The notes under the pieces: model-generated
What the model saw: only the letters and a program-made list of their open reading frames with translations
Told to the model about the DNA's origin: nothing
Database searches by the model: none
NCBI GenBank assembly: GCA_020445605.1
Contig: JAGRGH010000031.1
Span: forward strand, 1 to 64,000
Source of the DNA: Chromatiales bacterium
GTDB taxonomy: Bacteria; Pseudomonadota; Gammaproteobacteria; JAGRGH01
Length of the DNA: 64,000 bases
Reading direction: 5' to 3'
Shown: positions 1 through 64,000 of the stretch, piece after piece
Numbering within the stretch: the stretch's first letter is position 1
How the letters are laid out: the number at the start of each line of letters is the position of its first letter
Program-made: the position numbers and the translations under genes

Positions 1-164
1 TCCAGGCCGCCTGGGCCGGCCACCAGTCAGACATCAGCGCGTTCGCCGGCCAGCGCATCCATCTGCTCGTCGAAGCCAACGACTCTGCCCCCGGCAGTCT
101 CGTCGAAGCCGCCGTCGATGACGTCAGGATCGTCGCGACCGTGCCCGGCGCCCCGCTTCCCTGA
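1..164 (+). CDS. C-terminal end of a secreted beta-sandwich protein (partial)
   Basis: The frame starting at base 3 is open from the window edge to a TGA at 162-164, giving the last 53 residues of a protein. The text runs ISAFAGQRIHLLVEAND, then GSLVEAAVDDVRI. This pattern is typical of jelly-roll or MAM-like beta-sandwich domains that end secreted peptidases and other exported hydrolases in gammaproteobacteria. The catalytic part lies outside the window, so the enzyme class cannot be stated. It converges on the glycosyltransferase gene, with 96 bases between the two stops and no obvious terminator hairpin. Confidence 0.6.
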   Translation, partial: QAAWAGHQSDISAFAGQRIHLLVEANDSAPGSLVEAAVDDVRIVATVPGAPLP

Positions 165-260
165 GGCCTGGTCGTAGGCAGTCCGCAGCCATCGCCGAAG
201 AAGCAACCCCGAGGCTTCGCTTCTGAACCTCTGGCAACCGGGGCGACCAATCGACCAAGG

Positions 261-1076
261 CTATCCGGGTTGACCCACGACCGCTGCGGGATAACCTTTG
301 AACCATCGATCCCCGACATAGTCACGATCGGGCGAATACCCCTCGGCAAAAACATCGAGACTCGCGGCCGCGAAGGAATCGTAGTCTTCTCCGAGTTCCT
401 GCCGACTGAAGTGATAACGGTGCCCCCAGCGATTCTGGATGTCGAGCGGCCCCAGCCGCGCCCTCAATGCGCCGTGGCGATCATGGAGACGATCCAGCCC
501 CAGATACTTGTAATGCAGGTTCAGCACCTCATTCCGTTGCGGGATGCAGATGTCCCCCTCGAAACGCGCGCGGTGCCGGCCTGGTCCAAAATTGGTTGCG
601 ATCACGGCGTTCGGATTGAAGATCTGCATCTTGCTCATCTGACTCCACGGCGCACCCATCGTCAGTTCACGATAGAGCGGCACATCCGTATCGGGAAAAC
701 CGGCGCTGACCATCTGGAAGCCAAGGCTCGGGATCGCGGTTACGCCCGCGGCCCGGCACTCTGAAAGGTAGTCACGCATCCGCGGGTGATACAGATGCTC
801 ATCGAGGTTCACGATGAACACCCAGTCCGCAACGCCGCGGCTCTCCATCCAGCACTCGTTGTAGAAGTGCAGCGCCGACTTGACCCATGATTCGGGATAC
901 CTGCGCAGTTGCGGCCGCAGTTCAACATCGTCGCGGGCAGCAAACGTGTCCCGCGTGCCGTCGGTCGAACCGTCATCATAGATAAAGAACCGGTCGACGA
1001 ACGGCTCGTAATGACGCAAAAAGTAGTCGACCATCCTGCCGTCATTCCAGCTCAACGCATACAGATGAACCATCAT
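261..1076 (-). CDS. Family 2-like glycosyltransferase
   Basis: 271 residues, complete. The N-terminal half has the GT-A signature of family 2-like transferases: VHLYALSWNDG at the start, YDDGSTDGT at residues 33-41 (nucleotide-sugar binding) and VNLDEHLY near 89-96, which takes the place of the metal-binding DxD. There is no signal peptide or membrane segment, so it probably acts on the cytoplasmic side on a surface polysaccharide or lipid-linked glycan. Its ATG overlaps the stop of the HpcH/HpaI-like gene (ATGA), so it is the last gene of a translationally coupled set with that gene and the cupin. Donor and acceptor sugars cannot be read from the sequence. Confidence 0.8.
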   Translation of the reverse strand: MMVHLYALSWNDGRMVDYFLRHYEPFVDRFFIYDDGSTDGTRDTFAARDDVELRPQLRRYPESWVKSALHFYNECWMESRGVADWVFIVNLDEHLYHPRMRDYLSECRAAGVTAIPSLGFQMVSAGFPDTDVPLYRELTMGAPWSQMSKMQIFNPNAVIATNFGPGRHRARFEGDICIPQRNEVLNLHYKYLGLDRLHDRHGALRARLGPLDIQNRWGHRYHFSRQELGEDYDSFAAASLDVFAEGYSPDRDYVGDRWFKGYPAAVVGQPG

Positions 1077-1888
1077 TGAATCGGTTCCTTCACAGCCTGC
1101 AACAGCGCCAGCCTGGCCTGCTCGATCGAGTCCGCATCGGCCGCGGCCCAGTACGCGAGCCTTGCGCGCGTGCTCCCGATCTCTCTGGCCAGATCGTCCG
1201 TCTGTAGTTCATCCACGCGGAACGAGCGCGAAACCAGGCTGCCCGTCGCATGCAGCCGCGCGAGACTCGCGTAGATGAGGTCCGACGGCACGGGCAGGCT
1301 GTCATCGCCAGCGCGACCGATGCCGGCGACACCAAGGCGCCGCCCGGCGGAACGAATACGGTGGGCCAGCGTCACGATCCACGGTGCGGCCAGCAGGGCG
1401 AGACGATTGTCCAGCTTGAGATCGAACGACAGATCGTTCAGCCCAAGATGAAATTCCTCGACTGCTGGAATCGCCAGCAGTTCGTCAATGCATTGCGTGG
1501 CCTCGAATCGTTCAATCAACGGTACGAGCTGGGCCTGGCCGTCGACGATGCGCAGGACCTCCAAAACCTCCCGCGCACTGCGGAAGTTCGGCAACATGAT
1601 GATCTCGACGCCGGCGTCGATGAGTCGCCGAATCTCGTCGGATGATTGCGGCCCGGCAGGGTTGCAACGCACAAACAGGCTGGCTCGCGACAGCACCGCA
1701 CGAATCGCCGGAAGTTGGTCCTCACGATGAGGACTGATCCAGGTTCCGAGGTTGCGCTGGCGATCGTGTTTGCCGATGGACTCAAGATCCAGCCCGATCC
1801 GATCCACCCCCGCCCGGTCCGCGCGCCGTGCGACATCCGGGTCGTTGGTCCAGAGCGTGAGATCGAACCAGAACCGGTCACCACTCAT
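1073..1888 (-). CDS. HpcH/HpaI aldolase-like TIM-barrel protein
   Basis: 271 residues. The text looks like the HpcH/HpaI aldolase and citrate-lyase beta fold: GVDRIGLDLE near the start, RCNPAGPQSSDEI, then IDAGVEIIMLPNFRSA (the strand that normally carries the metal and substrate ligands), LVPLIE and EEFHLGLNDLS. In true family members an Arg and an acidic pair bind Mg2+ and the keto-acid; here several positions differ, so the reaction is uncertain. It overlaps the cupin gene upstream by 11 bases and the glycosyltransferase downstream by 4, which suggests a role in making an unusual sugar or acid substituent for a surface glycan. That role is inference from context. Confidence 0.6.
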   Translation of the reverse strand: MSGDRFWFDLTLWTNDPDVARRADRAGVDRIGLDLESIGKHDRQRNLGTWISPHREDQLPAIRAVLSRASLFVRCNPAGPQSSDEIRRLIDAGVEIIMLPNFRSAREVLEVLRIVDGQAQLVPLIERFEATQCIDELLAIPAVEEFHLGLNDLSFDLKLDNRLALLAAPWIVTLAHRIRSAGRRLGVAGIGRAGDDSLPVPSDLIYASLARLHATGSLVSRSFRVDELQTDDLAREIGSTRARLAYWAAADADSIEQARLALLQAVKEPIQ

Positions 1889-2318
1889 ACGGGATATCCG
1901 GAGAATCGAACGGCAATCGATCCTCGTCCTTGTGCTGCATGTCGTAGGGTTCGGAATTCATGTGCAGCACGAATGCACTGGTCGGCCCGATGGCCTTGAA
2001 GCCGTGCCAGATTCCAGCCGGGAACTGCGCGAGCTTCGGCGCCAGTTCTCCCATGATGATCTCATCGAACTGTCCGAACGTCGGACTGCCACCGCGGCCA
2101 TCGTAAAGCACCAGCTTGAGCAGGCCCGTGAGGGTGACGATCTGGTCAGTCTGGACATGATGCCGATACCAGGCCTTGACGACTCCACTTCGGGTTTCGG
2201 TCAGATAGCACTGACCGAAGCCGATGTACTCGGGATCGTCGCGGCGCTGAATCTCCATCAACCGCCCGCGTTCATTGGGCAGCAGTTTCAGTGGCTTTAC
2301 GAGGACGCCATCAATCAC
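1878..2318 (-). CDS. dTDP-4-dehydrorhamnose 3,5-epimerase-like cupin
   Basis: 146 residues, about three quarters the length of standard RfbC. The RfbC pattern is clear: ERGRLMEIQRRDD, GFGQCYLTETRSGVVKAWYRHHVQTDQIVTL split over residues 34-65, then LYDGRGGSPT and PAGIWHGFKAIG. The epimerase His corresponds to one of the pair in YRHHVQ. Members of this short subgroup are often annotated as sugar epimerases of unknown substrate. It starts a set of three overlapping genes (cupin, HpcH/HpaI-like, glycosyltransferase). A 38-base gap separates it from the rhodanese gene upstream, so the whole run from rraA may be one transcript. Confidence 0.72.
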   Translation of the reverse strand: MIDGVLVKPLKLLPNERGRLMEIQRRDDPEYIGFGQCYLTETRSGVVKAWYRHHVQTDQIVTLTGLLKLVLYDGRGGSPTFGQFDEIIMGELAPKLAQFPAGIWHGFKAIGPTSAFVLHMNSEPYDMQHKDEDRLPFDSPDIPYEW

Positions 2319-2356
2319 GTTGTTGCACTCCGTAGTTTTCGGCTGGCCGGTGCGGA

Positions 2357-2821
2357 TCAGCGCGGCCGCATCTGATCGGCGCGGACCACCGAGGTAAAGT
2401 TTTCGTCCGCGGAATCCTGGTCGAGACCTGCACCGGCACCATTGACCAGCGGCAGCTCATAGTCGCTCCAGCCGCGCAGCCCGGTCTTCAGCGAAGTGAC
2501 GCGCTCAAAGCCCAGTTCGCGCAGCACCAGCGCGGCGACTGCACTGCGCTGACCCGACCGGCAGGCGAGCACGACCGGGCGATCACGCGCCTGCACGAGC
2601 TCGGGGACCGTGTCTTCGTAGTCCCACTCGCAGGCCGACTCGAGAATCCCGCGCGGCACGTTGAGCGAACCCTCGATGTGTGCACGTGCATACTCGTACG
2701 GTTCGCGGATGTCGACGATGAGCATGTCCTCGCCGGCCTGGAGGCGGTCGTCGAGGTCCCATGGAAACACTTCGTCGATCCGCGACTGGGCATCACGAAC
2801 CATTTCGCTCCATGTTTTCAT
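2357..2821 (-). CDS. Rhodanese-domain sulfurtransferase
   Basis: 154 residues with one rhodanese domain. Seen: MLIVDIREPYEYARAHIEGSLNVPRG (CH2A-type region, residues 33-58, split here) and the active-site loop ACRSGQRSA with Cys87. The six-residue loop CRSGQR is the sulfurtransferase type rather than the longer Cdc25 phosphatase type. There is no signal peptide, so it is cytoplasmic. Its ATG overlaps the TGA of rraA by the ATGA arrangement, so translation is probably coupled. In a sulfur oxidiser such proteins can move sulfane sulfur, but no specific partner is visible here. Confidence 0.85.
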   Translation of the reverse strand: MKTWSEMVRDAQSRIDEVFPWDLDDRLQAGEDMLIVDIREPYEYARAHIEGSLNVPRGILESACEWDYEDTVPELVQARDRPVVLACRSGQRSAVAALVLRELGFERVTSLKTGLRGWSDYELPLVNGAGAGLDQDSADENFTSVVRADQMRPR

Positions 2822-3309
2822 GACGGCAGCATCACCGCGCGGTCCAGCACCACCACCCCATCGGGGTCAACGTAGATCCAGTCACCGCGCCTGACCTCAA
2901 CCTCGCCGATTTGAACCGACACATCGACCTCACCCGCCCCGCGTTTTTCGCTGCGTCGCGGATTCGTGCCCAGCGCCCGCACGCCGAGCCGGAGTTCACC
3001 GAGCACCGCGCGGTCGCGCACGCAACCGTTCACAACGACGCCGGCCCAGCCGTTGGCAACCGCGGCCGCACCGAGTTGATCACCGACCAGTGCACACTCG
3101 CGGGAACCGCCGCCATCAACGACCAGCACGGCGCCCTGTCCCGGCCCGCGCAGACATTCGGCGACACGCGAGTTGTCATTCAGACAATGCACCGTACGCA
3201 CCGGACCATGGAACGCATTGAGCCCGCCGTAGTCGCGCAGTTCGACACGCATGACACGCGCCTCATCGGCAAACGCATCGCAAAGATCGGCAGTCGCAGG
3301 ACTGTTCAT
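2818..3309 (-). CDS. rraA: RraA-family protein (RNase E activity regulator type)
   Basis: 163 residues from the ATG at 3309, matching the 160-odd residues of RraA. Alignment by eye to E. coli RraA is good: TADLCDAFADE at the start, then VRTVHCLNDNSRV, GAVLVVDGGGSRECALVGD, GWAGVVVNGCVRD and IYVDPDGVVVLD. RraA binds RNase E and the RhlB helicase and slows RNA decay; related proteins are HMG/CHA aldolases, so an aldolase activity cannot be excluded. The open frame continues upstream into a repeat element, but family length and the MNSPATADL start favour 3309. It is the first gene of the rraA-rhodanese pair. Confidence 0.85.
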   Translation of the reverse strand: MNSPATADLCDAFADEARVMRVELRDYGGLNAFHGPVRTVHCLNDNSRVAECLRGPGQGAVLVVDGGGSRECALVGDQLGAAAVANGWAGVVVNGCVRDRAVLGELRLGVRALGTNPRRSEKRGAGEVDVSVQIGEVEVRRGDWIYVDPDGVVVLDRAVMLPS

Positions 3310-3348
3310 GGATGACGAACTCCGGTCAGGCCGCACGCAGCCGCGCAA

Positions 3349-3496
3349 GGGAATCTCTGCAAATTGCAGAGTTTCCCGCGGCACAGGGACGTGCCGCCAC
3401 AACGACGGCTGCAAGCCGTAGAAAATGAAAGAAAACGAAAAATCGCACTTTTTCGGGCTCAAAGCTCTGGCAATCCTTCGATGGATTGATCAGAGC
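3349..3496. repeat. Multi-hairpin intergenic repeat, copy A1
   Basis: Five consecutive inverted repeats: 3349-3377 (arms GGGAATCTCTGCA and TGCAGAGTTTCCC), 3378-3397 (GCGGCAC, loop AGGGAC, GTGCCGC), 3405-3419 (ACGGCT/AGCCGT), 3436-3455 (CGAAAAA/TTTTTCG) and 3464-3496 (GCTCTG/CAGAGC with inner AATCC/GGATT). The last hairpin runs over the TGA of the minus-strand GTPase gene at 3490-3492. Copy A2 at 53420 shares the first, second and fourth hairpins and the text GAAAATGA; copy A3 near 58.1 kb shares the fifth. The element fills the gap between the GTPase pair and rraA and may act in transcript termination or 3'-end protection. Confidence 0.8.
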
Positions 3497-4854
3497 TTCC
3501 CAAGGATACGTTTTCGCGCATCGGCGATCAGGGCATCGCGATCGGTTTCGTCAAGAATCCGGCGCACGACCTGCTTCGCACCGCCCTCGCCCCACGAGCG
3601 GCCGTCGGCGAGATAGCGCTGCGCCGCACGGCCGACCACGGTTGTCGTGTAGTACGCAACCGCACCCTGGGCCCCCGCGGTCAATACGGTCGACAATCCG
3701 CCCGTGCCGGCCTTGAGCAGCGACGCGACCAGGTGCACGACCCAGCTTGCCCCCATCAGCACGGCCATCTGCGCGGCGATCGTGCGCACCAGCGTTCCCG
3801 CTTCGCCCCGCGTCATGGGCAGTCCGTACAGGCGCGACAAATGCACAACCAGCGAACCGTCGGCCACGGCGGCCGCAACGAGATCGGCGACCGGCACCGG
3901 GTTCAGCGCCACCGCCACGCCCTTGCCGAGCGCCCAGCCATTGATGATCCGGTCCCCCGCCTCGCGACGGACCTCAACGATGCGCCGCGCAACGCGATCA
4001 GACAGTTCGCCCGCGAACAGGCTCGCGTTGAGCGCCGCAAGACTCTTGCCGTCGCGCTCGAGAATTTCCCACAGCCGTTCACGCAGGGCATCCATGGACG
4101 CCGCGGGCCTGCGCGTCGATTCACGCGCAATGCCCTGCGCATCACGCTCGACATAGACTCGCGGCGCGGGATGCGCAGCGGCTTCGATGACGTCCTCGGG
4201 TCGCACCAGCGGACGCAGCCGATCGACCACCGCGGCGCGCAATGCCAGCCGTTCCTCGCCCGGATAGTGATCGATCTTGTTCAGCACAACCAACACCGGC
4301 CGCGCCTGCTCGACGATCGACTTCAGTGCGCGGAACTCGGTATCGGTCAGATCGCCGTCGATGACGAACATCACCAGATCGCTGCGTCCGGCGACCTCGC
4401 GCGCGAGCGCCTCACGCGCCTCGCCACCCACTTCATTGATTCCGGGCGTGTCGATCAGCACCACCGCCCCGTCACGAACCTCGGTCCAGCTCGCATAGCC
4501 GGCCGATCGCGTCTCGCCGTGCAGGGCGCTGACCGAAAACCGCGCCTGACCCAGCAGCGCGTTGAGCAGTGCGGACTTGCCGACGCTGACCCGGCCGAAC
4601 ACCGCGATATGCACCTGCGCGTGTTCGATTTTCTCCAGCAGCCGGCGTACTTCGCCGAACTCCGGTTCGAGCTCACGCCGCAGGCCTTCCGGCACATTCG
4701 GGTCGTCGAGCAGATCGGTCAGCACATCGCGCGCACCGGCGAGATGCGCATCCCCCGCGCCCGGACCCGGCGTCGGTTCAGCGGCGTTCGTCTGGTCCGC
4801 GTGACTCGAGCGCCCACTGCGCCAGCGTTCGAGCACGCGATTGAATATCTTCAC
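3490..4854 (-). CDS. DUF697 dynamin-like GTPase (second of a tandem pair)
   Basis: 454 residues if read from the GTG at 4854. The GTPase core shows the P-loop GRVSVGKS at residues 87-94, the switch region GYASWTEV, G3 as IDTPGINE, and G4 as NKID. The C-terminal part (GWALGKGVAVALNPVPVADLV, then hydrophobic stretches VVHLVASLLKA and GAVAYYTTTVVG) is the membrane-associating DUF697/YcjF-like helical region. The frame stays open upstream, but that part is out-of-frame text of the preceding gene and has no family similarity. The start overlaps the upstream GTPase gene by 77 bases. Likely a membrane-remodelling or stress GTPase working with its neighbour; its physiological role is unknown. Confidence 0.8.
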   Translation of the reverse strand: MKIFNRVLERWRSGRSSHADQTNAAEPTPGPGAGDAHLAGARDVLTDLLDDPNVPEGLRRELEPEFGEVRRLLEKIEHAQVHIAVFGRVSVGKSALLNALLGQARFSVSALHGETRSAGYASWTEVRDGAVVLIDTPGINEVGGEAREALAREVAGRSDLVMFVIDGDLTDTEFRALKSIVEQARPVLVVLNKIDHYPGEERLALRAAVVDRLRPLVRPEDVIEAAAHPAPRVYVERDAQGIARESTRRPAASMDALRERLWEILERDGKSLAALNASLFAGELSDRVARRIVEVRREAGDRIINGWALGKGVAVALNPVPVADLVAAAVADGSLVVHLSRLYGLPMTRGEAGTLVRTIAAQMAVLMGASWVVHLVASLLKAGTGGLSTVLTAGAQGAVAYYTTTVVGRAAQRYLADGRSWGEGGAKQVVRRILDETDRDALIADARKRILGKL

Positions 4855-6265
4855 GGAATTGCCCTGCGAATTCGTCTGCGACCGGCGCCGCGCGCAACTC
4901 GCCACGCGTGGCGAGCACGTTCGAAACGGCACGACCAAAGGCATCGAAGATGAGCCCGTAGGCGACCGCATGCAAGAGCCCGCCCGCCAGGGTGCCGATG
5001 CCCGGAAATGCCTTGAAGGCGTTGCCCGTGATCGCGAGCCCCAGCGGCACCAGCGCCCGCGCGCGCCGCTGCACGCCGTCAATCAGACGCTCGATCTCGA
5101 GGTCGCGCACCGGCACCTCGTAGAGTTCCGCCAGCGCGCGGGTCAGCTGCACGGCCAGCACGCCCTGGATCGCGATGTCCGTGCCCGGCCCAACCGCGGC
5201 GAGCCCGCCGACCACCGCGCGCCGCGTATAGGTTCGCACGATCTCGCCGGCGCGACCGGCGCGATGCGCCGCGGCCGCCGTTTCGAGCCTGGCGCCGGCC
5301 AGCGCAAACACCGCCGTGTCGCGCTGGCGTTCGAGCAGGGCCGGCTCGGCGTCGATCGTCGCCTGCAACACGCCGCGCAGCGCATCGAGCCGGGCCGGCA
5401 GCGGCTGGTCGGATTGACGCTCGACACCATCGGCATCGACCTCGGTCACACGACGCACGGGCCGGGCACTGATCGGCGCAATCCGCACGCGATTTCCATA
5501 GCCCGCCAGCCGCTCGCCCAGTCGCGACACGATCGCCGCCTGCGCCGCATCGTCCAGGCGATCGGTCTTGTTCAGCGCCAGAACCACGGGCTTGTCGAGC
5601 GCCAGCAGCGCTTCCAGTGCCTGCCACTGCGTGCGCGTCAGATCACCGTCGGCGACATAGACGACCACATGCGCGCGCTGCGCCTCCTCGGCGGCCAGGC
5701 GATCGAACGCGACGCCGACTTCCGCCGAACCCGGCACGTCGACGACGATCACCTCGTCGCCACCACTGCGCTGCCAGTGGTACTCACGCCGCTCGCGGGT
5801 CGTGCCACCGGCAACGCCGGTCGGCGCATCGGCATCGGGAATCAGCGCGCCGATCAATGCGCTCTTGCCGGTGGAGATCTCACCGAACATCGCGATATAG
5901 AGCTTTCCGGCCGCGCGGCGGCGTTCCAGCTCATTGAGTTCCGCGCGCGCGGCGGCGACATCGACGCCGTGCCCGGCCGCCGCATCGATCGCCTGTGCAA
6001 GCGAGGCCTCGTCATGCACCGGCCGGCGGACCGGCGCACGTCGAACGGGCCGCAGGAGTTTCCAGACCAGCCACAGCGTCAGGCCAGCCAGCACACCACC
6101 GAGCGCATGGACGAGCCAGCGCACCCAGGCCGGAGCGGTCTGAAGCTCGCGCAACACGACGAGCCCCTGACGCGCGGTGTCGAGCAGCAGCGACAGCGCC
6201 ACGAGCCCACCGATCACGATGCCGAGGACCAGCAACAGACGGATTGCGCGGGCGTTCGACAGCAT
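4778..6265 (-). CDS. DUF697 GTPase with two N-terminal membrane helices (first of a tandem pair)
   Basis: 495 residues. Two hydrophobic segments (LLLVLGIVIGGLVALSLLL at 10-28 and a second near 52-70) anchor the N terminus. The GTPase domain follows: P-loop GEISTGKS at 128-135, GGTTRERREYHW (switch I), VDVPGSAEVG as G3 and LNKTDRLDD as G4. The C-terminal DUF697 region contains VGGLAAVGPGTDIAIQGVLA and ITGNAFKAFPGIGTLAGG. It heads the minus-strand GTPase pair and is divergent from the GMC oxidoreductase gene, with 132 bases between the two starts. G3 reads DVPG rather than the usual DTPG. Pairs of DUF697 GTPases could form hetero-oligomers like the bacterial dynamin pairs; this is inference. 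Confidence 0.82.
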   Translation of the reverse strand: MLSNARAIRLLLVLGIVIGGLVALSLLLDTARQGLVVLRELQTAPAWVRWLVHALGGVLAGLTLWLVWKLLRPVRRAPVRRPVHDEASLAQAIDAAAGHGVDVAAARAELNELERRRAAGKLYIAMFGEISTGKSALIGALIPDADAPTGVAGGTTRERREYHWQRSGGDEVIVVDVPGSAEVGVAFDRLAAEEAQRAHVVVYVADGDLTRTQWQALEALLALDKPVVLALNKTDRLDDAAQAAIVSRLGERLAGYGNRVRIAPISARPVRRVTEVDADGVERQSDQPLPARLDALRGVLQATIDAEPALLERQRDTAVFALAGARLETAAAAHRAGRAGEIVRTYTRRAVVGGLAAVGPGTDIAIQGVLAVQLTRALAELYEVPVRDLEIERLIDGVQRRARALVPLGLAITGNAFKAFPGIGTLAGGLLHAVAYGLIFDAFGRAVSNVLATRGELRAAPVADEFAGQFREDIQSRARTLAQWALESRGPDERR

Positions 6266-6397
6266 GTCGCCTATGGTACCGGCCGACGGCCCGAACCGAC
6301 CGTTCTGCTAGACTGCGCCTCGCCGGTCGGCCCACAGCGGCCGGTCAATCCGAACCGGCGCTCGCAGCGCTTTTCGACTCCATTCACGACCTTCCCA

Positions 6398-7855
6398 ATG
6401 ATCACCGATCTAGCGGCTGCCGGACGCAGCATCACGCGCGACTGCGACCTGCTGATCCTTGGCGCCGGTCCGGCCGGCATCACCACTGCGCTGGAACTCG
6501 CCCGCAAGGCGCCCGGCCTGGACATCGTGCTGGCGGAGGCCGGCGGATTCGAGCCGTCCACGCCAGCCGAACTCGATCTGTACGACGGCCCGTCGACCGG
6601 CAGCTCGCCGTATGCCATCTCGACCGCGCGCCTGCGCGGTTTTGGTGGCAGCTCCGGGCACTGGGGTGGCTGGTGCCGGCCGTTCGACGAGGTGGATTTT
6701 CTCCCGCGCGCGGCCGCCGGCGTACCGGGCTGGCCAATCGAACGCGACACGCTCAATCCGCATTACGTCGCGGCCCACGGCTGGCTGGAGATTCCGTCGC
6801 ACGACTACGATCCGGGAAACCTCAGCGCCGCGCTCAAGCGTCGGCTCATCGACCTCGACGCCAGTCCGTGGTTTCGCAACCGCCTGTTCCGCTTCAGCCC
6901 ACCGACGCGCTTCGCGACCCGCTATCGCGCGGACATCGAAGCGACGGCCAACATCGACTGCCGGCTCAACGCGGCGGCGATCGCATGGGGTGTCTCGGGA
7001 GACGCGATCGAAACCGTCACGCTGGGTGGCCTGCATGACTACACGCTGACCGTTCGCCCGCGGCGCGTGGTCATCGCCATGGGTGGAATCGAAAGCACGC
7101 GGCATCTGCTCCTGCTCCGGCAGCAGGGTTTCGGCGCCGCCGGACTGCATGGCGGATTCCTCGGCCGCGGCTTCGCCGATCACTTCGGCTACCGTCCGGG
7201 CATCGTGCATCTGCCGGCCGAGCGCATCTACCAGCGAATCGATGACGATTCGGGCGACGTCATGCCGGTGATATCGCCAACGCCCGAGGCGCTGGAACGC
7301 ACCGGCTGGAACAACAGCTGCATCATGCTCGACGTGATCGCGGACGGCCCCGAGCTGCCGCGCAGCTATGCATCGAATCAGCTGTTCGGACTGTCGTCGT
7401 CCGAGAGTTGGTCGTACCGCGTCACCATGATTCTCGAACCGCGGGTCAACGAGGACAGCCGACTCGAACTCGCCGACGAACGCGATGCCCTGGGACTGCC
7501 GCGAACGCACATCGCCTGGGAGATCGACCCGCGTGCCTACGACTCGGCGGCGGCAACCTTTGAGCGCTTCGCTCAGGAACTCGGGCGCCTCGGACTCGGT
7601 CGTGCGCGCATCGACCCCCGCTACCACGAGATCTGGCGCAAACGGGTCACGCCGGTCTACCACCACATGGGCACCTTGCGCATGGCCAAAGATGCCGGCC
7701 ATGGCGTGGTCGACACCGATCTGAAGCTGTTCGGCGGCGCGAATCTCTACGTGGCGAGTTCTGCCGTGTTTCCGAGCTTCGGCTACTCGAATCCGACACT
7801 GACGATCGTCGCGCTGGCGCATCGCCTGGCCGCACACCTGCGGGACCTCGCATGA
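6398..7855 (+). CDS. GMC-family FAD-dependent oxidoreductase
   Basis: 485 residues from the ATG at 6398. The dinucleotide fold is LLILGAGPAGITTALELA near residues 18-35, followed by GFGGSSGHWGGWCRPF, the FAD-binding loop of GMC enzymes. The C-terminal GMC domain is clear: HHMGTLRMAKDAG, VDTDLKLFGGANLYVAS, then FPSFGYSNPTLTIVALAHRL. Such enzymes oxidise alcohols, sugars or sterols. It has no signal peptide of its own, but the next gene, which overlaps its stop (ATGA), has a Tat signal, so it may be exported folded as a passenger, as in gluconate and fructose dehydrogenases. The frame is open for 519 more codons upstream; that stretch is antisense to the GTPase gene and was excluded. Substrate unknown. 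Confidence 0.88.
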   Translation: MITDLAAAGRSITRDCDLLILGAGPAGITTALELARKAPGLDIVLAEAGGFEPSTPAELDLYDGPSTGSSPYAISTARLRGFGGSSGHWGGWCRPFDEVDFLPRAAAGVPGWPIERDTLNPHYVAAHGWLEIPSHDYDPGNLSAALKRRLIDLDASPWFRNRLFRFSPPTRFATRYRADIEATANIDCRLNAAAIAWGVSGDAIETVTLGGLHDYTLTVRPRRVVIAMGGIESTRHLLLLRQQGFGAAGLHGGFLGRGFADHFGYRPGIVHLPAERIYQRIDDDSGDVMPVISPTPEALERTGWNNSCIMLDVIADGPELPRSYASNQLFGLSSSESWSYRVTMILEPRVNEDSRLELADERDALGLPRTHIAWEIDPRAYDSAAATFERFAQELGRLGLGRARIDPRYHEIWRKRVTPVYHHMGTLRMAKDAGHGVVDTDLKLFGGANLYVASSAVFPSFGYSNPTLTIVALAHRLAAHLRDLA

Positions 7856-8952
7856 CGACCCACTCCGATTCGCGTCGCAGCTTTCTGCATTTCTCGCTCG
7901 GCGCACTCACCGGCGCCGGCGGCGTCGGCGCGCTGTGGTGGATGCAGCCCGCGCGTGGTCCGTCGTATCAAGCGCCCACTGGTCTCGGCCCGGCCGCCGA
8001 CGCGGTGCTCGCCACACTCGAAGGCACCGAAGCGGTCGCGCAATGGGCCATCCAGGAGCACGCGGCCCTGCGTGTACCCGTCAGCGTTCTGGTCGAACAG
8101 CTGCGCACACGACTCGGCCTTACGGCCACCGAACAGCCGGATGCGCAGACCTTCACGAATGCCCTGCGCGCTTCGATCCGTGGGGATTTTGATCGGGGCG
8201 AACTGCTCGTCGTGCACCGCTGGCAGCTCAGTCACACCGAGGTGCTGACCGCCGTACTGCATCTGCACCTGATGGGCGGCGCGGCCCCGCCGGCATCAGC
8301 GCACCCGGAAACCGAAGCGGTCAAGGGACAGATTGCGGCCATCACGGAATGGGGACCGAAGTCGACCAGCGTCGGGAAGCCCGCCAACGAGCAGGCCGGC
8401 GGCTATTCGGCCTTCTGGTTTCATGGCGAGAACATCCCGCGCTGGGCGCAGATCGCGCTGGCGGGCGAGCGGCTCGAAACCGTGCACCGCAGCGGACTGG
8501 TCATTGCCCAGCTCAAGGGCGAGGTGCAGAAAAAAATCCTGTCGAAGCCCGGCAAACATCCATTCACGCTGCATGACGACAAGAACGGCGCCTGGCAGAC
8601 AATCGGAATGTTCATGGTCAAGCCCGCACCAGGATCGCCCGCCGCGAACGCGGCGCCGGGACTCTGCGAGGTCACGAACTGGGGGCCTCGCACCAGCGTT
8701 GCCGGAACGGTTGCCAATCCGCAGCACGATGGCTCCATGGGCCTGTGGATCGATGTGGCCTGCGCACCCAAACGAGTCCAGGTGCAATTCGGAAACCACG
8801 TCAGTACGGGCAACTTCCGCGGCCATGTCGTCACGACGCTGATTCCGGCCGATCAGCTCAAGCAGGCCGGGCGATATCCGCTGACACTGATCAACGCCGA
8901 TACCGGGGAACGGCTCGAGGTCGGCGAGTTCGTCGTGAGCGAGCATCCGTGA
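7852..8952 (+). CDS. Tat-signal partner protein with a duplicated Ig-like domain
   Basis: 366 residues. The N terminus has a twin-arginine signal (SRRSFLHF at residues 8-15, then a weakly hydrophobic glycine/alanine stretch). After a helical segment of about 100 residues come two copies of the same domain: one opening ITEWGPKSTSVGKPANEQ and one opening VTNWGPRTSVAGTVANPQ, each ending in a strand such as IGMFMV or VGEFVV. The fold looks IPT/Ig-like, but no named family was recognised. Position and Tat signal suggest the small, export-directing subunit of the GMC oxidoreductase, with which it shares an ATGA overlap. No CxxCH haem motif is present, so electron transfer would need another partner. 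Confidence 0.75.
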   Translation: MTTHSDSRRSFLHFSLGALTGAGGVGALWWMQPARGPSYQAPTGLGPAADAVLATLEGTEAVAQWAIQEHAALRVPVSVLVEQLRTRLGLTATEQPDAQTFTNALRASIRGDFDRGELLVVHRWQLSHTEVLTAVLHLHLMGGAAPPASAHPETEAVKGQIAAITEWGPKSTSVGKPANEQAGGYSAFWFHGENIPRWAQIALAGERLETVHRSGLVIAQLKGEVQKKILSKPGKHPFTLHDDKNGAWQTIGMFMVKPAPGSPAANAAPGLCEVTNWGPRTSVAGTVANPQHDGSMGLWIDVACAPKRVQVQFGNHVSTGNFRGHVVTTLIPADQLKQAGRYPLTLINADTGERLEVGEFVVSEHP

Positions 8953-9023
8953 CAGGGACGCCCGCGCCGCGCGCGCGGTTCGCACGCCGGCCCATCGCGT
9001 TCGACACCCGAGGGCGCGCGCAA

Positions 9024-11252
9024 ATGATCGGCATCCCGAATTTCGGCGCAAGTGCGATTGCAGCGCTGTGCTGGCTGGGCGGCGTCGGAGTCGCCCGGGC
9101 GGCCGACCCCGGCATCGTGTTTACCGACATCACGCAGGCATCGGGAATCCACTACACCGGGCCCACCTGGGGGGCCGCCTGGCGCGATTACGACGGCGAC
9201 GGCCTGCTCGATGTCATCATCAGCCGCCATCATTCGGAACCCAAAAGGCCGAGGCGCACACCACTCTCCCTGTACCGGAATCTCGGCGACGGTCGCTTCG
9301 AGGACGCTTCGAACCGACTTCCGAACGCACTGTTTCGTGATCTGCATGGCGCCGCCTGGGGTGACTTCAATGCCGACGGCAAACCCGACCTGCTCGTCGC
9401 GGCCGGGGGAAACCGCGGGGCTATCAAGTCCGCCGACCACATCCAGCACGCCGTCAAGAACCTGCTGCTCGTGCAGCACTCTAACGGCTTCGACAACCGC
9501 GCCGCGACACTCGGTATCGAAGCACCACGCCAGCGCGGCCGGCGTCCTGCCTGGATCGATGTCGACCTGGACGGAAGGCTCGATATCGTCTTCACGCAGT
9601 ACCAGCCGGATGACGCCGACGACATTGTCTATCGTCGCAACGGCGATGGTTTTTCGGCCTGCCCCAACGCATTACCCGAGATCACGTCGAGCCGCGGCCA
9701 GCGTGCGGCGCTGGAATTTCGCGGATTTGCCGACGATGCCCGTTATCTGGCATTCGCCGGGGATGCGGCGCCCGGTCGCCTGTACCGCGTGGGACCGCGC
9801 GGCCAGTGCCGGTTTGAGCTGATCGAGAAGCACAAGCACGTCCACGGCGCCGGCGATCTGGTCATCGCCGACCTCGACGGCGATCTCGCGTTCGATTACT
9901 TCACGCCAACCAGCGCAAGTTCAAGTTTCGTGGCGTCACCCGGTGCCCGCTGGCTGACGGTAGCGGTCATGCGGCCGACCACCGCAGCCAACATCTCCTT
10001 CGACACCGCCGGCCAGCCGGTAGCGTTTTCCATCACGCCCGCCGAGGGCGAGGACGGCTGGACGCATCCGGAGGATTCGCGCGTGTACCTCGGACGCGAT
10101 GGGCGGCATCCGGAGGGCCCGAGCTTCGACCTGGACCCACAGGCAGCCTGGATACGCGGCGCCCCAGTTACGGCGGCAGACGGCGACGCCCTGCGTATCA
10201 GCGTGGATCCGTCGACCGGGCGCTGGCAGCTGCAAGTCCGGCGAATCGAGCGCCAGTCGCTCTCGATCGATATGAAAGCGCCCGCTGCACTGACCGACGT
10301 CACACACGATCTCGACCCGGGCGAGGCTACCTGGGAACGGATCGACGCCTTTTACGTACAGGGCCACGAGGGCTGGCAGACGCCGGCGGACGATCTAGGT
10401 CTGGCGACCACACCGACCAGTTGCGCGGTGGCCGTCGCGGCGGATTTCGACAATGACATGGACCTCGATCTGTTTCTTGGTTGCCGTGACGGGCGCGGAT
10501 CGCGCGAGAACCGTCTGCTGGAAAACCGCAACGGACGCTTCGTCGCGATCACACCGCCCGGCCCCGTGCCACCGACCGGGCTGCTGGATTCGGTGACCAG
10601 CGCGGATTTCGACGGCGACGGGTTCGTTGATCTGATGCTGACCTATGGCGGCTGGCCGCAACGAGAGGCGGACCACGGGCCGGTCCAACTGCTGCGCAAC
10701 CAGGGCAACGCCAATCACTGGATCGAACTGGATCTCGTCGGCACCAGGAGCGCACGCGACCCATACGGCGCGCGGGTGTTCATGACCGCGGCCGGTCGCA
10801 CACAGGTGCGCATGTACACCGACGGTGGTCACGGCGCCGGCGCAAACGCGGCCCGCCTGCACTTCGGACTGGGCCCGAACACGGCGATCGAGGAAGTCCT
10901 CGTCCAGTGGCCCGATGGCACGCTGGAGTACTTCGATGGTCTGGGCATTGACGCGCTTGCCACGCTGACCGAAGGCACCGGTCGAGCCGCCACGCGCCCG
11001 GCGTTGATGACCGCAAGCTCGACGATCGCCGCGGACCGGGACTCGCGTTGGCTGTGTCTCGCGCCGCGGACGGACCCCGCCATCCGGATCGACTGGACCT
11101 TCGACGACATCGATCTGGAAGCCCACGCGGTCGCCACGCAACATCGCTTTGTGCGCACCGGCCCGACCGGCGTAAAGTGCACCGCCGTCGGCGCGGACGG
11201 CAGCCGCAGCGAGTCCACACGCAGCGTGCGCGTGGACCGCGGCAAACCCTGA
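9024..11252 (+). CDS. Secreted FG-GAP/VCBS repeat protein with ASPIC/UnbV domain
   Basis: 742 residues from the ATG at 9024, which begins a good Sec signal peptide (hydrophobic core then VARA, before ADPG). Calcium-binding FG-GAP/VCBS repeats are seen as DYDGDGLLDVIIS, DFNADGKPDLLVA, DVDLDGRLDIVFT, DLDGDLAFDYF, DFDNDMDLDLFLG and DFDGDGFVDLMLT, which fits a beta-propeller. The ASPIC/UnbV region follows (NHWIELDLVG, DPYGARVFM, LHFGLGPNTAIEEVLVQWPDG). A GTG at 8949 overlaps the stop of the Tat gene (GTGA) in the same frame and would add 25 residues before the signal; it may be the real start for coupling. Likely a periplasmic or surface member of the GMC-Tat unit. Confidence 0.85.
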   Translation: MIGIPNFGASAIAALCWLGGVGVARAADPGIVFTDITQASGIHYTGPTWGAAWRDYDGDGLLDVIISRHHSEPKRPRRTPLSLYRNLGDGRFEDASNRLPNALFRDLHGAAWGDFNADGKPDLLVAAGGNRGAIKSADHIQHAVKNLLLVQHSNGFDNRAATLGIEAPRQRGRRPAWIDVDLDGRLDIVFTQYQPDDADDIVYRRNGDGFSACPNALPEITSSRGQRAALEFRGFADDARYLAFAGDAAPGRLYRVGPRGQCRFELIEKHKHVHGAGDLVIADLDGDLAFDYFTPTSASSSFVASPGARWLTVAVMRPTTAANISFDTAGQPVAFSITPAEGEDGWTHPEDSRVYLGRDGRHPEGPSFDLDPQAAWIRGAPVTAADGDALRISVDPSTGRWQLQVRRIERQSLSIDMKAPAALTDVTHDLDPGEATWERIDAFYVQGHEGWQTPADDLGLATTPTSCAVAVAADFDNDMDLDLFLGCRDGRGSRENRLLENRNGRFVAITPPGPVPPTGLLDSVTSADFDGDGFVDLMLTYGGWPQREADHGPVQLLRNQGNANHWIELDLVGTRSARDPYGARVFMTAAGRTQVRMYTDGGHGAGANAARLHFGLGPNTAIEEVLVQWPDGTLEYFDGLGIDALATLTEGTGRAATRPALMTASSTIAADRDSRWLCLAPRTDPAIRIDWTFDDIDLEAHAVATQHRFVRTGPTGVKCTAVGADGSRSESTRSVRVDRGKP

Positions 11253-11299
11253 CCACCAACCCGTTCGCCAACCGGCATTACCTCGACACCGGCGCCCGC

Positions 11300-12835
11300 A
11301 TGAGCGAAACCCCAGAGCCCGCGACAGACCTGATCGATCCCGATCTGCTGGCTGCGCTCGATCTCGGCTCAAACAGCTTCCACCTGATCGTCGCGCGCGA
11401 GGAACATGGCGAACTGCGCGTGGTGGATCGCGAAAAGGAAATGGTCCGGCTTGCGGCCGGGCTCGACGCCGAGGGCGTGATCGACGAGGCGACCCAGTCC
11501 CGCGCGATCGAGTGCCTGCAACGCTTCGGCCAGCGGCTGCGGCATGTCGCACCGAATCGAATGCGCGCGGTCGGCACCAACACCCTGCGCGCGGCCGACA
11601 ACGCCGAGGACTTCCTTGCGCGCGCCGAGGCCGCGCTGGGTCACAACATCTCGATCATTGCCGGCATCGAAGAGGCGCGCCTGGTGTTTCTCGGCGCCGC
11701 GCACAGCCTTGCCGCACTGGGCCATCAGCGGCTGGTCGTGGATATCGGCGGCGGCTCCACCGAGCTGATCATCGGCCAGCGCTACGAACCGATCGCCATG
11801 GACAGCCTGTACATGGGCTGCGTGAGCCTGAGCCGGCGTTTCTTCGAAGATGGCGTGATCGATGCCAAGCGCATGCGCCGCGCCGAGACTGCGGCGCTGC
11901 AGGAACTCGAACCGCTGATGCAGCGCTATCACCAGATGGGCTGGTCGGAGGCCGTCGGCACCTCGGGCACGATCCGCGCGGTGCGCAATGTCGTTCAGGC
12001 CCGCGGCTGGTGCGAGGAAGGCATCACGGCGCGCAGCCTCGACAAGCTCGTGGACGCGCTCATCGCGGCCGGCGACACCCGCGGCATCGAGGGCCTGAGC
12101 GCACAGCGCGCACCGGTATTCGCCGGCGGAGTGGCGATCCTGCATGCGGTGTTCCAGGCGCTGGACATCGAACACATGCGCTATGCCGACGGCGCCCTGC
12201 GCGAAGGCGTGCTCTACGACCTGCTTGGACGCCTGCACAACGAAGACGCGCGCGAACGCAGCGTCGAATCCATCGCGGGTCGGTTCGGCGTGGACGCCGC
12301 ACAGGCCGAGCGCGTCACCACCACCGCGCTCGCCCTGCTGCGCCAGGTCGCGGGCGCCTGGGACCTGCTCGAGCCGCGCGCCGAGCGCATGCTGCGCTGG
12401 GCCGCGCGCCTGCATGAAATCGGCACGACCGTCGCCTATCACCACTATCATCGGCACGGTGCCTACATCATCGAAAACGCCGACATGGCCGGCTTTTCCA
12501 ACCAGCAGCAGCGTGTGCTGGCGGCCATCGTGCGGGCGCACCGGCGCAAGTTTCCGGGCGCGGAATTCAAGGCACTCCCGAAACGCTGGCGTACGATCGC
12601 GCTGCGGCTTGCCGTTGTGCTGCGACTGGCGGTCGCCCTGAACCGTTCGCGCAGCCCGCAGATGCTGCCGCCGGCCGGACTGCGCGTGATTCCCAAGGGA
12701 CTTGCGATCGCACCGGACGCGGAATGGCTCACGGCGCACCCGCTGACGCGGGCCGATCTCGAGACCGAGCGCGAAGGGCTCGCGCGGGCCGGCATCACAC
12801 TGGAAATCGACCGCGGCCCAGACCCGCCAACGTGA
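11300..12835 (+). CDS. ppx: Exopolyphosphatase (Ppx/GppA family)
   Basis: 511 residues, the normal length for Ppx. The ASKHA phosphate-1 motif is AALDLGSNSFHLIVA near residue 18-32 and phosphate-2 is VVDIGGGSTELIIG. The conserved VGTNTLRAA and GTSGTIRAV segments and the C-terminal HD-like helical domain (LHEIGTTVAYHHYHRHGAYII) are present. It removes terminal phosphates from polyphosphate and may also act on pppGpp. It is directly upstream of an EAL-domain gene with a GTGA overlap and converges with ppk just beyond, so polyphosphate synthesis and breakdown genes sit together. Start chosen at MSETPEP because upstream text has no family match. Confidence 0.93.
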   Translation: MSETPEPATDLIDPDLLAALDLGSNSFHLIVAREEHGELRVVDREKEMVRLAAGLDAEGVIDEATQSRAIECLQRFGQRLRHVAPNRMRAVGTNTLRAADNAEDFLARAEAALGHNISIIAGIEEARLVFLGAAHSLAALGHQRLVVDIGGGSTELIIGQRYEPIAMDSLYMGCVSLSRRFFEDGVIDAKRMRRAETAALQELEPLMQRYHQMGWSEAVGTSGTIRAVRNVVQARGWCEEGITARSLDKLVDALIAAGDTRGIEGLSAQRAPVFAGGVAILHAVFQALDIEHMRYADGALREGVLYDLLGRLHNEDARERSVESIAGRFGVDAAQAERVTTTALALLRQVAGAWDLLEPRAERMLRWAARLHEIGTTVAYHHYHRHGAYIIENADMAGFSNQQQRVLAAIVRAHRRKFPGAEFKALPKRWRTIALRLAVVLRLAVALNRSRSPQMLPPAGLRVIPKGLAIAPDAEWLTAHPLTRADLETEREGLARAGITLEIDRGPDPPT

Positions 12836-13986
12836 CCCCGATCCGCACGACTCGGCGCATGTTCGCCGCCGGCGAGCCGGTGTTCGCCGCCGGCGATCCG
12901 GCCGATTTCGCGTATCTCGTCGAACACGGTCGCATCGGCATCTTCGCGGCCGACGCTCCGCATGAAATGCTCGGCGAGATCGGCCCGGGCGGCCTGTTCG
13001 GTGAACTCGCAATCCTGGACTCGACCCTGCGCATTGCCGGCGCGCGCGCCCTGGTCGATTCTGAGCTCAGCATCATCTCGCGCGAGCTTTTCACCGAACG
13101 CCTTGAAGCGACCGATCCGATCGTGCGCATGCTCTTCGACACGGTGCTGAACCGGGTTCGGCAGCGCGACTCGCTGAACCAGAAGGCCGAAGTTCCGCCC
13201 AGCAAGGCCGGCGTCAGCAAGATGCGTCTGGAACTCGATCTTCGCGGCGCCCTCGAGAGCGGGGCGATCGAGTGCGTGTTTCAGCCGATCCAGTCGCTGG
13301 CGAGCGGCCGCATCGCCGGTCTCGAGTCACTGGCCCGCTGGAGCGATCCGCAACGCGGCCCGATTCCGCCGGCCAAATTCATCGAACTCGCCGAGGAAAC
13401 CAGCCTGATCGTGCCGATCGGGCTGTACATGTTCGAGTCTTCCTGTCGCGAACTTCGCGCGCTCGACGCAGCCTGCGGGCAACACCTGTTCGTGAGCATC
13501 AATGTTTCGGCGCGGCAGCTTGCGGAACCGGATTTTCTGGAACGAGCGGCGGAGATCGCCAAGGCACACGAGGTGGAACCCACGCGCATCAAGCTCGAGA
13601 TCACCGAAAGCCTCGCCGTCGACCCGCTGCTCGCGCGCGGCTGCGTGGCGCGCTGTCGCGCGGCGGGCTTTGCCGTCGCGCTCGACGACTTCGGCACGGG
13701 CCACTCCGGCCTGCAGCGATTACTCGATGTGGAATTCGACGTGCTCAAACTCGATCGCGCATTCACCGAAAACGTCGCGACCGATGAACGTTCACGTTCG
13801 ATGATTTCGGGGATTGCCAAAATCGCGCACGCGCTGAACCTGCAGATGATTGCCGAGGGCATCGAGAACGAGGCGCAGCGTGAAACCCTGCGCGCGCTGG
13901 ATGTGGAATTTGCCCAGGGCTTCCTGATCGGACAACCGCAGGACACACAGTCGCTGATCGAACAGATCCGCGCCGATCAGGCCTGA
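12832..13986 (+). CDS. Cyclic-nucleotide-binding-type domain plus EAL phosphodiesterase
   Basis: 384 residues from a GTG that overlaps the ppx stop. Residues 10-110 form a CAP-like effector domain (GEPVFAAGDPADFAYLVEHGRIGIF, split over 14-38; FGELAILD; ALVDSELSIISRELF). The EAL domain runs from about 135 to the end. The signature reads ESL (residues 165-167) in place of EAL, but all metal and catalytic positions appear kept: N in SINVS, E in KLEITES, DDFG, K in VLKLD, E in IAEGIE and Q in QGFLIG. So it is probably an active c-di-GMP phosphodiesterase gated by a ligand or protein signal. Translational coupling to ppx hints at a link between polyphosphate and c-di-GMP. Confidence 0.88.
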   Translation: MTPIRTTRRMFAAGEPVFAAGDPADFAYLVEHGRIGIFAADAPHEMLGEIGPGGLFGELAILDSTLRIAGARALVDSELSIISRELFTERLEATDPIVRMLFDTVLNRVRQRDSLNQKAEVPPSKAGVSKMRLELDLRGALESGAIECVFQPIQSLASGRIAGLESLARWSDPQRGPIPPAKFIELAEETSLIVPIGLYMFESSCRELRALDAACGQHLFVSINVSARQLAEPDFLERAAEIAKAHEVEPTRIKLEITESLAVDPLLARGCVARCRAAGFAVALDDFGTGHSGLQRLLDVEFDVLKLDRAFTENVATDERSRSMISGIAKIAHALNLQMIAEGIENEAQRETLRALDVEFAQGFLIGQPQDTQSLIEQIRADQA

Positions 13987-14004
13987 AGTTTCCTGTCAGT
14001 GCCG

Positions 14005-16077
14005 CTAGCTAGCAATACGCGCGAGCAGCGTCGCCTGGGCTGAAACCGGTTGTGCATCCGCAGCCGGCTGCACGCGACGGTACGCCCCGTCGGCGTCCAG
14101 TTCCCAGGCCTGGGTGTTGTCCGCCAGGTACAGCTGGAGTTCCTCGCAGACCCGCGCGCGCTGCGCCTCGTCGTCGACCGGGAACACCACCTCGACACGC
14201 TGGAACAGGTTGCGCTCACGCAGGTCCGCGCTGCCCAGATATACGAGTTCCTCGCCGCCGTTGCCGAAGCAGTACACGCGCGTGTGCTCGAGGAAGCGCC
14301 CCACGACCGAGCGCACGCGGATGTTGTCCGACACACCGGGAATTCCCGGTCGCAGCGAACACATCGACCGCACGATAAGATCAATCTTCACACCGGCCTG
14401 CGAGGCCCGATACAGCGCCTGGATCGCCTGCGGCTCGATCAGCGCATTGATCTTGAAGATGATGTGCGCGGGTTTGCCGGCCTGCGCGAGTTCCGCCTCC
14501 GCGGCGATGCGCTCGAGCAGCCACGGAAACAGCGTGAACGGGGATTCGAGCAGCCGATCGAGCTGCGACACCTTGCCCAGACTCGTCATCTGGTGGAACA
14601 CGCGGTTGACGTCACCGCCGATGCGCTGGTCGGCGGTCAGCAATCCGTAATCGGTATACAGACGCGCCGTGCGCGGATGATAGTTGCCGGTGCCAAGATG
14701 CGTGTACCGGCGCAGCTCGCCGGCTTCACGCCGCACGATCAGCACCATCTTCGCGTGGCACTTGTAGCCGACGATGCCATAGACCACCAGCGCGCCGGCC
14801 TGCTGCAGGCGGTTGGCGAGCTGGATGTTCGCCTCCTCGTCGAACCGCGCACGCAGTTCGATCACGACCGTGACTTCCTTGCCCGCACGCGCGGCATCGA
14901 CCAGCGCATCGACGATCGCCGATTCCGGTCCGGTGCGATACAGCGTCTGCTTGATCGCCAGCACCTGCGGGTCGCGCGCGGCCTGGCGCACGAAATCGAT
15001 CACCGGCGCGAACGATTCGAACGGATGATGCAGCAGCACCGGCCCGCGCCGCAGCACCTGAAAGATGTCCGCGGCCGCAGCCAGTCCGGTCGGCAGCGAC
15101 GAACGGAACCCCGGGTACTTGAGTTCCGGCATGTCGACGAGGTCGGGAATCGCAATCAGGCGATTCAGATTCACCGGCCCGTTGACTTGGTATACATCCA
15201 TGGCCTTGAGATTGAACTCGCGGCGCAGGTAACCGATGAGCTCGTCCGGACAATTATCCGCGACCTCGAGCCGCACGGCATCGCCGTAACGGCGCGAGCG
15301 CAGTTCGCCCTCGAGCGCGTGCAACAGGTCCTCGGCCTCCTCCTCGTCGACGAACAGGTCGGAGTTGCGCGTGACGCGGAACTGGTAGCAGCCCGTCGGC
15401 TCCATGCCCGGAAACAGCTGATCGACAAACGCATGGATGATCGACGAAAGGAACACGAAGCTGTGCGGCTTGCTCTTGTCGCAGATCTCCGCGGGAATCT
15501 GTATCAATCGCGGCAGCGCGCGCGGCGCGTGCACGATCGCCTTGCCCGACCGCCGGCCAAACGCATCGACGCCTTCGAGCGAAACGATGAAGTTCAGGCT
15601 CTTGTTGATGATCTGCGGAAACGGATGCGAGGGGTCCAGCCCAAGCGGACTCAGCACCGGCAGCACCTGTTCGGTGAAATAGGTGCGCAGCCACAGTTCC
15701 TGATCCGGCGCCCATTCGCCACGGCGCAGGAACACGATGCCGCTGGCGGCGAGTTCCGGGATCAGCGAGTCGTTCAGCACCCGGTACTGTTCGGCGACGA
15801 TCTCGTGCGCCTTCTCGCACAGGATGCGCAGCAGTTCCTCGGGCGCGCGGTCGTCCGGACTGTAGATGTTCCCGGAGCCGACGCGCTGTTTCAGGCTCGC
15901 GACGCGGATCTCGAAGAACTCGTCGAGGTTGCTCGAGGTGATGCACAGGAACTTCAGCCGTTCGAGCAGCGGGGTTGCGGCATCGGTCGCGTACGCCATG
16001 ACCCTGCGGTTGAACTCCAGCAGGCTGTCGTAACGGTTGATGTACAGGTCGGGACTGGTGAGGTTGCGCGCTTCCAT
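14005..16077 (-). CDS. ppk: Polyphosphate kinase 1
   Basis: 690 residues, full length. Seen: LYINRYDSLLEFNRRV and CITSSNLDEFFEIRVASLKQ in the N-terminal domain, SHPFPQIINKSLNFIV, PYESF-type loop as HHPFESFAPVIDFV, then KQTLYRTG. The two PLD-like C-terminal domains have THLGTGNYHPRTARLYTDY (carrying the autophosphorylated His) and EHTRVYCFGNGG with SADLRERNL. It reversibly makes polyphosphate from ATP at the inner membrane. It is convergent with the EAL gene, leaving only 18 bases between stops and no clear terminator. A 46-base gap precedes it, so it may be cotranscribed with the BPSS1780-like gene. Confidence 0.95.
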   Translation of the reverse strand: MEARNLTSPDLYINRYDSLLEFNRRVMAYATDAATPLLERLKFLCITSSNLDEFFEIRVASLKQRVGSGNIYSPDDRAPEELLRILCEKAHEIVAEQYRVLNDSLIPELAASGIVFLRRGEWAPDQELWLRTYFTEQVLPVLSPLGLDPSHPFPQIINKSLNFIVSLEGVDAFGRRSGKAIVHAPRALPRLIQIPAEICDKSKPHSFVFLSSIIHAFVDQLFPGMEPTGCYQFRVTRNSDLFVDEEEAEDLLHALEGELRSRRYGDAVRLEVADNCPDELIGYLRREFNLKAMDVYQVNGPVNLNRLIAIPDLVDMPELKYPGFRSSLPTGLAAAADIFQVLRRGPVLLHHPFESFAPVIDFVRQAARDPQVLAIKQTLYRTGPESAIVDALVDAARAGKEVTVVIELRARFDEEANIQLANRLQQAGALVVYGIVGYKCHAKMVLIVRREAGELRRYTHLGTGNYHPRTARLYTDYGLLTADQRIGGDVNRVFHQMTSLGKVSQLDRLLESPFTLFPWLLERIAAEAELAQAGKPAHIIFKINALIEPQAIQALYRASQAGVKIDLIVRSMCSLRPGIPGVSDNIRVRSVVGRFLEHTRVYCFGNGGEELVYLGSADLRERNLFQRVEVVFPVDDEAQRARVCEELQLYLADNTQAWELDADGAYRRVQPAADAQPVSAQATLLARIAS

Positions 16078-16123
16078 AACCGTCTGAGGTTAAAGGTTCA
16101 ATGTGACATGCCGGTGAATGGTA

Positions 16124-16945
16124 TCAGGCCGCCATGCCGTCCGGATTGTCCTCGATCAGGATGTCGCGATAGGCGACATAGATCGAGGCCATCATCGCCG
16201 GATAGACCACCAGCAGACCGAGCCCGAGCGGAATCACCGCAATGATCAGGATCGGAATCCACACCAGCCCGTAGATCAGGTACGGCCAGATGTTGCGCAG
16301 ACATGCGCGAAACGACAGCTGCATCGCCTCGATCGGGCCGACATCGTTCAGGATCACCAGCGCCGGCGCGAACCAGATCGCCATGATCAGCGGGATGAAC
16401 AGCACGAACATCACCAGCAGCATGATCCAGAACGTACCGGAGAACATCTGCTGTAGCTGTTCGGGATCGGGCTGCTGGCCGGTCATGGACATCTGCAGGA
16501 AGTCCAGACCACCCGAGCTGAAAAACATCAGCGCACCGACGATCAGCACCAGGATCGCCCCGACCAGGTACAGGAACCCGAGTGCGAACAGGTTGCCCGT
16601 GTTGCGCTTGAAGCCGGAAAACAGGTGCTCGACCTCCAGCCGCCCGCCCCTGTGCTGCTCGTGCGCGCCGAACATGATGCCGGCGTTGAAGACGATGCCG
16701 AGCGGATAGCTGATCAGCGAAACGATCGGGATGAACGACAGGATCATCATAAAAATCAGCGTGATGACACAGATCAGCACCCAGTTCAGCGGGTTCGCGC
16801 CGAACATGCGAAAGCCGTTCGCGATCCAGTTCCAGCCCTGCGCGGCGCCATGCCTGCGCGGCGGTTCGGCCAGATGATCGGCGGCGACCTCGATGTGACG
16901 TTCGAGATCGGCCTTCGGCGGCTCATAGGGGTTGTGGTCGGACAT
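16124..16945 (-). CDS. BPSS1780-like integral membrane protein
   Basis: 273 residues. After a cytoplasmic N-terminal tail (MSDHNPYEPPKADLE) come about six membrane helices, arranged in pairs: WVLICVITLIFMMILSFIP, SYPLGIVFNAGIMFG, LGFLYLVGAILVLIVGALM, FWIMLLVMFVLFIPLIM, and two near the end (WPYLIYGLVWIPILIIAVI, GLLVVYPAMMASIYVAY). The tail motif NPYEPP and the FNAGIMFGAHEQ loop are typical of the BPSS1780 family of uncharacterised membrane proteins. No function is known. It lies between the response regulator gene (114 bases upstream) and ppk. Confidence 0.75.
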   Translation of the reverse strand: MSDHNPYEPPKADLERHIEVAADHLAEPPRRHGAAQGWNWIANGFRMFGANPLNWVLICVITLIFMMILSFIPIVSLISYPLGIVFNAGIMFGAHEQHRGGRLEVEHLFSGFKRNTGNLFALGFLYLVGAILVLIVGALMFFSSGGLDFLQMSMTGQQPDPEQLQQMFSGTFWIMLLVMFVLFIPLIMAIWFAPALVILNDVGPIEAMQLSFRACLRNIWPYLIYGLVWIPILIIAVIPLGLGLLVVYPAMMASIYVAYRDILIEDNPDGMAA

Positions 16946-17059
16946 CGGTCGGGACTCCCTGTTGTTGTTGCGCTCCGGCGGGATTATCGCGCCTTCCGGT
17001 GCGCGGTGCGCTGACCGCGGCCGGCGGTCTTCGCTTCCCGTGACCGGGCCGGCCTGCGC

Positions 17060-17734
17060 TCAGCCGGCGAGTTCGAACCGGTAGCCGCGTCCGCGCAGGG
17101 TTTCGATCGGGGCCAGCCGCCCATCCGGGTCCAGCTTCCTGCGCAGCCGCCCGACGAACACCTCGACGGTGTTGGAGTCGCGGTCGAAGTCCTGGTCGTA
17201 GATGTGTTCGGTCAGCACGGTCTTGGACACGACCTCGCCGCGATGCAGCATCAGGTATTCGAGCACCTTGTACTCATAGGCCGTCAGTTCCACGGCGGCG
17301 CCGTCGACCGTGACACTCTGCGCCGCGGTGTCGATGCGGATCGGGCCGGCCTCGAGCTGTGGATGGGCCATGCCAGCCGCACGCCGGATCAGGGCATTGA
17401 TGCGGGCCAGCACTTCCTCGAACTGGAACGGTTTGACGACATAGTCGTCGGCGCCGGCGTCCAGACCCTCGACCTTGTCCTGCCAGCGTTCGCGCGCGGT
17501 GAGAATCAGCACCGGAAAGTCGCGGCCTTCCGATCGCCAGGTGCGGATCACCTCGATGCCGGAGCGCTTCGGCAGGCCGAGATCGACGACCGCGGCGTCG
17601 AAGTCGATCTCGCGGCCCAGGTACAGCGCCTCGTCACCGTCGCCGCTCGGGTCCACCGCGAAACCGCGCGCACCGAGCTGGCTGACGAGTTGGCCACGCA
17701 GGGCCGGCTCGTCCTCGACCACCAGCACTCGCAT
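17060..17734 (-). CDS. OmpR/PhoP-family response regulator without adjacent kinase
   Basis: 224 residues. Receiver domain: VVEDEP at 5-10, phospho-acceptor Asp in VVDLGLPKRSG, Thr in LTARE and Lys in VKPF, all present. The C-terminal winged helix has LTAYEYKVLEYLMLHRGEVVSKTVL, SNTVEVFVGRLRRKL and the wing IETLRGRGYRF. It is the third gene of a minus-strand run after a glycine-zipper gene and a PepSY gene, nine bases after the latter. In many gammaproteobacteria a PepSY-regulator pair is followed by its sensor kinase; here a membrane protein and ppk follow instead. A direct repeat CTGAAC-N5-CTGAAC upstream of the run fits an OmpR-family binding site. Confidence 0.92.
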   Translation of the reverse strand: MRVLVVEDEPALRGQLVSQLGARGFAVDPSGDGDEALYLGREIDFDAAVVDLGLPKRSGIEVIRTWRSEGRDFPVLILTARERWQDKVEGLDAGADDYVVKPFQFEEVLARINALIRRAAGMAHPQLEAGPIRIDTAAQSVTVDGAAVELTAYEYKVLEYLMLHRGEVVSKTVLTEHIYDQDFDRDSNTVEVFVGRLRRKLDPDGRLAPIETLRGRGYRFELAG

Positions 17735-17743
17735 CCCCCGGCC

Positions 17744-18043
17744 CTAGCGATTGAGGCGCCGGCCGGTGCCGGGGTCGTAGCGCTCGCGCCGCAGGCGGCC
17801 GTCGTCGGTCAGCACCTTGAGTTCGTGCACGTCGGCGTCGCCACGACGCACCGTCTCGGCCCGCAGCACGCGCCGGCCCTTGCCCTGCTGCTGCCCGACC
17901 ACGTCGTCCAGCGAGTAGCCGTAGCCGCGCTCGCCGCGCGCGGCGAGCGCGCCCTGAACCCCGGTCCAGGTCGCGCACGCCAGCGCCGTTGCAAGGGCAA
18001 TCATCCGAATCGGTCGAAACGCTTCACGCATACGCTCGATCAT
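17744..18043 (-). CDS. Exported PepSY-like protein
   Basis: 99 residues. An N-terminal hydrophobic segment (MIALATALACATWTGVQGALA) acts as signal peptide. The rest is one PepSY-type unit: SLDDVVGQQQGKGRRVLRAE, then VHELKVLTDDGRLRRERYD and a terminal TGRRLNR. PepSY proteins of this type are periplasmic and are regularly encoded beside OmpR-family two-component genes, where they are thought to tune the sensor. Here only the regulator follows, nine bases on, so the two are surely cotranscribed. The ligand is unknown. Confidence 0.75.
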   Translation of the reverse strand: MIERMREAFRPIRMIALATALACATWTGVQGALAARGERGYGYSLDDVVGQQQGKGRRVLRAETVRRGDADVHELKVLTDDGRLRRERYDPGTGRRLNR

Positions 18044-18062
18044 AGAGCACCGGAGCCGAAGC

Positions 18063-18611
18063 TCACCAGTCGCGGCGACCCTCGACCGGCGATACGTCCA
18101 CGCGAACGCGGATGTACTTGCCCGGGTCCTCGTCGGTACGCGTCACGTAGTTGCGACCGTCGTAGCGATAGTGCACCCGGTAGCCGGCGACCCGCTCCTC
18201 GGTGTGGTAGCGGTACTCGGTGTCGCAGCTCGTCACGTAGCGGCCGCCGCGGTGCGAGTGCGCCGAGGCCTCGTGACCGACGGTCGCGCCGATCAGCACG
18301 CCGGCCGCCGTCGCGGCATGCCGCCCGCGGCCGTGGCCGAACTGGTTGCCGATGACGCCGCCGAGCAGCCCGCCGAACAGGGTCGGCAGCGCCGCGTCGT
18401 GGCGGCGGCCGCGCACGTATTCGTCGCGGCAGACCTCGAAGGGCTCGGAAACCTGCACGCGGTCGATGATCGGCTCGACTTCAGTCACCCGGGCCAGGGC
18501 GTAGCCGTCGTTATTGCGGTCGCCACGGTCGAAGCGGTGACCCGCCGATGCCACCGTCACACTCATGGCGCTGGCCAGGGCAATCGCGGTGGTGAGCAGT
18601 TTCTTGTTCAT
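18063..18611 (-). CDS. Exported glycine-zipper (2TM, Rick17kDa-like) protein
   Basis: 182 residues from the ATG at 18611, preceded by AGAGGA eight bases upstream. A Sec signal ends near VASAG. The middle holds the glycine zipper TLFGGLLGGVIGNQFGHG and ATAAGVLIGATVGHEA, as in 17-kDa surface antigen-like outer-membrane proteins. The C-terminal part is rich in Tyr and Arg (CDTEYRYHTEERVAGYRVHY, a 20-residue sample) as in many such proteins. It has no lipobox Cys, so it is probably a periplasmic or outer-membrane-embedded protein. It is the first gene of the run to PepSY and the response regulator and faces the promoter region with the direct repeat. Confidence 0.8.
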   Translation of the reverse strand: MNKKLLTTAIALASAMSVTVASAGHRFDRGDRNNDGYALARVTEVEPIIDRVQVSEPFEVCRDEYVRGRRHDAALPTLFGGLLGGVIGNQFGHGRGRHAATAAGVLIGATVGHEASAHSHRGGRYVTSCDTEYRYHTEERVAGYRVHYRYDGRNYVTRTDEDPGKYIRVRVDVSPVEGRRDW

Positions 18612-18708
18612 TGCAGTCGTCCTCTGGTTTACAGTGTCTGGAAACAAAGCGCCGGGCGTTCCGGCCAAGCCTTTTTCAAGTCTTGGTGCAAACACTACGC
18701 CCGGGTAA

Positions 18709-18725
18709 CTGAACGCCTCCTGAAC
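18709..18725 (-). promoter_or_regulatory. Direct repeat typical of an OmpR-family operator
   Basis: CTGAAC occurs at 18709-18714 and again at 18720-18725, an 11-base period (one helical turn) as used by PmrA/QseB/PhoP-type regulators. On the minus strand it reads GTTCAG-N5-GTTCAG and lies about 100 bases before the glycine-zipper gene that leads the PepSY-response regulator run. A weak -10-like TAGTGT follows on that strand 11 bases after the second half. It also sits just before the GTG of the divergent PDC sensor gene. The regulator encoded at 17060-17734 is the obvious candidate to bind it. Confidence 0.5.
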
Positions 18726-18739
18726 AAGAAAGACGGATC

Positions 18740-19699
18740 GTGGCGGAGTCCCTCAGAAACCTGGTTACGACCCAGCGTGCGGAACTGGCCGCGCGGCTGA
18801 CCACGCCGATGGCGGCGCTGGCGGCGGCCTGCGCGCGCGTCTGGGGCCAGCGCGAGGCCATCGACGCCGAGCTGCAGAAACGCTTCGGCTCGATTCCGCA
18901 TGTGACCTTCGCCTACGCGCTCGACACCCGCGCCCGGCAGGTCAGTTCGAACATGACGAAGAAGGGCCTGCAACCGGCGGATTTCGGCCGCGACCGCTCG
19001 CACCGCCCGTACATGCGCAGCGCCAACCCGGTCGCGGCGGATTTTCACCTGTCCGAGGCCTACATCAGCCTGCACGCGCGCCGCCCGAGCGTGACGGCCA
19101 TTCAGGTCGTGCGCGACAAGGGCATGCTGCTGGGCTTCGTCGGCGCGGATTTCGACCTGCGCAACCTGCCCAACGTCGGCGAGATGTACGAGGAGCCCTC
19201 GGCGTGGCGGCAGATGAAGGGCGACCCGGCGATCCGCGGCTCGCTGTTCCAGTCCTGCCGGGTGGATTCCATCGCCGACCAACACATCGACGAGGTCATG
19301 GCCGTGGTCGAGGAACTCGTGCGCGAGCACGGCGTGTTCCACACCAAGCTGCATTTCTCGAGTTCGCGCGCGACGATCTGGCTGTACGACGACCCGTACA
19401 ACTACCGCCTGCTGGAATACGAGGCCCTGTGCGACCCTGACGTCTGCCTGGTCTACCCGCGCCGGCCCTATCCGGAAGGCGCGCGCGTGCCCGAGAAGGA
19501 CGTACGGCGCATCCTCGACGGCTGGCGCGAACTGCGCTTCGCCGACGAAAACATCTACCTGCGCTCCGGCTCGCTGAACATCATGAACGGCCGCATCGCA
19601 CTGAATTTCTCCTGCGACGGTACGCACTACCTGCAGCACGACGAGTTTCTCAACCGCAACAACGCCTTCTGGACATCGATCACCGCCGTTGCCCAGTGA
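18740..19699 (+). CDS. PDC/Cache-type sensor domain protein, soluble
   Basis: 319 residues from a GTG at 18740. The N-terminal half reads as a PDC (Cache-like) sensor fold: HVTFAYALDTRARQVSSN, then RSHRPYMRS, LSEAYISLHARRPSVTAIQVV and GMLLGFVGADFDLRNLP, the usual motif order for this domain. There is no membrane helix or signal peptide, so unlike most Cache domains it would be cytoplasmic. The C-terminal half (EVMAVVEELVREHGVFHTKLHFSSS split in two; RATIWLYDDPYNYRLLEYE) has no recognised effector domain. Fifteen bases after its stop the DUF4139 gene starts. Role unknown; sensing of a small metabolite is likely from the fold. Confidence 0.7.
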   Translation: MAESLRNLVTTQRAELAARLTTPMAALAAACARVWGQREAIDAELQKRFGSIPHVTFAYALDTRARQVSSNMTKKGLQPADFGRDRSHRPYMRSANPVAADFHLSEAYISLHARRPSVTAIQVVRDKGMLLGFVGADFDLRNLPNVGEMYEEPSAWRQMKGDPAIRGSLFQSCRVDSIADQHIDEVMAVVEELVREHGVFHTKLHFSSSRATIWLYDDPYNYRLLEYEALCDPDVCLVYPRRPYPEGARVPEKDVRRILDGWRELRFADENIYLRSGSLNIMNGRIALNFSCDGTHYLQHDEFLNRNNAFWTSITAVAQ

Positions 19700-19713
19700 C
19701 CACGGAGGTCGAC

Positions 19714-21216
19714 ATGATCAAGCGCGGATTACTCAGCCTCGCGATCGCCACCCTCGCCGCCCTGCCGGCCCGTGCCGCGGACAACGCCGTGACGATCTAC
19801 TCCAGCGCCCGCCCCGGCGGCATTCCGGCCGCGCTGTACCGGCCGGAACCCGGCGAGGTGCTGCCGGCGGCGGGCGTGCCGGGCTATGCCGTGGTGCGCC
19901 AGCGGCGCGAACTCACCCTGGATGCGCCGACCAGCGACGTGCGCTTCACCGATGTCGCCGCGCGCATCGACCCGACCACCGTGCAGTTCCGCTCGCTCAC
20001 GGACCCCGCCGGCACCCATGTGCTGGAACAGGCCTACGAGTTCGATCTGGTCAGCAGCGACCGGTTGCTGCAGCGCTTCATCGACCAGCGCATCGAGGCC
20101 GAACAGATCATCGGCGACGGCGTGCGCGCGATCGGCGGCCAGCTGCTCTCGGCCGCGGGCGATTTGGTGCTCGGCGCCGAAGACGGCCGTGTCGAGGTGC
20201 TGCGCGAATACTCGCGGCTGCGCTTTCCGGCCCTGCCGGGCGGGCTCATCACCCGCCCGACCCTGGTCTGGCAGGTCGCGACCGGCCGGCCCGGCCCGCA
20301 CGCGGTTGAGGTCAGCTACCAGACCGACGGCCTCACCTGGTGGGCCGACTACAACCTGCTGCTCGATGACAGCGATGCCGCCTGTCATCTGGCGCTCACC
20401 GCCTGGGTGAGCATCGTCAACCGTTCCGGTGCGGGCTACGACCCCGTGCGCGTGAAGCTCATCGCCGGCGACGTGCAGCGCTTCCAGCCACCGCCGCAGC
20501 CCGCGATGATCCAGCGCATGGCCATGGCCGAGGCCGGCGCGGCGGACACCGGCTTTAGCGAGAAAGCCTTCTTCGAATATCACCTGTACACGCTGGGCCG
20601 CGAGACGCGCCTGCCTGACAACAGCACGCGCCAGATCGAGCTGTTCCCGGCCGCCGATCGAGTCGGTTGCGAACAGCGCTACACCTACGAGGGCGCGAAG
20701 AACATCGGCAACTACGGGCGGCCGATGACCGAACGCGAATTCGGCGCGACCGGCAACAAGAAGGTGGACGTGTTCGTGGAGTTCGAAAACCGCGAAAACA
20801 ACGGCCTGGGCATGCCCCTGCCCGCCGGCCGCGTGCGCGTGAACAAGCGCGACCCGGCCGACGACAGCGTGGAATTCATCGGCGAGGACGTCATCGACCA
20901 CACACCGAAAAACGAGCGCGTGAAGCTTCGCCTGGGTTCCGCATTTGATGTCGTCGGCGAACGCCGCCAGACCGAGTTCGACTACGACAAACGCGCCCAG
21001 GTGCTGACCGAGACCATCGAGGTGAAGCTGCGCAACCACAAGCGCGAACCGATCGAGGTCGAGGTGCGCGAACGCCTGTACCGCGGCGCCGGATGGACCA
21101 TCACCAAGGCATCACACCAATACGAGAAGCGTGATGCCACCTCAATCGTGCTGCCGGTCACCGTCGCCCCGGATGCCGAGGCGGTGGTGAGCTATACGGT
21201 CCGGTATGCGTGGTAG
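19714..21216 (+). CDS. Exported DUF4139 protein
   Basis: 500 residues, start at the ATG at 19714 with GGAGGT seven bases upstream and a Sec signal ending PARAAD. It has the two-part build of DUF4139 proteins: an N-terminal part with VTIYSSARPGG and RRELTLDAPTSDVRFTDVAA, and the main domain with TWWADYNLLLDD, AWVSIVNRSGAGYDPVRVKL (20-residue sample), LPAGRVRVNKRD and FIGEDVIDHTPKNERVKLRL. These proteins are periplasmic or secreted and have no known biochemical role. It may be cotranscribed with the PDC sensor gene. Confidence 0.85.
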   Translation: MIKRGLLSLAIATLAALPARAADNAVTIYSSARPGGIPAALYRPEPGEVLPAAGVPGYAVVRQRRELTLDAPTSDVRFTDVAARIDPTTVQFRSLTDPAGTHVLEQAYEFDLVSSDRLLQRFIDQRIEAEQIIGDGVRAIGGQLLSAAGDLVLGAEDGRVEVLREYSRLRFPALPGGLITRPTLVWQVATGRPGPHAVEVSYQTDGLTWWADYNLLLDDSDAACHLALTAWVSIVNRSGAGYDPVRVKLIAGDVQRFQPPPQPAMIQRMAMAEAGAADTGFSEKAFFEYHLYTLGRETRLPDNSTRQIELFPAADRVGCEQRYTYEGAKNIGNYGRPMTEREFGATGNKKVDVFVEFENRENNGLGMPLPAGRVRVNKRDPADDSVEFIGEDVIDHTPKNERVKLRLGSAFDVVGERRQTEFDYDKRAQVLTETIEVKLRNHKREPIEVEVRERLYRGAGWTITKASHQYEKRDATSIVLPVTVAPDAEAVVSYTVRYAW

Positions 21217-21243
21217 AGGTGCGAGCGGATCGCCGGGGTGTTA

Positions 21244-21260
21244 TGCGTCAGATTGACGCA
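21244..21260. promoter_or_regulatory. Palindromic box 1, TGCGTCA-N3-TGACGCA
   Basis: A perfect 7-base inverted repeat with a 3-base centre (GAT). The core CGTCA-N3-TGACG is found twice more at 21409-21447 just before the SWIM gene, and this copy lies 213 bases before its start and 28 bases after the DUF4139 stop. Matching cores in three places within 200 bases suggest binding sites for one dimeric regulator. The regulator is not identified. Confidence 0.55.
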
Positions 21261-21408
21261 ATTGCACCGTGGCGTGGCCGCCCGATGAGGGCGGAACATT
21301 CACCGCGCCAAAGCCGTAACGCATTGATTTATGGCGATGATAGTGGTCAGAATCGTGCCCATCGTGGCCCAGGGCCGGAGATTCCTTCCAATCGGCGACG
21401 GGGAGTTA

Positions 21409-21447
21409 TACGTCAAATTGACGTAAAACATCACGTCATTTTGACGT
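21409..21447. promoter_or_regulatory. Palindromic boxes 2 and 3 before the SWIM gene
   Basis: Box 2 is TACGTCA-AAT-TGACGTA at 21409-21425; box 3 is ACGTCA-TTT-TGACGT at 21433-21447. Their centres are 23 bases apart, about two helical turns, so two dimers could bind the same face. Each box contains a TTGACG that could serve as a -35 element. The SWIM gene starts at 21473, 25 bases after box 3. This arrangement fits a repressed or autoregulated promoter. Confidence 0.55.
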
Positions 21448-21472
21448 CTACTCAGTAGTTTGGACTTAAAGC

Positions 21473-21829
21473 ATGAGACTCAACCTACGTGCCAAGAGTA
21501 GTGGCGCCGAGCCCTACGAAGTCGAGTTTGTCATCGACGGCAACCAGCTTTCGGTCTACTGCAATTGCCAAGCCGGGAGCTTTGGGAAGCTATGCAAGCA
21601 CAAGACAGAACTTCTCGCTGGAGATACAAGCCGACTGTTCGATGAGACAGAGACATCGAAGCTCGAAGAGCTGAGCCGCATCGTCCAGCGGGCGCCTGAG
21701 ATTCTTCGACTCGCCGGCGAGATCGCTCAATCAGAGAAGATTGTGCGAACTGAGCAGGCGAAATTGAAGAAGGCGAAGAAGCAGTTCGAGGCGAGCCTGA
21801 AGCAGGGTGTTGAGCTCGACCCGTCCTAA
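21473..21829 (+). CDS. Small SWIM-type zinc-finger protein
   Basis: 118 residues. A SWIM-like finger is seen as C30-N-C32 ... C41-K-H43 (CxCx8CxH) in YCNCQAGSFGKLCKHKTELL. The N-terminal strands (LNLRAKSSGAEPYEVEFVID) lead into it. The C-terminal half is a charged, probably coiled-coil helix (LEELSRIVQRAPEILRLAGE, KLKKAKKQFEASLKQG). SWIM fingers bind DNA or proteins; this stand-alone form is uncharacterised. Its codon use is clearly less GC-rich than neighbours, and it is preceded by matching palindromes and followed by repeat debris, so it was probably acquired by transfer. Confidence 0.72.
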   Translation: MRLNLRAKSSGAEPYEVEFVIDGNQLSVYCNCQAGSFGKLCKHKTELLAGDTSRLFDETETSKLEELSRIVQRAPEILRLAGEIAQSEKIVRTEQAKLKKAKKQFEASLKQGVELDPS

Positions 21830-21962
21830 CCAGCCGATGGACGGAGACCGGGTCACCCGCTGCGCGTGCGCCCCGGCGCGTCATCGGCAACGTTGAGGCT
21901 GTCGGAAAACCCCGGTACTGGTAAAGTATAAGGGGTCAGAGCCCTTTTTAGCTTGCTCACGC

Positions 21963-22050
21963 CCTCCGCGCCTCTGCGGTTCAATCTAAACCCCGACCGG
22001 TGCGCGGTGCGCACCCTACGACTGCGTCCTCCGCGCCTCTGAGGTTCAAT
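21963..22050 (+). repeat. Short direct repeats in a gene-free stretch (21830-22126)
   Basis: A 23-base unit beginning CCTCCGCGCCTCTG is present at 21963-21985 and, with one change, at 22028-22050. Between them is an inverted repeat GGTGCGC-N3-GCGCACC at 21999-22015. Just upstream, near 21920, is AAGTATAAGGGGTCAGAGCC, a type of text I have seen scattered in proteobacterial intergenic regions. No open frame or RNA was found in this stretch of about 300 bases; it looks like accumulated repeat debris. Confidence 0.55.
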
Positions 22051-22126
22051 AGCTGAACAGGCGCCCGCACGTTCGTCCGGTCGACTCTTTCCGTCCCATG
22101 CCCTCCGCACTCTAAGCCGGCCACGG

Positions 22127-22870
22127 TCACACCCAGCCCGGCACCATCGCCCAGCCACGGCGCAGACTGCGGTCGAGCCGGCGCGCGTTTGGCACGATGG
22201 CTTCAAGTCGCGCCCAGAATCTTGCCGAGTGGTTCATCTCGCGCGTGTGCACGAGCTCATGCGCCAGCACGTAGTCGAGCTGCGGGGGCGATACGAACAG
22301 CAGCTTGCCGTTCAAGCTGATCGCGCCGCGTGAGTTACAGCTGCCCCAGCGAGCGCGCTGCGTACGGATCTTCAGCGTGGAAAATACGAGTCCGGTTTTG
22401 CGGCTCAACGCGTCCAGTGCGGGCCGCATTGCCGCCTCGGCGTGACGCAGCAGCCAGCGCCGCAGCGCCGCGTGGCAGGCTGCGACGTCGTCGATCGCCC
22501 CGCTGACGACGACTTCGCCATCAGCACCGCCCACGGCACGCACAGTGCTCGCGGCCGTCCGGCGATAACGGATCGTCCAGCGCTCATTAAGCGCAGGAAG
22601 ATTCAGCTCGCCGGGCAACGTGTCGCGCTCTCGCTCGACGCGCCTGACCTCGGCGCCGAACCGCGCATGCTGCGCGGCGACCCAGTCGCGACTCTGCTCC
22701 ACGAACTGCTGGCCGCGTTTCGCACTCACGCGCGTGGGCAGCACCAGGGTCAGCCCCTCGCCGGGGCGGTAATACAGGCGCATGCGCCGCGCGCGCGCCG
22801 AACGGCGCACGGCGTACGCGACCGACTCGCCGTGCGCGAGGGTCAGCCGCTGTGGGGCCGTCCCGCTCAA
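22127..22870 (-). CDS. YgjP-like (DUF45/M48-type) metallopeptidase
   Basis: 247 residues from a TTG at 22870 that overlaps the stop of the DUF4340 gene (TTGA). The zinc site is HELVH at residues 204-208 with a further His in MNHS at 214, in the context YVLAHELVHTREMNHSARFW (20-residue sample). The preceding RARWGSCNSRGAISLN is the hallmark of the YgjP/WLM-like family. It is cytoplasmic with no signal peptide. Coupling to the exporter genes upstream may be incidental; family members are otherwise uncharacterised hydrolases, often beside restriction or repair genes. Confidence 0.85.
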   Translation of the reverse strand: MSGTAPQRLTLAHGESVAYAVRRSARARRMRLYYRPGEGLTLVLPTRVSAKRGQQFVEQSRDWVAAQHARFGAEVRRVERERDTLPGELNLPALNERWTIRYRRTAASTVRAVGGADGEVVVSGAIDDVAACHAALRRWLLRHAEAAMRPALDALSRKTGLVFSTLKIRTQRARWGSCNSRGAISLNGKLLFVSPPQLDYVLAHELVHTREMNHSARFWARLEAIVPNARRLDRSLRRGWAMVPGWV

Positions 22871-23874
22871 TGACCCGCAGCGTCGCCCGGGGGAACGGAC
22901 GCCGGATCGGTCGGCCCGCCGGCCGGAGCTTCAACACCCGGCGCGGAACTGATCGTGAGTTTCGGGCGATCGGCCTTCGCAAGTGGTTCGACGTTGTATT
23001 CCCCGAGCGTGAACACGTACGGCAGATCGTCGCGGATCAGCACGAACTCGCGCGATTCACCGCCCGCTGGCCAGAGCCGATAGACCAGCGGCGCACCGGA
23101 CTTGCGTGTGACGGTCATCGTCAGTGCCGGTCCGCCGCGCTCGGTCGCCAGCGCATCCGCGCCACCGCTGACGTCGAGAAAGTTCAGGCCCGCAACCCGG
23201 CGCACCAGATCGGCCGCGGCATCCCCATCGGTCTGCTGACCCTCCACGAGCCCGGTCAGGCGCCAGGCTTCACCATCGCGCTTGAGATCGACGCCGTCGA
23301 TCTTGAGCCGCGTGATGTCATCGGCCGACAGATGCAGGGCCGTGCGATCGCTCCAGTCCACCGCCTTCGCCGCCGCCTGGTAGTGCGCGAACGACACCTC
23401 GTAGACAAGATCGCTGCCCGGTACGCGCGCATAACTGCGCTTGAGGCCCGGGGAATCGCCGAGCAACAGCATGGCAACCGGCTGACCGCCGGCCTCCAGC
23501 CGGATGCGGCGCTCATAGTCCGCGTCGGCAAGTTTCAGACGCCGGTGTGCGGCGGCTGTGTTGGTGACCGGATGCCCGCCCTTCAGCTTCGCGAGGTCAC
23601 TGAGCAGGGTTTGTACCCGATCCGCCGATGCGCGAAAACCAAACCACTGCGGCACACGCCACGTGTCGCCCTTGCGTTCCAGCACCGCGGTCGCCGCCGA
23701 CGCGCCGCCGGCGTCGATCACGATGCGATCGATTGCCGCGGGATCGAAGTTCAGCAGCGCCGCGGTGGCCGATCCGGCTTCATCACCGCTCTGACGCTGG
23801 ATCAACCACAGCGCCGCGAACATCTGGGCGGCGAGCAGAATCACCAGCAACAGCGAGCGGACGGCGGCGTTCAT
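22867..23874 (-). CDS. DUF4340 protein of a Gld-type exporter
   Basis: 335 residues. A single N-terminal membrane helix (SLLLVILLAAQMFAALWLI) anchors a periplasmic part with repeating DUF4340 units: IDRIVIDAGG with WRVPQWFGFRASADRVQTLL, and ITRLKIDGVDLKRDGEAWRL (20-residue sample) with ADLVRRVAGL. DUF4340 proteins accompany GldA-GldFG ABC systems. Here the ATG overlaps the stop of the GldFG fusion gene (ATGA), and its own stop overlaps the metallopeptidase start, so the four genes form one unit. Role in the exporter is not established. Confidence 0.82.
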   Translation of the reverse strand: MNAAVRSLLLVILLAAQMFAALWLIQRQSGDEAGSATAALLNFDPAAIDRIVIDAGGASAATAVLERKGDTWRVPQWFGFRASADRVQTLLSDLAKLKGGHPVTNTAAAHRRLKLADADYERRIRLEAGGQPVAMLLLGDSPGLKRSYARVPGSDLVYEVSFAHYQAAAKAVDWSDRTALHLSADDITRLKIDGVDLKRDGEAWRLTGLVEGQQTDGDAAADLVRRVAGLNFLDVSGGADALATERGGPALTMTVTRKSGAPLVYRLWPAGGESREFVLIRDDLPYVFTLGEYNVEPLAKADRPKLTISSAPGVEAPAGGPTDPASVPPGDAAGH

Positions 23875-26762
23875 CGGGCGATCTCCAGCACGGCGGCGTG
23901 GAAGCGTCGGCGTCGCCCGCGTGCACCGCGCACGCCGAGCCAGACGAGCGCCAGACCCAGCAGCGCGACGAGGTAGTTGCCGTACTCCCAGGCCATCTGC
24001 GCGTCGCGGCCGACCGGATCAAGCAAGCGCGAAAACTGCGCGCGACCGCGCAGCGCGAGCAGCGAGCGATCTTCCAGCGACCAGTCGATGATGTTCTCGA
24101 TCAGGTTCACAGGCTTCAGATAACGCGTGCCGGTGGCCTGCGCGGCGAGATCGAGCGCGGTGTCACCGAGCATGCTGCCGGAACCGATCAGCACCAGCCG
24201 CGCGGCCGAGGACGACTGCCCGATCACGCCATCGAAACGCGCCGCCGGCTTTTTCGTTTCTTCGCCAGCCGCATCGCCCGATTCAGGGTTCGCGGGCGCG
24301 TCGGCCAGCGGCGAACGCTTGTCGGCCCAGGCGGAATCGAAACGCCCCTCGACCATGACCGCCAGCAATGGGCTCGCGCGCGGCTCGCCGCGCGGAAAGC
24401 CGGTGTCCGGATACTTCTGGAAGTCCGGCTGCACATCGGGCGTGTTGACGACGCCGGAATTCGCGGACGCGTGCACCAGCGTCGTCACGGTGCGTTCGGC
24501 ATTGGCCGTGGCAATGACTTCGATCGGTACCACCCAGTTGAGCGTCAACTGACCGAGGTCCGCAGTGATCGGCGATGCGGAATTCAGGCCCGCCTCGCGC
24601 ACGTCCGGAAAGAACGGATACGGCAGTTCGCGAATCTCGTGCACGACGAATCCGCCGAGATTGCGCTCGACCGGAATCGGAAACGGCGCGTTCTGCGGGT
24701 CGACGACCAGCCCCGTTTCAAGTGCGAGGCCTTGATGCTTCAACCAGTCTTCCAGCCCGGTGGGTCGCGCGTTCGCCGAGATCGAACGCTCGAGATCCAC
24801 GGCAAACGGCGTTGCCGCGATGACCACCGTGCCACCGCGCATCAGGAACTGGTCGATCGCGTAGACGGCCGTCTCGCCAAGCCTTGCCGGATCAACGACC
24901 AGCAACAAATCGGCCACCTCGGGCACCTGTCCCGCCGCGAGGTCCACGGGTACAAGCGCCGCGTTCTCGCGCAGCGCGTCTTCCAACAGGGTGAACCGCG
25001 GACCGCTGCTCATGTCTGGAAGGCCGAGCGCGTCGAGGTCGGCCGCCGCCGGCGTCGACAATGCCACGGTGCGCAGCAGACCCGGCGCCATGCGCTTCAG
25101 CGCGGACTCCAACGCCTTGCGCAGCGGCTCACGCTCCAGCGTTTCCGGCAACACCACGGGCACACTCTGCTTGCCTGATTCCGCGACGAGATAAAACCAG
25201 AACTCGTTCGGATCGAGCAGGCTCAGCGCGATCGGACGAAAGCCGTAGACTTCCGTGAGTTCCTTGCGCAGGGTTTCATCGCCGGTCGGGTCGAGCCATT
25301 CGACATCGAGCTTGCCCTGCGATTCCTTCGCCAGATCCTTTGTGATCGATTCCAGATCCGCTCGCACCGCACGCAGCGATTCGGGCAGGGATTGCGTATC
25401 CGAAACGAACGCACGCAGACGCGCACCGCCGGACAGCTGGGCCCACAGGTCGCCGGCGCCGCGATAGCCGTGCAGCACTTTCTTGATCGCGCGCGTGAGG
25501 TCGTATTCGGGATTGCGCAGTCGCACGTCCAGGTCGGTTTCACCGCGCAGCTTGATCTCGATGAGGTCGCGATAACCGAGTCGTTCGTACTGATCGCCGT
25601 ACTGCACGACCAGATCGAAATACGAGTTGACCACCGCCGCCTGATATTTGCTTGCGGTCTGAAACGCCACCGGTCGCACGCCAAAGCGTTCACCGGCCTC
25701 GCGTTCGGCGTCCGGATCATCAGCGGGATCGATGAATTCGACCCGCACGCGACCGGCTTCGGCGGCGGCATACTCGGACACCAGATCGCGCAACTGCGGC
25801 ACCAGCGGCGCGAGCAGCGGATGGGTCTGCGCGCTGAAATAGCCGCGCAGCACCAGCGGTTCGTCGAGGTCGGCCAGGACGCCACGTGTTGCGGACGACA
25901 GTGTGTAGATGCCCCCGGAAGTCAGGTCCACACGCGGCAGGCCCGCATGCGCGACCCAGGCATTCAGCGCGAGGAAGTTCGCAACCACGAGCACGGTCAG
26001 CGCCGTGCGTCCGCGGTGCGCGCATTTGCGTTCGCTGGCGCGTGACCAGCGCAGGCGTTCCAGCGCGTACACCGTCAGCGTCAGGAACACGCCGGTCAGG
26101 CTCAGGTAGTACGCGAGGTCGGCCGGGTCGATCACCCCGCGCGTGATGGAATCGAAGCGCGCGCCGGTGCCGGCGAGTCGCAGCCATTCGCCAAGCCGCT
26201 GACCGGCGAGCCCCGTGATGATCTCGGCGCCCACCAGCCATAGCAGACCGCAGACCAGCACAGTGCCGATGAGCGCGACGATCTGGTTGTCGGTGCGCGC
26301 GGACACCCACAGCCCCACCGCGATGTAGGCGGCGGCCAAAAGCAGTGATGCGAGGTAACCGCCCGCGACCGGGCCGGAATCGAGCGGACCGAGCTGCGCG
26401 ACGGTGATCGGCAGCGGCAGTGTCAACAACAGCGCAACCGCCACCAGCGCAAGCGCCGCGAAGAACTTGCCCAGCACCAGTCGCGTGCTTGTGACCGGCG
26501 CGCTCTGCAGCAGTTCGAGTGTGCCGGCGCGTCGCTCTTCTGACCATGCACGCATGGTCAGCGCGGCGACCAGAAAGATCAGCAGCCGCGGCAGCCATTC
26601 GAACAGCGGTCGGGTATCGGCGATGTTGCGCGCAAAGAACGCCTCGACCCAGAAGAACACGAACAGCACGGCGGCGAGGAACGCGCCGAGAAACAGATAG
26701 CCGACCGGGCTTGCGAAGAACGCCGCGAATTCGCGTGCGGCGACACGGGCGATCTCACGCAT
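23871..26762 (-). CDS. ABC permease-GldG fusion (GldF and GldG in one chain)
   Basis: 963 residues. The first part (about 1-250) is an ABC-2 type permease like GldF: six hydrophobic helices, with EERRAGTLELLQSAPVTS, the usual loop after helix two. A further helix near 258-275 (LTVLVVANFLALNAWVAHA) opens the GldG-like periplasmic part, with YTLSSATRGVLADLDEPLVL (20-residue sample), VEFIDPADDPDAE and LLLVVDPARLGETAVYAIDQ, the family's signature. A last helix (YLVALLGLALVWLGVRGARG) closes the chain. In Bacteroidetes GldF and GldG are separate gliding proteins; here they are fused. The start at 26762 overlaps the ATPase gene by 8 bases. Cargo unknown. Confidence 0.85.
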   Translation of the reverse strand: MREIARVAAREFAAFFASPVGYLFLGAFLAAVLFVFFWVEAFFARNIADTRPLFEWLPRLLIFLVAALTMRAWSEERRAGTLELLQSAPVTSTRLVLGKFFAALALVAVALLLTLPLPITVAQLGPLDSGPVAGGYLASLLLAAAYIAVGLWVSARTDNQIVALIGTVLVCGLLWLVGAEIITGLAGQRLGEWLRLAGTGARFDSITRGVIDPADLAYYLSLTGVFLTLTVYALERLRWSRASERKCAHRGRTALTVLVVANFLALNAWVAHAGLPRVDLTSGGIYTLSSATRGVLADLDEPLVLRGYFSAQTHPLLAPLVPQLRDLVSEYAAAEAGRVRVEFIDPADDPDAEREAGERFGVRPVAFQTASKYQAAVVNSYFDLVVQYGDQYERLGYRDLIEIKLRGETDLDVRLRNPEYDLTRAIKKVLHGYRGAGDLWAQLSGGARLRAFVSDTQSLPESLRAVRADLESITKDLAKESQGKLDVEWLDPTGDETLRKELTEVYGFRPIALSLLDPNEFWFYLVAESGKQSVPVVLPETLEREPLRKALESALKRMAPGLLRTVALSTPAAADLDALGLPDMSSGPRFTLLEDALRENAALVPVDLAAGQVPEVADLLLVVDPARLGETAVYAIDQFLMRGGTVVIAATPFAVDLERSISANARPTGLEDWLKHQGLALETGLVVDPQNAPFPIPVERNLGGFVVHEIRELPYPFFPDVREAGLNSASPITADLGQLTLNWVVPIEVIATANAERTVTTLVHASANSGVVNTPDVQPDFQKYPDTGFPRGEPRASPLLAVMVEGRFDSAWADKRSPLADAPANPESGDAAGEETKKPAARFDGVIGQSSSAARLVLIGSGSMLGDTALDLAAQATGTRYLKPVNLIENIIDWSLEDRSLLALRGRAQFSRLLDPVGRDAQMAWEYGNYLVALLGLALVWLGVRGARGRRRRFHAAVLEIAR

Positions 26763-27702
26763 GACCGGCAGCCTTCCGCGCAGCGGTTTCGTGCAGTTCG
26801 CGAAACACCGTTTCGAGATCGGCACCACCGGGATTCAGGCGATAAAGCTTCAGGCCCGCCAACTGCACCGCCTGTGCGATCGCCGCCGCGCCGGCCAGAC
26901 CATCGGTCACGCGCACCGTGTAGACATGGGTCTGCGTGCTGCCTGACCGATGCACGACCTCGCTCACGCCGTCGACGCCCCGCAGCGTCGGCAGCGCCCA
27001 ATCCGGCGCGGCATCCAGCTCCACGACGATGCTGCCCGTGCCGGCACCGAGTTCAGTCAACTTGCGATCCAGCGCCAGCCGGCCGGCACGCAGCACCAGC
27101 ACGCGATCGCACACGGCTTCGACTTCCTGGAGGATGTGCGTCGACAGGATCACCGTCGCGCTCTGCGCCAGTTCGCGGATCAGCGCACGCATCTGGTGGA
27201 TCTGGGTCGGATCGAGGCCGTTCGTCGGCTCGTCGAGAATCACGATCTGCGGGCGATGCAGCAGGGCCTGCGCTACGCCCACGCGCTGGCGATAGCCGCG
27301 CGAGAGTGTGCCGATGGTCTGTGTCGCGCGATCCACGAGCCAGGTGCGACGCATCGCAGCGCCGATTGCCGCCGCGCGCTCGTTTGCCGGCATGCCATGC
27401 AGGCCCGCCTGATAATCGAGAAAGTCGATGACCGTCATTTCCGGGTACAGCGGGCAGTTCTCGGGCAGATAACCGATCAGCCGCTGCGTGGCGCGCCGGT
27501 CGCGCTCTGGATCGAGGCCGTTGATGCCGATCGAGCCGCTGTCCGGTTCGAGGCTCCCGGTCAGCATCTTCATGATGGTCGTCTTGCCCGCACCATTGTG
27601 GCCGAGCAGACCGACGACCTCGCCGACGCCAATGCTGAAACTCACATCGTCCACGGCGCGCTGCGCGCCGTAGCTGCGTACCAGTCCGGTTACTTCAATC
27701 AT
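26755..27702 (-). CDS. ABC transporter ATPase (GldA-like)
   Basis: 315 residues. Walker A is GHNGAGKTT, the signature is LSRGYRQRVG (first position LSRGY instead of LSGGQ, common in ABC-2 exporters) and Walker B is IVILDEPTNGLD, followed by the switch His in STHILQEVE. The C-terminal 90 residues are the extra domain seen in GldA/NatA-like ATPases. It is the first gene of the exporter unit (ATPase, permease-GldG fusion, DUF4340, metallopeptidase) and drives transport from the inner face of the inner membrane. A GTG two codons upstream is an alternative start. Confidence 0.92.
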   Translation of the reverse strand: MIEVTGLVRSYGAQRAVDDVSFSIGVGEVVGLLGHNGAGKTTIMKMLTGSLEPDSGSIGINGLDPERDRRATQRLIGYLPENCPLYPEMTVIDFLDYQAGLHGMPANERAAAIGAAMRRTWLVDRATQTIGTLSRGYRQRVGVAQALLHRPQIVILDEPTNGLDPTQIHQMRALIRELAQSATVILSTHILQEVEAVCDRVLVLRAGRLALDRKLTELGAGTGSIVVELDAAPDWALPTLRGVDGVSEVVHRSGSTQTHVYTVRVTDGLAGAAAIAQAVQLAGLKLYRLNPGGADLETVFRELHETAARKAAGHA

Positions 27703-27859
27703 GTCCACTTGCCGTTGCGCCCGGCGTGCGCCGTGGCCCCGTTCAAACAATCGCGTCCGACCGCTCCGCACCGCCGCGGGTTCCGGGCGAATCGGGAATT
27801 CGCGCGCCGGTATAATGCCCGCCCCGCCGGATTTCAACATTGACCGAGGTCCCCCACGC

Positions 27860-28987
27860 ATGAATGCCCCCGCCAACGCGATCCCGGACGACCCGGTCAT
27901 CGCCATGCGCTCGGTGATCCAGCGCATCGCGACCGGTCCCGAACTGTCGAAGGACATTTCGTATGACGAGGCGCGCCACGCCATGTCGCTGGTGCTCGAC
28001 GGTCGTGCCGACCCGGTGCAGGCGGCGATCTTCCTGATCGCTCTGCGCATGAAGCGCGAGACCGACGACGAGAACCGCGGCGTGCTGCAGGGCATCATCG
28101 ACCACACCGAGCGCGTCACCGCGCCCGTGGACGTGGTCGTGGACCTCGCCGACCCCTATGACGGCTACACCCGCTCGCTGCCGGTGTCGGCCTTCCTGCC
28201 GGCCACGCTGGCGGCCTGCGGTGTCGCGGCGGTCTGCCATGGGGTCGAGACCGTCGGCCCGAAATACGGCGTGACCTTCAAGCAGGTGCTGCGCGCAGCC
28301 GGAAAGCCGGTCGATCTCGCGCCGACCGAGGCCGCCGCCCGGCTGGCGGACGGCGCGCCGGGCTGGACGTATATCGACCAGGGCGCGTTCTGCCCGCCGC
28401 TGCACGCGCTGATCGATCTGCGTACGAAGATCGTCAAGCGCCCGGCCATCACCACGGTCGAGGTCCTCGCCAAACCCATCACCGGCCGGCGCGCGACGCA
28501 TCTCGTCACCGGCTACGTGCACAAGCCCTACCCGCGCATCTACGCGATGCTCGCGCGGCACGCCGGCTTCGACGGCCTGCTGCTCGTGCGCGGCACCGAG
28601 GGCGGTGTAATCCCCTCGTTGCGCCAGAGTGGCAAGGCCTGGAACTACCACAATGGCGGCGAGGAACAGGCGTCCGACTTCAAGCCGGAGGACTTCGGCA
28701 TCGAGCAGGAACTGCGCGTCGTGCCGATCCCGGACGACCTGCCGGGCGCGACCCGCGTCGGCGACGAGATTGCGATCACCGCCAGTGCCGAGGCCATCGC
28801 GAAAGTCACGGTCGAGACCGGCCGCGCGGCGCTCTCGGGCCAGGCCGGACCGGCGCGCGATGCGCTCGTTGCCGCCGGCGCCCTCGTATTGCAGCACCTC
28901 GGCCGGGCGGATTCCCTGCGTGCGGCGGCCGACCAGATTCGCGCGGTGCTCGACGACGGTCGCGCGCTGGCGCGGTTCGACGCCTGA
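27860..28987 (+). CDS. TrpD-like phosphoribosyltransferase (glycosyl transferase family 3)
   Basis: 375 residues. The fold is that of anthranilate phosphoribosyltransferase and nucleoside phosphorylases: an N-terminal helical domain (SYDEARHAMSLVLDGRADPVQAA, split) and the alpha/beta domain. The PRPP loop of real TrpD (GTGGD) is replaced by DPYDGYTRSLPVSAF, and the next conserved region reads HGVETVGPKYGVTFKQVL. So it is a TrpD2-like paralogue and not the tryptophan enzyme; the substrate is unknown. It is coupled to the Rieske gene by a TGATG overlap. The start at 27860 has AGGT ten bases upstream. Confidence 0.75.
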   Translation: MNAPANAIPDDPVIAMRSVIQRIATGPELSKDISYDEARHAMSLVLDGRADPVQAAIFLIALRMKRETDDENRGVLQGIIDHTERVTAPVDVVVDLADPYDGYTRSLPVSAFLPATLAACGVAAVCHGVETVGPKYGVTFKQVLRAAGKPVDLAPTEAAARLADGAPGWTYIDQGAFCPPLHALIDLRTKIVKRPAITTVEVLAKPITGRRATHLVTGYVHKPYPRIYAMLARHAGFDGLLLVRGTEGGVIPSLRQSGKAWNYHNGGEEQASDFKPEDFGIEQELRVVPIPDDLPGATRVGDEIAITASAEAIAKVTVETGRAALSGQAGPARDALVAAGALVLQHLGRADSLRAAADQIRAVLDDGRALARFDA

Positions 28988-29298
28988 TGGCGCGCGAAGT
29001 CCGGCTCGCGGCCGCGGCGCAGATCGCGCCGGGCAAGATGCAACGGTTCGACGGCGACGGTTACCGGCTGGTCATCGCGAATGTCGATGGCCGGTTTCAT
29101 GCCGCTGACGATCGCTGCACGCACGAGGAGGCATCGCTGGCGACCGGCAATCTGCACGGCTGCCTACTGAAGTGTCCGCTGCACGGCAGCCGCTTCGATC
29201 TGCGCGACGGCCGCGTCCTGGACGACCCTGCCGAGGAAGACCTGCGCATCTACCCGTGCCGCTCCGATGGCGATGACGTCATCGTCGAACTCGATTGA
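28987..29298 (+). CDS. Rieske-type [2Fe-2S] ferredoxin
   Basis: 103 residues. Cluster ligands are C44 and H46 in RCTHEEASL and C63 and H66 in KCPLHGSRFD, in the spacing of soluble Rieske ferredoxins of the dioxygenase and NirD type. There is no signal peptide or membrane anchor, so it works in the cytoplasm as an electron carrier. The ATG overlaps the stop of the TrpD-like gene (TGATG), which suggests a joint function, but the two families have no well-known joint reaction. Confidence 0.9.
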   Translation: MAREVRLAAAAQIAPGKMQRFDGDGYRLVIANVDGRFHAADDRCTHEEASLATGNLHGCLLKCPLHGSRFDLRDGRVLDDPAEEDLRIYPCRSDGDDVIVELD

Positions 29299-29361
29299 AG
29301 CGACGCATCAATCACGCCCGGCGCCTTGAAAACCCAGGCGCATGACCCGGAGAAAAGAACC

Positions 29362-30138
29362 ATGAAACTCTGGATGAAGATCATCCTCGGCATCGTCGCG
29401 GCGATTGCGATCCTGATCGGGGTCATCTTCTACGCGACCAGTGGCATCACCGAGCGCGCCGACCAGTTTTTCGCCGCGGTGAAGACCGGCGACATCCACA
29501 AGGCCCACGGGTTTCTGTCCGAGGCATTCAAAAAGACGACGGATGAGGCCGCGCTGGAGCGTTACCTGCGCGCCAACGCGCTGACGGACTTTGCCGAGGC
29601 GAACTGGGGCCAGCGTGAAGTCAACCTGAACGGCGGCGGACTTAGCGGCTCGATCAAGACCACCTCGGGCGGCACGGTGCCGATCCAGCTGAAATTCGTG
29701 AAGGAAAACGGCGACTGGAAGATCTATTCCCTGATGCAGCCGGCCGCAGGTCTACAGACCAATGCCAAGGCCCCGGCACCGCCGGACGAAGGCGGCCAGG
29801 TCGCGCTCGTGCGCCAGTCCATTCACGACTTCTTCGTCTCGGTCAGCCAGAAGGACATGACGCATTTCCGCTCGACCGTCTCGCAACTGTGGCAGGGCCA
29901 GCACGACGTGGCGTTTCTGAACGACGCCTTCGAATCGTTCTTCCCGATCGAGGCCAACTGGGCCGTGCTGGACAACAAATCACCGATCTTCGCGCAGGCC
30001 GGCAGCGTCAACGAAAACGGCGTACTGACTATATCCGGCCACTACGACACCTCGCCGGCCAAGGTCTACTTCGAACAGGAGTACATCTACGAAGGCCTGT
30101 CCTGGAAGTTGCTGGCGTTCAACATCCAGGTGAAATAG
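29362..30138 (+). CDS. Membrane-anchored protein with two copies of a DUF4864-like domain
   Basis: 258 residues from the ATG at 29362, with GGAGA eight bases upstream. An N-terminal helix (IILGIVAAIAILIGVIFYAT, 20-residue sample) anchors it. Two similar domains follow: one with ADQFFAAVKTGDIHKAHGFLS, split, and W at EANWGQRE; the other with IHDFFVSVSQKDMTHFRSTV (20-residue sample) and W at EANWAVLD. The pattern is that of SnoaL/NTF2-like DUF4864 domains. An in-frame ATG at 29326 would add 12 residues but has a poorer ribosome site. Function unknown. Confidence 0.7.
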   Translation: MKLWMKIILGIVAAIAILIGVIFYATSGITERADQFFAAVKTGDIHKAHGFLSEAFKKTTDEAALERYLRANALTDFAEANWGQREVNLNGGGLSGSIKTTSGGTVPIQLKFVKENGDWKIYSLMQPAAGLQTNAKAPAPPDEGGQVALVRQSIHDFFVSVSQKDMTHFRSTVSQLWQGQHDVAFLNDAFESFFPIEANWAVLDNKSPIFAQAGSVNENGVLTISGHYDTSPAKVYFEQEYIYEGLSWKLLAFNIQVK

Positions 30139-30186
30139 ACCCAAACCACCGCGCTGGCCACCACCCAGCCAATAGCAGGATTCCCA

Positions 30187-31020
30187 TCATTTCTCGTCCG
30201 GATTTCGGCGTTGAATGCTGAACGCGGACTTTACGGCATCCAGATTTGAACGGCGTCTGGGCATGACCGAGAGCGGATAAAACACCGGCGACGCCCGCCC
30301 GGAATGCGAACAACTCTCGCATAGCGCGAGGCCTCGCCGTCCGTTAGCGCTGAGGGTCTCCCGGTACCTCTGGAATTTTTCGTTCCGCCAGATATGTTCC
30401 AGCCGGTCTGCATGGACATCTCCCATTTCGACATCGGTATACAGGTCCGAGCAGCACAGGGCGACCTTGCCCTGCGCGTTGACCACCATCATCCTGAATG
30501 GCCGCATGCAGGTCGAGCCTGAGAACCGTAGGACGTCTTCATCGAACGACTGAGCCGGTTGTTTGACATTCCCAGCCTGATTGACGTTTGGGGCCGCGCG
30601 CCGATCCATCAAGGCGAGACGACCGTCATTGCTGAATCCCTGCATCTTCCGGAAAACATCCTGGTCATAGATGCTGACCCCGAGCGCGTCCAGGCCTTTT
30701 TGGCGCAGCTTTCCATAGATTTCGGCGGTAAGCAGATCACCGTTGGTCACCAGTGATATGAATGCTTTTGGAAGGCTTGCGCGAGTACGCTCGACGATGT
30801 CAAAAATCCGTTTGTCCAGAAGCGGCTCGTTGATAAAAAACCAAGACACCCTTCCGTCGTACCCAAGTTCTTTCAGGTTCTGGATGATGAGCTCGATCGT
30901 CTCCATGGACATGCGTGCGTGCTCGGCGTCCTGGCGCTCCTGCCCAAATTTGCAGAACCAGCATGTGCGGTTGCAGTGGTTATGGGTCTCGATCAGTATC
31001 ACTTTGAACAGATCTGTCAC
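30187..31020 (-). CDS. Radical SAM/SPASM-type enzyme
   Basis: 277 residues. The radical SAM cluster motif CxxxCxxC is C16-NRT-C20-WF-C23, followed by the barrel segments FINEPLLDKRIFDIV and SLVTNGDLL. The C-terminal region has SPASM-like cysteines (TCMRPFRMMVVNAQGKVALCC split; CESCSH). Such enzymes modify peptides or proteins or make cofactors, but no precursor peptide or partner gene is adjacent. The gene is visibly lower in GC and uses different codons from its neighbours, so it was probably acquired. It converges with the DUF4864 gene, 48 bases away. Confidence 0.85.
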   Translation of the reverse strand: MTDLFKVILIETHNHCNRTCWFCKFGQERQDAEHARMSMETIELIIQNLKELGYDGRVSWFFINEPLLDKRIFDIVERTRASLPKAFISLVTNGDLLTAEIYGKLRQKGLDALGVSIYDQDVFRKMQGFSNDGRLALMDRRAAPNVNQAGNVKQPAQSFDEDVLRFSGSTCMRPFRMMVVNAQGKVALCCSDLYTDVEMGDVHADRLEHIWRNEKFQRYRETLSANGRRGLALCESCSHSGRASPVFYPLSVMPRRRSNLDAVKSAFSIQRRNPDEK

Positions 31021-31108
31021 GCGCGACCCCGATTGTGCAGACGGGCTTTGCGGTCAGCGCCCGTTTACGATCAAATCTCGGCGCGCGCTGCGCACCCTGC
31101 CGCTATCC

Positions 31109-31606
31109 TCACCGGCCGTTGAGCCGCGGAAAGCTGGCGCGCAGATAGGCAAGCAGGCCCTCGGACGCGGCCTCCACCATATCGAAGACCTTTTCGAAAC
31201 CCTGCGGGCCACCGTAATACGGATCGGGCACTTCGCGGGTCTTGAACTGCGGTGCGAAGTCCATGAACAGATGCAGCGCATTCACGCGTGCATCCGGACA
31301 CTTGCGCGCGAGGTTCATGTAGTTGTCCTGATCCATTGCGACGACGAGATCAAAGCGTTCGAAATCCTCCTCGGCCACGCGACGGGCGCGCAGGTCCGAG
31401 AGGTCCAGGCCGCGCGCGACGGCGGTCGACTGGCTGCGTGCATCCGGCGGCTCGCCCTCGTGCCAGGCATGCGTGCCGGCCGAATCGATGACGATGCGAT
31501 CGCCCAGTCCCTCGCGTTCGACCAGTGCGCGAAACACGCCCTCGGCCGTCGGCGAACGACAGATGTTGCCCATGCACACGAACAGCACATGCAGCGGTTC
31601 GGTCAC
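31109..31606 (-). CDS. Low-molecular-weight protein tyrosine phosphatase
   Basis: 165 residues from a GTG that overlaps the kdsB stop (GTGA). The P-loop CMGNICRS (C11 to R17) at the start and the general acid Asp in VPDPYYGG near residue 128 are both present, so it should be active. It is the last gene of the comEC-to-kdsB envelope run. In many bacteria LMW-PTPs dephosphorylate tyrosine kinases of polysaccharide export; as a partner gene is not seen here, the substrate is open. Confidence 0.92.
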   Translation of the reverse strand: MTEPLHVLFVCMGNICRSPTAEGVFRALVEREGLGDRIVIDSAGTHAWHEGEPPDARSQSTAVARGLDLSDLRARRVAEEDFERFDLVVAMDQDNYMNLARKCPDARVNALHLFMDFAPQFKTREVPDPYYGGPQGFEKVFDMVEAASEGLLAYLRASFPRLNGR

Positions 31607-32352
31607 GGCGCCGGCTCCAGCAGCGCGCGCACGCGTTCGAGATCGGCCGGGGTATCCACCCCAGTACCGGGTGCCGACAGCGCGCGGGCCATGGCGATGC
31701 GCCGGCCGTTGTACAGAAAGCGCAGCTGTTCGAGTTTCTCGGCGAGTTCGATCGGCGCGGGCGGCCAGGTCACGAAATCGCGAATCGCCCCGGCGCGATA
31801 CGCATACACGCCAAGGTGGCGTTTCGGCTCCGGCCCCCTGCCCTCACCATCGCGATCGAACGGGATCGATGCACGCGAAAAGTACAGGGCGCAGTCTTCG
31901 GCATCGGTCACGACCTTGACGACCGCGGGATCCGCAAGTTCGTGCGCGGAATCGATCGCCACATACAGGCTCGCGACCGCGCAGTCCGCGCATGCGGCCA
32001 GCCGCTCGGCCACCTGGCCGGCGAGTTCCGGCGGCAGCAGCGGTTCGTCGCCCTGCCAGTTCACGACGATCTCCGAATCGTCCAGCGCGCGACGGTTGAT
32101 GACCTCCGCGAGGCGATCGGTGCCCGAGGCATGATCGGCAGAGGTCATCTCGACGTCCGCTCCGAATCCACGCGCGGCATCGACAATGCGATCGTCATCG
32201 GTCGCAATGATGACCGCCTTTGCGCCGGCACCCAGCGCGCGCCGCCAGACGTGCTCGACCAGCGGCCTGCCGGCGATTGGCAGCAGGGGTTTGCCCGGCA
32301 GGCGACTGGCCGCGAACCGGGTGGGAATGACGATGGTGAATCCGCAACTCAT
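31603..32352 (-). CDS. kdsB: 3-deoxy-manno-octulosonate cytidylyltransferase
   Basis: 249 residues, usual length. The nucleotide loop is IPTRFAASRLPGKPLLPIAG (20-residue sample), followed by ATDDDRI, SGTDRLAEV, NWQGDEPLLPP (metal and sugar binding) and KRHLGVYAYRAGAI. It makes CMP-KDO for the lipopolysaccharide inner core in the cytoplasm. It follows the ycaR gene by 46 bases and overlaps the phosphatase gene. The open frame extends 10 codons upstream to 32382, but MSCGFTIVIP at 32352 matches the family start. Confidence 0.95.
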   Translation of the reverse strand: MSCGFTIVIPTRFAASRLPGKPLLPIAGRPLVEHVWRRALGAGAKAVIIATDDDRIVDAARGFGADVEMTSADHASGTDRLAEVINRRALDDSEIVVNWQGDEPLLPPELAGQVAERLAACADCAVASLYVAIDSAHELADPAVVKVVTDAEDCALYFSRASIPFDRDGEGRGPEPKRHLGVYAYRAGAIRDFVTWPPAPIELAEKLEQLRFLYNGRRIAMARALSAPGTGVDTPADLERVRALLEPAP

Positions 32353-32398
32353 GGGTGCTCGCCCGCGTGCCCCATGGAGCACGACGCGTGCGGAAAGC

Positions 32399-32581
32399 TC
32401 AGTCGGCGTACTCGTCGTTGCCGAGCGCGCGTGCCTCGTCGTCGATCATGACCGGGAAACCGTCGCGGATCGGATACGCGAGCCGGCAGCCCTTGCAGAC
32501 GAGTTCCTGCGCATCGCGCGCATAGATCAGGCTGCCCTTGCAGATCGGACAGACGAGGATGTCGAGCAGGGCTTTATCCAT
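32399..32581 (-). CDS. ycaR: Trm112/YcaR-family zinc-ribbon protein
   Basis: 60 residues, the typical size. [18 protein letters not shown] at the start, the second cysteine pair in LVCKGC, and [13 protein letters not shown] are all conserved. The four cysteines would form a small zinc ribbon. It lies between lpxK and kdsB, the standard position of ycaR in gammaproteobacteria. The start overlaps the lpxK stop (ATGGATAA). Function in bacteria is not well defined. Confidence 0.93.
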
Positions 32582-33554
32582 GGAGCAGTCGTTCGAGGTG
32601 GTGGTCGATTGCGACGCGAAGTTTCTCGTCTGGCTCGGCGTCCACGGCCAGATACCAGGCCGGCACAGGCGCCAGACCGCGGCATTTTATCGCATCCTTC
32701 CCGGTCATCAGGACCGGCAGCCCGTCGCCGAACGAAAGATCCGCTGCAGTGAAGCGATGATGATCGGGAAACGCATGCTCGACAGGCTCGCATCCGAGTT
32801 CGCGCAGGGTGGTGAAGAACCTCGCGGGATCGCCAATACCCGCGACTGCGTGCACACGCTGGCCGGCGAATGCCGCGGTCGCAAGCCGCTCGCCGCTGTC
32901 CACGTTGACGAACTCGCGCGGCACGAGCACGAACCCGCCGGCACCGGCCGGCGGTGTGCCGTTCCACGCCAGCACAGCGGCGCGGTCGGCACGCGAGCGC
33001 GGTTCGCGCAGCGGTCCGACCGGCAGAATCCAGCCGTTGCCGAACCCGCGCCGGCCGCTGACGACGACGATCTCGAGGTCTCGCGCGAGGCCCGGATACT
33101 GCAAACCGTCGTCGCAGACCAGCACATCGACGGCAGCGCGTTCAACGAGATCGCGCGCCGCGGCGCCGCGATCCGGCCCGGCCGCGACGGGATAATCACC
33201 GCCTCCGGCCAGCAGCACGGCCTCGTCACCGACCTCGCGCGGGTCACCGGCGGCACTCACCCGCTGCGGCCAGCTCGCGGCCCGACCGCGATAGCCGCGA
33301 CATAGCACCCCGGGCCGCAGGCCCCGTTCGACGAGATGACGAGCGAGCCAGATCACCAGCGGCGTCTTGCCGGTGCCACCGACCGTGATGTTGCCGACGA
33401 TGATGCTCGGGACCGGTGGGCGATAAATCCTGCGCAGGCCGATTCGGTAGGCCAAGGCACGCAGCGCGCCGGCACCGCGGTACAGCCAGCTCAGCGGTGC
33501 CAGCGGCCAGAGCGGGGCCGACGGGCCGTACCAGAGCCGATCGATCGTGCTCAA
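32574..33554 (-). CDS. lpxK: Tetraacyldisaccharide 4'-kinase
   Basis: 326 residues read from a TTG at 33554, whose TTGA overlaps the msbA stop. The unusual Walker A region [15 protein letters not shown] is characteristic of LpxK, as are [11 protein letters not shown] and [16 protein letters not shown]. It phosphorylates the lipid A disaccharide at the 4' position on the inner face of the inner membrane. The N-terminal hydrophobic stretch is the membrane-associating helix. Its place between msbA and ycaR is the standard one. Confidence 0.95.
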
Positions 33555-35380
33555 GAGGCCGCGGGAGCGGCATCGCCCGGTGCGGCGAGAAACTGCTGGC
33601 GATGCAGCTCGGCGTAGATGCCGTTGTGCGCGAGCAGATCGCCATGTTTGCCCTGCTCGACGATGCGGCCGTCCTGCATGACGACGATGCGGTCGGCACG
33701 TTCGATCGTGCTCAGCCGATGGGCAATCACCAGCGTCGTGCGGCCGTGCATGAGGGTTTCGAGTGCGCTCTGGATCTTGCGTTCCGATTCGCTGTCGAGC
33801 GCCGAAGTCGCCTCATCGAGGATCAGGATCGGTGCATCGCGCAACAACGCCCGCGCGATCGCGATGCGCTGGCGCTGACCGCCGGAAAGCAGCACGCCAT
33901 GCTCGCCGACCGGTGTTTCGAAACCCTGCGGCATGCGCTCGATGAAATCCAGCGCGTTCGCGGCGGCCGCAGTCTTGCGCAGGGTCTCGCGGTCGATCTC
34001 ACGCTGACAGCCATAAGCGATGTTGCGTGCGATGCTGTCGTTGAACAGCGTGACATGCTGACCGACGACGGCGATCTGCCGGCGCAGCGCGGCCAGCGAA
34101 AGCTCGCGAATATCCGTGCCGTCGATGCGGATCGCACCTTCGCTTGCGTCGTAGAAGCGCGGCAGCAGGTTCACGAGTGTGGTCTTGCCGCTGCCGGAGC
34201 GCCCGACGATCGCGACCGTCTTGCCGGCCGCGATGTCCAGATCGATCCCCCGCAGCGTCCAGTCCTGGCTCTGCGAATAGCGGTGCGAAACCCCGGCGAA
34301 TTCGATGCGCCCGTCCGCGCGCGCGATGTTCTGACCGCCGGTGTCCGCCTCGGGCGGCTGATCGAGAAACGCAAAGATCGACTGGCCCGCTGCAATTCCA
34401 CGCTGGATTGCCGTATTCACGGCCGTCAGGCGTTTGATCGGCGAGAGCAACAGCGCCATCGCCGCGACGAACGAAGTGAAGTCGCCCGGGCTTATCGCCG
34501 AAGTCATGACCTCGTTGGTCGAAAGCGCGACGATCACGACCAGCGCCAGCACGGACATCAGCTGCACGACCGGCACCGCGACCGAATCGATCGCAATCAG
34601 GCGCATGTTCTGGTTCTGATTGCGCTCGTTGACCTCGCGAAACTGCCGGCGTTCATAGTCCTGGCCGCCGAAGGCCTTGACGACCTGATGACCCTCGATG
34701 ACCTCGCGCAGCACATGCGTGATGTGTCCCATGGAACTCTGGATTCGCCGGCTGGCCTTGCGCAGCTTCTTGCTGACGAAGCGCACCGTGATCGCCATGA
34801 GCGGGCCGACGATGAAAAAGATCATCGCCAGACGCCAGTTCATGTAGAGCATCCAGCCGAGCAGCGCGAGGATCGTGATCGAGTCGCGAATCACCGTGGT
34901 GATCGAGCGCGTGGTCGCCTGCGCGACCTGCTCGACGTTGAAGGTCAGCTGCGACATCAGCACGCCGGAGGTGTTTTCGTCGTAGAACCGCGCCGGCAAC
35001 ACCAACAACTTGTCGAACATCAGGGTGCGGATGGTCGAGATGACCATGCGTCCGACCCAGCCGAGAAAATACTCCGAGATGAAGCCGCCGAACCCGCGCA
35101 CCAGAAACACGCCCAGCATCCCGGCCAGTGTCAGGTAACTCATCGTGGCGTCACGGTGCACGAAGCTGCCGTCGACCAGCGGCTTGAGCAGGGCCGCGAA
35201 CACCGCGTCGGTCAGCCCGTAGGCGATCATGCCGACGATGGCTATTGCAAACCGCCGCCAGTGCGGAACGGCAAACCGCAGCAGCCGTCGATAGACCTCA
35301 GGCCCCGGTATCTCTTTGGCAGCCGCCGCCAAGGCCGCGCTGACCTGCACGTCCGGCATCGTGCCCGGGTTCTTAGCCAT
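33551..35380 (-). CDS. msbA: Lipid A export ATPase/permease
   Basis: 609 residues from the ATG at 35380, which overlaps the exbD stop (ATGGCTAA). The exporter half has six helices, with RMVISTIRTLMFDKLLVLPA (20-residue sample) as the coupling region and MGHITHVLREVIEGHQVVKA (20-residue sample). The ATPase half has Walker A GRSGSGKTT, the signature LSGGQRQR and Walker B ILILDEATSALD. It flips core-lipid A across the inner membrane as a homodimer. The open frame extends 20 codons upstream into exbD, but that part is shadow text. Confidence 0.95.
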   Translation of the reverse strand: MAKNPGTMPDVQVSAALAAAAKEIPGPEVYRRLLRFAVPHWRRFAIAIVGMIAYGLTDAVFAALLKPLVDGSFVHRDATMSYLTLAGMLGVFLVRGFGGFISEYFLGWVGRMVISTIRTLMFDKLLVLPARFYDENTSGVLMSQLTFNVEQVAQATTRSITTVIRDSITILALLGWMLYMNWRLAMIFFIVGPLMAITVRFVSKKLRKASRRIQSSMGHITHVLREVIEGHQVVKAFGGQDYERRQFREVNERNQNQNMRLIAIDSVAVPVVQLMSVLALVVIVALSTNEVMTSAISPGDFTSFVAAMALLLSPIKRLTAVNTAIQRGIAAGQSIFAFLDQPPEADTGGQNIARADGRIEFAGVSHRYSQSQDWTLRGIDLDIAAGKTVAIVGRSGSGKTTLVNLLPRFYDASEGAIRIDGTDIRELSLAALRRQIAVVGQHVTLFNDSIARNIAYGCQREIDRETLRKTAAAANALDFIERMPQGFETPVGEHGVLLSGGQRQRIAIARALLRDAPILILDEATSALDSESERKIQSALETLMHGRTTLVIAHRLSTIERADRIVVMQDGRIVEQGKHGDLLAHNGIYAELHRQQFLAAPGDAAPAAS

Positions 35381-35795
35381 CGCCTTCGGGGCGTTCGGCG
35401 GCGAACCGCAGGCGCGTGATGCCGGCCTGCTGCGCGGCATCGAGGAACCGGATCACGGCCTGATGCGGCGTGCGCGCATCGGCATTGATGACCACGGGCA
35501 ATTCCGGATTGGCCTCATGCACGGTGCGCAGCGCCTGACGCAGGGTCTTGATGTTCGTGTCCACGACACGATCGCCGTTGATGAAGTATTCGCCTTCGGC
35601 CGAGATGCCGGCGTCGATGATCTGCTGCTCGTCAGGCCGCTCGGCGCTCGCCTCAGGCAGTTCGACCTTGAGGCGAACCTCCTGCTGGAAGGTCGTCGAG
35701 AGCATGAAGAACAGCAGCAGCAGGAACACCACGTCGATCAGCGGCGTGAGGTTCAGATCCACTTCCTCACGCCGTCGGTAGGGACGCAGGTTCAT
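35373..35795 (-). CDS. exbD: ExbD/TolR-family biopolymer transport protein
   Basis: 140 residues. VDLNLTPLIDVVFLLLLFFM is the single membrane helix with the essential Asp (LIDVV). The periplasmic part has the TolR/ExbD fold with VVINADARTPHQAVIRFLD. It overlaps exbB (ATGA) and msbA. In this lineage the exbBD pair next to msbA is conserved; it probably harnesses proton flow for an outer-membrane process, but the TonB or other partner is not in the window. Confidence 0.93.
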   Translation of the reverse strand: MNLRPYRRREEVDLNLTPLIDVVFLLLLFFMLSTTFQQEVRLKVELPEASAERPDEQQIIDAGISAEGEYFINGDRVVDTNIKTLRQALRTVHEANPELPVVINADARTPHQAVIRFLDAAQQAGITRLRFAAERPEGDG

Positions 35796-36421
35796 TTATC
35801 GCGCGCGACGATGCGTTCGCGGTCGCCGTGGATGACCTCGACCAGTTCCAGCGCGGCCTCTTCCATGCCGATCACCAGCGAGTCGACGCGTCCGCGCAGA
35901 TAGCGCGAGAACATCAGCGCCGGAATCGCGACCGACAGCCCCGCGGCGGTCGTGATCAGCGCGACCGAAATGCCGCCGGCGAGTTGACCCGGATTGCCGA
36001 TGCCCTGTTCGACGATCGTCGAGAACACCTTGATCATGCCGACCACGGTGCCGAGCAGGCCCAGCAGCGGGGCGATCGCGGCAATGGTGCCGAGCGTGTT
36101 CAGGAAGCGCTCGAGTTCATGCACGACCTGCCGGCCGACATCCTCGATCGCCTCTTTCATGACATGCCGCGGATGGCGCAGGTTCGCCAGCCCGGCGGCC
36201 AGCACCCGCCCCAGCGGCGAACCGTCGCGCAGCGCGCCAACACGCGCCTCGTTGAGCTTGCCGGCCTTGTACGCGGCCAGCACTTCGCCGACCAGGTTCG
36301 GCGGCAGTACGGCCTTGCGGCGCAGTGTCCACAGCCGCTCGATGACGATCGCCAGCGCGGCGAGCGAACACAGCAGAATCGGCACCATCAGCGAGCCGCC
36401 TGCCTTGATCAGTTCCAGCAC
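35792..36421 (-). CDS. exbB: ExbB/TolQ/MotA-family proton channel protein
   Basis: 209 residues from the GTG at 36421. That start gives VLELIKAGGSLMVPILLCSL (20-residue sample), which matches the usual N terminus of this subgroup; an ATG at 36475 would add 18 unrelated residues. Three helices are seen, with LGTIAAIAPLLGLLGTVVGM (20-residue sample) as the conserved channel helix and ISVALITTAAGLSVAIPALM (20-residue sample) as the last. The two GLLGTV and TTAAG motifs are standard. It acts with ExbD in the inner membrane. Confidence 0.93.
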   Translation of the reverse strand: MLELIKAGGSLMVPILLCSLAALAIVIERLWTLRRKAVLPPNLVGEVLAAYKAGKLNEARVGALRDGSPLGRVLAAGLANLRHPRHVMKEAIEDVGRQVVHELERFLNTLGTIAAIAPLLGLLGTVVGMIKVFSTIVEQGIGNPGQLAGGISVALITTAAGLSVAIPALMFSRYLRGRVDSLVIGMEEAALELVEVIHGDRERIVARDK

Positions 36422-36508
36422 GAGGTCGGGACTCCGATTGTCGGAAGATGGAAAGCGGGCCAATGATACTGGCAAAGCCGCGGGCTTGTCCGGAACGCGG
36501 GCCGCCGG

Positions 36509-38851
36509 TCACCGGGCCGGACGCCGCCAGAATCGCGGCGCTTCATTCCGATGGGCGCGGACCTCGATGCCACCGTCGGCGGCGATCTCCACGCGCAACG
36601 CGCCGGCATCGCCGGTCGAACGCACACGGCTGCCAGCGGCCTGCCAGCGTGCGACGATTTCCGGTCTCGGAAATCCCCAGCGGTTGCGATGTCCGGCCGG
36701 CACCAGCGCCCAGCGCGGGGCCGTGGCGGCGACAAACGCGCGGGTCGAGGAACTCGCGCTGCCATGGTGCGGCACCACGACCACGTCGGCGGCGATGCCT
36801 TCGCCCTGCCCGGCGACCAGCGCCCGCTCCACGTCGCGTTCGATGTCGCCGGTCAGCAGCACGACGCGGCCGGCCGCCTCGATCCGCAGCACACAGGAGG
36901 CGTTGTTGCCGCGCGCGGTCAGCGCCGGCGGCGGCCACAGAAATTCGAACCCGACACCATCGAGCGACCAGCGCTCGCCCTGCCGACAGCGCGGCCAGGC
37001 TTCGCCTTCGATCGACTCTCCCGCACGTAGCGCGACGGGCGGGAACGCCTGGCGAACCGCGCCCGCGCCGCCGCTGTGGTCGCGGTTGTCGTGGCTGACC
37101 ACGAACCGGTCGACGCGCCGCACGCCCAGCAATTGCAGCGCCGGCACCACGACGCTCTCGCCGGCATCGAAGCCACCATCGCGCCGCGGCCCGGCATCGA
37201 AGACCAGGGTCGTCGTCGCCGTGCGGACGATCGCCGCGAGGCCCTGCCCGACATCCAGCAGATCCATGCGCAGGGCGCCGAAGGTCGGGGCGTGATCACG
37301 CGGCACGAACGCAGGCAGCAGCAGGACGACGGCGGCCAGTCGCGCCGGAACGCCACGTGGGGCTAGCAACCAGAACCCGCCGAGCAGGGCCATGGCACCG
37401 GCCAGCGGCCCGGGCGGCGCGAGCGGCATCCAGGCGGACGGCAGCGCGGCGAAGAACTCCAGCACGCCCCAGGTCCAGCCGAGCAGACCGTCGGCGGCAT
37501 CCAGCAGCAATCCCGCGGCCGCCGGCCACACGGTCAAAAACGCGGTGCCGAGCAGGGCCAGCGGCACGACACCGAGCCCGACCACCGGCACGGCGAGCAG
37601 GTTCGCCGGCGGCCCGGCCAGCGATCCGCCGCCGAACCACATCGCGGTCAGCGGCAACATGCCCAGCGCGAGTGCAAACTGGATGCGCAGCGCCGTGCGC
37701 CAGCCGCGCGTCGGCCCGATGCGTGCCGAGACAACCCAGACGATCACCGCGACCGCGCCGAACGACAGCCAGAACCCGGCCGACAGCGGTGCGAACGGAT
37801 CGACCGCCAGCGTTGCGAGCGCAGCGATCGCCAGCACCCGCGACGGGCGCACCACGCGAGCGGCCATCAGGGCGCCCATCCACACCGCGAGCATGACCAG
37901 CGCGCGCCGTGTCGGCAGCGCAAAGCCGGCCAGCGCCGCATATCCGAATCCCACGATCAGCGCCGCGCCGGCGGCCACCCGGCGCGCGGCGATGCGCTCG
38001 GCGGCACCGGGCGCGAGGCGCCAGACAAACGCCACGACGGCGAAGCCCAGCCCGCCGACCAGGCCGACATGCAGGCCGGAGATCGCCATCAGGTGGGCGG
38101 TACCGGTCGTCCGCAACACGTCCCACTGTTCATCAGTGATCGCGCCCCGCTCGCCGACCACGAGCGCGATCAGCACCCCGCCCAGGGACTGGCCGTCCAG
38201 CCGCCCGGCAAGCCGGTCCCGCACGTCCGCCCGCAGGCAGTCGAGACCGCAGCGCCACCACGGGAGCACCGCCAGCCGTTCGTTGCGTGCGCTGTCACGC
38301 ACATAGCCGGTTCCCCCGATGCCATCGCGAAACAGCATGGCGGCATGGTCGTAGCCGCCCGGATTCGCGAGTCCGAACGGCTCGCGCAGGCGTACGACCA
38401 GCCGCCAGCGTTCGCCGGCCTGCGGCGCGGGCCAGTCAGCGTACACCCGCAGTCGAAGCCGCTCCGGAACACCGGCGGGACGGTCGGCGCCGGTTTCCAG
38501 ATCGAAACGCGGGCCGAGCGCGCCGGCCTGAGGCAGACCACGTACGGTGCCGGTGATCTCGAGATCGGCGCCGACCAGCCCCGGGTCGAGCCGATCTTCC
38601 AGACGCGCGTGCGCGAACAGCGCGGTCCAGACGAACGCGGCCACGAACGCCGCGCCGATGCGGCCGCGACCACCGCGCCACAGGCCCGGCAGCACCAGAC
38701 CGCCGGCGATGTACAGCACGCCCTTCGGCGGCAGGCTCGCGAGCAAAAAGCAGGCCGACGATCCGGCCACCGCCGCCAGCGCCGACGGCACGAGGGTGCG
38801 CCGTGGCGCGGGGCGGTCGGATTGGCGTCCGTGCAAGTGACGAGCGGGCAT
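36509..38851 (-). CDS. comEC: ComEC/Rec2 DNA-uptake channel protein
   Basis: 780 residues from the ATG at 38851. The N-terminal region has several helices, then the OB-like DUF4131 part, the competence domain with GTAHLMAISGLHVGLVGGLG (20-residue sample) and PTRRALVMLAVWM, and a C-terminal metallo-beta-lactamase domain with MDLLDVGQGLAAIV and SHDNRDHSGG. The DVGQG loop lacks the usual following Asp (LAAIV instead of DAIL/V). It carries single-stranded DNA through the inner membrane in natural transformation. It is 87 bases upstream of exbB, same strand. The exact start is uncertain; an ATG at 38938 is possible. Confidence 0.9.
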   Translation of the reverse strand: MPARHLHGRQSDRPAPRRTLVPSALAAVAGSSACFLLASLPPKGVLYIAGGLVLPGLWRGGRGRIGAAFVAAFVWTALFAHARLEDRLDPGLVGADLEITGTVRGLPQAGALGPRFDLETGADRPAGVPERLRLRVYADWPAPQAGERWRLVVRLREPFGLANPGGYDHAAMLFRDGIGGTGYVRDSARNERLAVLPWWRCGLDCLRADVRDRLAGRLDGQSLGGVLIALVVGERGAITDEQWDVLRTTGTAHLMAISGLHVGLVGGLGFAVVAFVWRLAPGAAERIAARRVAAGAALIVGFGYAALAGFALPTRRALVMLAVWMGALMAARVVRPSRVLAIAALATLAVDPFAPLSAGFWLSFGAVAVIVWVVSARIGPTRGWRTALRIQFALALGMLPLTAMWFGGGSLAGPPANLLAVPVVGLGVVPLALLGTAFLTVWPAAAGLLLDAADGLLGWTWGVLEFFAALPSAWMPLAPPGPLAGAMALLGGFWLLAPRGVPARLAAVVLLLPAFVPRDHAPTFGALRMDLLDVGQGLAAIVRTATTTLVFDAGPRRDGGFDAGESVVVPALQLLGVRRVDRFVVSHDNRDHSGGAGAVRQAFPPVALRAGESIEGEAWPRCRQGERWSLDGVGFEFLWPPPALTARGNNASCVLRIEAAGRVVLLTGDIERDVERALVAGQGEGIAADVVVVPHHGSASSSTRAFVAATAPRWALVPAGHRNRWGFPRPEIVARWQAAGSRVRSTGDAGALRVEIAADGGIEVRAHRNEAPRFWRRPAR

Positions 38852-39036
38852 CTCACCATCGTCGGCGACCCTGGCTGTGCCGACAATCGCCAGACGCCGC
38901 TGATCGCTGTCCGCCTGTGCCCACGAAGACAGGGCCACGCGACCATTCCGCGGACTGTAATGCTGCGACGCAAGCAGATTGCGAACCCGGCTTGCTATGA
39001 TCAGGACGGCTTCTGGGTCAGTTGCCAGTCCGTGCG

Positions 39037-39576
39037 ATGTCCCGCAATTTTCTCAAACGCTATCAGCCCGATCCGAAGCGCTTCGCCGAGCATCGCTATT
39101 TGCGCATGCTCAGCGGCCGCCTGTCGGATGCGAATCTGTGGCACCTGAACCGCCGCTCGGTCGCCGGCGCGACCGCGTGGGGACTGTTCTGTGCGTTCAT
39201 TCCGCTGCCGGCACAGATGCTCATCGCCGGCGCCGGGGCCGTGTGGCTGCGCGTGAATGTGTGGATTTCCGTCGCGATGGTCTGGGTCACCAACCCGATC
39301 ACGATTCCGCCGATCTTCTATTTCGCCTACCGCATCGGCGCGTGGAGCCTCGGCCACGAGCCGCTGCACTTCGAGGAAGGTGAATCGGCGACGACGATCG
39401 TGGGCAAGATCTTCGCGGAGTGGGAGCCGTTCCTGCTTGGCTGTCTGATCTGCGGTCTGGTCTCGGCGCTGGTGGGGTATGTCAGCGTGCGGCTGCTGTG
39501 GCGCATGCACCTCGTATCACGCTGGCGTGCCCGGCGCGCACGCCGGGCGGCAGCGGCCAATCTAAACAAGGCCTGA
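39037..39576 (+). CDS. DUF2062 membrane protein
   Basis: 179 residues. The DUF2062 pattern is clear: RRSVAGATAWGLFCAFIPLPAQMLIAGAGAVW, split across residues 39-70, with the invariant FIP(L/M)P(F/A)QM, then VWISVAMVWVTNPITIPPIF (20-residue sample). Two or three membrane helices. It is divergent from comEC and converges with lolD; a hairpin repeat fills the gap to lolD. Upstream TTG/GTG starts exist, but the ATG at 39037 gives the family N terminus. Function unknown. Confidence 0.85.
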   Translation: MSRNFLKRYQPDPKRFAEHRYLRMLSGRLSDANLWHLNRRSVAGATAWGLFCAFIPLPAQMLIAGAGAVWLRVNVWISVAMVWVTNPITIPPIFYFAYRIGAWSLGHEPLHFEEGESATTIVGKIFAEWEPFLLGCLICGLVSALVGYVSVRLLWRMHLVSRWRARRARRAAAANLNKA

Positions 39577-39604
39577 GCGCGTCGCGCCGGACCGGCGCGC
39601 CAAC

Positions 39605-39730
39605 AGGTTGTTGAAAAAAGCCCATCCATGGCTTTTTCAACGTCGCAACCGAAAAGCGTGGTTTTCGGTTGCTCACGAAAATCAAACACCTGTGTGTTCG
39701 ATGTTCGGGCGAGACGTAGCTGTCTCACGC
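39605..39730. repeat. Multi-hairpin intergenic repeat, copy B1
   Basis: Four consecutive inverted repeats fill the gap between the convergent DUF2062 and lolD genes: 39610-39641 (GTTGAAAAA/TTTTTCAAC), 39645-39672 (GCAACCGAAAA/TTTTCGGTTGC), 39676-39707 (CGAAAATCAAACAC and its imperfect complement) and 39709-39730 (GCGAGAC/GTCTCACGC). The last arm ends on the first base of the lolD stop. An inverted copy (B2) at 57483-57646 matches nearly throughout. Convergent position and hairpins suggest a bidirectional terminator-like role. Confidence 0.85.
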
Positions 39731-40416
39731 TAAACGCCTTCCAGTCGCCCGTCGACCAGCCGCAGCCGCCGATCCATGCGCGCGGCAAGGTCGAGGTCGT
39801 GCGTCACCAGCACCAGTGCGGTGCCGATTTCGGCATTCATGCGGTCGAGCAGCTCGGCGATCGCCTGCGCGTTGTCGCGGTCGAGATTGCCGGTCGGTTC
39901 GTCGGCAAGCACGCAGCGCGGTTGCGTAACGAGCGCGCGCGCGATCGCCGTACGCTGACGCTCGCCGCCCGACAGCTCGGTGGGTTTGTGGTCAATGCGT
40001 TGGTGCAGGCCGACGCGTTCAAGCATCTGCCGCGCGCCCGCGAAGGCCTGCGCCGGTGTCCGGCCGGCGATCGCCAGCGGCAACGCGACGTTTTCCAGGG
40101 CGGTGAACTCGGGCAGCAGATGGTGCATCTGGTAGACGAAACCAAACGCCCGGTTGCGCAGCCGGCCGAGCGCGGCCTCGCCCAGCGCGTAGAGGTCCTC
40201 GCCGTCGATGCGCACGCTGCCGACGTCCGGTCGATCCAGCCCGCCTAGACACTGGAGCAGGGTCGACTTGCCCGACCCCGACGCGCCCACGATCGCCACG
40301 CGCTCTCCGGCGCGCAGTTCGAAATCGAGCCCGCGCAGCACATCGACGACCTGCGGGCCTTCGCGGAAACGCCGCTCCAGTCCGGTGGCCGACAGCACGA
40401 CCGCCGCATCATTCAT
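39730..40416 (-). CDS. lolD: Lipoprotein-releasing system ATPase
   Basis: 228 residues. Walker [11 protein letters not shown]-loop [20 protein letters not shown] (20-residue sample, the LolD/MacB pattern), signature LSGGERQR, Walker [13 protein letters not shown] and the switch His in VTHDLDLA. It powers extraction of lipoproteins from the inner membrane for transfer to LolA. The start overlaps the permease gene by 8 bases. A hairpin repeat abuts its stop. Confidence 0.94.
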
Positions 40417-41656
40417 AGCGCAGCGCCTCGGCCGGCTGCACGCGCGACGCGCGCCATGCCGGGTACAGCGTCGCGAGCAGGGTCAGCGCGAATGCCACGA
40501 TGGCGACCAGCGAGACATCGCCCCACTGGAGTTCCGACGGCAGATCATTGATGTAGTAGACGTTCTGCGGCAGGAGTTCGGTCCCGAACCAGGACTCGAT
40601 CGTTGCAACGATGGATTCGAGATTCAGCGCCAGGGCGACTCCGAGGACGATGCCGAGAACCGCGCCGGCCGTGCCGATGATCGTGCCCTGCACGATGAAG
40701 ATCGACATGACCCCGCGCGGGGTGAGCCCGATCGTGCGCAGGATCGCGATGTCGCCCTGCTTGTCGTTGACGACCATCACCAGCGCCGAGACGATGTTGA
40801 ACGCGCCGACCGCAACGATCAGCGACAGCGCGATGCCCATGAAGCGCTTTTCGAGCTGCACCGCACGGAAGTAATTCTGGTGCTCGCGCGTCCAGTCACT
40901 GACATATACGCCAACCGGCAACGACATCGCGACCTCGCGCGAAACCCGCGGCGCGGCATACACATCGTCGAGCTTCAGGCGCAGTCCGCTGACCGCAGCG
41001 CCGATGCCGAACAGCTTCGCGGCATCCTCGTTGTGCACGATCATCAGCGTGCGGTCGTACTGGCCCATGCCGACCTGGAACGTGCCGACGACCTTGAAGC
41101 GGCGCAGACGCGGCAGCAGACCCGTGGGACCGACACTGATCTGCGGCGTGATCACCGTGACCTGCTCTCCGACCCCCACCCCGAGCTTGATGGCGAGTTC
41201 GACGCCGAGGATTGCGCGATATTCGCCCGCAACGAGCTGATCGAGCGAACCGCTCTTGAGCTTGTCCTGCAGATCGGACACCGTGGTTTCGAGCGCCGGG
41301 TCGGCCCCGCGAATGATCGCGCCCGACACCTGACTGCCGACGGTCAGCATGGCCTGGCCGTCCACATACGGGGCCGCCGCCATGACTTCGCGATGCTTCA
41401 GCACCGTTTCGCGCATCTGCGGCCAGTCGTTCAGCCGCCCGTCAGTGCCTTCGATCGAGACATGCGCCGTCGCACCCAGCATGCGCGCGCGAACCTCGGT
41501 CTGGAAGCCGTTCATCACCGACAGGACCACGATCAGCGCGGCCACGCCGAGCGCGATGCCCGCCAGCGAGGCAAACGTGATGAAGGAAATGAAGTGGTTG
41601 CGCCGCTTCGAACGCGTGTAACGCAGGCCGATATACAGCGGCAGTGGCTTGAACAC
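40409..41656 (-). CDS. Lipoprotein-releasing permease (single LolC/E, LolF-like)
   Basis: 415 residues from the GTG at 41656, giving [20 protein letters not shown] (20-residue sample), the conserved LolC/E start. Four helices: one near 28-48 ([20 protein letters not shown], 20-residue sample) and three at the end ([60 protein letters not shown], each 20 residues), with the periplasmic domain in between. Only one permease gene accompanies lolD here, so the LolF-LolD arrangement is likely, in which one permease takes both roles. The ATG further upstream at 41779 lacks family similarity. Confidence 0.9.
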
Positions 41657-41796
41657 GGGCTGGAAATCTCGGTGGCTGTGGGCGCCGCATGTCGCAGACG
41701 CTGACGGGGTTACGGTGCTATATTCAGATCGTTCGCGTCCGCCGGGCCGGACTGACCATTCACACTGACGGACCGGCATCGCACGAGGAGGTTCCG

Positions 41797-42084
41797 ATGC
41801 GCATTCTACCCCTGATCAGCCTGACCGCAGCCCTGACCGCACCGGTTGCAAGCCACGCCGACGTGCTGCTGCTCGACAGCATCAATCGCGCACCGCCCAA
41901 TTCGAGCGCTGGCTTGGAACGTCCGGCCGGTGGCGAATCCATGGAGACCGTGCTGTCGCGCTACGGTGAACCGTCGCGACGCGTGGCGGCCGTCGGCGAA
42001 CCACCGATCTCGCGCTGGGTCTATCCGCAGTTCACCGTGTATTTCGAGCATTCCCTCGCGCTGCACTCGGTCGTTGCGCGTTAG
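41797..42084 (+). CDS. Small exported protein, conserved hypothetical
   Basis: 95 residues, with GAGGAGG nine bases before the ATG and a Sec signal (LPLISLTAALTAPVASHAD). The mature part has METVLSRYGEPSRRVAAVGE (20-residue sample) then PPISRWVYPQFTVYFEHSLA (20-residue sample), ending LHSVVAR. This looks like one half of a BamE/SmpA-type fold (a GxP turn, then a strand with VYFE), and similar small proteins occur in many gammaproteobacteria. No function is established. Confidence 0.7.
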   Translation: MRILPLISLTAALTAPVASHADVLLLDSINRAPPNSSAGLERPAGGESMETVLSRYGEPSRRVAAVGEPPISRWVYPQFTVYFEHSLALHSVVAR

Positions 42085-42111
42085 TCAGGCCCCACGCAGC
42101 TCAGCGGGCGG

Positions 42112-42336
42112 TCAGCCCGCACGACGCATCCGCACAAGGCGCACGACGGCCAGTGCCGGAAACAGTGCGTGCCAGAACAGATCGAACCAGTCGAGCGGCT
42201 TCGACAGGGTTCCGTTACCCAGCATCCGGAGCTTTTCGACCAGATGCGGTTCGGGCACCGCCGGCCACGGCGCAATCGCCATCCAGACCGCCAGCACGAG
42301 CAAAATGCCCAGCGGGATACGATCGATCCAGCTCAT
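42112..42336 (-). CDS. Small two-helix membrane protein (often labelled RND transporter)
   Basis: 74 residues: MSWIDRIPLGILLVLAVWMA (20-residue sample) forms helix one, then PEPHLVEKLRMLGNGTLSKP (20-residue sample), then helix two FDLFWHALFPALAVVRLV. Small proteins of this pattern are common in Proteobacteria and carry a misleading RND label in databases. It is convergent with the preceding small gene and divergent from DsrE. Function unknown. Confidence 0.75.
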   Translation of the reverse strand: MSWIDRIPLGILLVLAVWMAIAPWPAVPEPHLVEKLRMLGNGTLSKPLDWFDLFWHALFPALAVVRLVRMRRAG

Positions 42337-42385
42337 GGACCGACGACCCGAACGGTTCCGTTCTCCAGCAGGCCGGAGGTCGGCA

Positions 42386-42898
42386 ATGAAAACGCTCTCA
42401 AGACTGTTCGCATGTGCAGTGATACTCCTCAGCGCCGCACCGGCGCGGGCCGATGGCACGATCGTGCAGACCCCGTACGGGGAGCAGAAGGTGGTCTTCG
42501 ACTTTTATTTCGACGACCCGACCAAGATCAATTCGGCATTGTACTGGGTTCGATCGCTCCTGAACCCGCTGATCAGCGAACCGTACGGGCACGCGCCGGA
42601 GCTGCTCGACCTGGTCGTCGTGATTCACGGCACCGAGATCGTCACGACCGTGAAGAAAAACTATGAAAAGTACCAGGAAGCCGTCGAGCGCATGAAATAC
42701 TACAAGTCGCTCGGCGTGCGCTTCCGCGTCTGCGGGCTCGCCGCGCATGACTACGGCTACGAACCCGGTGACTTCCATGACTTCGTCGACATCGTGCCCT
42801 CGGCGATCACAGAACTCGCGCACTGGCAGCTGGAAGGCTTTGCCGTGATCGCGCCGAACATCATGGACAAGAAGTTCTCGATCGAAGAGATCCGCTAA
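42386..42898 (+). CDS. Periplasmic DsrE-family protein
   Basis: 170 residues, with GGAGGT at a good distance before the ATG and a Sec signal ending ARAD. The DsrE fold is visible: VVFDFYFDDPTKINSALYWV (20-residue sample), then LVVVIHGTEI, the helix YEKYQEAVERMKYYKSLG, and VRFRVCGLAAHDYGYEP with Cys116 in the position of the persulfide-carrying Cys of DsrE/TusD relatives. It probably handles sulfur in the periplasm or at a redox site, which fits a sulfur oxidiser; the partner is unknown. Confidence 0.82.
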   Translation: MKTLSRLFACAVILLSAAPARADGTIVQTPYGEQKVVFDFYFDDPTKINSALYWVRSLLNPLISEPYGHAPELLDLVVVIHGTEIVTTVKKNYEKYQEAVERMKYYKSLGVRFRVCGLAAHDYGYEPGDFHDFVDIVPSAITELAHWQLEGFAVIAPNIMDKKFSIEEIR

Positions 42899-42940
42899 TT
42901 CCAAACATCACGGTGGCAAGCACACCTGACGCACATTCGA

Positions 42941-44134
42941 TCAGAAATACCGCGCGAGTTCGATGCGCACGTGATCCTCGTCGCGCAGCGCGAACAGCGG
43001 ATCGCGGGTATCGACGTCACTGAAGATCCGCGCATCCACCGACAGTTTCCAGCTCGCGCCGAACCTGCGGCTCGCTTCCACGAACCACGCACGGGTGCCG
43101 TCGCCCAGGTCCTGGATCACGCCCACCAGCGCCTCGGTGCTTTGCACGTCGTTCGCGGCCCAGCGCGCACCGACAAACAGGTCGTGCTCGAACGGCGTAC
43201 TGGCCTGATCGCGCCGCTCGTCGTAGTGCAGCTCGGCCAGCAGACCGAGATCCGCGGCACTCTCGAATATCCCGTAGCGCGTGTATTCGAAACCGCCGAC
43301 GGCTGCGAAATAGCCCGGCCCCTGTCCACTGCGGTGGATGCCCTCGAACTTCCACAGCCAGGCGTCGTGCGTGAACTGAATGTCCACCCCGGTCTGGTCG
43401 ATGATTTCATAGAGTGGCCGCAGCACGGGCATACCGCCGCGATCAAGTGCCGGCACGAAGCGTGGCTCGCGACTTGTACCGTGAAAATGCGAAATGCCGA
43501 CATCCCAGGCATCGAACGACCGGCGCCAGCGCAATGCGAAATCCACATGCCACTCGCGCGCGCCGGACGCATAGATCGGCCGATCCGTATCGACGACCGG
43601 CTGGGTGCGCAGCCGACCCCGCGGCCCGGGAAGCGTGCGCTCGCGAAAATACGGCAGAACGAAGAAATCCAGGTTGCCGAAGTCACGTTCGAGTCCGAGC
43701 TTGATCAGCGGCTGGCCCAGCTTGTCCTCGCCGTCGATGTTCTCGACGGCATCGGTCTGGTTGATGATGTCGACCAGATGCGCGGACTCCGTCACGCCCC
43801 AGAACACCTTGTCAAAGCCCAGGCGCAGCTCCCAGCGGTCACCGACATACAGATAAAACGCCTCGCGCAGATCCGCGTGGGTGCGTTCGTTGTCGCGCCC
43901 GTCGTAACGCGCGAACGGCGTGATGGTCAGACTCTGCCGGCCGTCGTCCCAGTCATGAAAGAACTCCGGTTCGACTGAAACCGACAGGCTGTCGCCGTGC
44001 TGATGACCATCGGGCGGCGCATGTGCAAACAGCCGCGCCTCGAGCGCGACGTTGCCGGACCACTCCGCCGCACCGGCCGCGCCTGCCAATAGCGCAACCA
44101 GCAGCGCAATCGCGATTCGACGCTCAGCGCGCAC
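42941..44134 (-). CDS. Outer-membrane beta-barrel protein of the RND-LolA-like unit
   Basis: 397 residues. A Sec signal ends GAAGAAEW. The rest is alternating strands with aromatic girdles (VALEARLFAH, LSVSVEPEFFHDW, SLTITPFARYDG, EAFYLYVGDRWELRLGFDKV at 20 residues) and ends in RIELARYF with a terminal Phe, the classical barrel end. It follows the LolA-like gene with an 11-base overlap. Similar barrels accompany RND exporters and LolA-like proteins, perhaps forming a path for a lipid to the outer membrane; this is inference. Confidence 0.75.
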   Translation of the reverse strand: MRAERRIAIALLVALLAGAAGAAEWSGNVALEARLFAHAPPDGHQHGDSLSVSVEPEFFHDWDDGRQSLTITPFARYDGRDNERTHADLREAFYLYVGDRWELRLGFDKVFWGVTESAHLVDIINQTDAVENIDGEDKLGQPLIKLGLERDFGNLDFFVLPYFRERTLPGPRGRLRTQPVVDTDRPIYASGAREWHVDFALRWRRSFDAWDVGISHFHGTSREPRFVPALDRGGMPVLRPLYEIIDQTGVDIQFTHDAWLWKFEGIHRSGQGPGYFAAVGGFEYTRYGIFESAADLGLLAELHYDERRDQASTPFEHDLFVGARWAANDVQSTEALVGVIQDLGDGTRAWFVEASRRFGASWKLSVDARIFSDVDTRDPLFALRDEDHVRIELARYF

Positions 44135-44912
44135 GCTTCAGGCTGTTCTGGCTGAAGTCGTTTTCGTTGAATCCGTGACCAAAGCGGTAGTCGTTCCAGC
44201 GCAGGATCGTGCGCTTGCCCGTCTGGTGGTTGCTCATGTCCATGACGCCGGCACGCCAGTACTGACCGAGATACTGCTGATACTCGCTGAAGATCAGCGT
44301 CTTGAGGTGTGCGTTCTTGCGATCGTAGTAATCGACCTTGGCCGGCCGGTAGTGCTCCTTGTCGATGAACACGACCTCGCGTGTGTAGCCGGAATTCTCG
44401 TCGACCGGGTCACGTTCGACCACGAACACCGGCCGGCCATCGAGCACATCGTCACGCAGAAAGCGGTGGCTGTACTTCTCGATTTCCTGCGAGTTCAGGT
44501 CTTCGTACGCGAACTCGCTGCCCATGAACGGCCCGGATTTGTTCGACGATGCGATGCGCTTGACCCGCTTGAGCGCCGGCAGATAAAGCCATTGATCGTC
44601 CGGACCCTGCTTGTGCGTGTAGGTCAAAAGCGAGGTTCCCTTGACATCGGCCGGTTCGTCGAAGCTAATCAGCGACTTGTCGCCGTCACCCGCGGTGGCC
44701 CCCTCCAGCACGCGCGTGTACATCGCGCGCACACTTTCCTCGCCATGGCGATTATGCAGAGTCATGACCATCTCGGCGGTGAAATCGCCGAAGCCGGTAT
44801 CGCGCCGATCGGTCTCAACCGCAATCGCGCGGCCCTGTTCCTCGGGCGTCTGCGCCATCGCCGCGCCGGCGACCAGGGCGAGCGCGAGGAGCCTATTTCT
44901 CGACACGAACAT
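44124..44912 (-). CDS. LolA-like outer-membrane lipoprotein-sorting protein
   Basis: 262 residues from the ATG at 44912 (a TTG two codons upstream is possible). A Sec signal ends GAAMAQ. The LolA/LppX-like half-barrel pattern is clear: DFTAEMVMTLHNRHGEESVR (20-residue sample), MYTRVLEG, GTSLLTYTHKQGPDDQWLYL (20-residue sample), PALKRVKRI, GSEFAYEDL and ELTPVE-like text as GYTREVVFIDKEHYRPAKVD (20-residue sample). Proteins of this group work with RND permeases and are distinct from true LolA. It overlaps the RND gene by 20 bases. Confidence 0.85.
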   Translation of the reverse strand: MFVSRNRLLALALVAGAAMAQTPEEQGRAIAVETDRRDTGFGDFTAEMVMTLHNRHGEESVRAMYTRVLEGATAGDGDKSLISFDEPADVKGTSLLTYTHKQGPDDQWLYLPALKRVKRIASSNKSGPFMGSEFAYEDLNSQEIEKYSHRFLRDDVLDGRPVFVVERDPVDENSGYTREVVFIDKEHYRPAKVDYYDRKNAHLKTLIFSEYQQYLGQYWRAGVMDMSNHQTGKRTILRWNDYRFGHGFNENDFSQNSLKRAR

Positions 44913-47241
44913 GATCAAACCTCAACAGCAGTGACGGCAGGTACAGAAAGTCGATCGCCAGCGCGAGCGCAATGGTGATCGCCGTCAAAAGGCCCATCTG
45001 CGAGTTCAGCACGAAGTGCGACATCGCCAGCACCAGGAAGCCGGCCACCAGCACCAGTGTGGTGATCCACAGCGCCATGCCGACGGTCGAAAACGCGTAC
45101 CGCACGGCGTCCGCCGGCAGCAGGCCGCGCTCGCGGCGCGCACGCAGGTACTTCGACAGGAAATGCACCGTGTCGTCGACGACGATGCCCAGCGTCATGC
45201 CGCTCACGACCGACAGCGCCAGCCCGATGCGCCCGACGGCCAGTCCCCAAATGCCGAATGCGATGGCAATCGGCAGCAGGTTTGGCACCAGGCTCACGAG
45301 ACCGAGTCGCCACGAGCGGAATGCGATGATCAGGATCGCCGAGATCACGACCAGCGCCAGGATCGAACCGAACAGCATCGAGCGGATATTCCGATAGCCG
45401 ATGTGCGAGAACATCACCGTCGGACTCGACCCGTGCGTGCGCATCACCGGCGGGAAGTTTTCATCCATCCAGACCGCAACCCGGTCCTCGAACGCAATCA
45501 CGCCGTTGCTGGAAAGGTTCTGCAGCGTCACGTTCAGGCGCGTGGACGACTTGCTGACGTTCAGCTGATCGTTCAGGTCGAGTCCGAACGGCAGCGAAAA
45601 CTCATACAGCAGCAGGTACTGCGCGGCGAGATCGCGCGCGGCGGGCAGGCGATACCAGGCCGGGTCATCGCCATGCATGCTCTTGTTCACCCGCCGCATG
45701 ATGTCGGTGAAACTGTGGACGTGGCGAACCTCGGGCTGCGCACGCAGGAACTGCGCAAAGGCGTCCACGCGCTCCAGGTACTGCGGGTCCGCAACGCCGT
45801 TGGGTTCGCCGGAGTCGATCGAGAACGCGATCTGGTAGAGCCCGGTCAGGTGGTCGGAGGTGTAGTCGGTGTGGGTACGAAATTCGATGCTTTCGTCGAA
45901 GTATTTCACGAACTCGTCGTTGAGTTCGTTGCGCGGAATGAACGCAATCGCAAAGACGATCAGCGCCGTATTCGCCAGGAACAGCGGCCGCTGGTTGCGG
46001 ATCACGAACTCGGCCAGCCGCTGCATGGAACCGGACGCACGCGTTTCGCCCGGCTTTACGCGGCTCGGCAGCAGCACCATCGCGGCCGGCAGAAAGGTGA
46101 TCGAGAGCAAAAACGCATAGACGACACCGAACGCCACCATGTTGCCCAGATCGCGAAACGGCGGTGCTTCGCTGAAGTTCATGGACAGAAAACCGACCGC
46201 CGTCGTCAGGCTGGTCAGAAACACCGGTTGCAGATTGACCCGCAGCGATTCGCGCATGGCCAGCGCGCGTGAATGTCCGGCCCGCAGCTGTTGCAGATAG
46301 GTCGTCAGCAGATGCACGCAGTCGGCGACCGCAAGGGTCAGGACGATCGTCGGGACCGACATCGTCGGCCCGGTCAGCGCAATGCCGGCCCAGCCCGCCG
46401 CGCCCATGGTCGCGGCGATCATCAGCACGATGATCACGAAAGTCACCAGCGTGCCCCAGACCGAGCGCAGCAGCACCGCCAGTGTGACGAGCACCAGCGC
46501 GAACATCAGTGGCACGAGCGTGGCGATATCCGCGAACGACGCCTCGGGGAACGCGTTGTTCAGCATCACCACGCCGGTCAGATGAACCTGATAGCCCGGA
46601 TGCGCGAGGCGAAACGCCTCGGCCATCGCCCGGACCTTGGCAACCACGGCCTCCACCGCATGCGCCTTTTTGTCGTCCGGCAACTGCACCGTGACATTGA
46701 CGCCAGTGACGCGCGCATCGGGCGCAATCAGGCGCCCTGCCAGCAAGGGTTCGGCCAGCGCAATGGCGCGAATGCGCGCTAGATCGGCATCGCCCAGCGT
46801 CTCGGGCGCATCGACCAGATCGCCCACCGCGAGATCATCGCCATCGGCCTCGGTGTGCTGGAAGTTCGTGATCGAATCCACGCGCAAGGAGTGCGGAACC
46901 TGCCAGCTGTCCAGCGTCAGCCGCTGGACGGCCGCCAGCGTCTCGCGCGTGAACACCTCGCCATCGGGCGGTGTGATCACGAACAGCACGTTGTCGTTCT
47001 TGGTATAGATGTTCTGCAAGGCCTCGAACGCGTTGAGCTGCGGGTTGTCCTTGCTGAAGAACACGCGATAGTCGGTCTCGAAGGTCAGAAAGCGCGCGCC
47101 GCTGGCGAGCAGCACGGTCAGCAGAACCGTCGCGAACAGCACCCAGACCGGATGGCGCAGCACGGCATCGAAGAAATGCTCGTAGCGCGTCGGCAGACGC
47201 GGCGGCCGTTCCACAACCGCTGTCGCCGGATCAGCCGACAC
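44893..47241 (-). CDS. RND/MMPL-family exporter
   Basis: 782 residues from a GTG at 47241 that overlaps the TetR stop by 11 bases. Two copies of the six-helix RND unit are seen, each with a periplasmic loop: helix 1 VLFATVLLTVLLASGARFL, the motif TVGFLSMNFSEAPPFRDLGN (20-residue sample) and, in the second half, VVSGMTLGIVVDDTVHFLSK (20-residue sample), with the proton-relay Asp pair in VDDTVHF. At this size it is the MMPL/HpnN class, which moves lipids or hopanoids rather than drugs. It works in the inner membrane with the LolA-like protein and the barrel. Confidence 0.9.
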   Translation of the reverse strand: MSADPATAVVERPPRLPTRYEHFFDAVLRHPVWVLFATVLLTVLLASGARFLTFETDYRVFFSKDNPQLNAFEALQNIYTKNDNVLFVITPPDGEVFTRETLAAVQRLTLDSWQVPHSLRVDSITNFQHTEADGDDLAVGDLVDAPETLGDADLARIRAIALAEPLLAGRLIAPDARVTGVNVTVQLPDDKKAHAVEAVVAKVRAMAEAFRLAHPGYQVHLTGVVMLNNAFPEASFADIATLVPLMFALVLVTLAVLLRSVWGTLVTFVIIVLMIAATMGAAGWAGIALTGPTMSVPTIVLTLAVADCVHLLTTYLQQLRAGHSRALAMRESLRVNLQPVFLTSLTTAVGFLSMNFSEAPPFRDLGNMVAFGVVYAFLLSITFLPAAMVLLPSRVKPGETRASGSMQRLAEFVIRNQRPLFLANTALIVFAIAFIPRNELNDEFVKYFDESIEFRTHTDYTSDHLTGLYQIAFSIDSGEPNGVADPQYLERVDAFAQFLRAQPEVRHVHSFTDIMRRVNKSMHGDDPAWYRLPAARDLAAQYLLLYEFSLPFGLDLNDQLNVSKSSTRLNVTLQNLSSNGVIAFEDRVAVWMDENFPPVMRTHGSSPTVMFSHIGYRNIRSMLFGSILALVVISAILIIAFRSWRLGLVSLVPNLLPIAIAFGIWGLAVGRIGLALSVVSGMTLGIVVDDTVHFLSKYLRARRERGLLPADAVRYAFSTVGMALWITTLVLVAGFLVLAMSHFVLNSQMGLLTAITIALALAIDFLYLPSLLLRFDHVRVEK

Positions 47242-47872
47242 GGCGCAGCGTCTCCAGATAACGGGCGAACTCCGCGGCGGTATCGGCAATCAGCGAAGGG
47301 TCGCGGCGGTTCTTGGCCAGCGTCAGCGCACCCTCGAGCACGACGACGAAGAAGTCGGCAACGCGCCGCGGGTCGAGCGCGGCATCGACCGTGCCGCGCC
47401 GTTGACCCCGATCGATGGTGGCGGCGATCGCCTCACGCCAGCGGTCGTAGATCGCCGCGATGCGCGTGCGAAACCCCTCATCGATTCCGGACATCTCCTG
47501 GGCGAGGTTCGTCAGCGGGCAGCCGAGCAGCACGGCCGTCTCCGACAGATGGTCGCGGCCGGCGGCGAGCAGGGACTGCAAGCCGGCGATCGGGTCCTGG
47601 GCTTCGGCCAGTGGTGCGATCCAGGTCGTTTCGATGAACGTCCGGATCACCTCGTCGACCACCGCATAGCCGAGCTCGCGCTTGCTGGCGAAGTGGTAGT
47701 ACAGCGCGCCCTTGGTGAGACCGGCCTGGTCGAGGATGCGCGTGAGGCTCGCGGCCTGGAATCCAGCCGCGTGGATTTCGTGGTAGGCCGCACGCAACAG
47801 AACGCGGCGTGTATCGACGGCCGGAGCGCCCGCATGCGCGGCGCCGGTCGACACCTGTGCCGTCCGACTCAT
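47231..47872 (-). CDS. TetR-family repressor of the RND unit
   Basis: 213 residues. The helix-turn-helix is standard: LLRAAYHEIHAAGFQAASLT (20-residue sample), then RILDQAGLTKGALYYHFASK (20-residue sample), with the YYHF hallmark. The ligand domain is of the TetR_C/AcrR type. It leads the operon TetR-RND-LolA-like-barrel, and a perfect inverted repeat 20 bases before its start (47892-47915) is the likely operator. So it probably represses its own operon until a ligand, perhaps the lipid carried, is present. Confidence 0.93.
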   Translation of the reverse strand: MSRTAQVSTGAAHAGAPAVDTRRVLLRAAYHEIHAAGFQAASLTRILDQAGLTKGALYYHFASKRELGYAVVDEVIRTFIETTWIAPLAEAQDPIAGLQSLLAAGRDHLSETAVLLGCPLTNLAQEMSGIDEGFRTRIAAIYDRWREAIAATIDRGQRRGTVDAALDPRRVADFFVVVLEGALTLAKNRRDPSLIADTAAEFARYLETLRRVG

Positions 47873-47891
47873 CGAAAAATCCAGCCATCCA

Positions 47892-47915
47892 TGAACATAC
47901 CAATCAGTATGTTCA
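47892..47915. promoter_or_regulatory. TetR operator palindrome
   Basis: TGAACATAC at 47892-47900 and GTATGTTCA at 47907-47915 form a perfect 9-base inverted repeat with a 6-base spacer (CAATCA). It lies 20 bases upstream of the TetR start, where promoter elements would be expected. The size and symmetry are typical of TetR/AcrR operators. The next gene upstream is the HDAC fusion, whose stop is over 100 bases away. Confidence 0.8.
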
Positions 47916-48023
47916 GACCGTTCGGGCGCGTCAATGGCCCGGCGTCACAGTTTCCGCGCGGTGTATGCCACTTCCGGGCAGACGGGGTCTGGCGCGACGC
48001 TCACCAGAACGCCGACGCTCCGC

Positions 48024-49808
48024 TCAGGCGACCCGGTTGCCGGCCGGACGTCGCGCCGGGTTCCGGCGCGTGCGCCCGCCGACGCTGTGCGCTTCGGAAA
48101 GTCCCGCGAAGAAATGCCGCGCATTCGTGCCCAGCGTACTGGTGCGATAGCCGCCCTCCTGGACCACGAGAATCGGCTGTTCGAGCGCGCCGATGATCCG
48201 ACCGTTGCGTTCGAAGTCCTGCGCCTTCAGTGTCCAGGTGCCGGTCGGGTCGTCCTTTGCGGTATCGAGCCCCAGCGCCAGCACGACGTAGGCGGGCCGG
48301 AACCGCCGGATGCGCCGCATGGCGTCCTCGAGGGTGCGCTGGTAGCGCTCCACACTGGTTCGCTCCGGCAGCGGGTAGTTGATGTTGTAGCCGTCGCCGT
48401 CGCCGACCCCGCGTTCGTCGGCGAAGCCCGCGAAGTGCGGATAGGCGAAATGCGGATCGCCATGAATGGAAATCGTCAACACGTCGGCACGGTGATAGAA
48501 GATGTCCTGCGTGCCGTTGCCGTGATGAAAGTCGACATCGAGCACCACCACGCGACCAAACTGGCTCAGATAATTCGCCGCGACGGCCGACGAATTGAAA
48601 TAGCAGAACCCGCCGAACGCACGCCGTTCGGCATGATGCCCCGGCGGGCGGACCAGCGCATAGGCGAGCGAATAGCCCTTGAGCAGTTCCTCGGCGCCGG
48701 TCAGTGCGCAATCGACCGAACCACGCGCGGCGAGATAGGCATTGCGGTTCAGCGGCGTGAAGGTGTCCATGCAGTAATAGCCGACCTGCAGTTCGAAGTC
48801 CTTCGGCGGGCGCAGGTTGTTGCGGATCGGAAAGATGATCGGGTAGATCGACTTGCCCGGCGGCAACTGTGCGCAGGCATGGCGCAGATAATCCACATAC
48901 TTGTGATCGTGCACGGCCTTGATCCACTTTTCCGCCGCGCGCCGCGGCGCGACGCGCGTGAACAGCCCCGTGCGTTCGATGCGGCTCAGTATTGCGGAAA
49001 GCCGCACCGGTGCCTCGACATAACCGCGGTCCTTCACATGGTGAATGTCGTGACCCTCGTTGACGACGAGCGCAATGCCGCGGTGCAGCCGCGGGTCGTG
49101 CCTGACCCGGCTCGGCACCACGTAACGCAGCGCCCGCAGCTGCACCGGGTCGTCGCGAAACGAGCGCACGACCTCGTCGATCTGCGCCTTCGGCAGCAGA
49201 TCGCCATACTTGCGATCGAGTATCGCGCGCACCACCGTGCGCGCGGTACGGCGATCCAGCTCCGTCCCCTGGCCCAGCCCGTCGAACACGAGGTAGTAGA
49301 GGTCCTTGTCGCCGGGCTTGACCGGTGAAGCGTAGACGTTGTTGATCAGCGGCCGCGCGCCATAGCGCTCATAGAACTTCAGACGCGCGACGTTCTGTGC
49401 GAGCACGGCGGCGTCGTCGATCACCTCCGGATCATCCACGCTGCACTCGAAGAACACACCGAGCGCATTGAGCGAAAGCGCCTCTTCGCGCACGCGTTCG
49501 TACAGTGCGCCGCCGACGCCGCCACCCATGCCGTCCGGCGCGGTCGAGATCAGCTCCAGATACACCACGTCGATGTCGGTCAGGTGCAGCAGCATTGCGA
49601 AGCCCTTGACGCGGCCGACACCATCCTCGGCCACGAGCAGGACCGAACGGTAGCGGTACTTCAGCGGATCGGTGAGCTGCTCGGGCAGCCTTTCGAACTC
49701 GACCGGGCGCGCATTCGGAAACTGCGCGCGCAGGATCGCCAGCACCTCGTCCACGGTCTCGCGGTTGCTGGGGGCGACGGCGTCGAAAATCTTCCGGATG
49801 CGAAACAT
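48024..49808 (-). CDS. GNAT acetyltransferase-histone deacetylase fusion
   Basis: 594 residues from the ATG at 49808. Residues 1-180 form a GNAT domain: GRVKGFAMLLHL, then YLELISTAPDGMGGGVGGAL (20-residue sample, with the acetyl-CoA loop) and NVARLKFYERYGARPLINNV (20-residue sample). From about 260 on is a class II-type deacetylase domain: RPPGHHAERRAFGGFCYFNS (20-residue sample, with the His pair), VLDVDFHHGNGTQDIFYH (zinc Asp and His), SIHGDPHFAYP, LGLDTAKDDPTG (zinc Asp) and VQEGGY (Tyr). Both halves keep their key residues. It is divergent from mfd. One chain with an acetyltransferase and a deacetylase is unusual; targets could be proteins or polyamines. Confidence 0.85.
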   Translation of the reverse strand: MFRIRKIFDAVAPSNRETVDEVLAILRAQFPNARPVEFERLPEQLTDPLKYRYRSVLLVAEDGVGRVKGFAMLLHLTDIDVVYLELISTAPDGMGGGVGGALYERVREEALSLNALGVFFECSVDDPEVIDDAAVLAQNVARLKFYERYGARPLINNVYASPVKPGDKDLYYLVFDGLGQGTELDRRTARTVVRAILDRKYGDLLPKAQIDEVVRSFRDDPVQLRALRYVVPSRVRHDPRLHRGIALVVNEGHDIHHVKDRGYVEAPVRLSAILSRIERTGLFTRVAPRRAAEKWIKAVHDHKYVDYLRHACAQLPPGKSIYPIIFPIRNNLRPPKDFELQVGYYCMDTFTPLNRNAYLAARGSVDCALTGAEELLKGYSLAYALVRPPGHHAERRAFGGFCYFNSSAVAANYLSQFGRVVVLDVDFHHGNGTQDIFYHRADVLTISIHGDPHFAYPHFAGFADERGVGDGDGYNINYPLPERTSVERYQRTLEDAMRRIRRFRPAYVVLALGLDTAKDDPTGTWTLKAQDFERNGRIIGALEQPILVVQEGGYRTSTLGTNARHFFAGLSEAHSVGGRTRRNPARRPAGNRVA

Positions 49809-49960
49809 GGTGCGGGACCTCGCCTGGCGGGAAACGTGCCGAAGGCGGCGCATTGTCGCCACTGTGCCGAGCAACGAAAGGCACGCGATCACACGCCGGC
49901 GCGCGAACCGCCCCGGCACGGCTGTGCAAAAATACGCGCCCCGCGAAATCCGGCCCGCAG

Positions 49961-52900
49961 ATGAATTCTCCCGTCACCCGCAACGCCCAAGGTGTTCAGC
50001 CCGCCACGCGACGCTGGGGACAGCTGCACGGTGACGCCCTGGCCTGGGCGGTCGCCGAGCGCGCGCGGTCGGGTGCCGGTCTGACGGTCGTGGTCTGCGG
50101 CGAGCCCGTCGCGGCCGAGAGCTGCGCTGCGGCCGTGCGTTTCTTTGCCGGACCGCAGATCAGCGTATTCGGGTTTCCGGACTGGGAAACCCTGCCCTAC
50201 GACCTCTTCGCGCCGCTGCCCGAGATCGTCTCGGAGCGTCTGCGCACGCTCTACCGGCTACCGCAGGCACACGGCGGTGTGCTCGTGCTGCCGGTCGCGA
50301 CCCTGCTCGGACGCCTGCCACCGACGGATTTCGTCGCCGGCAACGTGCTGCTGTTCGAGCGCGGTGAGCGCCTGGACATCGAAACCCTGCGCAGGCGTCT
50401 GGATGCCGCGGGCTACGTGCATGTCCCGCAGGTCGCGCAGCACGGCGAGATCGCGGTGCGCGGTGCGGTGATCGATCTGTACCCGATGGGCGGCGACCGC
50501 CCCTATCGCATCGACCTCGACGATGACGAGGTCGACTCCATCCGCAGTTTCGATCCCGACACCCAGCGCACGATCGAACGCGTCGAGCGCATCGAACTCC
50601 TGCCGGGCCGCGAGTTCCCGCTCGACGAGGCCGGCATCGCGCAGTTTCGCAGCCAGTACCGCCGCCGCGTGGAGGGTGACCCGAACCGCTCGCGCATCTA
50701 CCGCGACATCAGCGATGGTCGCGTACCCGGCGGCATCGAGTACTACCTGCCGCTGTTCTTCCCGCAGACCGCGACGCTGTTCGACTACCTGCCCGCCGAC
50801 GCGCGCATCGTGCTGGCCGAGGACGCACTGAAGACGGCATCCGCGTTTCTGGAGCAGGTGACCCTGCGCCATGCCGAACGTGGCGTCGATCCGGAGCGGC
50901 CGATTCTCGCGCCGGCGGACCTGTACCTGAACGAATCGACACTCGCCGAGCATCTCGCCCGACTCGACGCGGTTGAGACGCAGCCCATGAAACTGCCGGA
51001 CTCGACCGCGCCGCTGCGCAATTTCCCGACCGGCGCCCTGCCCGAGCTGCACTTCCACGCGCGCGCCGACGATCCGGCCGCCGCCTTCCGCGCCTTCGCC
51101 GGGCGGCCCGGATTGCGGGTACTGGTCACCGCCGATGGACCGGGCCGGCGTGAACTGCTGGCCGACACCCTGCGCGATCTGGGCTTTGCGCCGGGCACGA
51201 CGGCCGACTGGCAGGAGTTTCAGGCCGGCACGGCGCAGCTGGCCGTCGGCATCGCACCGCTCGAGCACGGGCTGTGGCTGCCCGACGACGGACTGGCGGT
51301 CGTCCCGGAAGCGAAGCTGCTTGGCATCCGTCCCGCGCAGCGCCGCCGGGTCAGAACCGAGCGCGACCCGGACCAGATCGTGCGCAACCTCACCGAGCTG
51401 CACGACGGCGCACCGGTCGTGCACGAGCTGCACGGCGTCGGGCGCTACGCGGGACTGACCCATCTCGATGTCGGCGGCATCCCCGGCGAGTTCGTTGTCA
51501 TCGAATACGCCGGCAACGACCGCCTGTACGTGCCGGTCGCGGCGCTTGGCCTGCTGAGCCGCTACGCCGGCACGACGCCCGAAAGCGCGCCGCTGCACAA
51601 GCTCGGCGGCCAGCAATGGAGCAAGGCGCGCGCGAAGGCGGCACAGCGCGTGCGCGACATCGCCGCCGAACTGCTCGACCTGCATGCCCGCCGCGCCGCC
51701 CGCAAGGGGCACGCGTTCCCGGAACCCAGCGGGGACTACGCGGCGTTCGCCGCCGCGTTCCCGTTCGAGGAAACCCCGGATCAGCAGCGTGCAATCGACG
51801 AGGTGCTCGGCGATCTCGTGCGCGGTCAGCCCACCGACCGCGTGGTCTGCGGCGATGTCGGCTTCGGCAAGACCGAGGTCGCGATGCGCGCCGCCTATGT
51901 CGCCGCCACGGCCGGTCGCCAGGTTGCCGTACTCGCGCCGACCACCCTGCTCGCACAGCAGCATTTCCAGAACTTCAGCGACCGGTTTGCCGACACCGCG
52001 GTTCGCGTCGAACTGCTTTCACGCCTGCGCAGCAAAAGCCAGCAGCAGGCGGCCCTCGATGCGCTGGCCGCGGGCGGTGTCGACATCGTCATCGGCACCC
52101 ACCGTCTGCTGCAACCGGACGTGCGCTTCAAGCGCCTCGGACTGGTCATCATCGACGAAGAACACCGCTTCGGCGTGCGTCACAAGGAACGCTTCAAGCA
52201 GCTGCGCGCCGAGGTCGACCTGCTGACGCTGACCGCCACGCCGATCCCGCGCACGCTGAACATGGCGATGGCGGGCCTGCGCGATCTGTCGATCATCGCG
52301 ACCCCGCCACCCAACCGGCATGCGATCAAGACCTTCGTCACCGAATGGGACGACGCCCTGATTCGAGATGCGATCGCCCGCGAACTCAAACGCGGCGGCC
52401 AGGTCTACGTGCTGCACAACGAGATCAGGACGATCGACCAGGTTGCCGAAGACATTCGCAGGATCGTGCCGCAGGCGCGCGTGGAGGTCGGTCACGGCCA
52501 AATGGCCGAACGCGAACTGGAACGCGTGATGGTCGACTTCTACCACCAGCGTTTCAACGTGCTGGTGTGCACGACGATCATCGAATCCGGCATTGACGTG
52601 CCCAGCGCGAACACGATCATCATGGATCGCGCCGACAAGCTCGGACTCGCGCAGCTGCATCAGTTGCGCGGTCGCGTCGGCCGCTCGCATCACCGGGCCT
52701 ATGCCTACCTGCTGGTGCCCTCGCTGCGCGGACTGAGTGGCGATGCGCGCAAACGTCTGGAAGCCATCGAGTCTACCGAGGACCTCGGCGCCGGTTTCAT
52801 GCTCGCAACGCACGACATGGAGATTCGCGGTGCCGGTGAACTGCTCGGCGACGAACAGAGCGGCCAGATTCAGGAGATTGGTTTCGCGCTGTACTCAGAA

Positions 52901-53419
52901 CTGCTGGAACGCGCGGTCGCGGACCTCAAGGCAGGTCGCGAACCAGCGCTGGATGGCCCGCTGGATCGCGGACCGGAGGTCGAGGCCCATGTCCCGGCCC
53001 TGTTCCCGGATGACTACCTGCCGGACGTGCACCAGCGCCTGGTGCTGTACAAACGCATTGCGAACGCCGAAGACGACGATGCGTTGCGCGCACTCGAGAT
53101 CGAGGTGGTGGACCGCTTTGGCCCGCTGCCGCCGGCGGCGAAAAATCTCTTCGCAATTGCGACACTGAAACGCTTCGCGGCAAGCCTGCGGGTGCGGCGC
53201 CTGGAGGCGACCGCTTCAGGCGCGCGGATTCAGTTTCATCCGGATCACAGCTTCGATCCCGCGCATATACTCACGCTGGCGATGCACAATCCGGGGCGCT
53301 ACAAGATCGATCCGGGTGACGACAGCCTGCGCATCACTGAGGCGATGCCTGAAGAAGGTACCGCGCGTATCGCGAAACTTCGCGAGCATCTGAGAAGCAT
53401 CGCGCCCGAGGCCCGCTAG
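49961..53419 (+). CDS. mfd: Transcription-repair coupling factor
   Basis: 1152 residues, full length. The UvrB-like N-terminal part has VFGFPDWETLPYDLFAPLPE (20-residue sample), the RNA polymerase-interacting domain follows (VHELHGVGRYAGLTHLDVGG, 20-residue sample), then the RecG-like motor: GDVGFGKTEVAMRAA (Walker A), DEEHRFGVRHKERFK (Walker B), TATPIPRTLNMAMAGLRDLS (20-residue sample) and ESGIDVPSANTIIMDRADKL (20-residue sample), ending with the TRCF domain. It removes stalled RNA polymerase and recruits UvrA. The start at 49961 gives the family N terminus; upstream frame is not conserved. A multi-hairpin repeat begins one base after its stop. Confidence 0.96.
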   Translation: MNSPVTRNAQGVQPATRRWGQLHGDALAWAVAERARSGAGLTVVVCGEPVAAESCAAAVRFFAGPQISVFGFPDWETLPYDLFAPLPEIVSERLRTLYRLPQAHGGVLVLPVATLLGRLPPTDFVAGNVLLFERGERLDIETLRRRLDAAGYVHVPQVAQHGEIAVRGAVIDLYPMGGDRPYRIDLDDDEVDSIRSFDPDTQRTIERVERIELLPGREFPLDEAGIAQFRSQYRRRVEGDPNRSRIYRDISDGRVPGGIEYYLPLFFPQTATLFDYLPADARIVLAEDALKTASAFLEQVTLRHAERGVDPERPILAPADLYLNESTLAEHLARLDAVETQPMKLPDSTAPLRNFPTGALPELHFHARADDPAAAFRAFAGRPGLRVLVTADGPGRRELLADTLRDLGFAPGTTADWQEFQAGTAQLAVGIAPLEHGLWLPDDGLAVVPEAKLLGIRPAQRRRVRTERDPDQIVRNLTELHDGAPVVHELHGVGRYAGLTHLDVGGIPGEFVVIEYAGNDRLYVPVAALGLLSRYAGTTPESAPLHKLGGQQWSKARAKAAQRVRDIAAELLDLHARRAARKGHAFPEPSGDYAAFAAAFPFEETPDQQRAIDEVLGDLVRGQPTDRVVCGDVGFGKTEVAMRAAYVAATAGRQVAVLAPTTLLAQQHFQNFSDRFADTAVRVELLSRLRSKSQQQAALDALAAGGVDIVIGTHRLLQPDVRFKRLGLVIIDEEHRFGVRHKERFKQLRAEVDLLTLTATPIPRTLNMAMAGLRDLSIIATPPPNRHAIKTFVTEWDDALIRDAIARELKRGGQVYVLHNEIRTIDQVAEDIRRIVPQARVEVGHGQMAERELERVMVDFYHQRFNVLVCTTIIESGIDVPSANTIIMDRADKLGLAQLHQLRGRVGRSHHRAYAYLLVPSLRGLSGDARKRLEAIESTEDLGAGFMLATHDMEIRGAGELLGDEQSGQIQEIGFALYSELLERAVADLKAGREPALDGPLDRGPEVEAHVPALFPDDYLPDVHQRLVLYKRIANAEDDDALRALEIEVVDRFGPLPPAAKNLFAIATLKRFAASLRVRRLEATASGARIQFHPDHSFDPAHILTLAMHNPGRYKIDPGDDSLRITEAMPEEGTARIAKLREHLRSIAPEAR

Positions 53420-53525
53420 GGAAACTCTGAATTGTCAGAGTTTCCTGCGGCACATGGACGTGCCGCCATTTTCAACGGGTGTAACACGTTGAAAATGAGA
53501 GAAAACGAAAAATCGCTCTTTTTCG
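53420..53525. repeat. Multi-hairpin intergenic repeat, copy A2
   Basis: Four consecutive inverted repeats start at the base after the mfd stop: 53420-53445 (GGAAACTCTGA/TCAGAGTTTCC), 53447-53466 (GCGGCAC, loop ATGGAC, GTGCCGC), 53469-53495 (TTTTCAACG/CGTTGAAAA) and 53506-53525 (CGAAAAA/TTTTTCG). The first, second and fourth match copy A1 at 3349; the third occupies the same place but with different stem sequence that still pairs. This keeps structure over sequence. Confidence 0.8.
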
Positions 53526-53618
53526 GGCAAGCGGGCACAGCAAAACGGTTCGTCGAACCGACCAGGCTTGAGTATCGATCGCGGGATTGACCGATCGCGG
53601 CGGTCGACGTCCTGCACG

Positions 53619-53652
53619 AAAAACGGCCGGTCAGCGTCGCTGAACCGGCCGT
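53619..53652 (-). terminator. Rho-independent terminator of the 53-residue gene
   Basis: Arms ACGGCCGGT (53623-53631) and ACCGGCCGT (53644-53652) with inner CAGC/GCTG form a strong GC-rich hairpin. On the minus strand it is followed by five T residues (53623-53619). It lies 45 bases beyond the stop of the small gene at 53697. Confidence 0.8.
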
Positions 53653-53696
53653 CGCACAGACCGGCCACACCACAGGGGTGCGACCGGGCTGAAGTC

Positions 53697-53858
53697 TTAC
53701 GGACGTTTCGGGGTAACGTACGGCGCTTCTTTCTGGAACGATTCCCAGATCGTGTCGTAGCCCACGTAGCCCTTTTCGTTCGCCGCCTTCTGGCGGGTCT
53801 TCAGAAAACGTGATTCGCCCTCGGGAACCTTGGGACGGGTCTTGGCTGGCTCGCTCAT
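53697..53858 (-). CDS. 53-residue basic protein, unrecognised
   Basis: A short open frame read from the ATG at 53858: it begins MSEPAKTRPKVPEGE, continues SRFLKTRQKAANEKGYVG and ends EAPYVTPKRP. It is rich in Lys, Arg and Pro, has no hydrophobic segment or cysteine, and has its own strong terminator 45 bases after the stop, which supports a real transcript. A GGTGAT before the ATG is a weak ribosome site. I do not recognise the family. It stands alone between the mfd repeat and the glutaredoxin promoter region. Confidence 0.65.
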   Translation of the reverse strand: MSEPAKTRPKVPEGESRFLKTRQKAANEKGYVGYDTIWESFQKEAPYVTPKRP

Positions 53859-54187
53859 AACATCACCGTATGGTCGGATTGGGATCAGGGGATTCGGCGC
53901 ATGGGTTTGTTGGAGAAACCCCCGCCAATTGCGCTATTTTGTCATTTTTCCCGGCGGAATCAAACGGTAACGGCCGCCATCCGCGTAGCCGGTCCGGGCG
54001 CAATTTTCGGCTCGTCCCTAAATTCAATGACATGCGATCATTGCTGATTATTTTTGTTTATCCATGCGCTAAAGCTTTGAAATCCGGACGCATCCCCCGG
54101 CGCCCACGCCTGCCCGTTTCAGCGTGGATTTGCGCCGCTCGGCAAGGGGCTGCCGGCCCGGAAAAGCGCAATCTGTAGGTGTCGCCC
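53859..54187. other. Gene-free divergent promoter region
   Basis: This 329-base stretch separates the divergent small gene and glutaredoxin gene. It has an AT-rich patch at about 54020-54080 (for example TTGCTGATTATTTTTGTTTA), in contrast to the surrounding GC-rich text, and is the likely place of the glutaredoxin promoter. No open frame with coding character, repeat or RNA fold was identified. Confidence 0.5.
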
Positions 54188-54457
54188 ATGCCAGCGCGAA
54201 TTGAAATCTTCTCGACCAGTTTTTGCCGACACTGCGTCGCAGCCCGCGAGTTCCTCGACGCACGCAACATCGAATACGTCGACAATCGGCTCGATCTGAT
54301 GCCTCTGGAACGCGATGAGATGATCCGCCGTTGCGGTCTGAAATCCGTGCCGCAGATCTTCATCGACGGCAGGCATGTCGGCGGTTATGAACAGCTGGTC
54401 GCACTGCAAAACAGCGGCGATCTCGATCGGCTTTTGGGAAAGCGCAGTCAGATATAG
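54188..54457 (+). CDS. grxC: Glutaredoxin 3 type
   Basis: 89 residues. The dithiol active site is C13-R-H-C16 in FSTSFCRHCVAAREFLDARN (20-residue sample). The cis-Pro loop SVPQIFIDGRHVGGYEQLVA (20-residue sample) with TVPxxF-type and GGYDD-type glutathione-binding motifs is conserved (GGYEQ here). It reduces disulfides using glutathione in the cytoplasm. A GTG three codons upstream (54179) is a possible alternative start. Its 3' end overlaps the convergent unknown gene by 10 bases. Confidence 0.93.
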   Translation: MPARIEIFSTSFCRHCVAAREFLDARNIEYVDNRLDLMPLERDEMIRRCGLKSVPQIFIDGRHVGGYEQLVALQNSGDLDRLLGKRSQI

Positions 54458-55308
54458 AGTATGCCGTCGCGACGGTTGTGCACGGCCGGGCGATCTTCCG
54501 CCCCGGCCGCGATGCGCAGTTTCGCCTCCACGCGAAGCGCCTCGATGAGGTCGCGATCGACGATCTCCGGATAGAGCATGCAGAATCTCGCGACTTCCAT
54601 CGCGTGCGGGCGACAGCTGCGCTCCAGTCGCCGGCGATCATCCAGGTCCAGACCGTGCAACATCAATAAACGCGGCGACTGGCGTTCGATGTAGCGCCGA
54701 CAAAGATCGCGATCCGATGCCTCCGGCCAGTCCTCACGAACCATTAGCGGTGGAAACGGATTCGAATCATGCCCGTCGGCGCCGCGCTTGAACCAGCGGG
54801 CCTTTGGGCGCGTGCCGGCGCGCTCCGCGACGAGTCGTTCAAACCGGTAATTGACGGGCGGCGCCTGGTTGCGCTTCTCTTCGTCGGTCTGCGCAATCGG
54901 CATCACTGCGGCCGGCAACGCCGTCCATTCGGCCCGCGCGGGAAACTTGTCCATCTGTTCCGCTTCGGCGCAGGAGAACACCAGGGCAAGTGGCGACTCG
55001 TCGGCGGCATCGAGCAGCCAGTATTCATAGAGGTCGGCGGCGGGAAACGGCAAACGGATACTGGCGAGATCGTCCAGCAGTTCGATGAGCTGTTCGTCCG
55101 CCGAACCGCCGTCACGCAATTCGTCGCGCACGCGGTGCGACTGGATGTCACTGGAGCTGACGGTGGCAACTCGTACATGGCTGCGCTTGACGTACTGGAT
55201 TTCCCAAATCTGACCGTCCAGCGTGATGGCGCGATACTTGTCGGACTGGGCGATCTGGACCTGCCCCGAGAACGGCGGCATCAGGCGTTGCGAGAAGGCC
55301 CGGATCAT
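54448..55308 (-). CDS. Conserved hypothetical protein
   Basis: 286 residues from the ATG at 55308, 17 bases after the stop of the HIT gene. No domain was recognised. The N-terminal part reads like beta strands (FSGQVQIAQSDKYRAITLDG, 20-residue sample, then WEIQYVKRSHVRVATVSSSD at 20 residues); the middle has acidic helices (ADEQLIELLDDLASIRLP) and the C-terminal half is charged (LLMLHGLDLDDRRRLERSCR, 20-residue sample). No signal or membrane segment, so it is soluble and cytoplasmic. It is the last gene of the minus-strand run FKBP-TPR-HIT-this gene. The longer open frame (to 55542) is antisense shadow over the HIT gene. Confidence 0.7.
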   Translation of the reverse strand: MIRAFSQRLMPPFSGQVQIAQSDKYRAITLDGQIWEIQYVKRSHVRVATVSSSDIQSHRVRDELRDGGSADEQLIELLDDLASIRLPFPAADLYEYWLLDAADESPLALVFSCAEAEQMDKFPARAEWTALPAAVMPIAQTDEEKRNQAPPVNYRFERLVAERAGTRPKARWFKRGADGHDSNPFPPLMVREDWPEASDRDLCRRYIERQSPRLLMLHGLDLDDRRRLERSCRPHAMEVARFCMLYPEIVDRDLIEALRVEAKLRIAAGAEDRPAVHNRRDGILYI

Positions 55309-55325
55309 GTTGCAGCGACGTCGGT

Positions 55326-55736
55326 CTAGTCCGGGTGGACGTTGTAGAGCTTCTTGTCGGGGATCACGCCACGCACACCACCCTTGGGATTCTCGACATC
55401 CCCCTTGTAGCGCGGGATCACGTGGATATGCAGATGCGGAATCGATTGCCCGGCCCACTTTCCCACGTTGATACCGATGTTGTAACCATCGGGACGAAAC
55501 TTTTCGTCGACCATTGCTTTGCCCTGCGCCACGAGGGACCACAGCTCATCGCGTTCTGCGTCATTGATGTCGAAGTAGCTCGCGAAGTGCCGGTGCGGTA
55601 TGACCAGAAAGTGACCCTCGCTGGCCGGGTGGCGATCAAACGCCGCAAACCCGTATTGGCCCTCGATCATGACCCGCCTGCCCGACTTGCGTTGGCAGAA
55701 CCGGCATTCCTCCACGCTGGTCATCTCAATTTCCAC
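55326..55736 (-). CDS. HIT-family nucleotide hydrolase or transferase
   Basis: 136 residues. The histidine triad reads HLHIHVIPR near residue 100, and the family text EGHFLVIPHRHFASYFDIND (20-residue sample) precedes it. An N-terminal CxxC pair (CRFCQRK) may bind zinc, as in many Hint proteins. HIT proteins act on nucleotidyl-amides and dinucleotides; notably some HIT members release sulfate or adenylyl groups from APS. The aprMBA operon lies 3-5 kb upstream on the same strand, so an APS-related role is possible, but this is inference. Confidence 0.88.
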   Translation of the reverse strand: MEIEMTSVEECRFCQRKSGRRVMIEGQYGFAAFDRHPASEGHFLVIPHRHFASYFDINDAERDELWSLVAQGKAMVDEKFRPDGYNIGINVGKWAGQSIPHLHIHVIPRYKGDVENPKGGVRGVIPDKKLYNVHPD

Positions 55737-55738
55737 AA

Positions 55739-56848
55739 CTACACCTGCAACAGACGGATCAGATCCTGAGCCTCGCGCACCTGCTCCCCGGCCGCCTGCT
55801 GATAGGCGGAAAACTTCGTGCCCTCAAACAATGCGGCAATCTTCCTGAACTCGCTCTCGGCGGTTTCGGCCATATCCAGGGAATCAGACTCTCCCGCCAG
55901 GGCCAGGAGTGCCGAGGCGCGATTCGCCGCAACCATCGCCCAGATCATCGGCAGCGTCTGCGAATCCAGCACCTTGAGCACCGTGTCGTAGAGCGGCACG
56001 CAGGCCTCGAGTGATCCGATGTCTTCCTCGTGCACGCCATGCGCCTGCATCGCAACGGCCAGATTGTTCTGGGTGATGGCCCAGGCATGGAGATTGTTCT
56101 CCGGGCGTCGCACGCCCAGCGCATTGCTGTAGGCCACGACCGACTGCTCCAGCGTGCGCGCGCCGCGGCGGTGCGTGCCGAGCTGACACAGCACGTTCGC
56201 GACATGGCCCATCGCGGCCGCCCAGGCTTCGGGCATCTCGTTACGTGGCAGAAAATTGACCGCCAGCTTGAAGGTCTCCAGGGCTTCCTTGAGCATCCGG
56301 GTGTCGTCTTCCAGCGCGCCGAGACACTGCATCACGATGCCAAGGTGGAGTTTGGTGTGCGCCCACTCCCGCGGGGTCGCCTCGGACGAACGTATCTCTA
56401 GGGCCTGTTCGTAGGACATCGCGGCCTGTTCCAGAAAGTGACTGCTGCCGCTGCGCTGACCGATGAAGCCCATGACGTCGCCGATACAATGATGTATGGC
56501 CGAAAGCCGGACCGGATCCTCCTCGCGGTCCGTCATCATCTGCATGGTCTGAAACAGTTCGATGGCCTGCTGGAAGACGTGCGCGCCACCGAGCCGCAGC
56601 TCATGGAGGTCAGCGGGATCCTGCAGGGTGTCTTGTGAGTTCGCCCACTCGATCAGGTTGGGCTTGTTCGGCGCCAGCGCAAACACCGTGTTCTCATAAC
56701 GGTCGATGGCATGCTCGAGCGCGCCGCAGACGGGCGACTCCGGATCGAGCAGATCGACCAGATAGCCGCCATCATTCTGGTAACGCCACTGAAAGCTGAC
56801 CCCGAGACCAGGACTCAGCAGGGTTTCGGCGTAAAGACTGCCGGACAT
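55739..56848 (-). CDS. TPR-like repeat protein
   Basis: 369 residues with several degenerate tetratricopeptide-like helical pairs, for example FLEQAAMSYEQALEIRSSEA, MLKEALETFKLAVNFLPRNE, LEQSVVAYSNALGVRRPENN (20-residue samples) each followed by WA.....N or LG motifs (HAWAITQNNLAVAMQA). The regular spacing WA-x-T/M-x2-N/H-L is like the eukaryotic and cyanobacterial TPR_10 type. No signal peptide. It sits between the HIT and FKBP genes on the same strand and is likely a scaffold for protein contacts. Confidence 0.72.
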   Translation of the reverse strand: MSGSLYAETLLSPGLGVSFQWRYQNDGGYLVDLLDPESPVCGALEHAIDRYENTVFALAPNKPNLIEWANSQDTLQDPADLHELRLGGAHVFQQAIELFQTMQMMTDREEDPVRLSAIHHCIGDVMGFIGQRSGSSHFLEQAAMSYEQALEIRSSEATPREWAHTKLHLGIVMQCLGALEDDTRMLKEALETFKLAVNFLPRNEMPEAWAAAMGHVANVLCQLGTHRRGARTLEQSVVAYSNALGVRRPENNLHAWAITQNNLAVAMQAHGVHEEDIGSLEACVPLYDTVLKVLDSQTLPMIWAMVAANRASALLALAGESDSLDMAETAESEFRKIAALFEGTKFSAYQQAAGEQVREAQDLIRLLQV

Positions 56849-56884
56849 GCGGGATTACGCCAAGTCGGCCATATGCAGCGCGAC

Positions 56885-57430
56885 CTATTCGAGAACGCTC
56901 TTGACCTTGACGCCCTTGCCCACGATCTCGCTTACATCCGGATTGGCATCGACTGGCCCGCCGAAGGACATCTCCTCGGGGGTCGCATCGCGAACCCTCA
57001 GAATCTCCAAGCGAAACAGGACCTCCCGACCGCACAGCGGATTGTTGCCGTCGATGGTGATGGTATTTTCATCGAGGCGCGTGACGATGAAGGTCTTGGT
57101 TTCGCCGTTCTGATTCTCCATCAGAATCGACATGCCCAGCTCCCGGTACTCTTCCGGCACGTTCTCGATCAGGTCCGTGACCACCAGCGACTCGTCGCGC
57201 GGGCCGTAAATCTTGGTGCAGTCGATCGGCACCTCGATGACATCGCCCGGCAACCGGCCTTCAAGCTCCGCGGTCACCTGCGGCGCAAGCACCTCGTTGA
57301 CGCCGTGGACATAGCCGATCGGAAATTCGACGCCCGTCAGCACGCTGCGAGTCTTGGCATCGATGACCTTGTAGGTCAACTCGACGAGTTTGCCCGGGCC
57401 GACCGGGTCTTCCATCGCTGTCTCATTCAT
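56885..57430 (-). CDS. FKBP-type prolyl isomerase, SlyD-like
   Basis: 181 residues. The SlyD/FkpB pattern is visible: GKLVELTYKVIDAKTRSVL, then FPIGYVHGVNEVLAPQVTAE (20-residue sample; the usual FxhGxxxl helix), with a flap-like insert (CTKIYGPRDESLVVTDLIEN, 20-residue sample) and return to the FKBP strands FRLEILRVRDATPEEMS. No His-rich tail, so it is not SlyD itself. Two starts are possible (57430 and 57415). In the gap to the upstream 117-residue gene lies repeat B2. It may assist folding of the neighbouring redox proteins; this is inference. Confidence 0.8.
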   Translation of the reverse strand: MNETAMEDPVGPGKLVELTYKVIDAKTRSVLTGVEFPIGYVHGVNEVLAPQVTAELEGRLPGDVIEVPIDCTKIYGPRDESLVVTDLIENVPEEYRELGMSILMENQNGETKTFIVTRLDENTITIDGNNPLCGREVLFRLEILRVRDATPEEMSFGGPVDANPDVSEIVGKGVKVKSVLE

Positions 57431-57482
57431 GATCGGTCACCGTGGTTTGCGGAGATACCAGCCAACGTCGCGCGGAACCAGC

Positions 57483-57646
57483 AGGCTGTTGAAACGCTCT
57501 TTTCAACGGCCTGTGATCGCGAGACAGGGACGTCTCGCCCGAAAATCGAACACACAAGTGTCTGATTTTCGTGGGCAACCGAAAACCGCGCTTTTCGGTT
57601 GCGACGTTGAAAAGGCCAGGGATGGGCTCCTTTCAACAAGCTGCTA
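57483..57646. repeat. Multi-hairpin intergenic repeat, copy B2 (inverted relative to B1)
   Basis: Five consecutive inverted repeats: 57487-57506 (GTTGAAA/TTTCAAC), 57518-57537 (GCGAGAC, loop AGGGAC, GTCTCGC), 57539-57570 (CGAAAATC and ATTTTCG arms), 57574-57601 (GCAACCGAAAA/TTTTCGGTTGC) and 57605-57636 (GTTGAAAAG/CTTTCAAC). Read on the minus strand, four of them align to B1 nearly base for base. The element ends on the stop of the 117-residue gene at 57644. Its AGGGAC-loop hairpin is the same design as hairpin 2 of copies A1 and A2, with a different stem. Confidence 0.85.
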
Positions 57647-57997
57647 GAAGATCGAAGCGCCGAAAATCTTGACGGCACCTTCCTTGTCATGACCGAGCAC
57701 CAGCCGACCCAGCCATTCGCCGGCACGCTTGGTGCTGCGCATCCGGTAGAGCACCGTGACATGCTCGCCACGCCGGATCAGACCCAGATAATCGTAATTG
57801 CTGTCCAGGCTGCGGGTCAGTTCGCTCTTCGCGAACTGCTTGCCCATTTCGACCTCGTTCAGCCCGAACAACAGGTCATAGGAAAAATTCCGGACGAACT
57901 TTCCGTACTCCCCTTCGTTGGAGAACTTGATCAGGTCGTCCCACATCGGATGGGCGGCGGCAGTGATTTCATCGTCGGACTTTTCAATGATGCTCAT
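57644..57997 (-). CDS. 117-residue conserved protein beside aprA
   Basis: 117 residues from the ATG at 57997. Its text MSIIEKSDDEITAAAHPMWD, then LIKFSNEGEYGKFVRNFSYD and LGLIRRGEHVTVLYRMRSTK (20-residue samples) suggests a small alpha-plus-beta fold of the SnoaL/NTF2 or PAS-like kind, without a recognised family. No signal or membrane segment. It lies just beyond the aprA terminator on the same strand, and its stop is covered by repeat B2. I have no specific function; a link to sulfur metabolism would rest on position only. Confidence 0.7.
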   Translation of the reverse strand: MSIIEKSDDEITAAAHPMWDDLIKFSNEGEYGKFVRNFSYDLLFGLNEVEMGKQFAKSELTRSLDSNYDYLGLIRRGEHVTVLYRMRSTKRAGEWLGRLVLGHDKEGAVKIFGASIF

Positions 57998-58059
57998 AAG
58001 ACGCTCCGGGCGTGCGGAGATGGAACCATGTTGGTCGGGAGAGGCCTCGATCGGTTGCC

Positions 58060-58190
58060 ACGTTCTCCACGGCGCGGGAACCTGCCGCCATTTCCGAAGC
58101 GCGCCAGCGCTTGAAAATGAGGACAACAAATAAGGTCGCGCGTTCTCGCTTTCGTCACTCTGGCGATACTGGACGGATCGATCAGAGCGC
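58060..58190. repeat. Multi-hairpin intergenic repeat, diverged copy A3
   Basis: This copy is eroded but the A1/A2 order is visible: a GGC...GCCGCC hairpin remnant at 58069-58089, then GAAGCGC/GCGCTT before GAAAATGAG at 58094-58120, and a final hairpin with CTCTGG and GATCAGAG arms at about 58158-58186 that matches the fifth hairpin of A1. It lies upstream of the 117-residue gene and downstream of the aprA terminator. Confidence 0.6.
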
Positions 58191-58193
58191 CCG

Positions 58194-58227
58194 AAAAAAA
58201 AGATCAACAGGTTCGCTGTTGATCTTT
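58194..58227 (-). terminator. aprA terminator, distal hairpin with U-tract
   Basis: Arms AAAGATCAACAG (58199-58210) and CTGTTGATCTTT (58216-58227) with loop GTTCG form a perfect 12-base stem. On the minus strand it is followed by a run of eight T residues (58201-58194), so it is a classical rho-independent terminator for the aprMBA transcript. A further outer pair, CGCCCGAA and TTCGGGCG, encloses it. Confidence 0.9.
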
Positions 58228-58247
58228 CGGTTCGGGCGATCAAAGGT

Positions 58248-58280
58248 CCGGGAGCGTCCGCGCTCGGCGGATGCTCCCGG
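58248..58280 (-). terminator. aprA terminator, proximal hairpin
   Basis: CCGGGAGC (58248-58255) pairs with GCTCCCGG (58273-58280), extended inward by TCCGC/GCGGA with a one-base mismatch. The hairpin starts 10 bases beyond the aprA stop on the minus strand and lacks its own T-run; together with the distal hairpin it would form a strong double terminator and could also protect the messenger 3' end. Confidence 0.75.
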
Positions 58281-58290
58281 CCGACATTGA

Positions 58291-60171
58291 TCAGGCCGCT
58301 TTCTCTTCTTTTTCCGAGATCAGGTGATAGCAGGGCGCCTTCTCCATCGTGTATTCCCCGGTCTTGGGGTCACGACGCGAGACGGTCAGCACGTGCCAGT
58401 TCTGATCGTCGACCTTCAGGAAGTCACCGCGATAGTAATAGCCGGGCCACCGGGTTTCCTTGCGGAACAGGGTGTGCTGCATGACGGCTTCCGAGGTCAG
58501 ATGCCGATGCTTGACTTCCCAGGCGCGCAGCAGCTCGTGGATGTCCTCGGCTGCGATCTTCTCGAGGTCCTCTTCCAGAAGCTTCATCTTCTTCAGACCG
58601 ATGTTGAGCAGCTTCTCGTTGGTCATGTAGCTGACCGTCACACCACCAGCGTACTCGTCCATCAGCTTCTGCAGGCGATCCAGGGCCTGACGCGGGTTGA
58701 TGTAGTTCGGGTTGACGCTGCCGGCGGTGATCTCGTTGCGATAGACCTTGTAGTGCTCCATCGGCTTGTAGATCTCTTTGCGGCGACGCTCGATCTGCGT
58801 GTCCGTCACCACGATGCCCTCGGCCTTGCCGTCGTCGATGTACTGGCAGGCGGCCTTGGCGGCCAGACGGCCTTCGGTGAACGAACCGGACGAGAACGCG
58901 TGCGGCGTACCACCGACGGCGTCACCGGCACCGAACAGACCTTCGACGGTCGTCATGCGGTTGTAGCCCCAGAAGTACTCGGGCGGCGAAATGTCCTCCG
59001 GACCCGAACACCAGGCACCACAACCCGTCGCATGCGAACCCATGACGTACGGCTCGGAGGTCGTCAGTTCCGGGTTTTCATACTTCGGATCGACGTCGGT
59101 CGCGGCCCACAGCACGGCCTGACCCACGGTCATGCCCAGGAAGTTGTGCCAGCCGATCTCTTCGAGATGCGGGTCCTGGAACGCTTCCATCGTGACCATG
59201 TGGATCGGACCACGGCCTGCATTCACCTCGGAGATGAATGCATGGTTGCGCAGACACGTCGGGATCGGACGGTGCGTCAGGTGGGACGCCTCCGGATCCA
59301 GGTATTCCTTGCCGACGATCTGCTGCAGCGACGGCCACCACTTCGACTCGTACTCTTCGCCGAGGCCGTTCTGGGTGTAGGTCTTCAGATGCAGGAAGTA
59401 GGCGCCGACCGGGCCATAGCCGTCCTTGAAGCGCGCCAGCACGATGCGGTTTTCCATCTGCGTCATCTTGGCGCCGGCCTGGATCAGAAGGCCATAGGCC
59501 GAACCGGAGGACCACGGCGCGTACCACACGCGACCCGCACCCTCGCCGACCGAACGCGGCTTGTAGATGTTCGATGCACCGCCGGCGCCGACGATCACGG
59601 TCTTCGACTTGAAGACGTGATAGTTGCCCGTGCGCACGTTGAAGCCAACAGCACCGGCCACGCGGTTGTCCTTCGCCTCGTCCATCAGCAGGTGCGTGAC
59701 GCAGATGCGGTTGAACACCTTGTCGGCCGACTTCTTGGCGGCCTCGGCGACGAGCGGCTTGTAGGACTCACCGTGGATCATGATCTGCCAGCGACCTTCG
59801 CGCAGATACGAACCGGTCTTCGGGTTGCGCATGATCGGCATGCCCCATTCCTCGAACTGGTGCACAGCCGAGTCCACATGGCGGGCCATGTCGAACAGCA
59901 GGTCCTCGCGGACCATGCCCATCAGGTCGATACGCGCGTAGCGAACATGGTCTTCCGGATTGTTCTCACCGAAGCGGGTGCCCATGTAACAGTTGATTGC
60001 GTACAGGCCCTGCGCAACGGCGCCGGAACGGTCGATGTTCGCCTTTTCGGCGATGACGATCTTCTTGTTCTGGCCCCAGTAGCGGGCCTCGAACGCCGCA
60101 CCGGTGCCACCGAGGCCGGCGCCGGCGACCAGGATGTCAATCCCGTCTTCAACGATAGTCTTGAATTTCAT
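58291..60171 (-). CDS. aprA: Adenylylsulfate (APS) reductase alpha subunit
   Basis: 626 residues, full length. FAD fold: ILVAGAGLGGTGAAFEARYW (20-residue sample) at the start, then KANIDRSGAVAQGLYAINCY (20-residue sample), GMPIMRNPKTGSYLREGRW, and the active-site region SHLTHRPIPTCLRNHAFISE (20-residue sample) with conserved Arg and His. It is the flavoprotein that interconverts sulfite plus AMP with APS; in oxidisers it runs from sulfite to APS. It is last of three overlapping genes (aprM, aprB, aprA): its ATG shares a base with the aprB stop (TAATG). A double terminator follows. Cytoplasmic, membrane-attached through AprM. Confidence 0.97.
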   Translation of the reverse strand: MKFKTIVEDGIDILVAGAGLGGTGAAFEARYWGQNKKIVIAEKANIDRSGAVAQGLYAINCYMGTRFGENNPEDHVRYARIDLMGMVREDLLFDMARHVDSAVHQFEEWGMPIMRNPKTGSYLREGRWQIMIHGESYKPLVAEAAKKSADKVFNRICVTHLLMDEAKDNRVAGAVGFNVRTGNYHVFKSKTVIVGAGGASNIYKPRSVGEGAGRVWYAPWSSGSAYGLLIQAGAKMTQMENRIVLARFKDGYGPVGAYFLHLKTYTQNGLGEEYESKWWPSLQQIVGKEYLDPEASHLTHRPIPTCLRNHAFISEVNAGRGPIHMVTMEAFQDPHLEEIGWHNFLGMTVGQAVLWAATDVDPKYENPELTTSEPYVMGSHATGCGAWCSGPEDISPPEYFWGYNRMTTVEGLFGAGDAVGGTPHAFSSGSFTEGRLAAKAACQYIDDGKAEGIVVTDTQIERRRKEIYKPMEHYKVYRNEITAGSVNPNYINPRQALDRLQKLMDEYAGGVTVSYMTNEKLLNIGLKKMKLLEEDLEKIAAEDIHELLRAWEVKHRHLTSEAVMQHTLFRKETRWPGYYYRGDFLKVDDQNWHVLTVSRRDPKTGEYTMEKAPCYHLISEKEEKAA

Positions 60172-60653
60172 TAGTAGTACACCCCGGCTTTCAACTTGAG
60201 GCCATTCGACTTGAGGGTGTGGATGTCACCATCATCAAGGCGGATGTATTTCGGCTCGTTGTACAGGAGCTGGCTCTTGCGCTGTTCGGCGCTTGGCGCC
60301 GGAACCTCACGCAGTTGCGGAATGGCGCTGCCCCACGGCTTGGTGGTGATCGGCGCCAGCAGGTCCATGTCCTTCTTGCCGTTGCGGAACTTGATGCGCC
60401 AGGCGATGACACCCTTCTCCTCGTCGCGCTTGACGCGGACGGAGTGACCGAGCGGGGCAAAGTCGGCATAACCGCGCACGTCGATCGCCTGATGCGGACA
60501 GGCTTTCACGCAGGAGTAGCACTCCCAGCACATGTTCGGTTCGATGTTGTAGGCACGACGGGTGACCGTGTCGATATGCATGATGTCCGACGGGCAGATA
60601 TCGACGCAATGACCACAACCGTCACAACGGGTCATGTAGACAAAAGTTGGCAT
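60171..60653 (-). CDS. aprB: APS reductase beta subunit (2x[4Fe-4S])
   Basis: 160 residues with AGGAG before the ATG. Two [4Fe-4S] motifs: C10-DG-C13-GH-C16-VDI-C20 and C42-WE-C45-YS-C48-VKA-C52. The C-terminal tail (ITTKPWGSAIPQLREVPAPS, 20-residue sample) wraps around AprA in known structures. It carries electrons between the FAD of AprA and the membrane side. It follows aprM by 23 bases. Confidence 0.97.
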   Translation of the reverse strand: MPTFVYMTRCDGCGHCVDICPSDIMHIDTVTRRAYNIEPNMCWECYSCVKACPHQAIDVRGYADFAPLGHSVRVKRDEEKGVIAWRIKFRNGKKDMDLLAPITTKPWGSAIPQLREVPAPSAEQRKSQLLYNEPKYIRLDDGDIHTLKSNGLKLKAGVYY

Positions 60654-60676
60654 TGTGAATACTCCTTAACTTTTGA

Positions 60677-61525
60677 TCAGTAGTGACGGGGCGCTTCGCG
60701 GTTGATACCGAGCCCCATGTTGGGCGGATTCTTGCCCATGTATTCTGGAACGTCCGGGAACCGGGCGTGAACCGCCGGATCCGACAGGTCGAAGTCAGCC
60801 GGCAGATTCTCGCGCGAGCCGTCGGCCTTGATGACCTTCTTCTGATAGGCAGCGGCGGGCTTGAAGAACATGTGCGCGAACTTCGACCAGAACACCGTGC
60901 CGAACAGCATGGTGCTGGCCGCGACGAACAGCACGAAGAACGCCATGGTCCAGCCGGCGACCGCGTTCTGCTGGGTGATCGACCAGAGCAGACCGAACGT
61001 CGCCGAGAACAGCAGGCCCAGGATGAACAGGTCGCCGCGACCGTTGAGGTGATACCACTTCACGCCTTCGGAAGCGACATCCACGCGGATCGAGAACCAG
61101 AACCAGTAACCGCCGATGCACAGGGCAATCGCGCCCACATGCCAGATCACCGGCCAGATTCCGGCGTCGGTCGACGTCGGGTAGGCGAAGATCAGCACCG
61201 CGGTGGCCAGCACGAACAGCACGAACCCGTACATCGTGAACAGGTGCGAGATACGGCGACGCGTGCTCTTGAACTCCGAAGAGGTCAGCACCTCGTTGGT
61301 CAGCGTCTGCAGGGCCAGGCCCGCCTTTTCGCCGCCGCTGAGCTGGCGCTTCGCGCTCTTCTGGGCCTTCTTGGCATTCTCGAAGAAATACTTGGCACTC
61401 TGCTTGTGCATCATGTCGAGAATCGTGCCGCCGATCACGAGGATGACCATCAGGACGATGTAGCCCTGCATGATCTCCGGCGAGATGATCGCCGAGAGTT
61501 CGGCGAATGGGTTATACGCAAACAT
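60677..61525 (-). CDS. aprM: APS reductase membrane anchor AprM
   Basis: 282 residues from the ATG at 61525, with GGAGG before it. Five or so helices: YIVLMVILVIGGTILDMM, LFTMYGFVLFVLATAVLIFA (20-residue sample), VGAIALCIGGYWFWFSI, LFILGLLFSATFGLLWSI and MAFFVLFVAASTMLFGTVFW (20-residue sample), with HLFTMYGF and WHVGAIA placing histidines for possible haem or quinone contact. AprM replaces the QmoABC complex in many sulfur oxidisers as the presumed quinone-side partner of AprBA. First gene of the operon. Confidence 0.93.
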   Translation of the reverse strand: MFAYNPFAELSAIISPEIMQGYIVLMVILVIGGTILDMMHKQSAKYFFENAKKAQKSAKRQLSGGEKAGLALQTLTNEVLTSSEFKSTRRRISHLFTMYGFVLFVLATAVLIFAYPTSTDAGIWPVIWHVGAIALCIGGYWFWFSIRVDVASEGVKWYHLNGRGDLFILGLLFSATFGLLWSITQQNAVAGWTMAFFVLFVAASTMLFGTVFWSKFAHMFFKPAAAYQKKVIKADGSRENLPADFDLSDPAVHARFPDVPEYMGKNPPNMGLGINREAPRHY

Positions 61526-62025
61526 GAGACCTGATTTCCTCCAGCGCTGCTGACTGCCAGGTGCCCGCGGCATCGGCCCGCGGCGGGTATTTGAAAACGT
61601 TGCCCTGCGGCCCCGTTCTCACGGATTGACATCGACCTGACGGGAGGGAGACACAAGGAAACCCCGACACACCGATGGTGCGCCCGGTCAGATCAGAAAG
61701 TTCGAAGATGCTAATGCGCCCACCGCAACAACACAATTCACGGTATTTTGCTTGCCCATAAATTGCCTTGATCTTGTCAAGTAACTGAATTTACTCGCTT
61801 ATTTTTTTGTCATCGGATCGTAATTCAGCGCAGCCCGGCCGAGTCCAGCCCGACCCGAGCGCTCGGTAGGTGCGGATTCTGGCCCGCCCGGCGGTCACGG
61901 AATCGCAAATCTGTCGCGCCGACGGGTTGGATGGGCAGCGTTCTGACCCCGGGCCCTGCGCTTGCCGGCGCACGAAAGGACCGACCAACCGGGGACACCG
62001 AATCGCGGCCAGGCGTCCTCCGGAC
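61526..62025. other. Gene-free region upstream of aprM
   Basis: A 500-base stretch between srkA and aprM (both minus strand). It contains an AT-rich block at about 61700-61820 unlike the flanks, most likely the apr promoter region. No open frame with coding character or RNA gene was identified. The part nearest srkA (61830-62025) is ordinary GC-rich text. Confidence 0.5.
61775..61780 (-). promoter_or_regulatory. Candidate -35 element of the aprMBA promoter
   Basis: On the minus strand TTGACA sits at 61780-61775 inside the AT-rich block, about 250 bases before aprM. It is a perfect sigma-70 -35 box, but no good -10 lies 16-18 bases on; TATGGG at 14 bases is the nearest. An activator-dependent promoter would fit. 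Long leader, purpose unknown. Confidence 0.35.
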
Positions 62026-63036
62026 TCAGCTCCAGACCAGCGGCGCCTCGTCCATCGCCGCCATCTGCTCGCGCAGGGTCAGGACGTGGTCCTCCCAGAA
62101 CCGCGGCTCGGCGAAATACGGAAAGGCCGGCGGAAACGCCGGGTCGTCCCAGCGCCGGGCGATCCAGGCGGCGTGGTGCATGATGCGCAGGGTGCGCAGC
62201 GCCTCGATCAGATTCAGCTCGCGCGGATCGAATTCCCGAAACTGGCAGTAGCCCTCCAGAATCGCATCGAGCTGCACGGTGCGATCGGGGCGATCCCCGC
62301 TCAGAAACATCCACAGATCCTGGATCGCCGGCCCCATGCGCGAATCGTCGAAATCCACGAGGTTCGGCACGCCGTCGCGCCACAGGATGTTGCCGGGGTG
62401 CGCATCGCCGTGCAGCCGAATCGCGCCGACCCGGCCGGCGCGTGCGTAGCAGGCGCGCACCCGCTCCAGCGCATCGCGGCTGACCGACTCGTACGCCGCG
62501 GTCAGATGCCCGGGCAGCCAGTCGTTCGCGAGCAGATAATCACGGGACGCATCGCCGAACGACGCCACGTCCAGAACGGGCCGGTGGGCGAACGGGCGCA
62601 CGGCGCCGACGGCATGCACACGCGCCATGTGCCGGCCGAGAATCTCCAGATTGTCGAGGTCGTCGAGTTCGGGCGCACGCCCGCCGCGCCGCGGGTAGAC
62701 CGCCACGCGATATCCACCGATATGGTGCAGGGTCTTGCCGCTGTCGTCGGCCAGCGGCGGTACGGCGGGAATCTCCTCGTCGGCGAGTTCGCGCGCGAAG
62801 GCGTGCTCCTCGCCGATCGCGGCGTCGGTCCAGCGTCCGGGCCGGTAGAACTTCGCGATCACCGGTTCGGCATCCTCGATGCCGACCTGGTAGACGCGGT
62901 TCTCGTAGCTGTTCAGCGCCAGCAGGCGGCCGTCGCAGGCCCAGCCGAGACTTTCCAGTGCGTTGAGCACCTGGTCCGGCCCCAGCGCGCGATAGACGGC
63001 GCCCGAATCGACGTCAGCCGGATTGCCTCCGGGCAT
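62026..63036 (-). CDS. srkA: SrkA (YihE)-type stress response kinase
   Basis: 336 residues. The APH-like kinase fold is seen: LNSYENRVYQVGIEDAEPVI (20-residue sample), AKFYRPGRWTDAAIGEEHAF (20-residue sample), the catalytic loop LHGDAHPGNILWRDG and the metal motif LVDFDDSRMGPAIQDLWMFL (20-residue sample). The C-terminal text LRIMHHAAWIARRWDDPAFP (20-residue sample) is typical of SrkA. It phosphorylates Ser/Thr and protects cells in stress. Single gene, 97 bases from the gene upstream. Confidence 0.93.
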   Translation of the reverse strand: MPGGNPADVDSGAVYRALGPDQVLNALESLGWACDGRLLALNSYENRVYQVGIEDAEPVIAKFYRPGRWTDAAIGEEHAFARELADEEIPAVPPLADDSGKTLHHIGGYRVAVYPRRGGRAPELDDLDNLEILGRHMARVHAVGAVRPFAHRPVLDVASFGDASRDYLLANDWLPGHLTAAYESVSRDALERVRACYARAGRVGAIRLHGDAHPGNILWRDGVPNLVDFDDSRMGPAIQDLWMFLSGDRPDRTVQLDAILEGYCQFREFDPRELNLIEALRTLRIMHHAAWIARRWDDPAFPPAFPYFAEPRFWEDHVLTLREQMAAMDEAPLVWS

Positions 63037-63133
63037 GGTCAGCCCCTGTTATCGCGGCGCCTCCCTGTGCCGCGCTCAGCTGTGAACCATCAGGGTCGGC
63101 CGGCGATCGGCCGGCGTGATGGAAATGCCGTCT

Positions 63134-63685
63134 CTACGGCGGTACCGGCAGATTCACCTGGATATCGCAGAAATCCCCCACGTTCAGCACCGTGGACGGC
63201 GACTCGCTGCACGTGCCGCGATAGACACCGCCGTTGGAGACTCCACCGTTCGTGCAGGCGGTCAGGATCGCGGGCGGGTAGCCCTGGACATCAATGATCT
63301 GCTGCGTCACGGTCGTGTCGTTGAACACCTGAAAGCAGTCATTCTCGTCCGGCAACTCCACCGTACCGCCGCCGCTGAGGACCATGGCCAACATGGTCAT
63401 GCCGGCCTTTGCGTCACCGATCAGCTTCACGCCGCTGGCGCCCGAAGCAAGGGCGGCCACGGCGAACGCGCTGATCATCAGCTTCGATCCACTGCCCTGC
63501 GGGCGCCGGATGAGCCGCGCGGCCAGCACGCCGAGCAGTACCCCGAGGGTGACCAGTCCGAGGCCGCCAATACCCGGAACCGCGCTCGCGAACGGCGCGT
63601 GAACGATCGCGCCGCCGTTCCCGCCCAGCGCCAGCTGTGGCGCCAGCAGCAGGCCCAGACCGAGCACTCGATTGACAAATTTCAT
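63134..63685 (-). CDS. Probable exosortase substrate with an internal sorting signal (midcut-by-XrtH type)
   Basis: 183 residues. An N-terminal signal (VNRVLGLGLLLAPQLALGG) is followed at residues 36-61 by a second tripartite signal: VPGIGGLGLV, a hydrophobic helix and the basic RLIRR. This would be a C-terminal sorting signal in ordinary exosortase substrates; here it is in the middle, followed by another helix and a domain with LSGGGTVELPDENDCFQVFN (20-residue sample) and cysteines near the end (TACTNGG, GTCSES, DFCDIQV). The order matches what I recall of midcut-by-XrtH proteins. No exosortase gene is in the window. It lies 97 bases upstream of srkA. Confidence 0.65.
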   Translation of the reverse strand: MKFVNRVLGLGLLLAPQLALGGNGGAIVHAPFASAVPGIGGLGLVTLGVLLGVLAARLIRRPQGSGSKLMISAFAVAALASGASGVKLIGDAKAGMTMLAMVLSGGGTVELPDENDCFQVFNDTTVTQQIIDVQGYPPAILTACTNGGVSNGGVYRGTCSESPSTVLNVGDFCDIQVNLPVPP

Positions 63686-63778
63686 CTTCGTTTACCCCAA
63701 ATCCGCTTGGAAGTCGCAATTCAGCAGTTCCGGAGGCCTGCAAGCCAGGGGCAGACGCTAACCGAAAGGCCCCGTCCA

Positions 63779-63830
63779 GCGCCACTCCGGCCGTGAACCG
63801 GCCGCCGTGCTGGCGGCCGTTAAGTGGCGC
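63779..63830. other. Long nested inverted repeat next to cysS
   Basis: Outer arms GCGCCACT (63779-63786) and AGTGGCGC (63823-63830) enclose GGCCGCC/GGCGGCC with a 5-base loop. The element starts 8 bases past the cysS stop on the minus strand, so it is probably that gene's 3' structure; there is no T-run, so simple rho-independent termination is uncertain. Confidence 0.6.
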
Positions 63831-63837
63831 GTCAGGC

Positions 63838-64000
63838 TCAGCCCCGGCGCCAGGTCGTGCCCTGGGCACCGTCCTCGATGGTCACGCCGGCCGCGGCGAG
63901 TTCGTCGCGGATGCCGTCGGCGCGGGCGAAATCCCGCGCCCGGCGGGCCTCGGCGCGCCCGGCAATCAGCGCCTCGATGCGGTCGGCGGACATGCCCCCC
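63838..64000 (-). CDS. cysS: Cysteinyl-tRNA synthetase, C-terminal end (partial)
   Basis: The minus-strand frame entering from the window edge encodes the last 53 residues: [20 protein letters not shown] is a 20-residue sample, then [17 protein letters not shown], and the end [11 protein letters not shown]. The closing pattern (D-x-IRDEL-x3-G-x4-D-x-x-x-GT-x-WRR) is the hallmark of bacterial CysRS. It charges tRNA-Cys. The main part is outside the window. Confidence 0.92.

Follow-up and report, generated by a model that had tools for sequence, protein, structure and literature searches.

A GMC flavoenzyme and its overlapping twin-arginine partner as a probable hitchhiker export pair, with a partner family not found in current catalogues

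Our analysis of the window (the 64,000-nucleotide stretch of DNA from a Chromatiales bacterium) shows that a gene for a GMC-family flavoenzyme (gene A) and the gene overlapping its 3' end (gene B), which encodes a protein with a twin-arginine (Tat) signal, form a conserved two-gene unit, and this conclusion is strongly supported. From the conserved linkage, the gene overlap, the co-varying distances of the two proteins, the pairing of a signal-less GMC enzyme with an RR-bearing partner, and the relatives BcGDH (Burkholderia cepacia FAD glucose dehydrogenase) and FDH (fructose dehydrogenase), we infer with a probability of roughly 0.75 that A and B make up a two-component exported flavoprotein, i.e., a Tat hitchhiker pair, in which complex formation, Tat dependence and location are all part of the inferred reading. 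The export pair itself is of a known type, and the novel element is the uncatalogued family of the partner. The original prediction had described a GMC oxidoreductase, a Tat-signal partner and an FG-GAP/ASPIC protein in a row, and both the open reading frames and the Pfam matches agree with this description. The features are as follows.

6398..7855, + strand: gene A, 485-aa FAD oxidoreductase of the GMC family, lacking a signal peptide (Pfam GMC_oxred_C; nearest solved relatives)
7661..7663, + strand: His422, presumed catalytic base, HxxGT motif (motif alignment to the His of BcGDH)
7790..7792, + strand: Asn465, presumed to complete the His/Asn pair (alignment of partner-linked GMCs)
7852..8952, + strand: gene B, Tat-signal partner, 366 aa (start ATG 7852)
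7852..7855, + strand: ATGA in which the stop of A overlaps the start of B (4-base overlap seen in 13 of 20 linked loci)
7852..7959, + strand: Tat signal region of B, residues 1-36, SRRSFLHF, no lipobox (motif reading)
7960..8286, + strand: residues 37-145 of B, the helical core, which carries the motif IRxDF...W.LS.TE and is matched by no family model (sequence profile; structure model)
8326..8655, + strand: first IPT/Ig-like 'WGP' domain of B (repeat alignment; IPT domains among the fold matches)
8656..8949, + strand: second IPT/Ig-like 'WGP' domain of B (structural matches; repeat alignment)
9024..11252, + strand: gene C, secreted FG-GAP/ASPIC (CRTAC1-like) protein, 742 aa (Pfam; alternative GTG start at 8949)

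Judged by its sequence, A is a sugar- or alcohol-oxidising flavoenzyme of the GMC family. The gene runs from an ATG at 6398 to a stop ending at 7855, and the Pfam match to GMC_oxred_C (E = 2.2e-21; 77.3 bits against a cut-off of 24.6) places the product within the family. A Rossmann GxGPAG motif occupies residues 22-27, and the C-terminal region holds both the catalytic His and the His/Asn pair by which GMC enzymes are recognised (presumed to be His422 and Asn465). Among the partner-linked GMCs aligned, His422 is identical in all, and the position of Asn465 is N in 11 of 15 and H or T in the remaining four. The solved structures nearest to A are BcGDH alpha and the FDH large subunit, with BcGDH (PDB 6a2u) scoring best. 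The C-terminal GMC region of pyranose 2-oxidase (PDB 8qve, 9fl2) is also related to A, more distantly than the BcGDH, gluconate and FDH dehydrogenases are, and we know of no Tat partner protein for that enzyme.

Gene B encodes a Tat signal, a helical core of about 105 residues and two C-terminal domains with a predicted IPT/Ig-like fold. The motif SRRSFLHF lies at residues 7-14, and the signal scores 16.3 bits, just under the NCBIfam profile cut-off of 16.7; the Pfam TAT_signal model is matched by two of the three long homologues (best E 7e-4). Thus, both the ATGA overlap and the division of labour that the original prediction had read here, an enzyme without a signal beside a partner with a Tat signal, are borne out. 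Apart from the weak Tat signal, B matches no family in Pfam and nothing over the cut-off in NCBIfam; sequence-profile searches of the PDB yielded nothing significant for the whole protein or for the core, and a plasmid search with B returned nothing.

The conservation of the pair was established by searching sets of 36, 369 and 398 genomes, whose kinship to the window genome is at class level or wider. The searches that uncovered the GMC neighbours used the partner, not the enzyme, as the query. Two full-length homologues of B (in G255 and G537; about 30% identity over the alignment) were found, and each directly follows a GMC gene, which it overlaps by ATGA as in the window. A first contig scan with a single sequence gave no match, and a scan with a three-row alignment matched only Gilvimarinus agarilyticus JEA5, which carries the same pair as G537. 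Partner profiles then led to stand-alone small proteins of 129-177 aa whose similarity to B is confined to the RR signal and the core 'I..DF......GW.LS.TE..L'.

In total, 21 core-bearing loci, the window included, were found in 19 genomes from two proteobacterial classes, and a GMC gene is the immediate neighbour in 20 of them; near-copies (G021/G169 and G1089/G1091) reduce the number of independent loci to about 18. The original prediction had proposed such a neighbourhood comparison as a test of its three genes, and the comparison upholds the link of the partner to the GMC gene. Since the window genome has just three GMC_oxred_C matches, chance adjacency is negligible. The GMC gene comes first in 14 linked loci (13 with the -4 overlap, one with a 16 bp gap), and the partner comes first in the other six, with gaps up to about 20 bp, so the linkage outlasts rearrangement. 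Two linked loci (G374, G449) belong to another class of the phylum. The distances among the GMC enzymes co-vary with those among the cores (Mantel test, Spearman rho 0.57, 0 of 2000 permutations as high), a permutation scheme that leaves shared species history in place. The GMC enzymes of the three pairs with IPT domains group in a single clade (100/100). The sole partner-core gene for which no GMC gene was found on the contig stretches read is that of G171 (L044:6216-6629).

The linked GMC enzymes have no signal peptide and start just ahead of the Rossmann motif, and the partners carry RR motifs, so the arrangement that characterises hitchhiker export, a signal-less catalytic subunit with an adjacent twin-arginine partner, is present in 20 of the 21 loci. 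The same absence of a signal on A would suit a cytoplasmic enzyme encoded next to a separate periplasmic sensor or binding protein B, whose IPT domains do resemble binding modules. Most partners, however, consist of a Tat signal and the core and nothing more, which leaves no part for a sensor to use; the linkage and co-variation of A and B are tight, and the nearest solved relatives of A are periplasmic dehydrogenases. We therefore regard a separate sensor as decidedly unlikely and retain the hitchhiker pair. In several of the small partners, the Tat signal is followed by a lipobox-like Cys (LSAC, LVGC, LSGC, VGGC), which suggests that they are membrane-anchored lipoproteins; B of the window lacks it.

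Fructose dehydrogenase is made up of a large GMC subunit, a small subunit encoded separately and a cytochrome subunit. Its large subunit (PDB 7w2j) is related to A, but the PDB sequence and fold searches gave no match of the core of B to its small subunit. BcGDH (gamma-alpha(-beta), PDB 6a2u) shares with A-B the GMC catalytic subunit, the separate Tat small subunit and the His/Asn pair. It differs in that the four Cys of A (16, 93, 188, 308) form no cluster for a 3Fe-4S centre, in that no multihaem cytochrome gene adjoins A-B, and in that no match of the core of B to BcGDH gamma was detected, either by sequence or by fold. Consequently, neither of the features that define DET-type FAD dehydrogenases (BcGDH/FDH), the 3Fe-4S cysteine cluster and the multihaem c subunit, is found here. 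In BcGDH, the gamma subunit is a Tat hitchhiker needed for the folding and secretion of alpha, and a His/Asn catalytic pair has been reported (PMC6719666). Export of this kind has also been described or invoked for other GMC pairs, namely in the conversion of glucose to gluconate by Collimonas (PMC12542777) and for verrucomicrobial GmcA/GmcB (PMC8630023).

Gluconate 2-dehydrogenase and other GMC enzymes with subunit 3 (PF13618) likewise pair a GMC enzyme with a small Tat partner in overlapping genes. Given this shared gene order, together with the size class of the small forms, the Tat signal and the GMC partner, B might be a divergent small subunit of the Gluconate_2-dh3 (PF13618) or FAD-SLDH (PF12318) family and the pair an ordinary sugar dehydrogenase. 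The comparisons make this unlikely. Neither family gave a Pfam match in scans that extended to E 10 with the long partners and to E 1 with the small ones; the FAD-SLDH profile matched nowhere in the sampled genomes, controls included. In hhalign comparisons with PF13618 members, only the RR/Tat signal aligned, and membership of B in PF13618 was rejected. The core likewise has no match, by sequence or by fold, among the BcGDH and FDH small subunits in the PDB. Thus, where the original prediction had seen the pattern of exported dehydrogenases such as gluconate dehydrogenase, the idea of export is supported by the linkage and the relatives, but B does not belong to the small-subunit family of that enzyme.

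The core also stands apart in predicted structure. Because Foldseek with whole B was swamped by generic Ig folds, the core was folded separately, and the model built with 19 aligned sequences (pLDDT 90.8, pTM 0.83) has four or five predicted helices and a beta hairpin. No model in Pfam or NCBIfam matched the core, and Foldseek against the PDB gave no match with E under 2; the solved BcGDH hitchhiker subunit was not among the matches. The best structural match, a J domain (Z 4.0 over 66 residues), was treated as noise. Since hhalign aligns Gluconate_2-dh3 members through the Tat signal only and no PDB fold matches significantly, the modelled core argues for a separate, uncatalogued partner family, an absent PDB match being no proof of a novel fold. 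A wider reading, which we find plausible but hold tentatively, is that the core defines a new family, possibly with a new fold, of Tat escorts or subunits for GMC flavoenzymes that is unrelated to the known hitchhiker subunits. Such a family would be modular: some members would be small and lipoprotein-like, and others would be fused to binding domains of the IPT, and perhaps also the PAN, type. It would position flavin oxidases at the cell envelope for the oxidation of surface glycans.

If several proteobacterial lineages share a partner family missing from the catalogues, the hitchhiker export mechanism would be broader than described. Such a family would give a sequence handle for periplasmic GMC enzymes without a signal of their own and would point to envelope-sugar oxidation as a candidate activity.

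Each of the three GMC_oxred_C matches in the window genome has an adjacent Tat-type partner. A second GMC gene (C51; L066:5917-7901, minus strand) has an ATGA overlap with a gene for a 221-aa partner with an RR signal. This partner ends in a stretch that resembles a PAN domain at a score below cut-off (PAN_4, 5.8e-5), and its similarity to the core motif is faint (hhalign E 0.007, probability 5%), insufficient for a homology call. In the third pair (G000:C54:69188-71484; L069, L065), a Gluconate_2-dh3 Tat protein precedes the GMC gene, with a 4-base overlap by coordinates. Three kinds of partner beside three GMC genes of one genome suggest that escort domains have been swapped or recruited repeatedly.

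Gene C, by comparison, was found beside the pair only in the window. Its product matches FG-GAP (1.3e-28) and UnbV_ASPIC (2e-13) in Pfam. The GTG at 8949, which the original prediction had allowed as a start, does overlap the stop of B and is possible, but it would place 25 extra residues before the signal; the ATG at 9024 is the likelier start, since it opens a Sec-like signal peptide and is preceded, at a distance of 9 nt, by a GAGGG stretch resembling a ribosome site. When C was compared by blastp with every reading frame in the sequence surrounding the other 20 loci, none of them yielded an FG-GAP/ASPIC homologue; the flanks vary and some contigs end near the pair, but downstream flank of several kb is present at the two other pairs with IPT domains. 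The only matches were C itself and the other ASPIC proteins of the window genome, three in number (C30, C47, C51), none adjoining a GMC gene.

These results bear on a three-component complex in which C joins A-B and replaces the cytochrome subunit, as the original prediction had proposed. In its favour, C is secreted and lies on the same strand with a 71 bp gap or the GTG overlap, and no convincing terminator beyond chance counts occurs in the B-C interval. Nevertheless, no C homologue was found near the other pairs, the IPT-bearing ones included, the further ASPIC proteins do not adjoin GMC genes, and the translation of C contains no redox motif. The absence of CxxCH that the original prediction had noted is confirmed (none in A or B and none visible in the translation of C), yet the propeller as a cytochrome substitute finds no support and was rejected, and we judge the three-component complex to be highly improbable. 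The original prediction had named missing linkage of the three genes in other genomes as its refutation, and by that standard the A-B part of the proposed unit holds and C falls outside it: with no homologue found at the other pairs, C is a neighbour and at most a lineage-specific accessory. Literature searches on ASPIC or UnbV with GMC returned nothing relevant.

The two WGP copies of B align with each other, and the structure model groups them with IPT/Ig-like domains. The top fold matches of B include the Ig domain of CGTase as well as IPT domains from MET and plexin (Z 8-10; rmsd large across both domains, 2.5 A across one), and the best single-domain matches of the second copy are CGTase 1ciu (Z 8.7) and SGBP-B 6e9b (Z 7.9). 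No family model covers the domain. Partial hits to the C-terminal region of B show that this domain of about 95 residues occurs in one or two C-terminal copies in other proteins. The carriers, named from a reading of their sequences, are an LTA-synthase-like phosphoglycerol transferase/sulfatase, a methyltransferase, an acyltransferase-SGNH-like protein and a short ORF (L011:6160-8631, L009:6531-7532, L029:4983-7274, L010:5608-6048), some of them amid polysaccharide genes. The IPT/Ig-like domains of B probably serve to attach the enzyme to glycans of the envelope or to some other partner at the surface.

In the proposed mechanism, A would fold and bind FAD in the cytoplasm, the helical core of B would bind A, and the twin-arginine signal of B would carry the folded complex through the Tat translocon. 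In the periplasm, A would oxidise a hydroxyl group by the His/Asn GMC mechanism, with quinone, a separate cytochrome or oxygen as candidate electron acceptors. B would remain as a subunit, its two IPT/Ig-like domains probably docking the enzyme in the window's lineage, and C would probably be a co-directional passenger or accessory cargo. Points counted against this model are the G171 gene, for which no GMC neighbour was found, the missing Foldseek match between the core and the BcGDH hitchhiker, the sub-cut-off Tat signal, and the shared species history that the permutations of the mirror test retain.

With regard to the substrate, genes of surface-glycan type lie beside several of the small pairs (XrtA-type amidotransferase, SDR epimerase, methyltransferase, acyltransferase, LPG_synthase_TM and nucleotide-diphospho-sugar transferase). 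Together with the IPT domain on phosphoglycerol-transferase-like and O-acyltransferase proteins, whose sequences resemble enzymes that modify envelope glycans, this neighbourhood hints at an exported sugar or an envelope-glycan hydroxyl as the substrate. Literature searches on GMC with exopolysaccharide and XrtA gave nothing relevant. One cluster recurs (L028:1584-8688, L024, L023, L043) and comprises LPG_synthase_TM, GMC, a small Tat partner, a methyltransferase, an SDR epimerase and an XrtA-type amidotransferase; it is possibly an undescribed envelope glycan or lipid pathway. The neighbours of the window pair (GTPases, Ppx/GppA) have no bearing on the substrate. Just upstream of the pair, on the minus strand at 3490-6265, lie two overlapping GTPase-like ORFs, the second of which matches MMR_HSR1/dynamin-like models.

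Follow-up and report, generated by a model that had tools for sequence, protein, structure and literature searches.

The gene considered here lies on the minus strand of the window, a 64,000-nucleotide stretch of a Chromatiales bacterium contig, and encodes an acetyltransferase and a deacetylase in one chain. As the open reading frame is read, the ATG starts at 49808 and the stop codon ends at 48024, giving a chain of 594 residues whose start Met occupies an invariant column in 50 of 50 aligned relatives. The gene, its parts and the genes on one side of it are as follows.

48024..49808 (-), GNAT-HDAC fusion gene, 594 aa, stop included (ORF, Pfam and relatives)
49119..49808 (-), GNAT acetyltransferase domain, residues 1 to about 230 (Pfam, AlphaFold2 model, fold matches)
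49554..49556 (-), Glu85 on strand 81-89, candidate catalytic base (model and alignment)
49503..49529 (-), acetyl-CoA loop, residues 94-102, MGGGVGGAL (G97 and G99 invariant)
49371..49373 (-), Tyr146, invariant, candidate GNAT general acid (alignment)
48078..49091 (-), HDAC-class zinc deacylase domain, residues about 240 to 577 (Pfam PF00850, structure match)
48792..48794 (-), Glu339, equivalent of MrAPAH Glu106, a polyamine-specificity residue (alignment; excerpts of PMC11532494)
48633..48638 (-), catalytic His391-His392 (invariant, 50/50)
48525..48533 (-), zinc ligands Asp426 and His428 (invariant, 50/50)
48264..48266 (-), zinc ligand Asp515 (invariant, 50/50)
48240..48248 (-), Pro521-Thr522-Gly523 (PTG), where APAHs have PIS (all three invariant, 50/50)
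48147..48149 (-), catalytic Tyr554 (invariant, 50/50)
42941-47872 (-), TetR regulator, RND/MMPL transporter, 264-aa protein without an NCBIfam match and 397-aa ORF, adjoining the fusion gene

Pfam places Hist_deacetyl (PF00850) at residues 264-569 with an E-value of 1.7e-77 and Acetyltransf_1 at residues 21-126, the latter at 24.8 bits against a cut-off of 20.7. All 50 family members match the deacetylase model, while 34 of the 50 match Acetyltransf_1 and 36 match Acetyltransf_7 (E 0.001); the fusion protein matches no NCBIfam family up to E 1. A preliminary description of the locus had proposed that the GNAT domain keeps its acetyl-CoA loop and that the deacetylase keeps its His pair, its zinc Asp/His/Asp and its Tyr. 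The residues concerned are kept in the alignment, G97 and G99 of the loop being invariant in 50 of 50 relatives (with Met94, not Q or R, at its first position) and H391, H392, D426, H428, D515 and Y554 likewise. The structure prediction suggested there for both halves yields confidently predicted GNAT and HDAC-class folds, the AlphaFold2 model of the whole chain as a monomer having a pLDDT of 85.9 and a pTM of 0.67, and that of the GNAT half alone (m70b7ce78354e) a pLDDT of 91.9 and a pTM of 0.89.

The same domain order recurs in other genomes, across the best 80 relatives from a contig search: 79 of these loci are complete, aligning from residue 1 or 2 to at least residue 570 at 53-74% identity, and the remaining one (L028) starts at a contig edge and is therefore partial. 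Fourteen named phyla are represented, seven further loci having no phylum; many of the loci come from MAGs, so that single odd phyla may be mis-binned. Named isolates with the fusion include Sinimarinibacterium flocculans, Desulfacinum infernum and Desulfofustis glycolicus. When the GNAT half is the sole query, 14 of 274 genomes of the class yield a total of 15 genes, and the HDAC half follows in frame in 15 of 15. Among 148 Desulfobacterota genomes, 11 carry the fusion, every copy at full length. A draw of 299 Pseudomonadota genomes gives 53 matches at E 1e-60, and both halves are spanned only by the window's own; the others start at profile position 227 or beyond, which identifies them as standalone deacylases. 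The draw made for the Dehalococcoidales locus, of 151 genomes, matches only in that locus's own genome. The possibility raised at the outset, that the fusion is absent in all relatives and reflects an assembly error, is excluded by the 79 full-length loci, and together with the conservation of columns and the in-frame pairs these rule out a chance ORF as well. As judged from the sequences, the fusion is confirmed as real and obligate. For the row set used below, L019, L037, L048, L070 and L076 were dropped because of a stop within the matched range and L028 because it is partial, and 79 fusion rows were kept. Two contigs labelled Sulfurimonas (L022, L047) carry fusions nested among gammaproteobacterial ones, by transfer or by mis-binning. 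The window's genome also holds a second HDAC-class match (G000:C31:129709-130287), 28% identical and about 80 kb away.

Fold matches (VIA) of the GNAT half reach Z 16.7 for 2wpx (168 aligned, 2.7 A) and Z 15.6 for RimI 5isv (146 aligned, 2.6 A), and many GNAT enzymes match at similar scores, 16.7 being the best. The half resembles the superfamily (RimI, GCN5, SpeG) in its fold, its GxG acetyl-CoA loop and the Tyr on its last helix, but differs in having no NCBIfam family and no close sequence relative among solved structures, where the domain profile finds no GNAT better than E 0.022. The acetyl-CoA loop motif of GNATs is Q/R-x-x-G-x-G/A, with Q or R usual at its first position; that position is Met94 in the window protein and mostly Thr in its relatives. 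The GNAT half is conserved less than the HDAC half.

For the deacylase half, the closest solved deacylases are all acetylpolyamine enzymes. The match to msAPAH 6pi1 (VIA) has Z 47.6 with 329 residues aligned at 2.0 A and 38% identity, and HDAC10 and the lysine deacetylases rank behind at Z about 40. With acetylpolyamine amidohydrolases (APAHs; cluster 4 of the bacterial deacylases in excerpts of PMC11532494) it shares the fold, the His-His pair, the Asp/His/Asp zinc site and the Tyr, and the window's protein has the equivalent of Glu106 as Glu339. Excerpts of the same paper have the PIS motif as the mark of bacterial polyamine deacetylases, MrAPAH Glu106 as a residue of the L2 specificity loop that contacts the polyamine, and Glu117 as the second acidic position of that loop; they also give His at the Glu106 position in PsApaH, polyamine deacetylases differing there. 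The window family departs from APAHs in its fused GNAT domain, in having PTG in place of the PIS (290-292) gatekeeper motif, in having Phe at the MrAPAH Glu117 position (Phe350 in the window protein, Phe in 49 of 50 fusions) and in the loss of the Glu106 equivalent from those fusions that are linked to the operon described below. PTG also occurs in 25 of 26 further fusion genes; among 21 standalone relatives the middle position of the motif is Ile in 18, and the 339 column is variable there too. In the deacylase tree the fusion deacylases separate from 19 APAHs with support of 100/100. APAHs are further marked by a head-to-head dimer built through the L1 and L2 loops and by deacetylation of acetylpolyamines. 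A plain APAH identity was rejected, as the family has neither the PIS motif nor a Glu117 equivalent, and for the same reason (PTG and Phe350) polyamine use is uncertain even in the window's lineage. Each domain is of a known kind; the family would appear to be an APAH-like deacylase joined to a GNAT domain, outside APAH proper by the motif test.

Clustering of the genes flanking the 80 loci finds a recurrent set, consisting of a KamA-family radical SAM aminomutase, a tandem pair of Ddl-type ATP-grasp ligases and a small GNAT. Both ligases are present in 38 of the 80 fusion loci (on the fusion's strand in 37 of the 38), KamA accompanies them in 37, and all four partners occur in 36. The best structure-database match of KamA is lysine 2,3-aminomutase (2a5h), and Asp293, Asp330 and Lys337 (2a5h numbering), of which we take the first two to bind the lysine side chain and the third to bind PLP, are kept in 33 of 33 rows (from the 37, L043, L048 and L065 were dropped for an internal stop and L033 for a low score). 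The KamA of L039 falls below the cut-off of the NCBIfam AblA model TIGR03820 (471.4 vs 525.4 bits) and above that of the KamA family TIGR00238 (333 vs 199.2); with the residues kept despite the AblA score, beta-lysine is a likely product but not a certain one. The ATP-grasp genes are like D-alanine--D-alanine ligase (Ddl) in fold (Pfam Dala_Dala_lig_C), but both score under every NCBIfam Ddl cut-off among those listed, and they form a tandem pair beside KamA in all 20 operon loci fetched from Desulfobacterota except L144, where other genes lie between. As in known systems with a lysine-2,3-aminomutase-type gene, acetyltransferase genes adjoin that gene in the operon; beyond lysine-2,3-aminomutase and acetyltransferase there are here a deacylase and two ATP-grasp ligases. 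NCBIfam presumably holds a model for AblB, the beta-lysine N-acetyltransferase; the fusion has no match to it up to E 1, and the small GNAT matches other NCBIfam models only, all below their cut-offs.

The operon also exists apart from the fusion. Among the 148 Desulfobacterota genomes the ligase (E 1e-30) is found in 52 and the fusion in 11, with the ligase present in 10 of the 11 fusion genomes vs 42 of the 137 fusion-free ones (Fisher p 1.2e-4, a value that ignores kinship). The 20 operon loci fetched from this phylum (L132-L151), 14 of which were chosen from fusion-free genomes, have the four-gene core in 17 cases and the fusion in one (L147). The core operon being mostly without the fusion there, the fusion is an accessory part of a commoner operon, and is not needed for making the operon's product. 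In the eleventh fusion genome (G442), what is left of the ligase, next to KamA, is interrupted by six stops (G442:C56:6432-6800). Elsewhere, a further GNAT lies near the fusion at L033, L053 and L056, and L033 and L053 have in addition an ArgE/DapE-type M20 deacylase, which makes a second acetylation/deacetylation pair. MscS channel genes flank eight of the 80 fusion loci (L013, L034, L039, L053, L058, L062, L089, L090) vs none of the 20 operon loci, in flanks of different sizes; this is only a hint of an osmolyte or osmotic link for the fusion.

The window's lineage is different. An operon elsewhere in the window's genome is ruled out, as a dedicated ligase is absent and the KamA match (E 1.3e-50) and Ddl match (E 2.2e-20), at 31% identity each, are distant. 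Across this genome and 14 operon-free proteobacterial genomes (those of L013-L021, L024, L026, L029, L030 and L031), KamA matches reach only 29-38% identity and ligase matches 26-33%. The class draw has the true operon ligase (E below 1e-100) in 4 of its 14 fusion genomes, the 10 without it including the window's. The fusion gene is, as had been noted, divergent from mfd (NCBIfam mfd at 1000 bits, ATG at 49961), but this neighbour is not conserved among relatives whose neighbours could be read, and it looks incidental. A role connected with mfd or with the adjoining TetR/RND genes finds no support, the flanks differing from locus to locus in those operon-free relatives that could be read.

In a full-length tree without an outgroup, 22 operon-free rows form one clade with support of 100, beside the operon-bearing rows. 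In a deacylase tree rooted on the 19 APAHs, with L006 and L007 left out, the same 22 rows are a paraphyletic base and the other 56 rows a clade (100/99); this tree has a long outgroup branch (1.28) and drew a warning from the program about long branches meeting. (L005 is labelled as operon-bearing in the full-length tree owing to a weak match on the opposite strand that proves not to be the operon ligase, and was omitted from the residue comparison.) Nine columns separate the 22 operon-free rows from 37 operon-linked rows. Position 339 is Glu in 18 of 22 operon-free rows and in none of the 37 operon-linked ones, which mostly have Pro; position 427, between two zinc ligands, is Phe in the former and Tyr in the latter; position 458 is His in 16 of 22 vs Tyr in 37 of 37; and position 85, in the GNAT half, is Glu in 21 of 22 vs Asp in 35 of 37. 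Among genes outside this comparison, Glu339 is found in four of seven operon-free genes (the exceptions being Pro in L153 and L154 and Ala in L165) and in none of 13 others, drawn from ten additional Desulfobacterota genomes and from three genomes of the class that have the operon. Genome G541 has two copies of the fusion, one with Pro339 and one with Glu339. The separating columns fall in both active sites, with 85 in that of the GNAT half and 339, 427 and 458 in that of the HDAC half, a pattern that fits a single substrate for both halves. The shift follows the tree, so it may represent only one or two evolutionary events, and p-values overstate the evidence. The family occurs in two kinds of genomic setting, and its substrate probably changes from one to the other.

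Conserved among many distantly related bacteria, often next to genes that appear to produce an unusual amino acid, the fusion is probably a real two-way enzyme. Our tentative reading is that it both acetylates and deacetylates a small cationic amine at nitrogen, the amine being polyamine-like in the window's lineage and beta-lysine-derived where the operon is linked. The GNAT half would move acetyl from acetyl-CoA onto a primary amino group of a small, positively charged metabolite, and the zinc half would hydrolyse acetyl off that metabolite again, or off something made from it. In the operon lineages the KamA-type aminomutase would make beta-lysine, the two Ddl-type ligases would join it to something else, and the GNATs would acetylate. 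In the window's lineage a diamine or polyamine is the more likely amine, given that the operon is missing and the pocket keeps the polyamine-binding glutamate. The preliminary description had likewise suggested an acetylated polyamine or lysine, and a small-molecule substrate of this kind agrees with APAHs as the nearest deacylases, with the lysine-2,3-aminomutase-type operon gene and with Glu339. Two opposed reactions within one polypeptide would waste acetyl-CoA if nothing regulated them. What the sequences show is the obligate fusion with its intact sites and folds, the operon and the residue shift; both activities, the common substrate and its identity are inferred, as is any regulation against a futile cycle. 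A fuller scenario, which we think unlikely, has an operon-free, polyamine-type acetyl switch on one small amine later recruited into the beta-lysine/ATP-grasp operon, both sites being retuned together, so as to control or complete the synthesis of an undescribed beta-lysine conjugate.

The two halves might instead perform successive steps and not form a switch, the GNAT blocking the beta-lysine amine in operon lineages, the ligases coupling the free end and the zinc half then removing the block. A gene order of KamA-ligase-ligase, accompanied by the fusion and another GNAT, would suit such a protecting-group enzyme, and protecting a lysine amine by acetylation ahead of ligation is an accepted idea for other clusters in excerpts of PMC2922099; but the core operon is without the fusion in 19 of 20 fetched loci (14 of the 20 having been picked as fusion-free) and the window's lineage is without such ligases, and we consider this explanation improbable. 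Also of low probability is a switch acting on protein lysines, acetylated by the GNAT half and restored by the zinc half. Elsewhere, members of the HDAC class and GNATs do carry out these reactions on proteins, and according to excerpts of PMC11532494 lysine peptides are also substrates of some bacterial polyamine deacetylases, but polyamine enzymes are clearly nearer to the zinc half than lysine deacetylases are (Z 47 vs 40), and the operon partners are small-molecule enzymes.

A GNAT half serving mainly as a sensor or oligomerisation domain, gating the deacylase by acetyl-CoA and transferring no acetyl itself, would solve the futile-cycle problem, and would be consistent with Met or Thr at the Q/R position of the CoA loop and with the weaker conservation of this half. 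It nevertheless seems quite improbable, as Tyr146 and an acid at position 85 are kept in nearly all rows and sensing alone would need neither. Finally, the halves could act on different substrates and be fused for reasons of co-expression or transport. A common substrate is unproven by the present evidence, which leaves room for this, but the context-linked substitutions occur in both sites together (perhaps as one event), and we regard separate substrates as unlikely. The bifunctional small-amine enzyme remains the reading that we tentatively prefer.

In the part of the open-licence literature that our search covered, no paper was found to describe the fusion or the operon; the fusion family is widespread but, as far as this search shows, undescribed. 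Enzymes that add and enzymes that remove acetyl groups are normally separate proteins. Their obligate fusion, kept in many phyla, is a natural system in which to study how two opposed activities escape a futile cycle. Since the two contexts differ by Glu or Pro at position 339, a single mutation there would directly test the proposed change of substrate, and the operon suggests that sulfate reducers, Chloroflexota and Planctomycetes have a metabolite derived from beta-lysine that is as yet undescribed.
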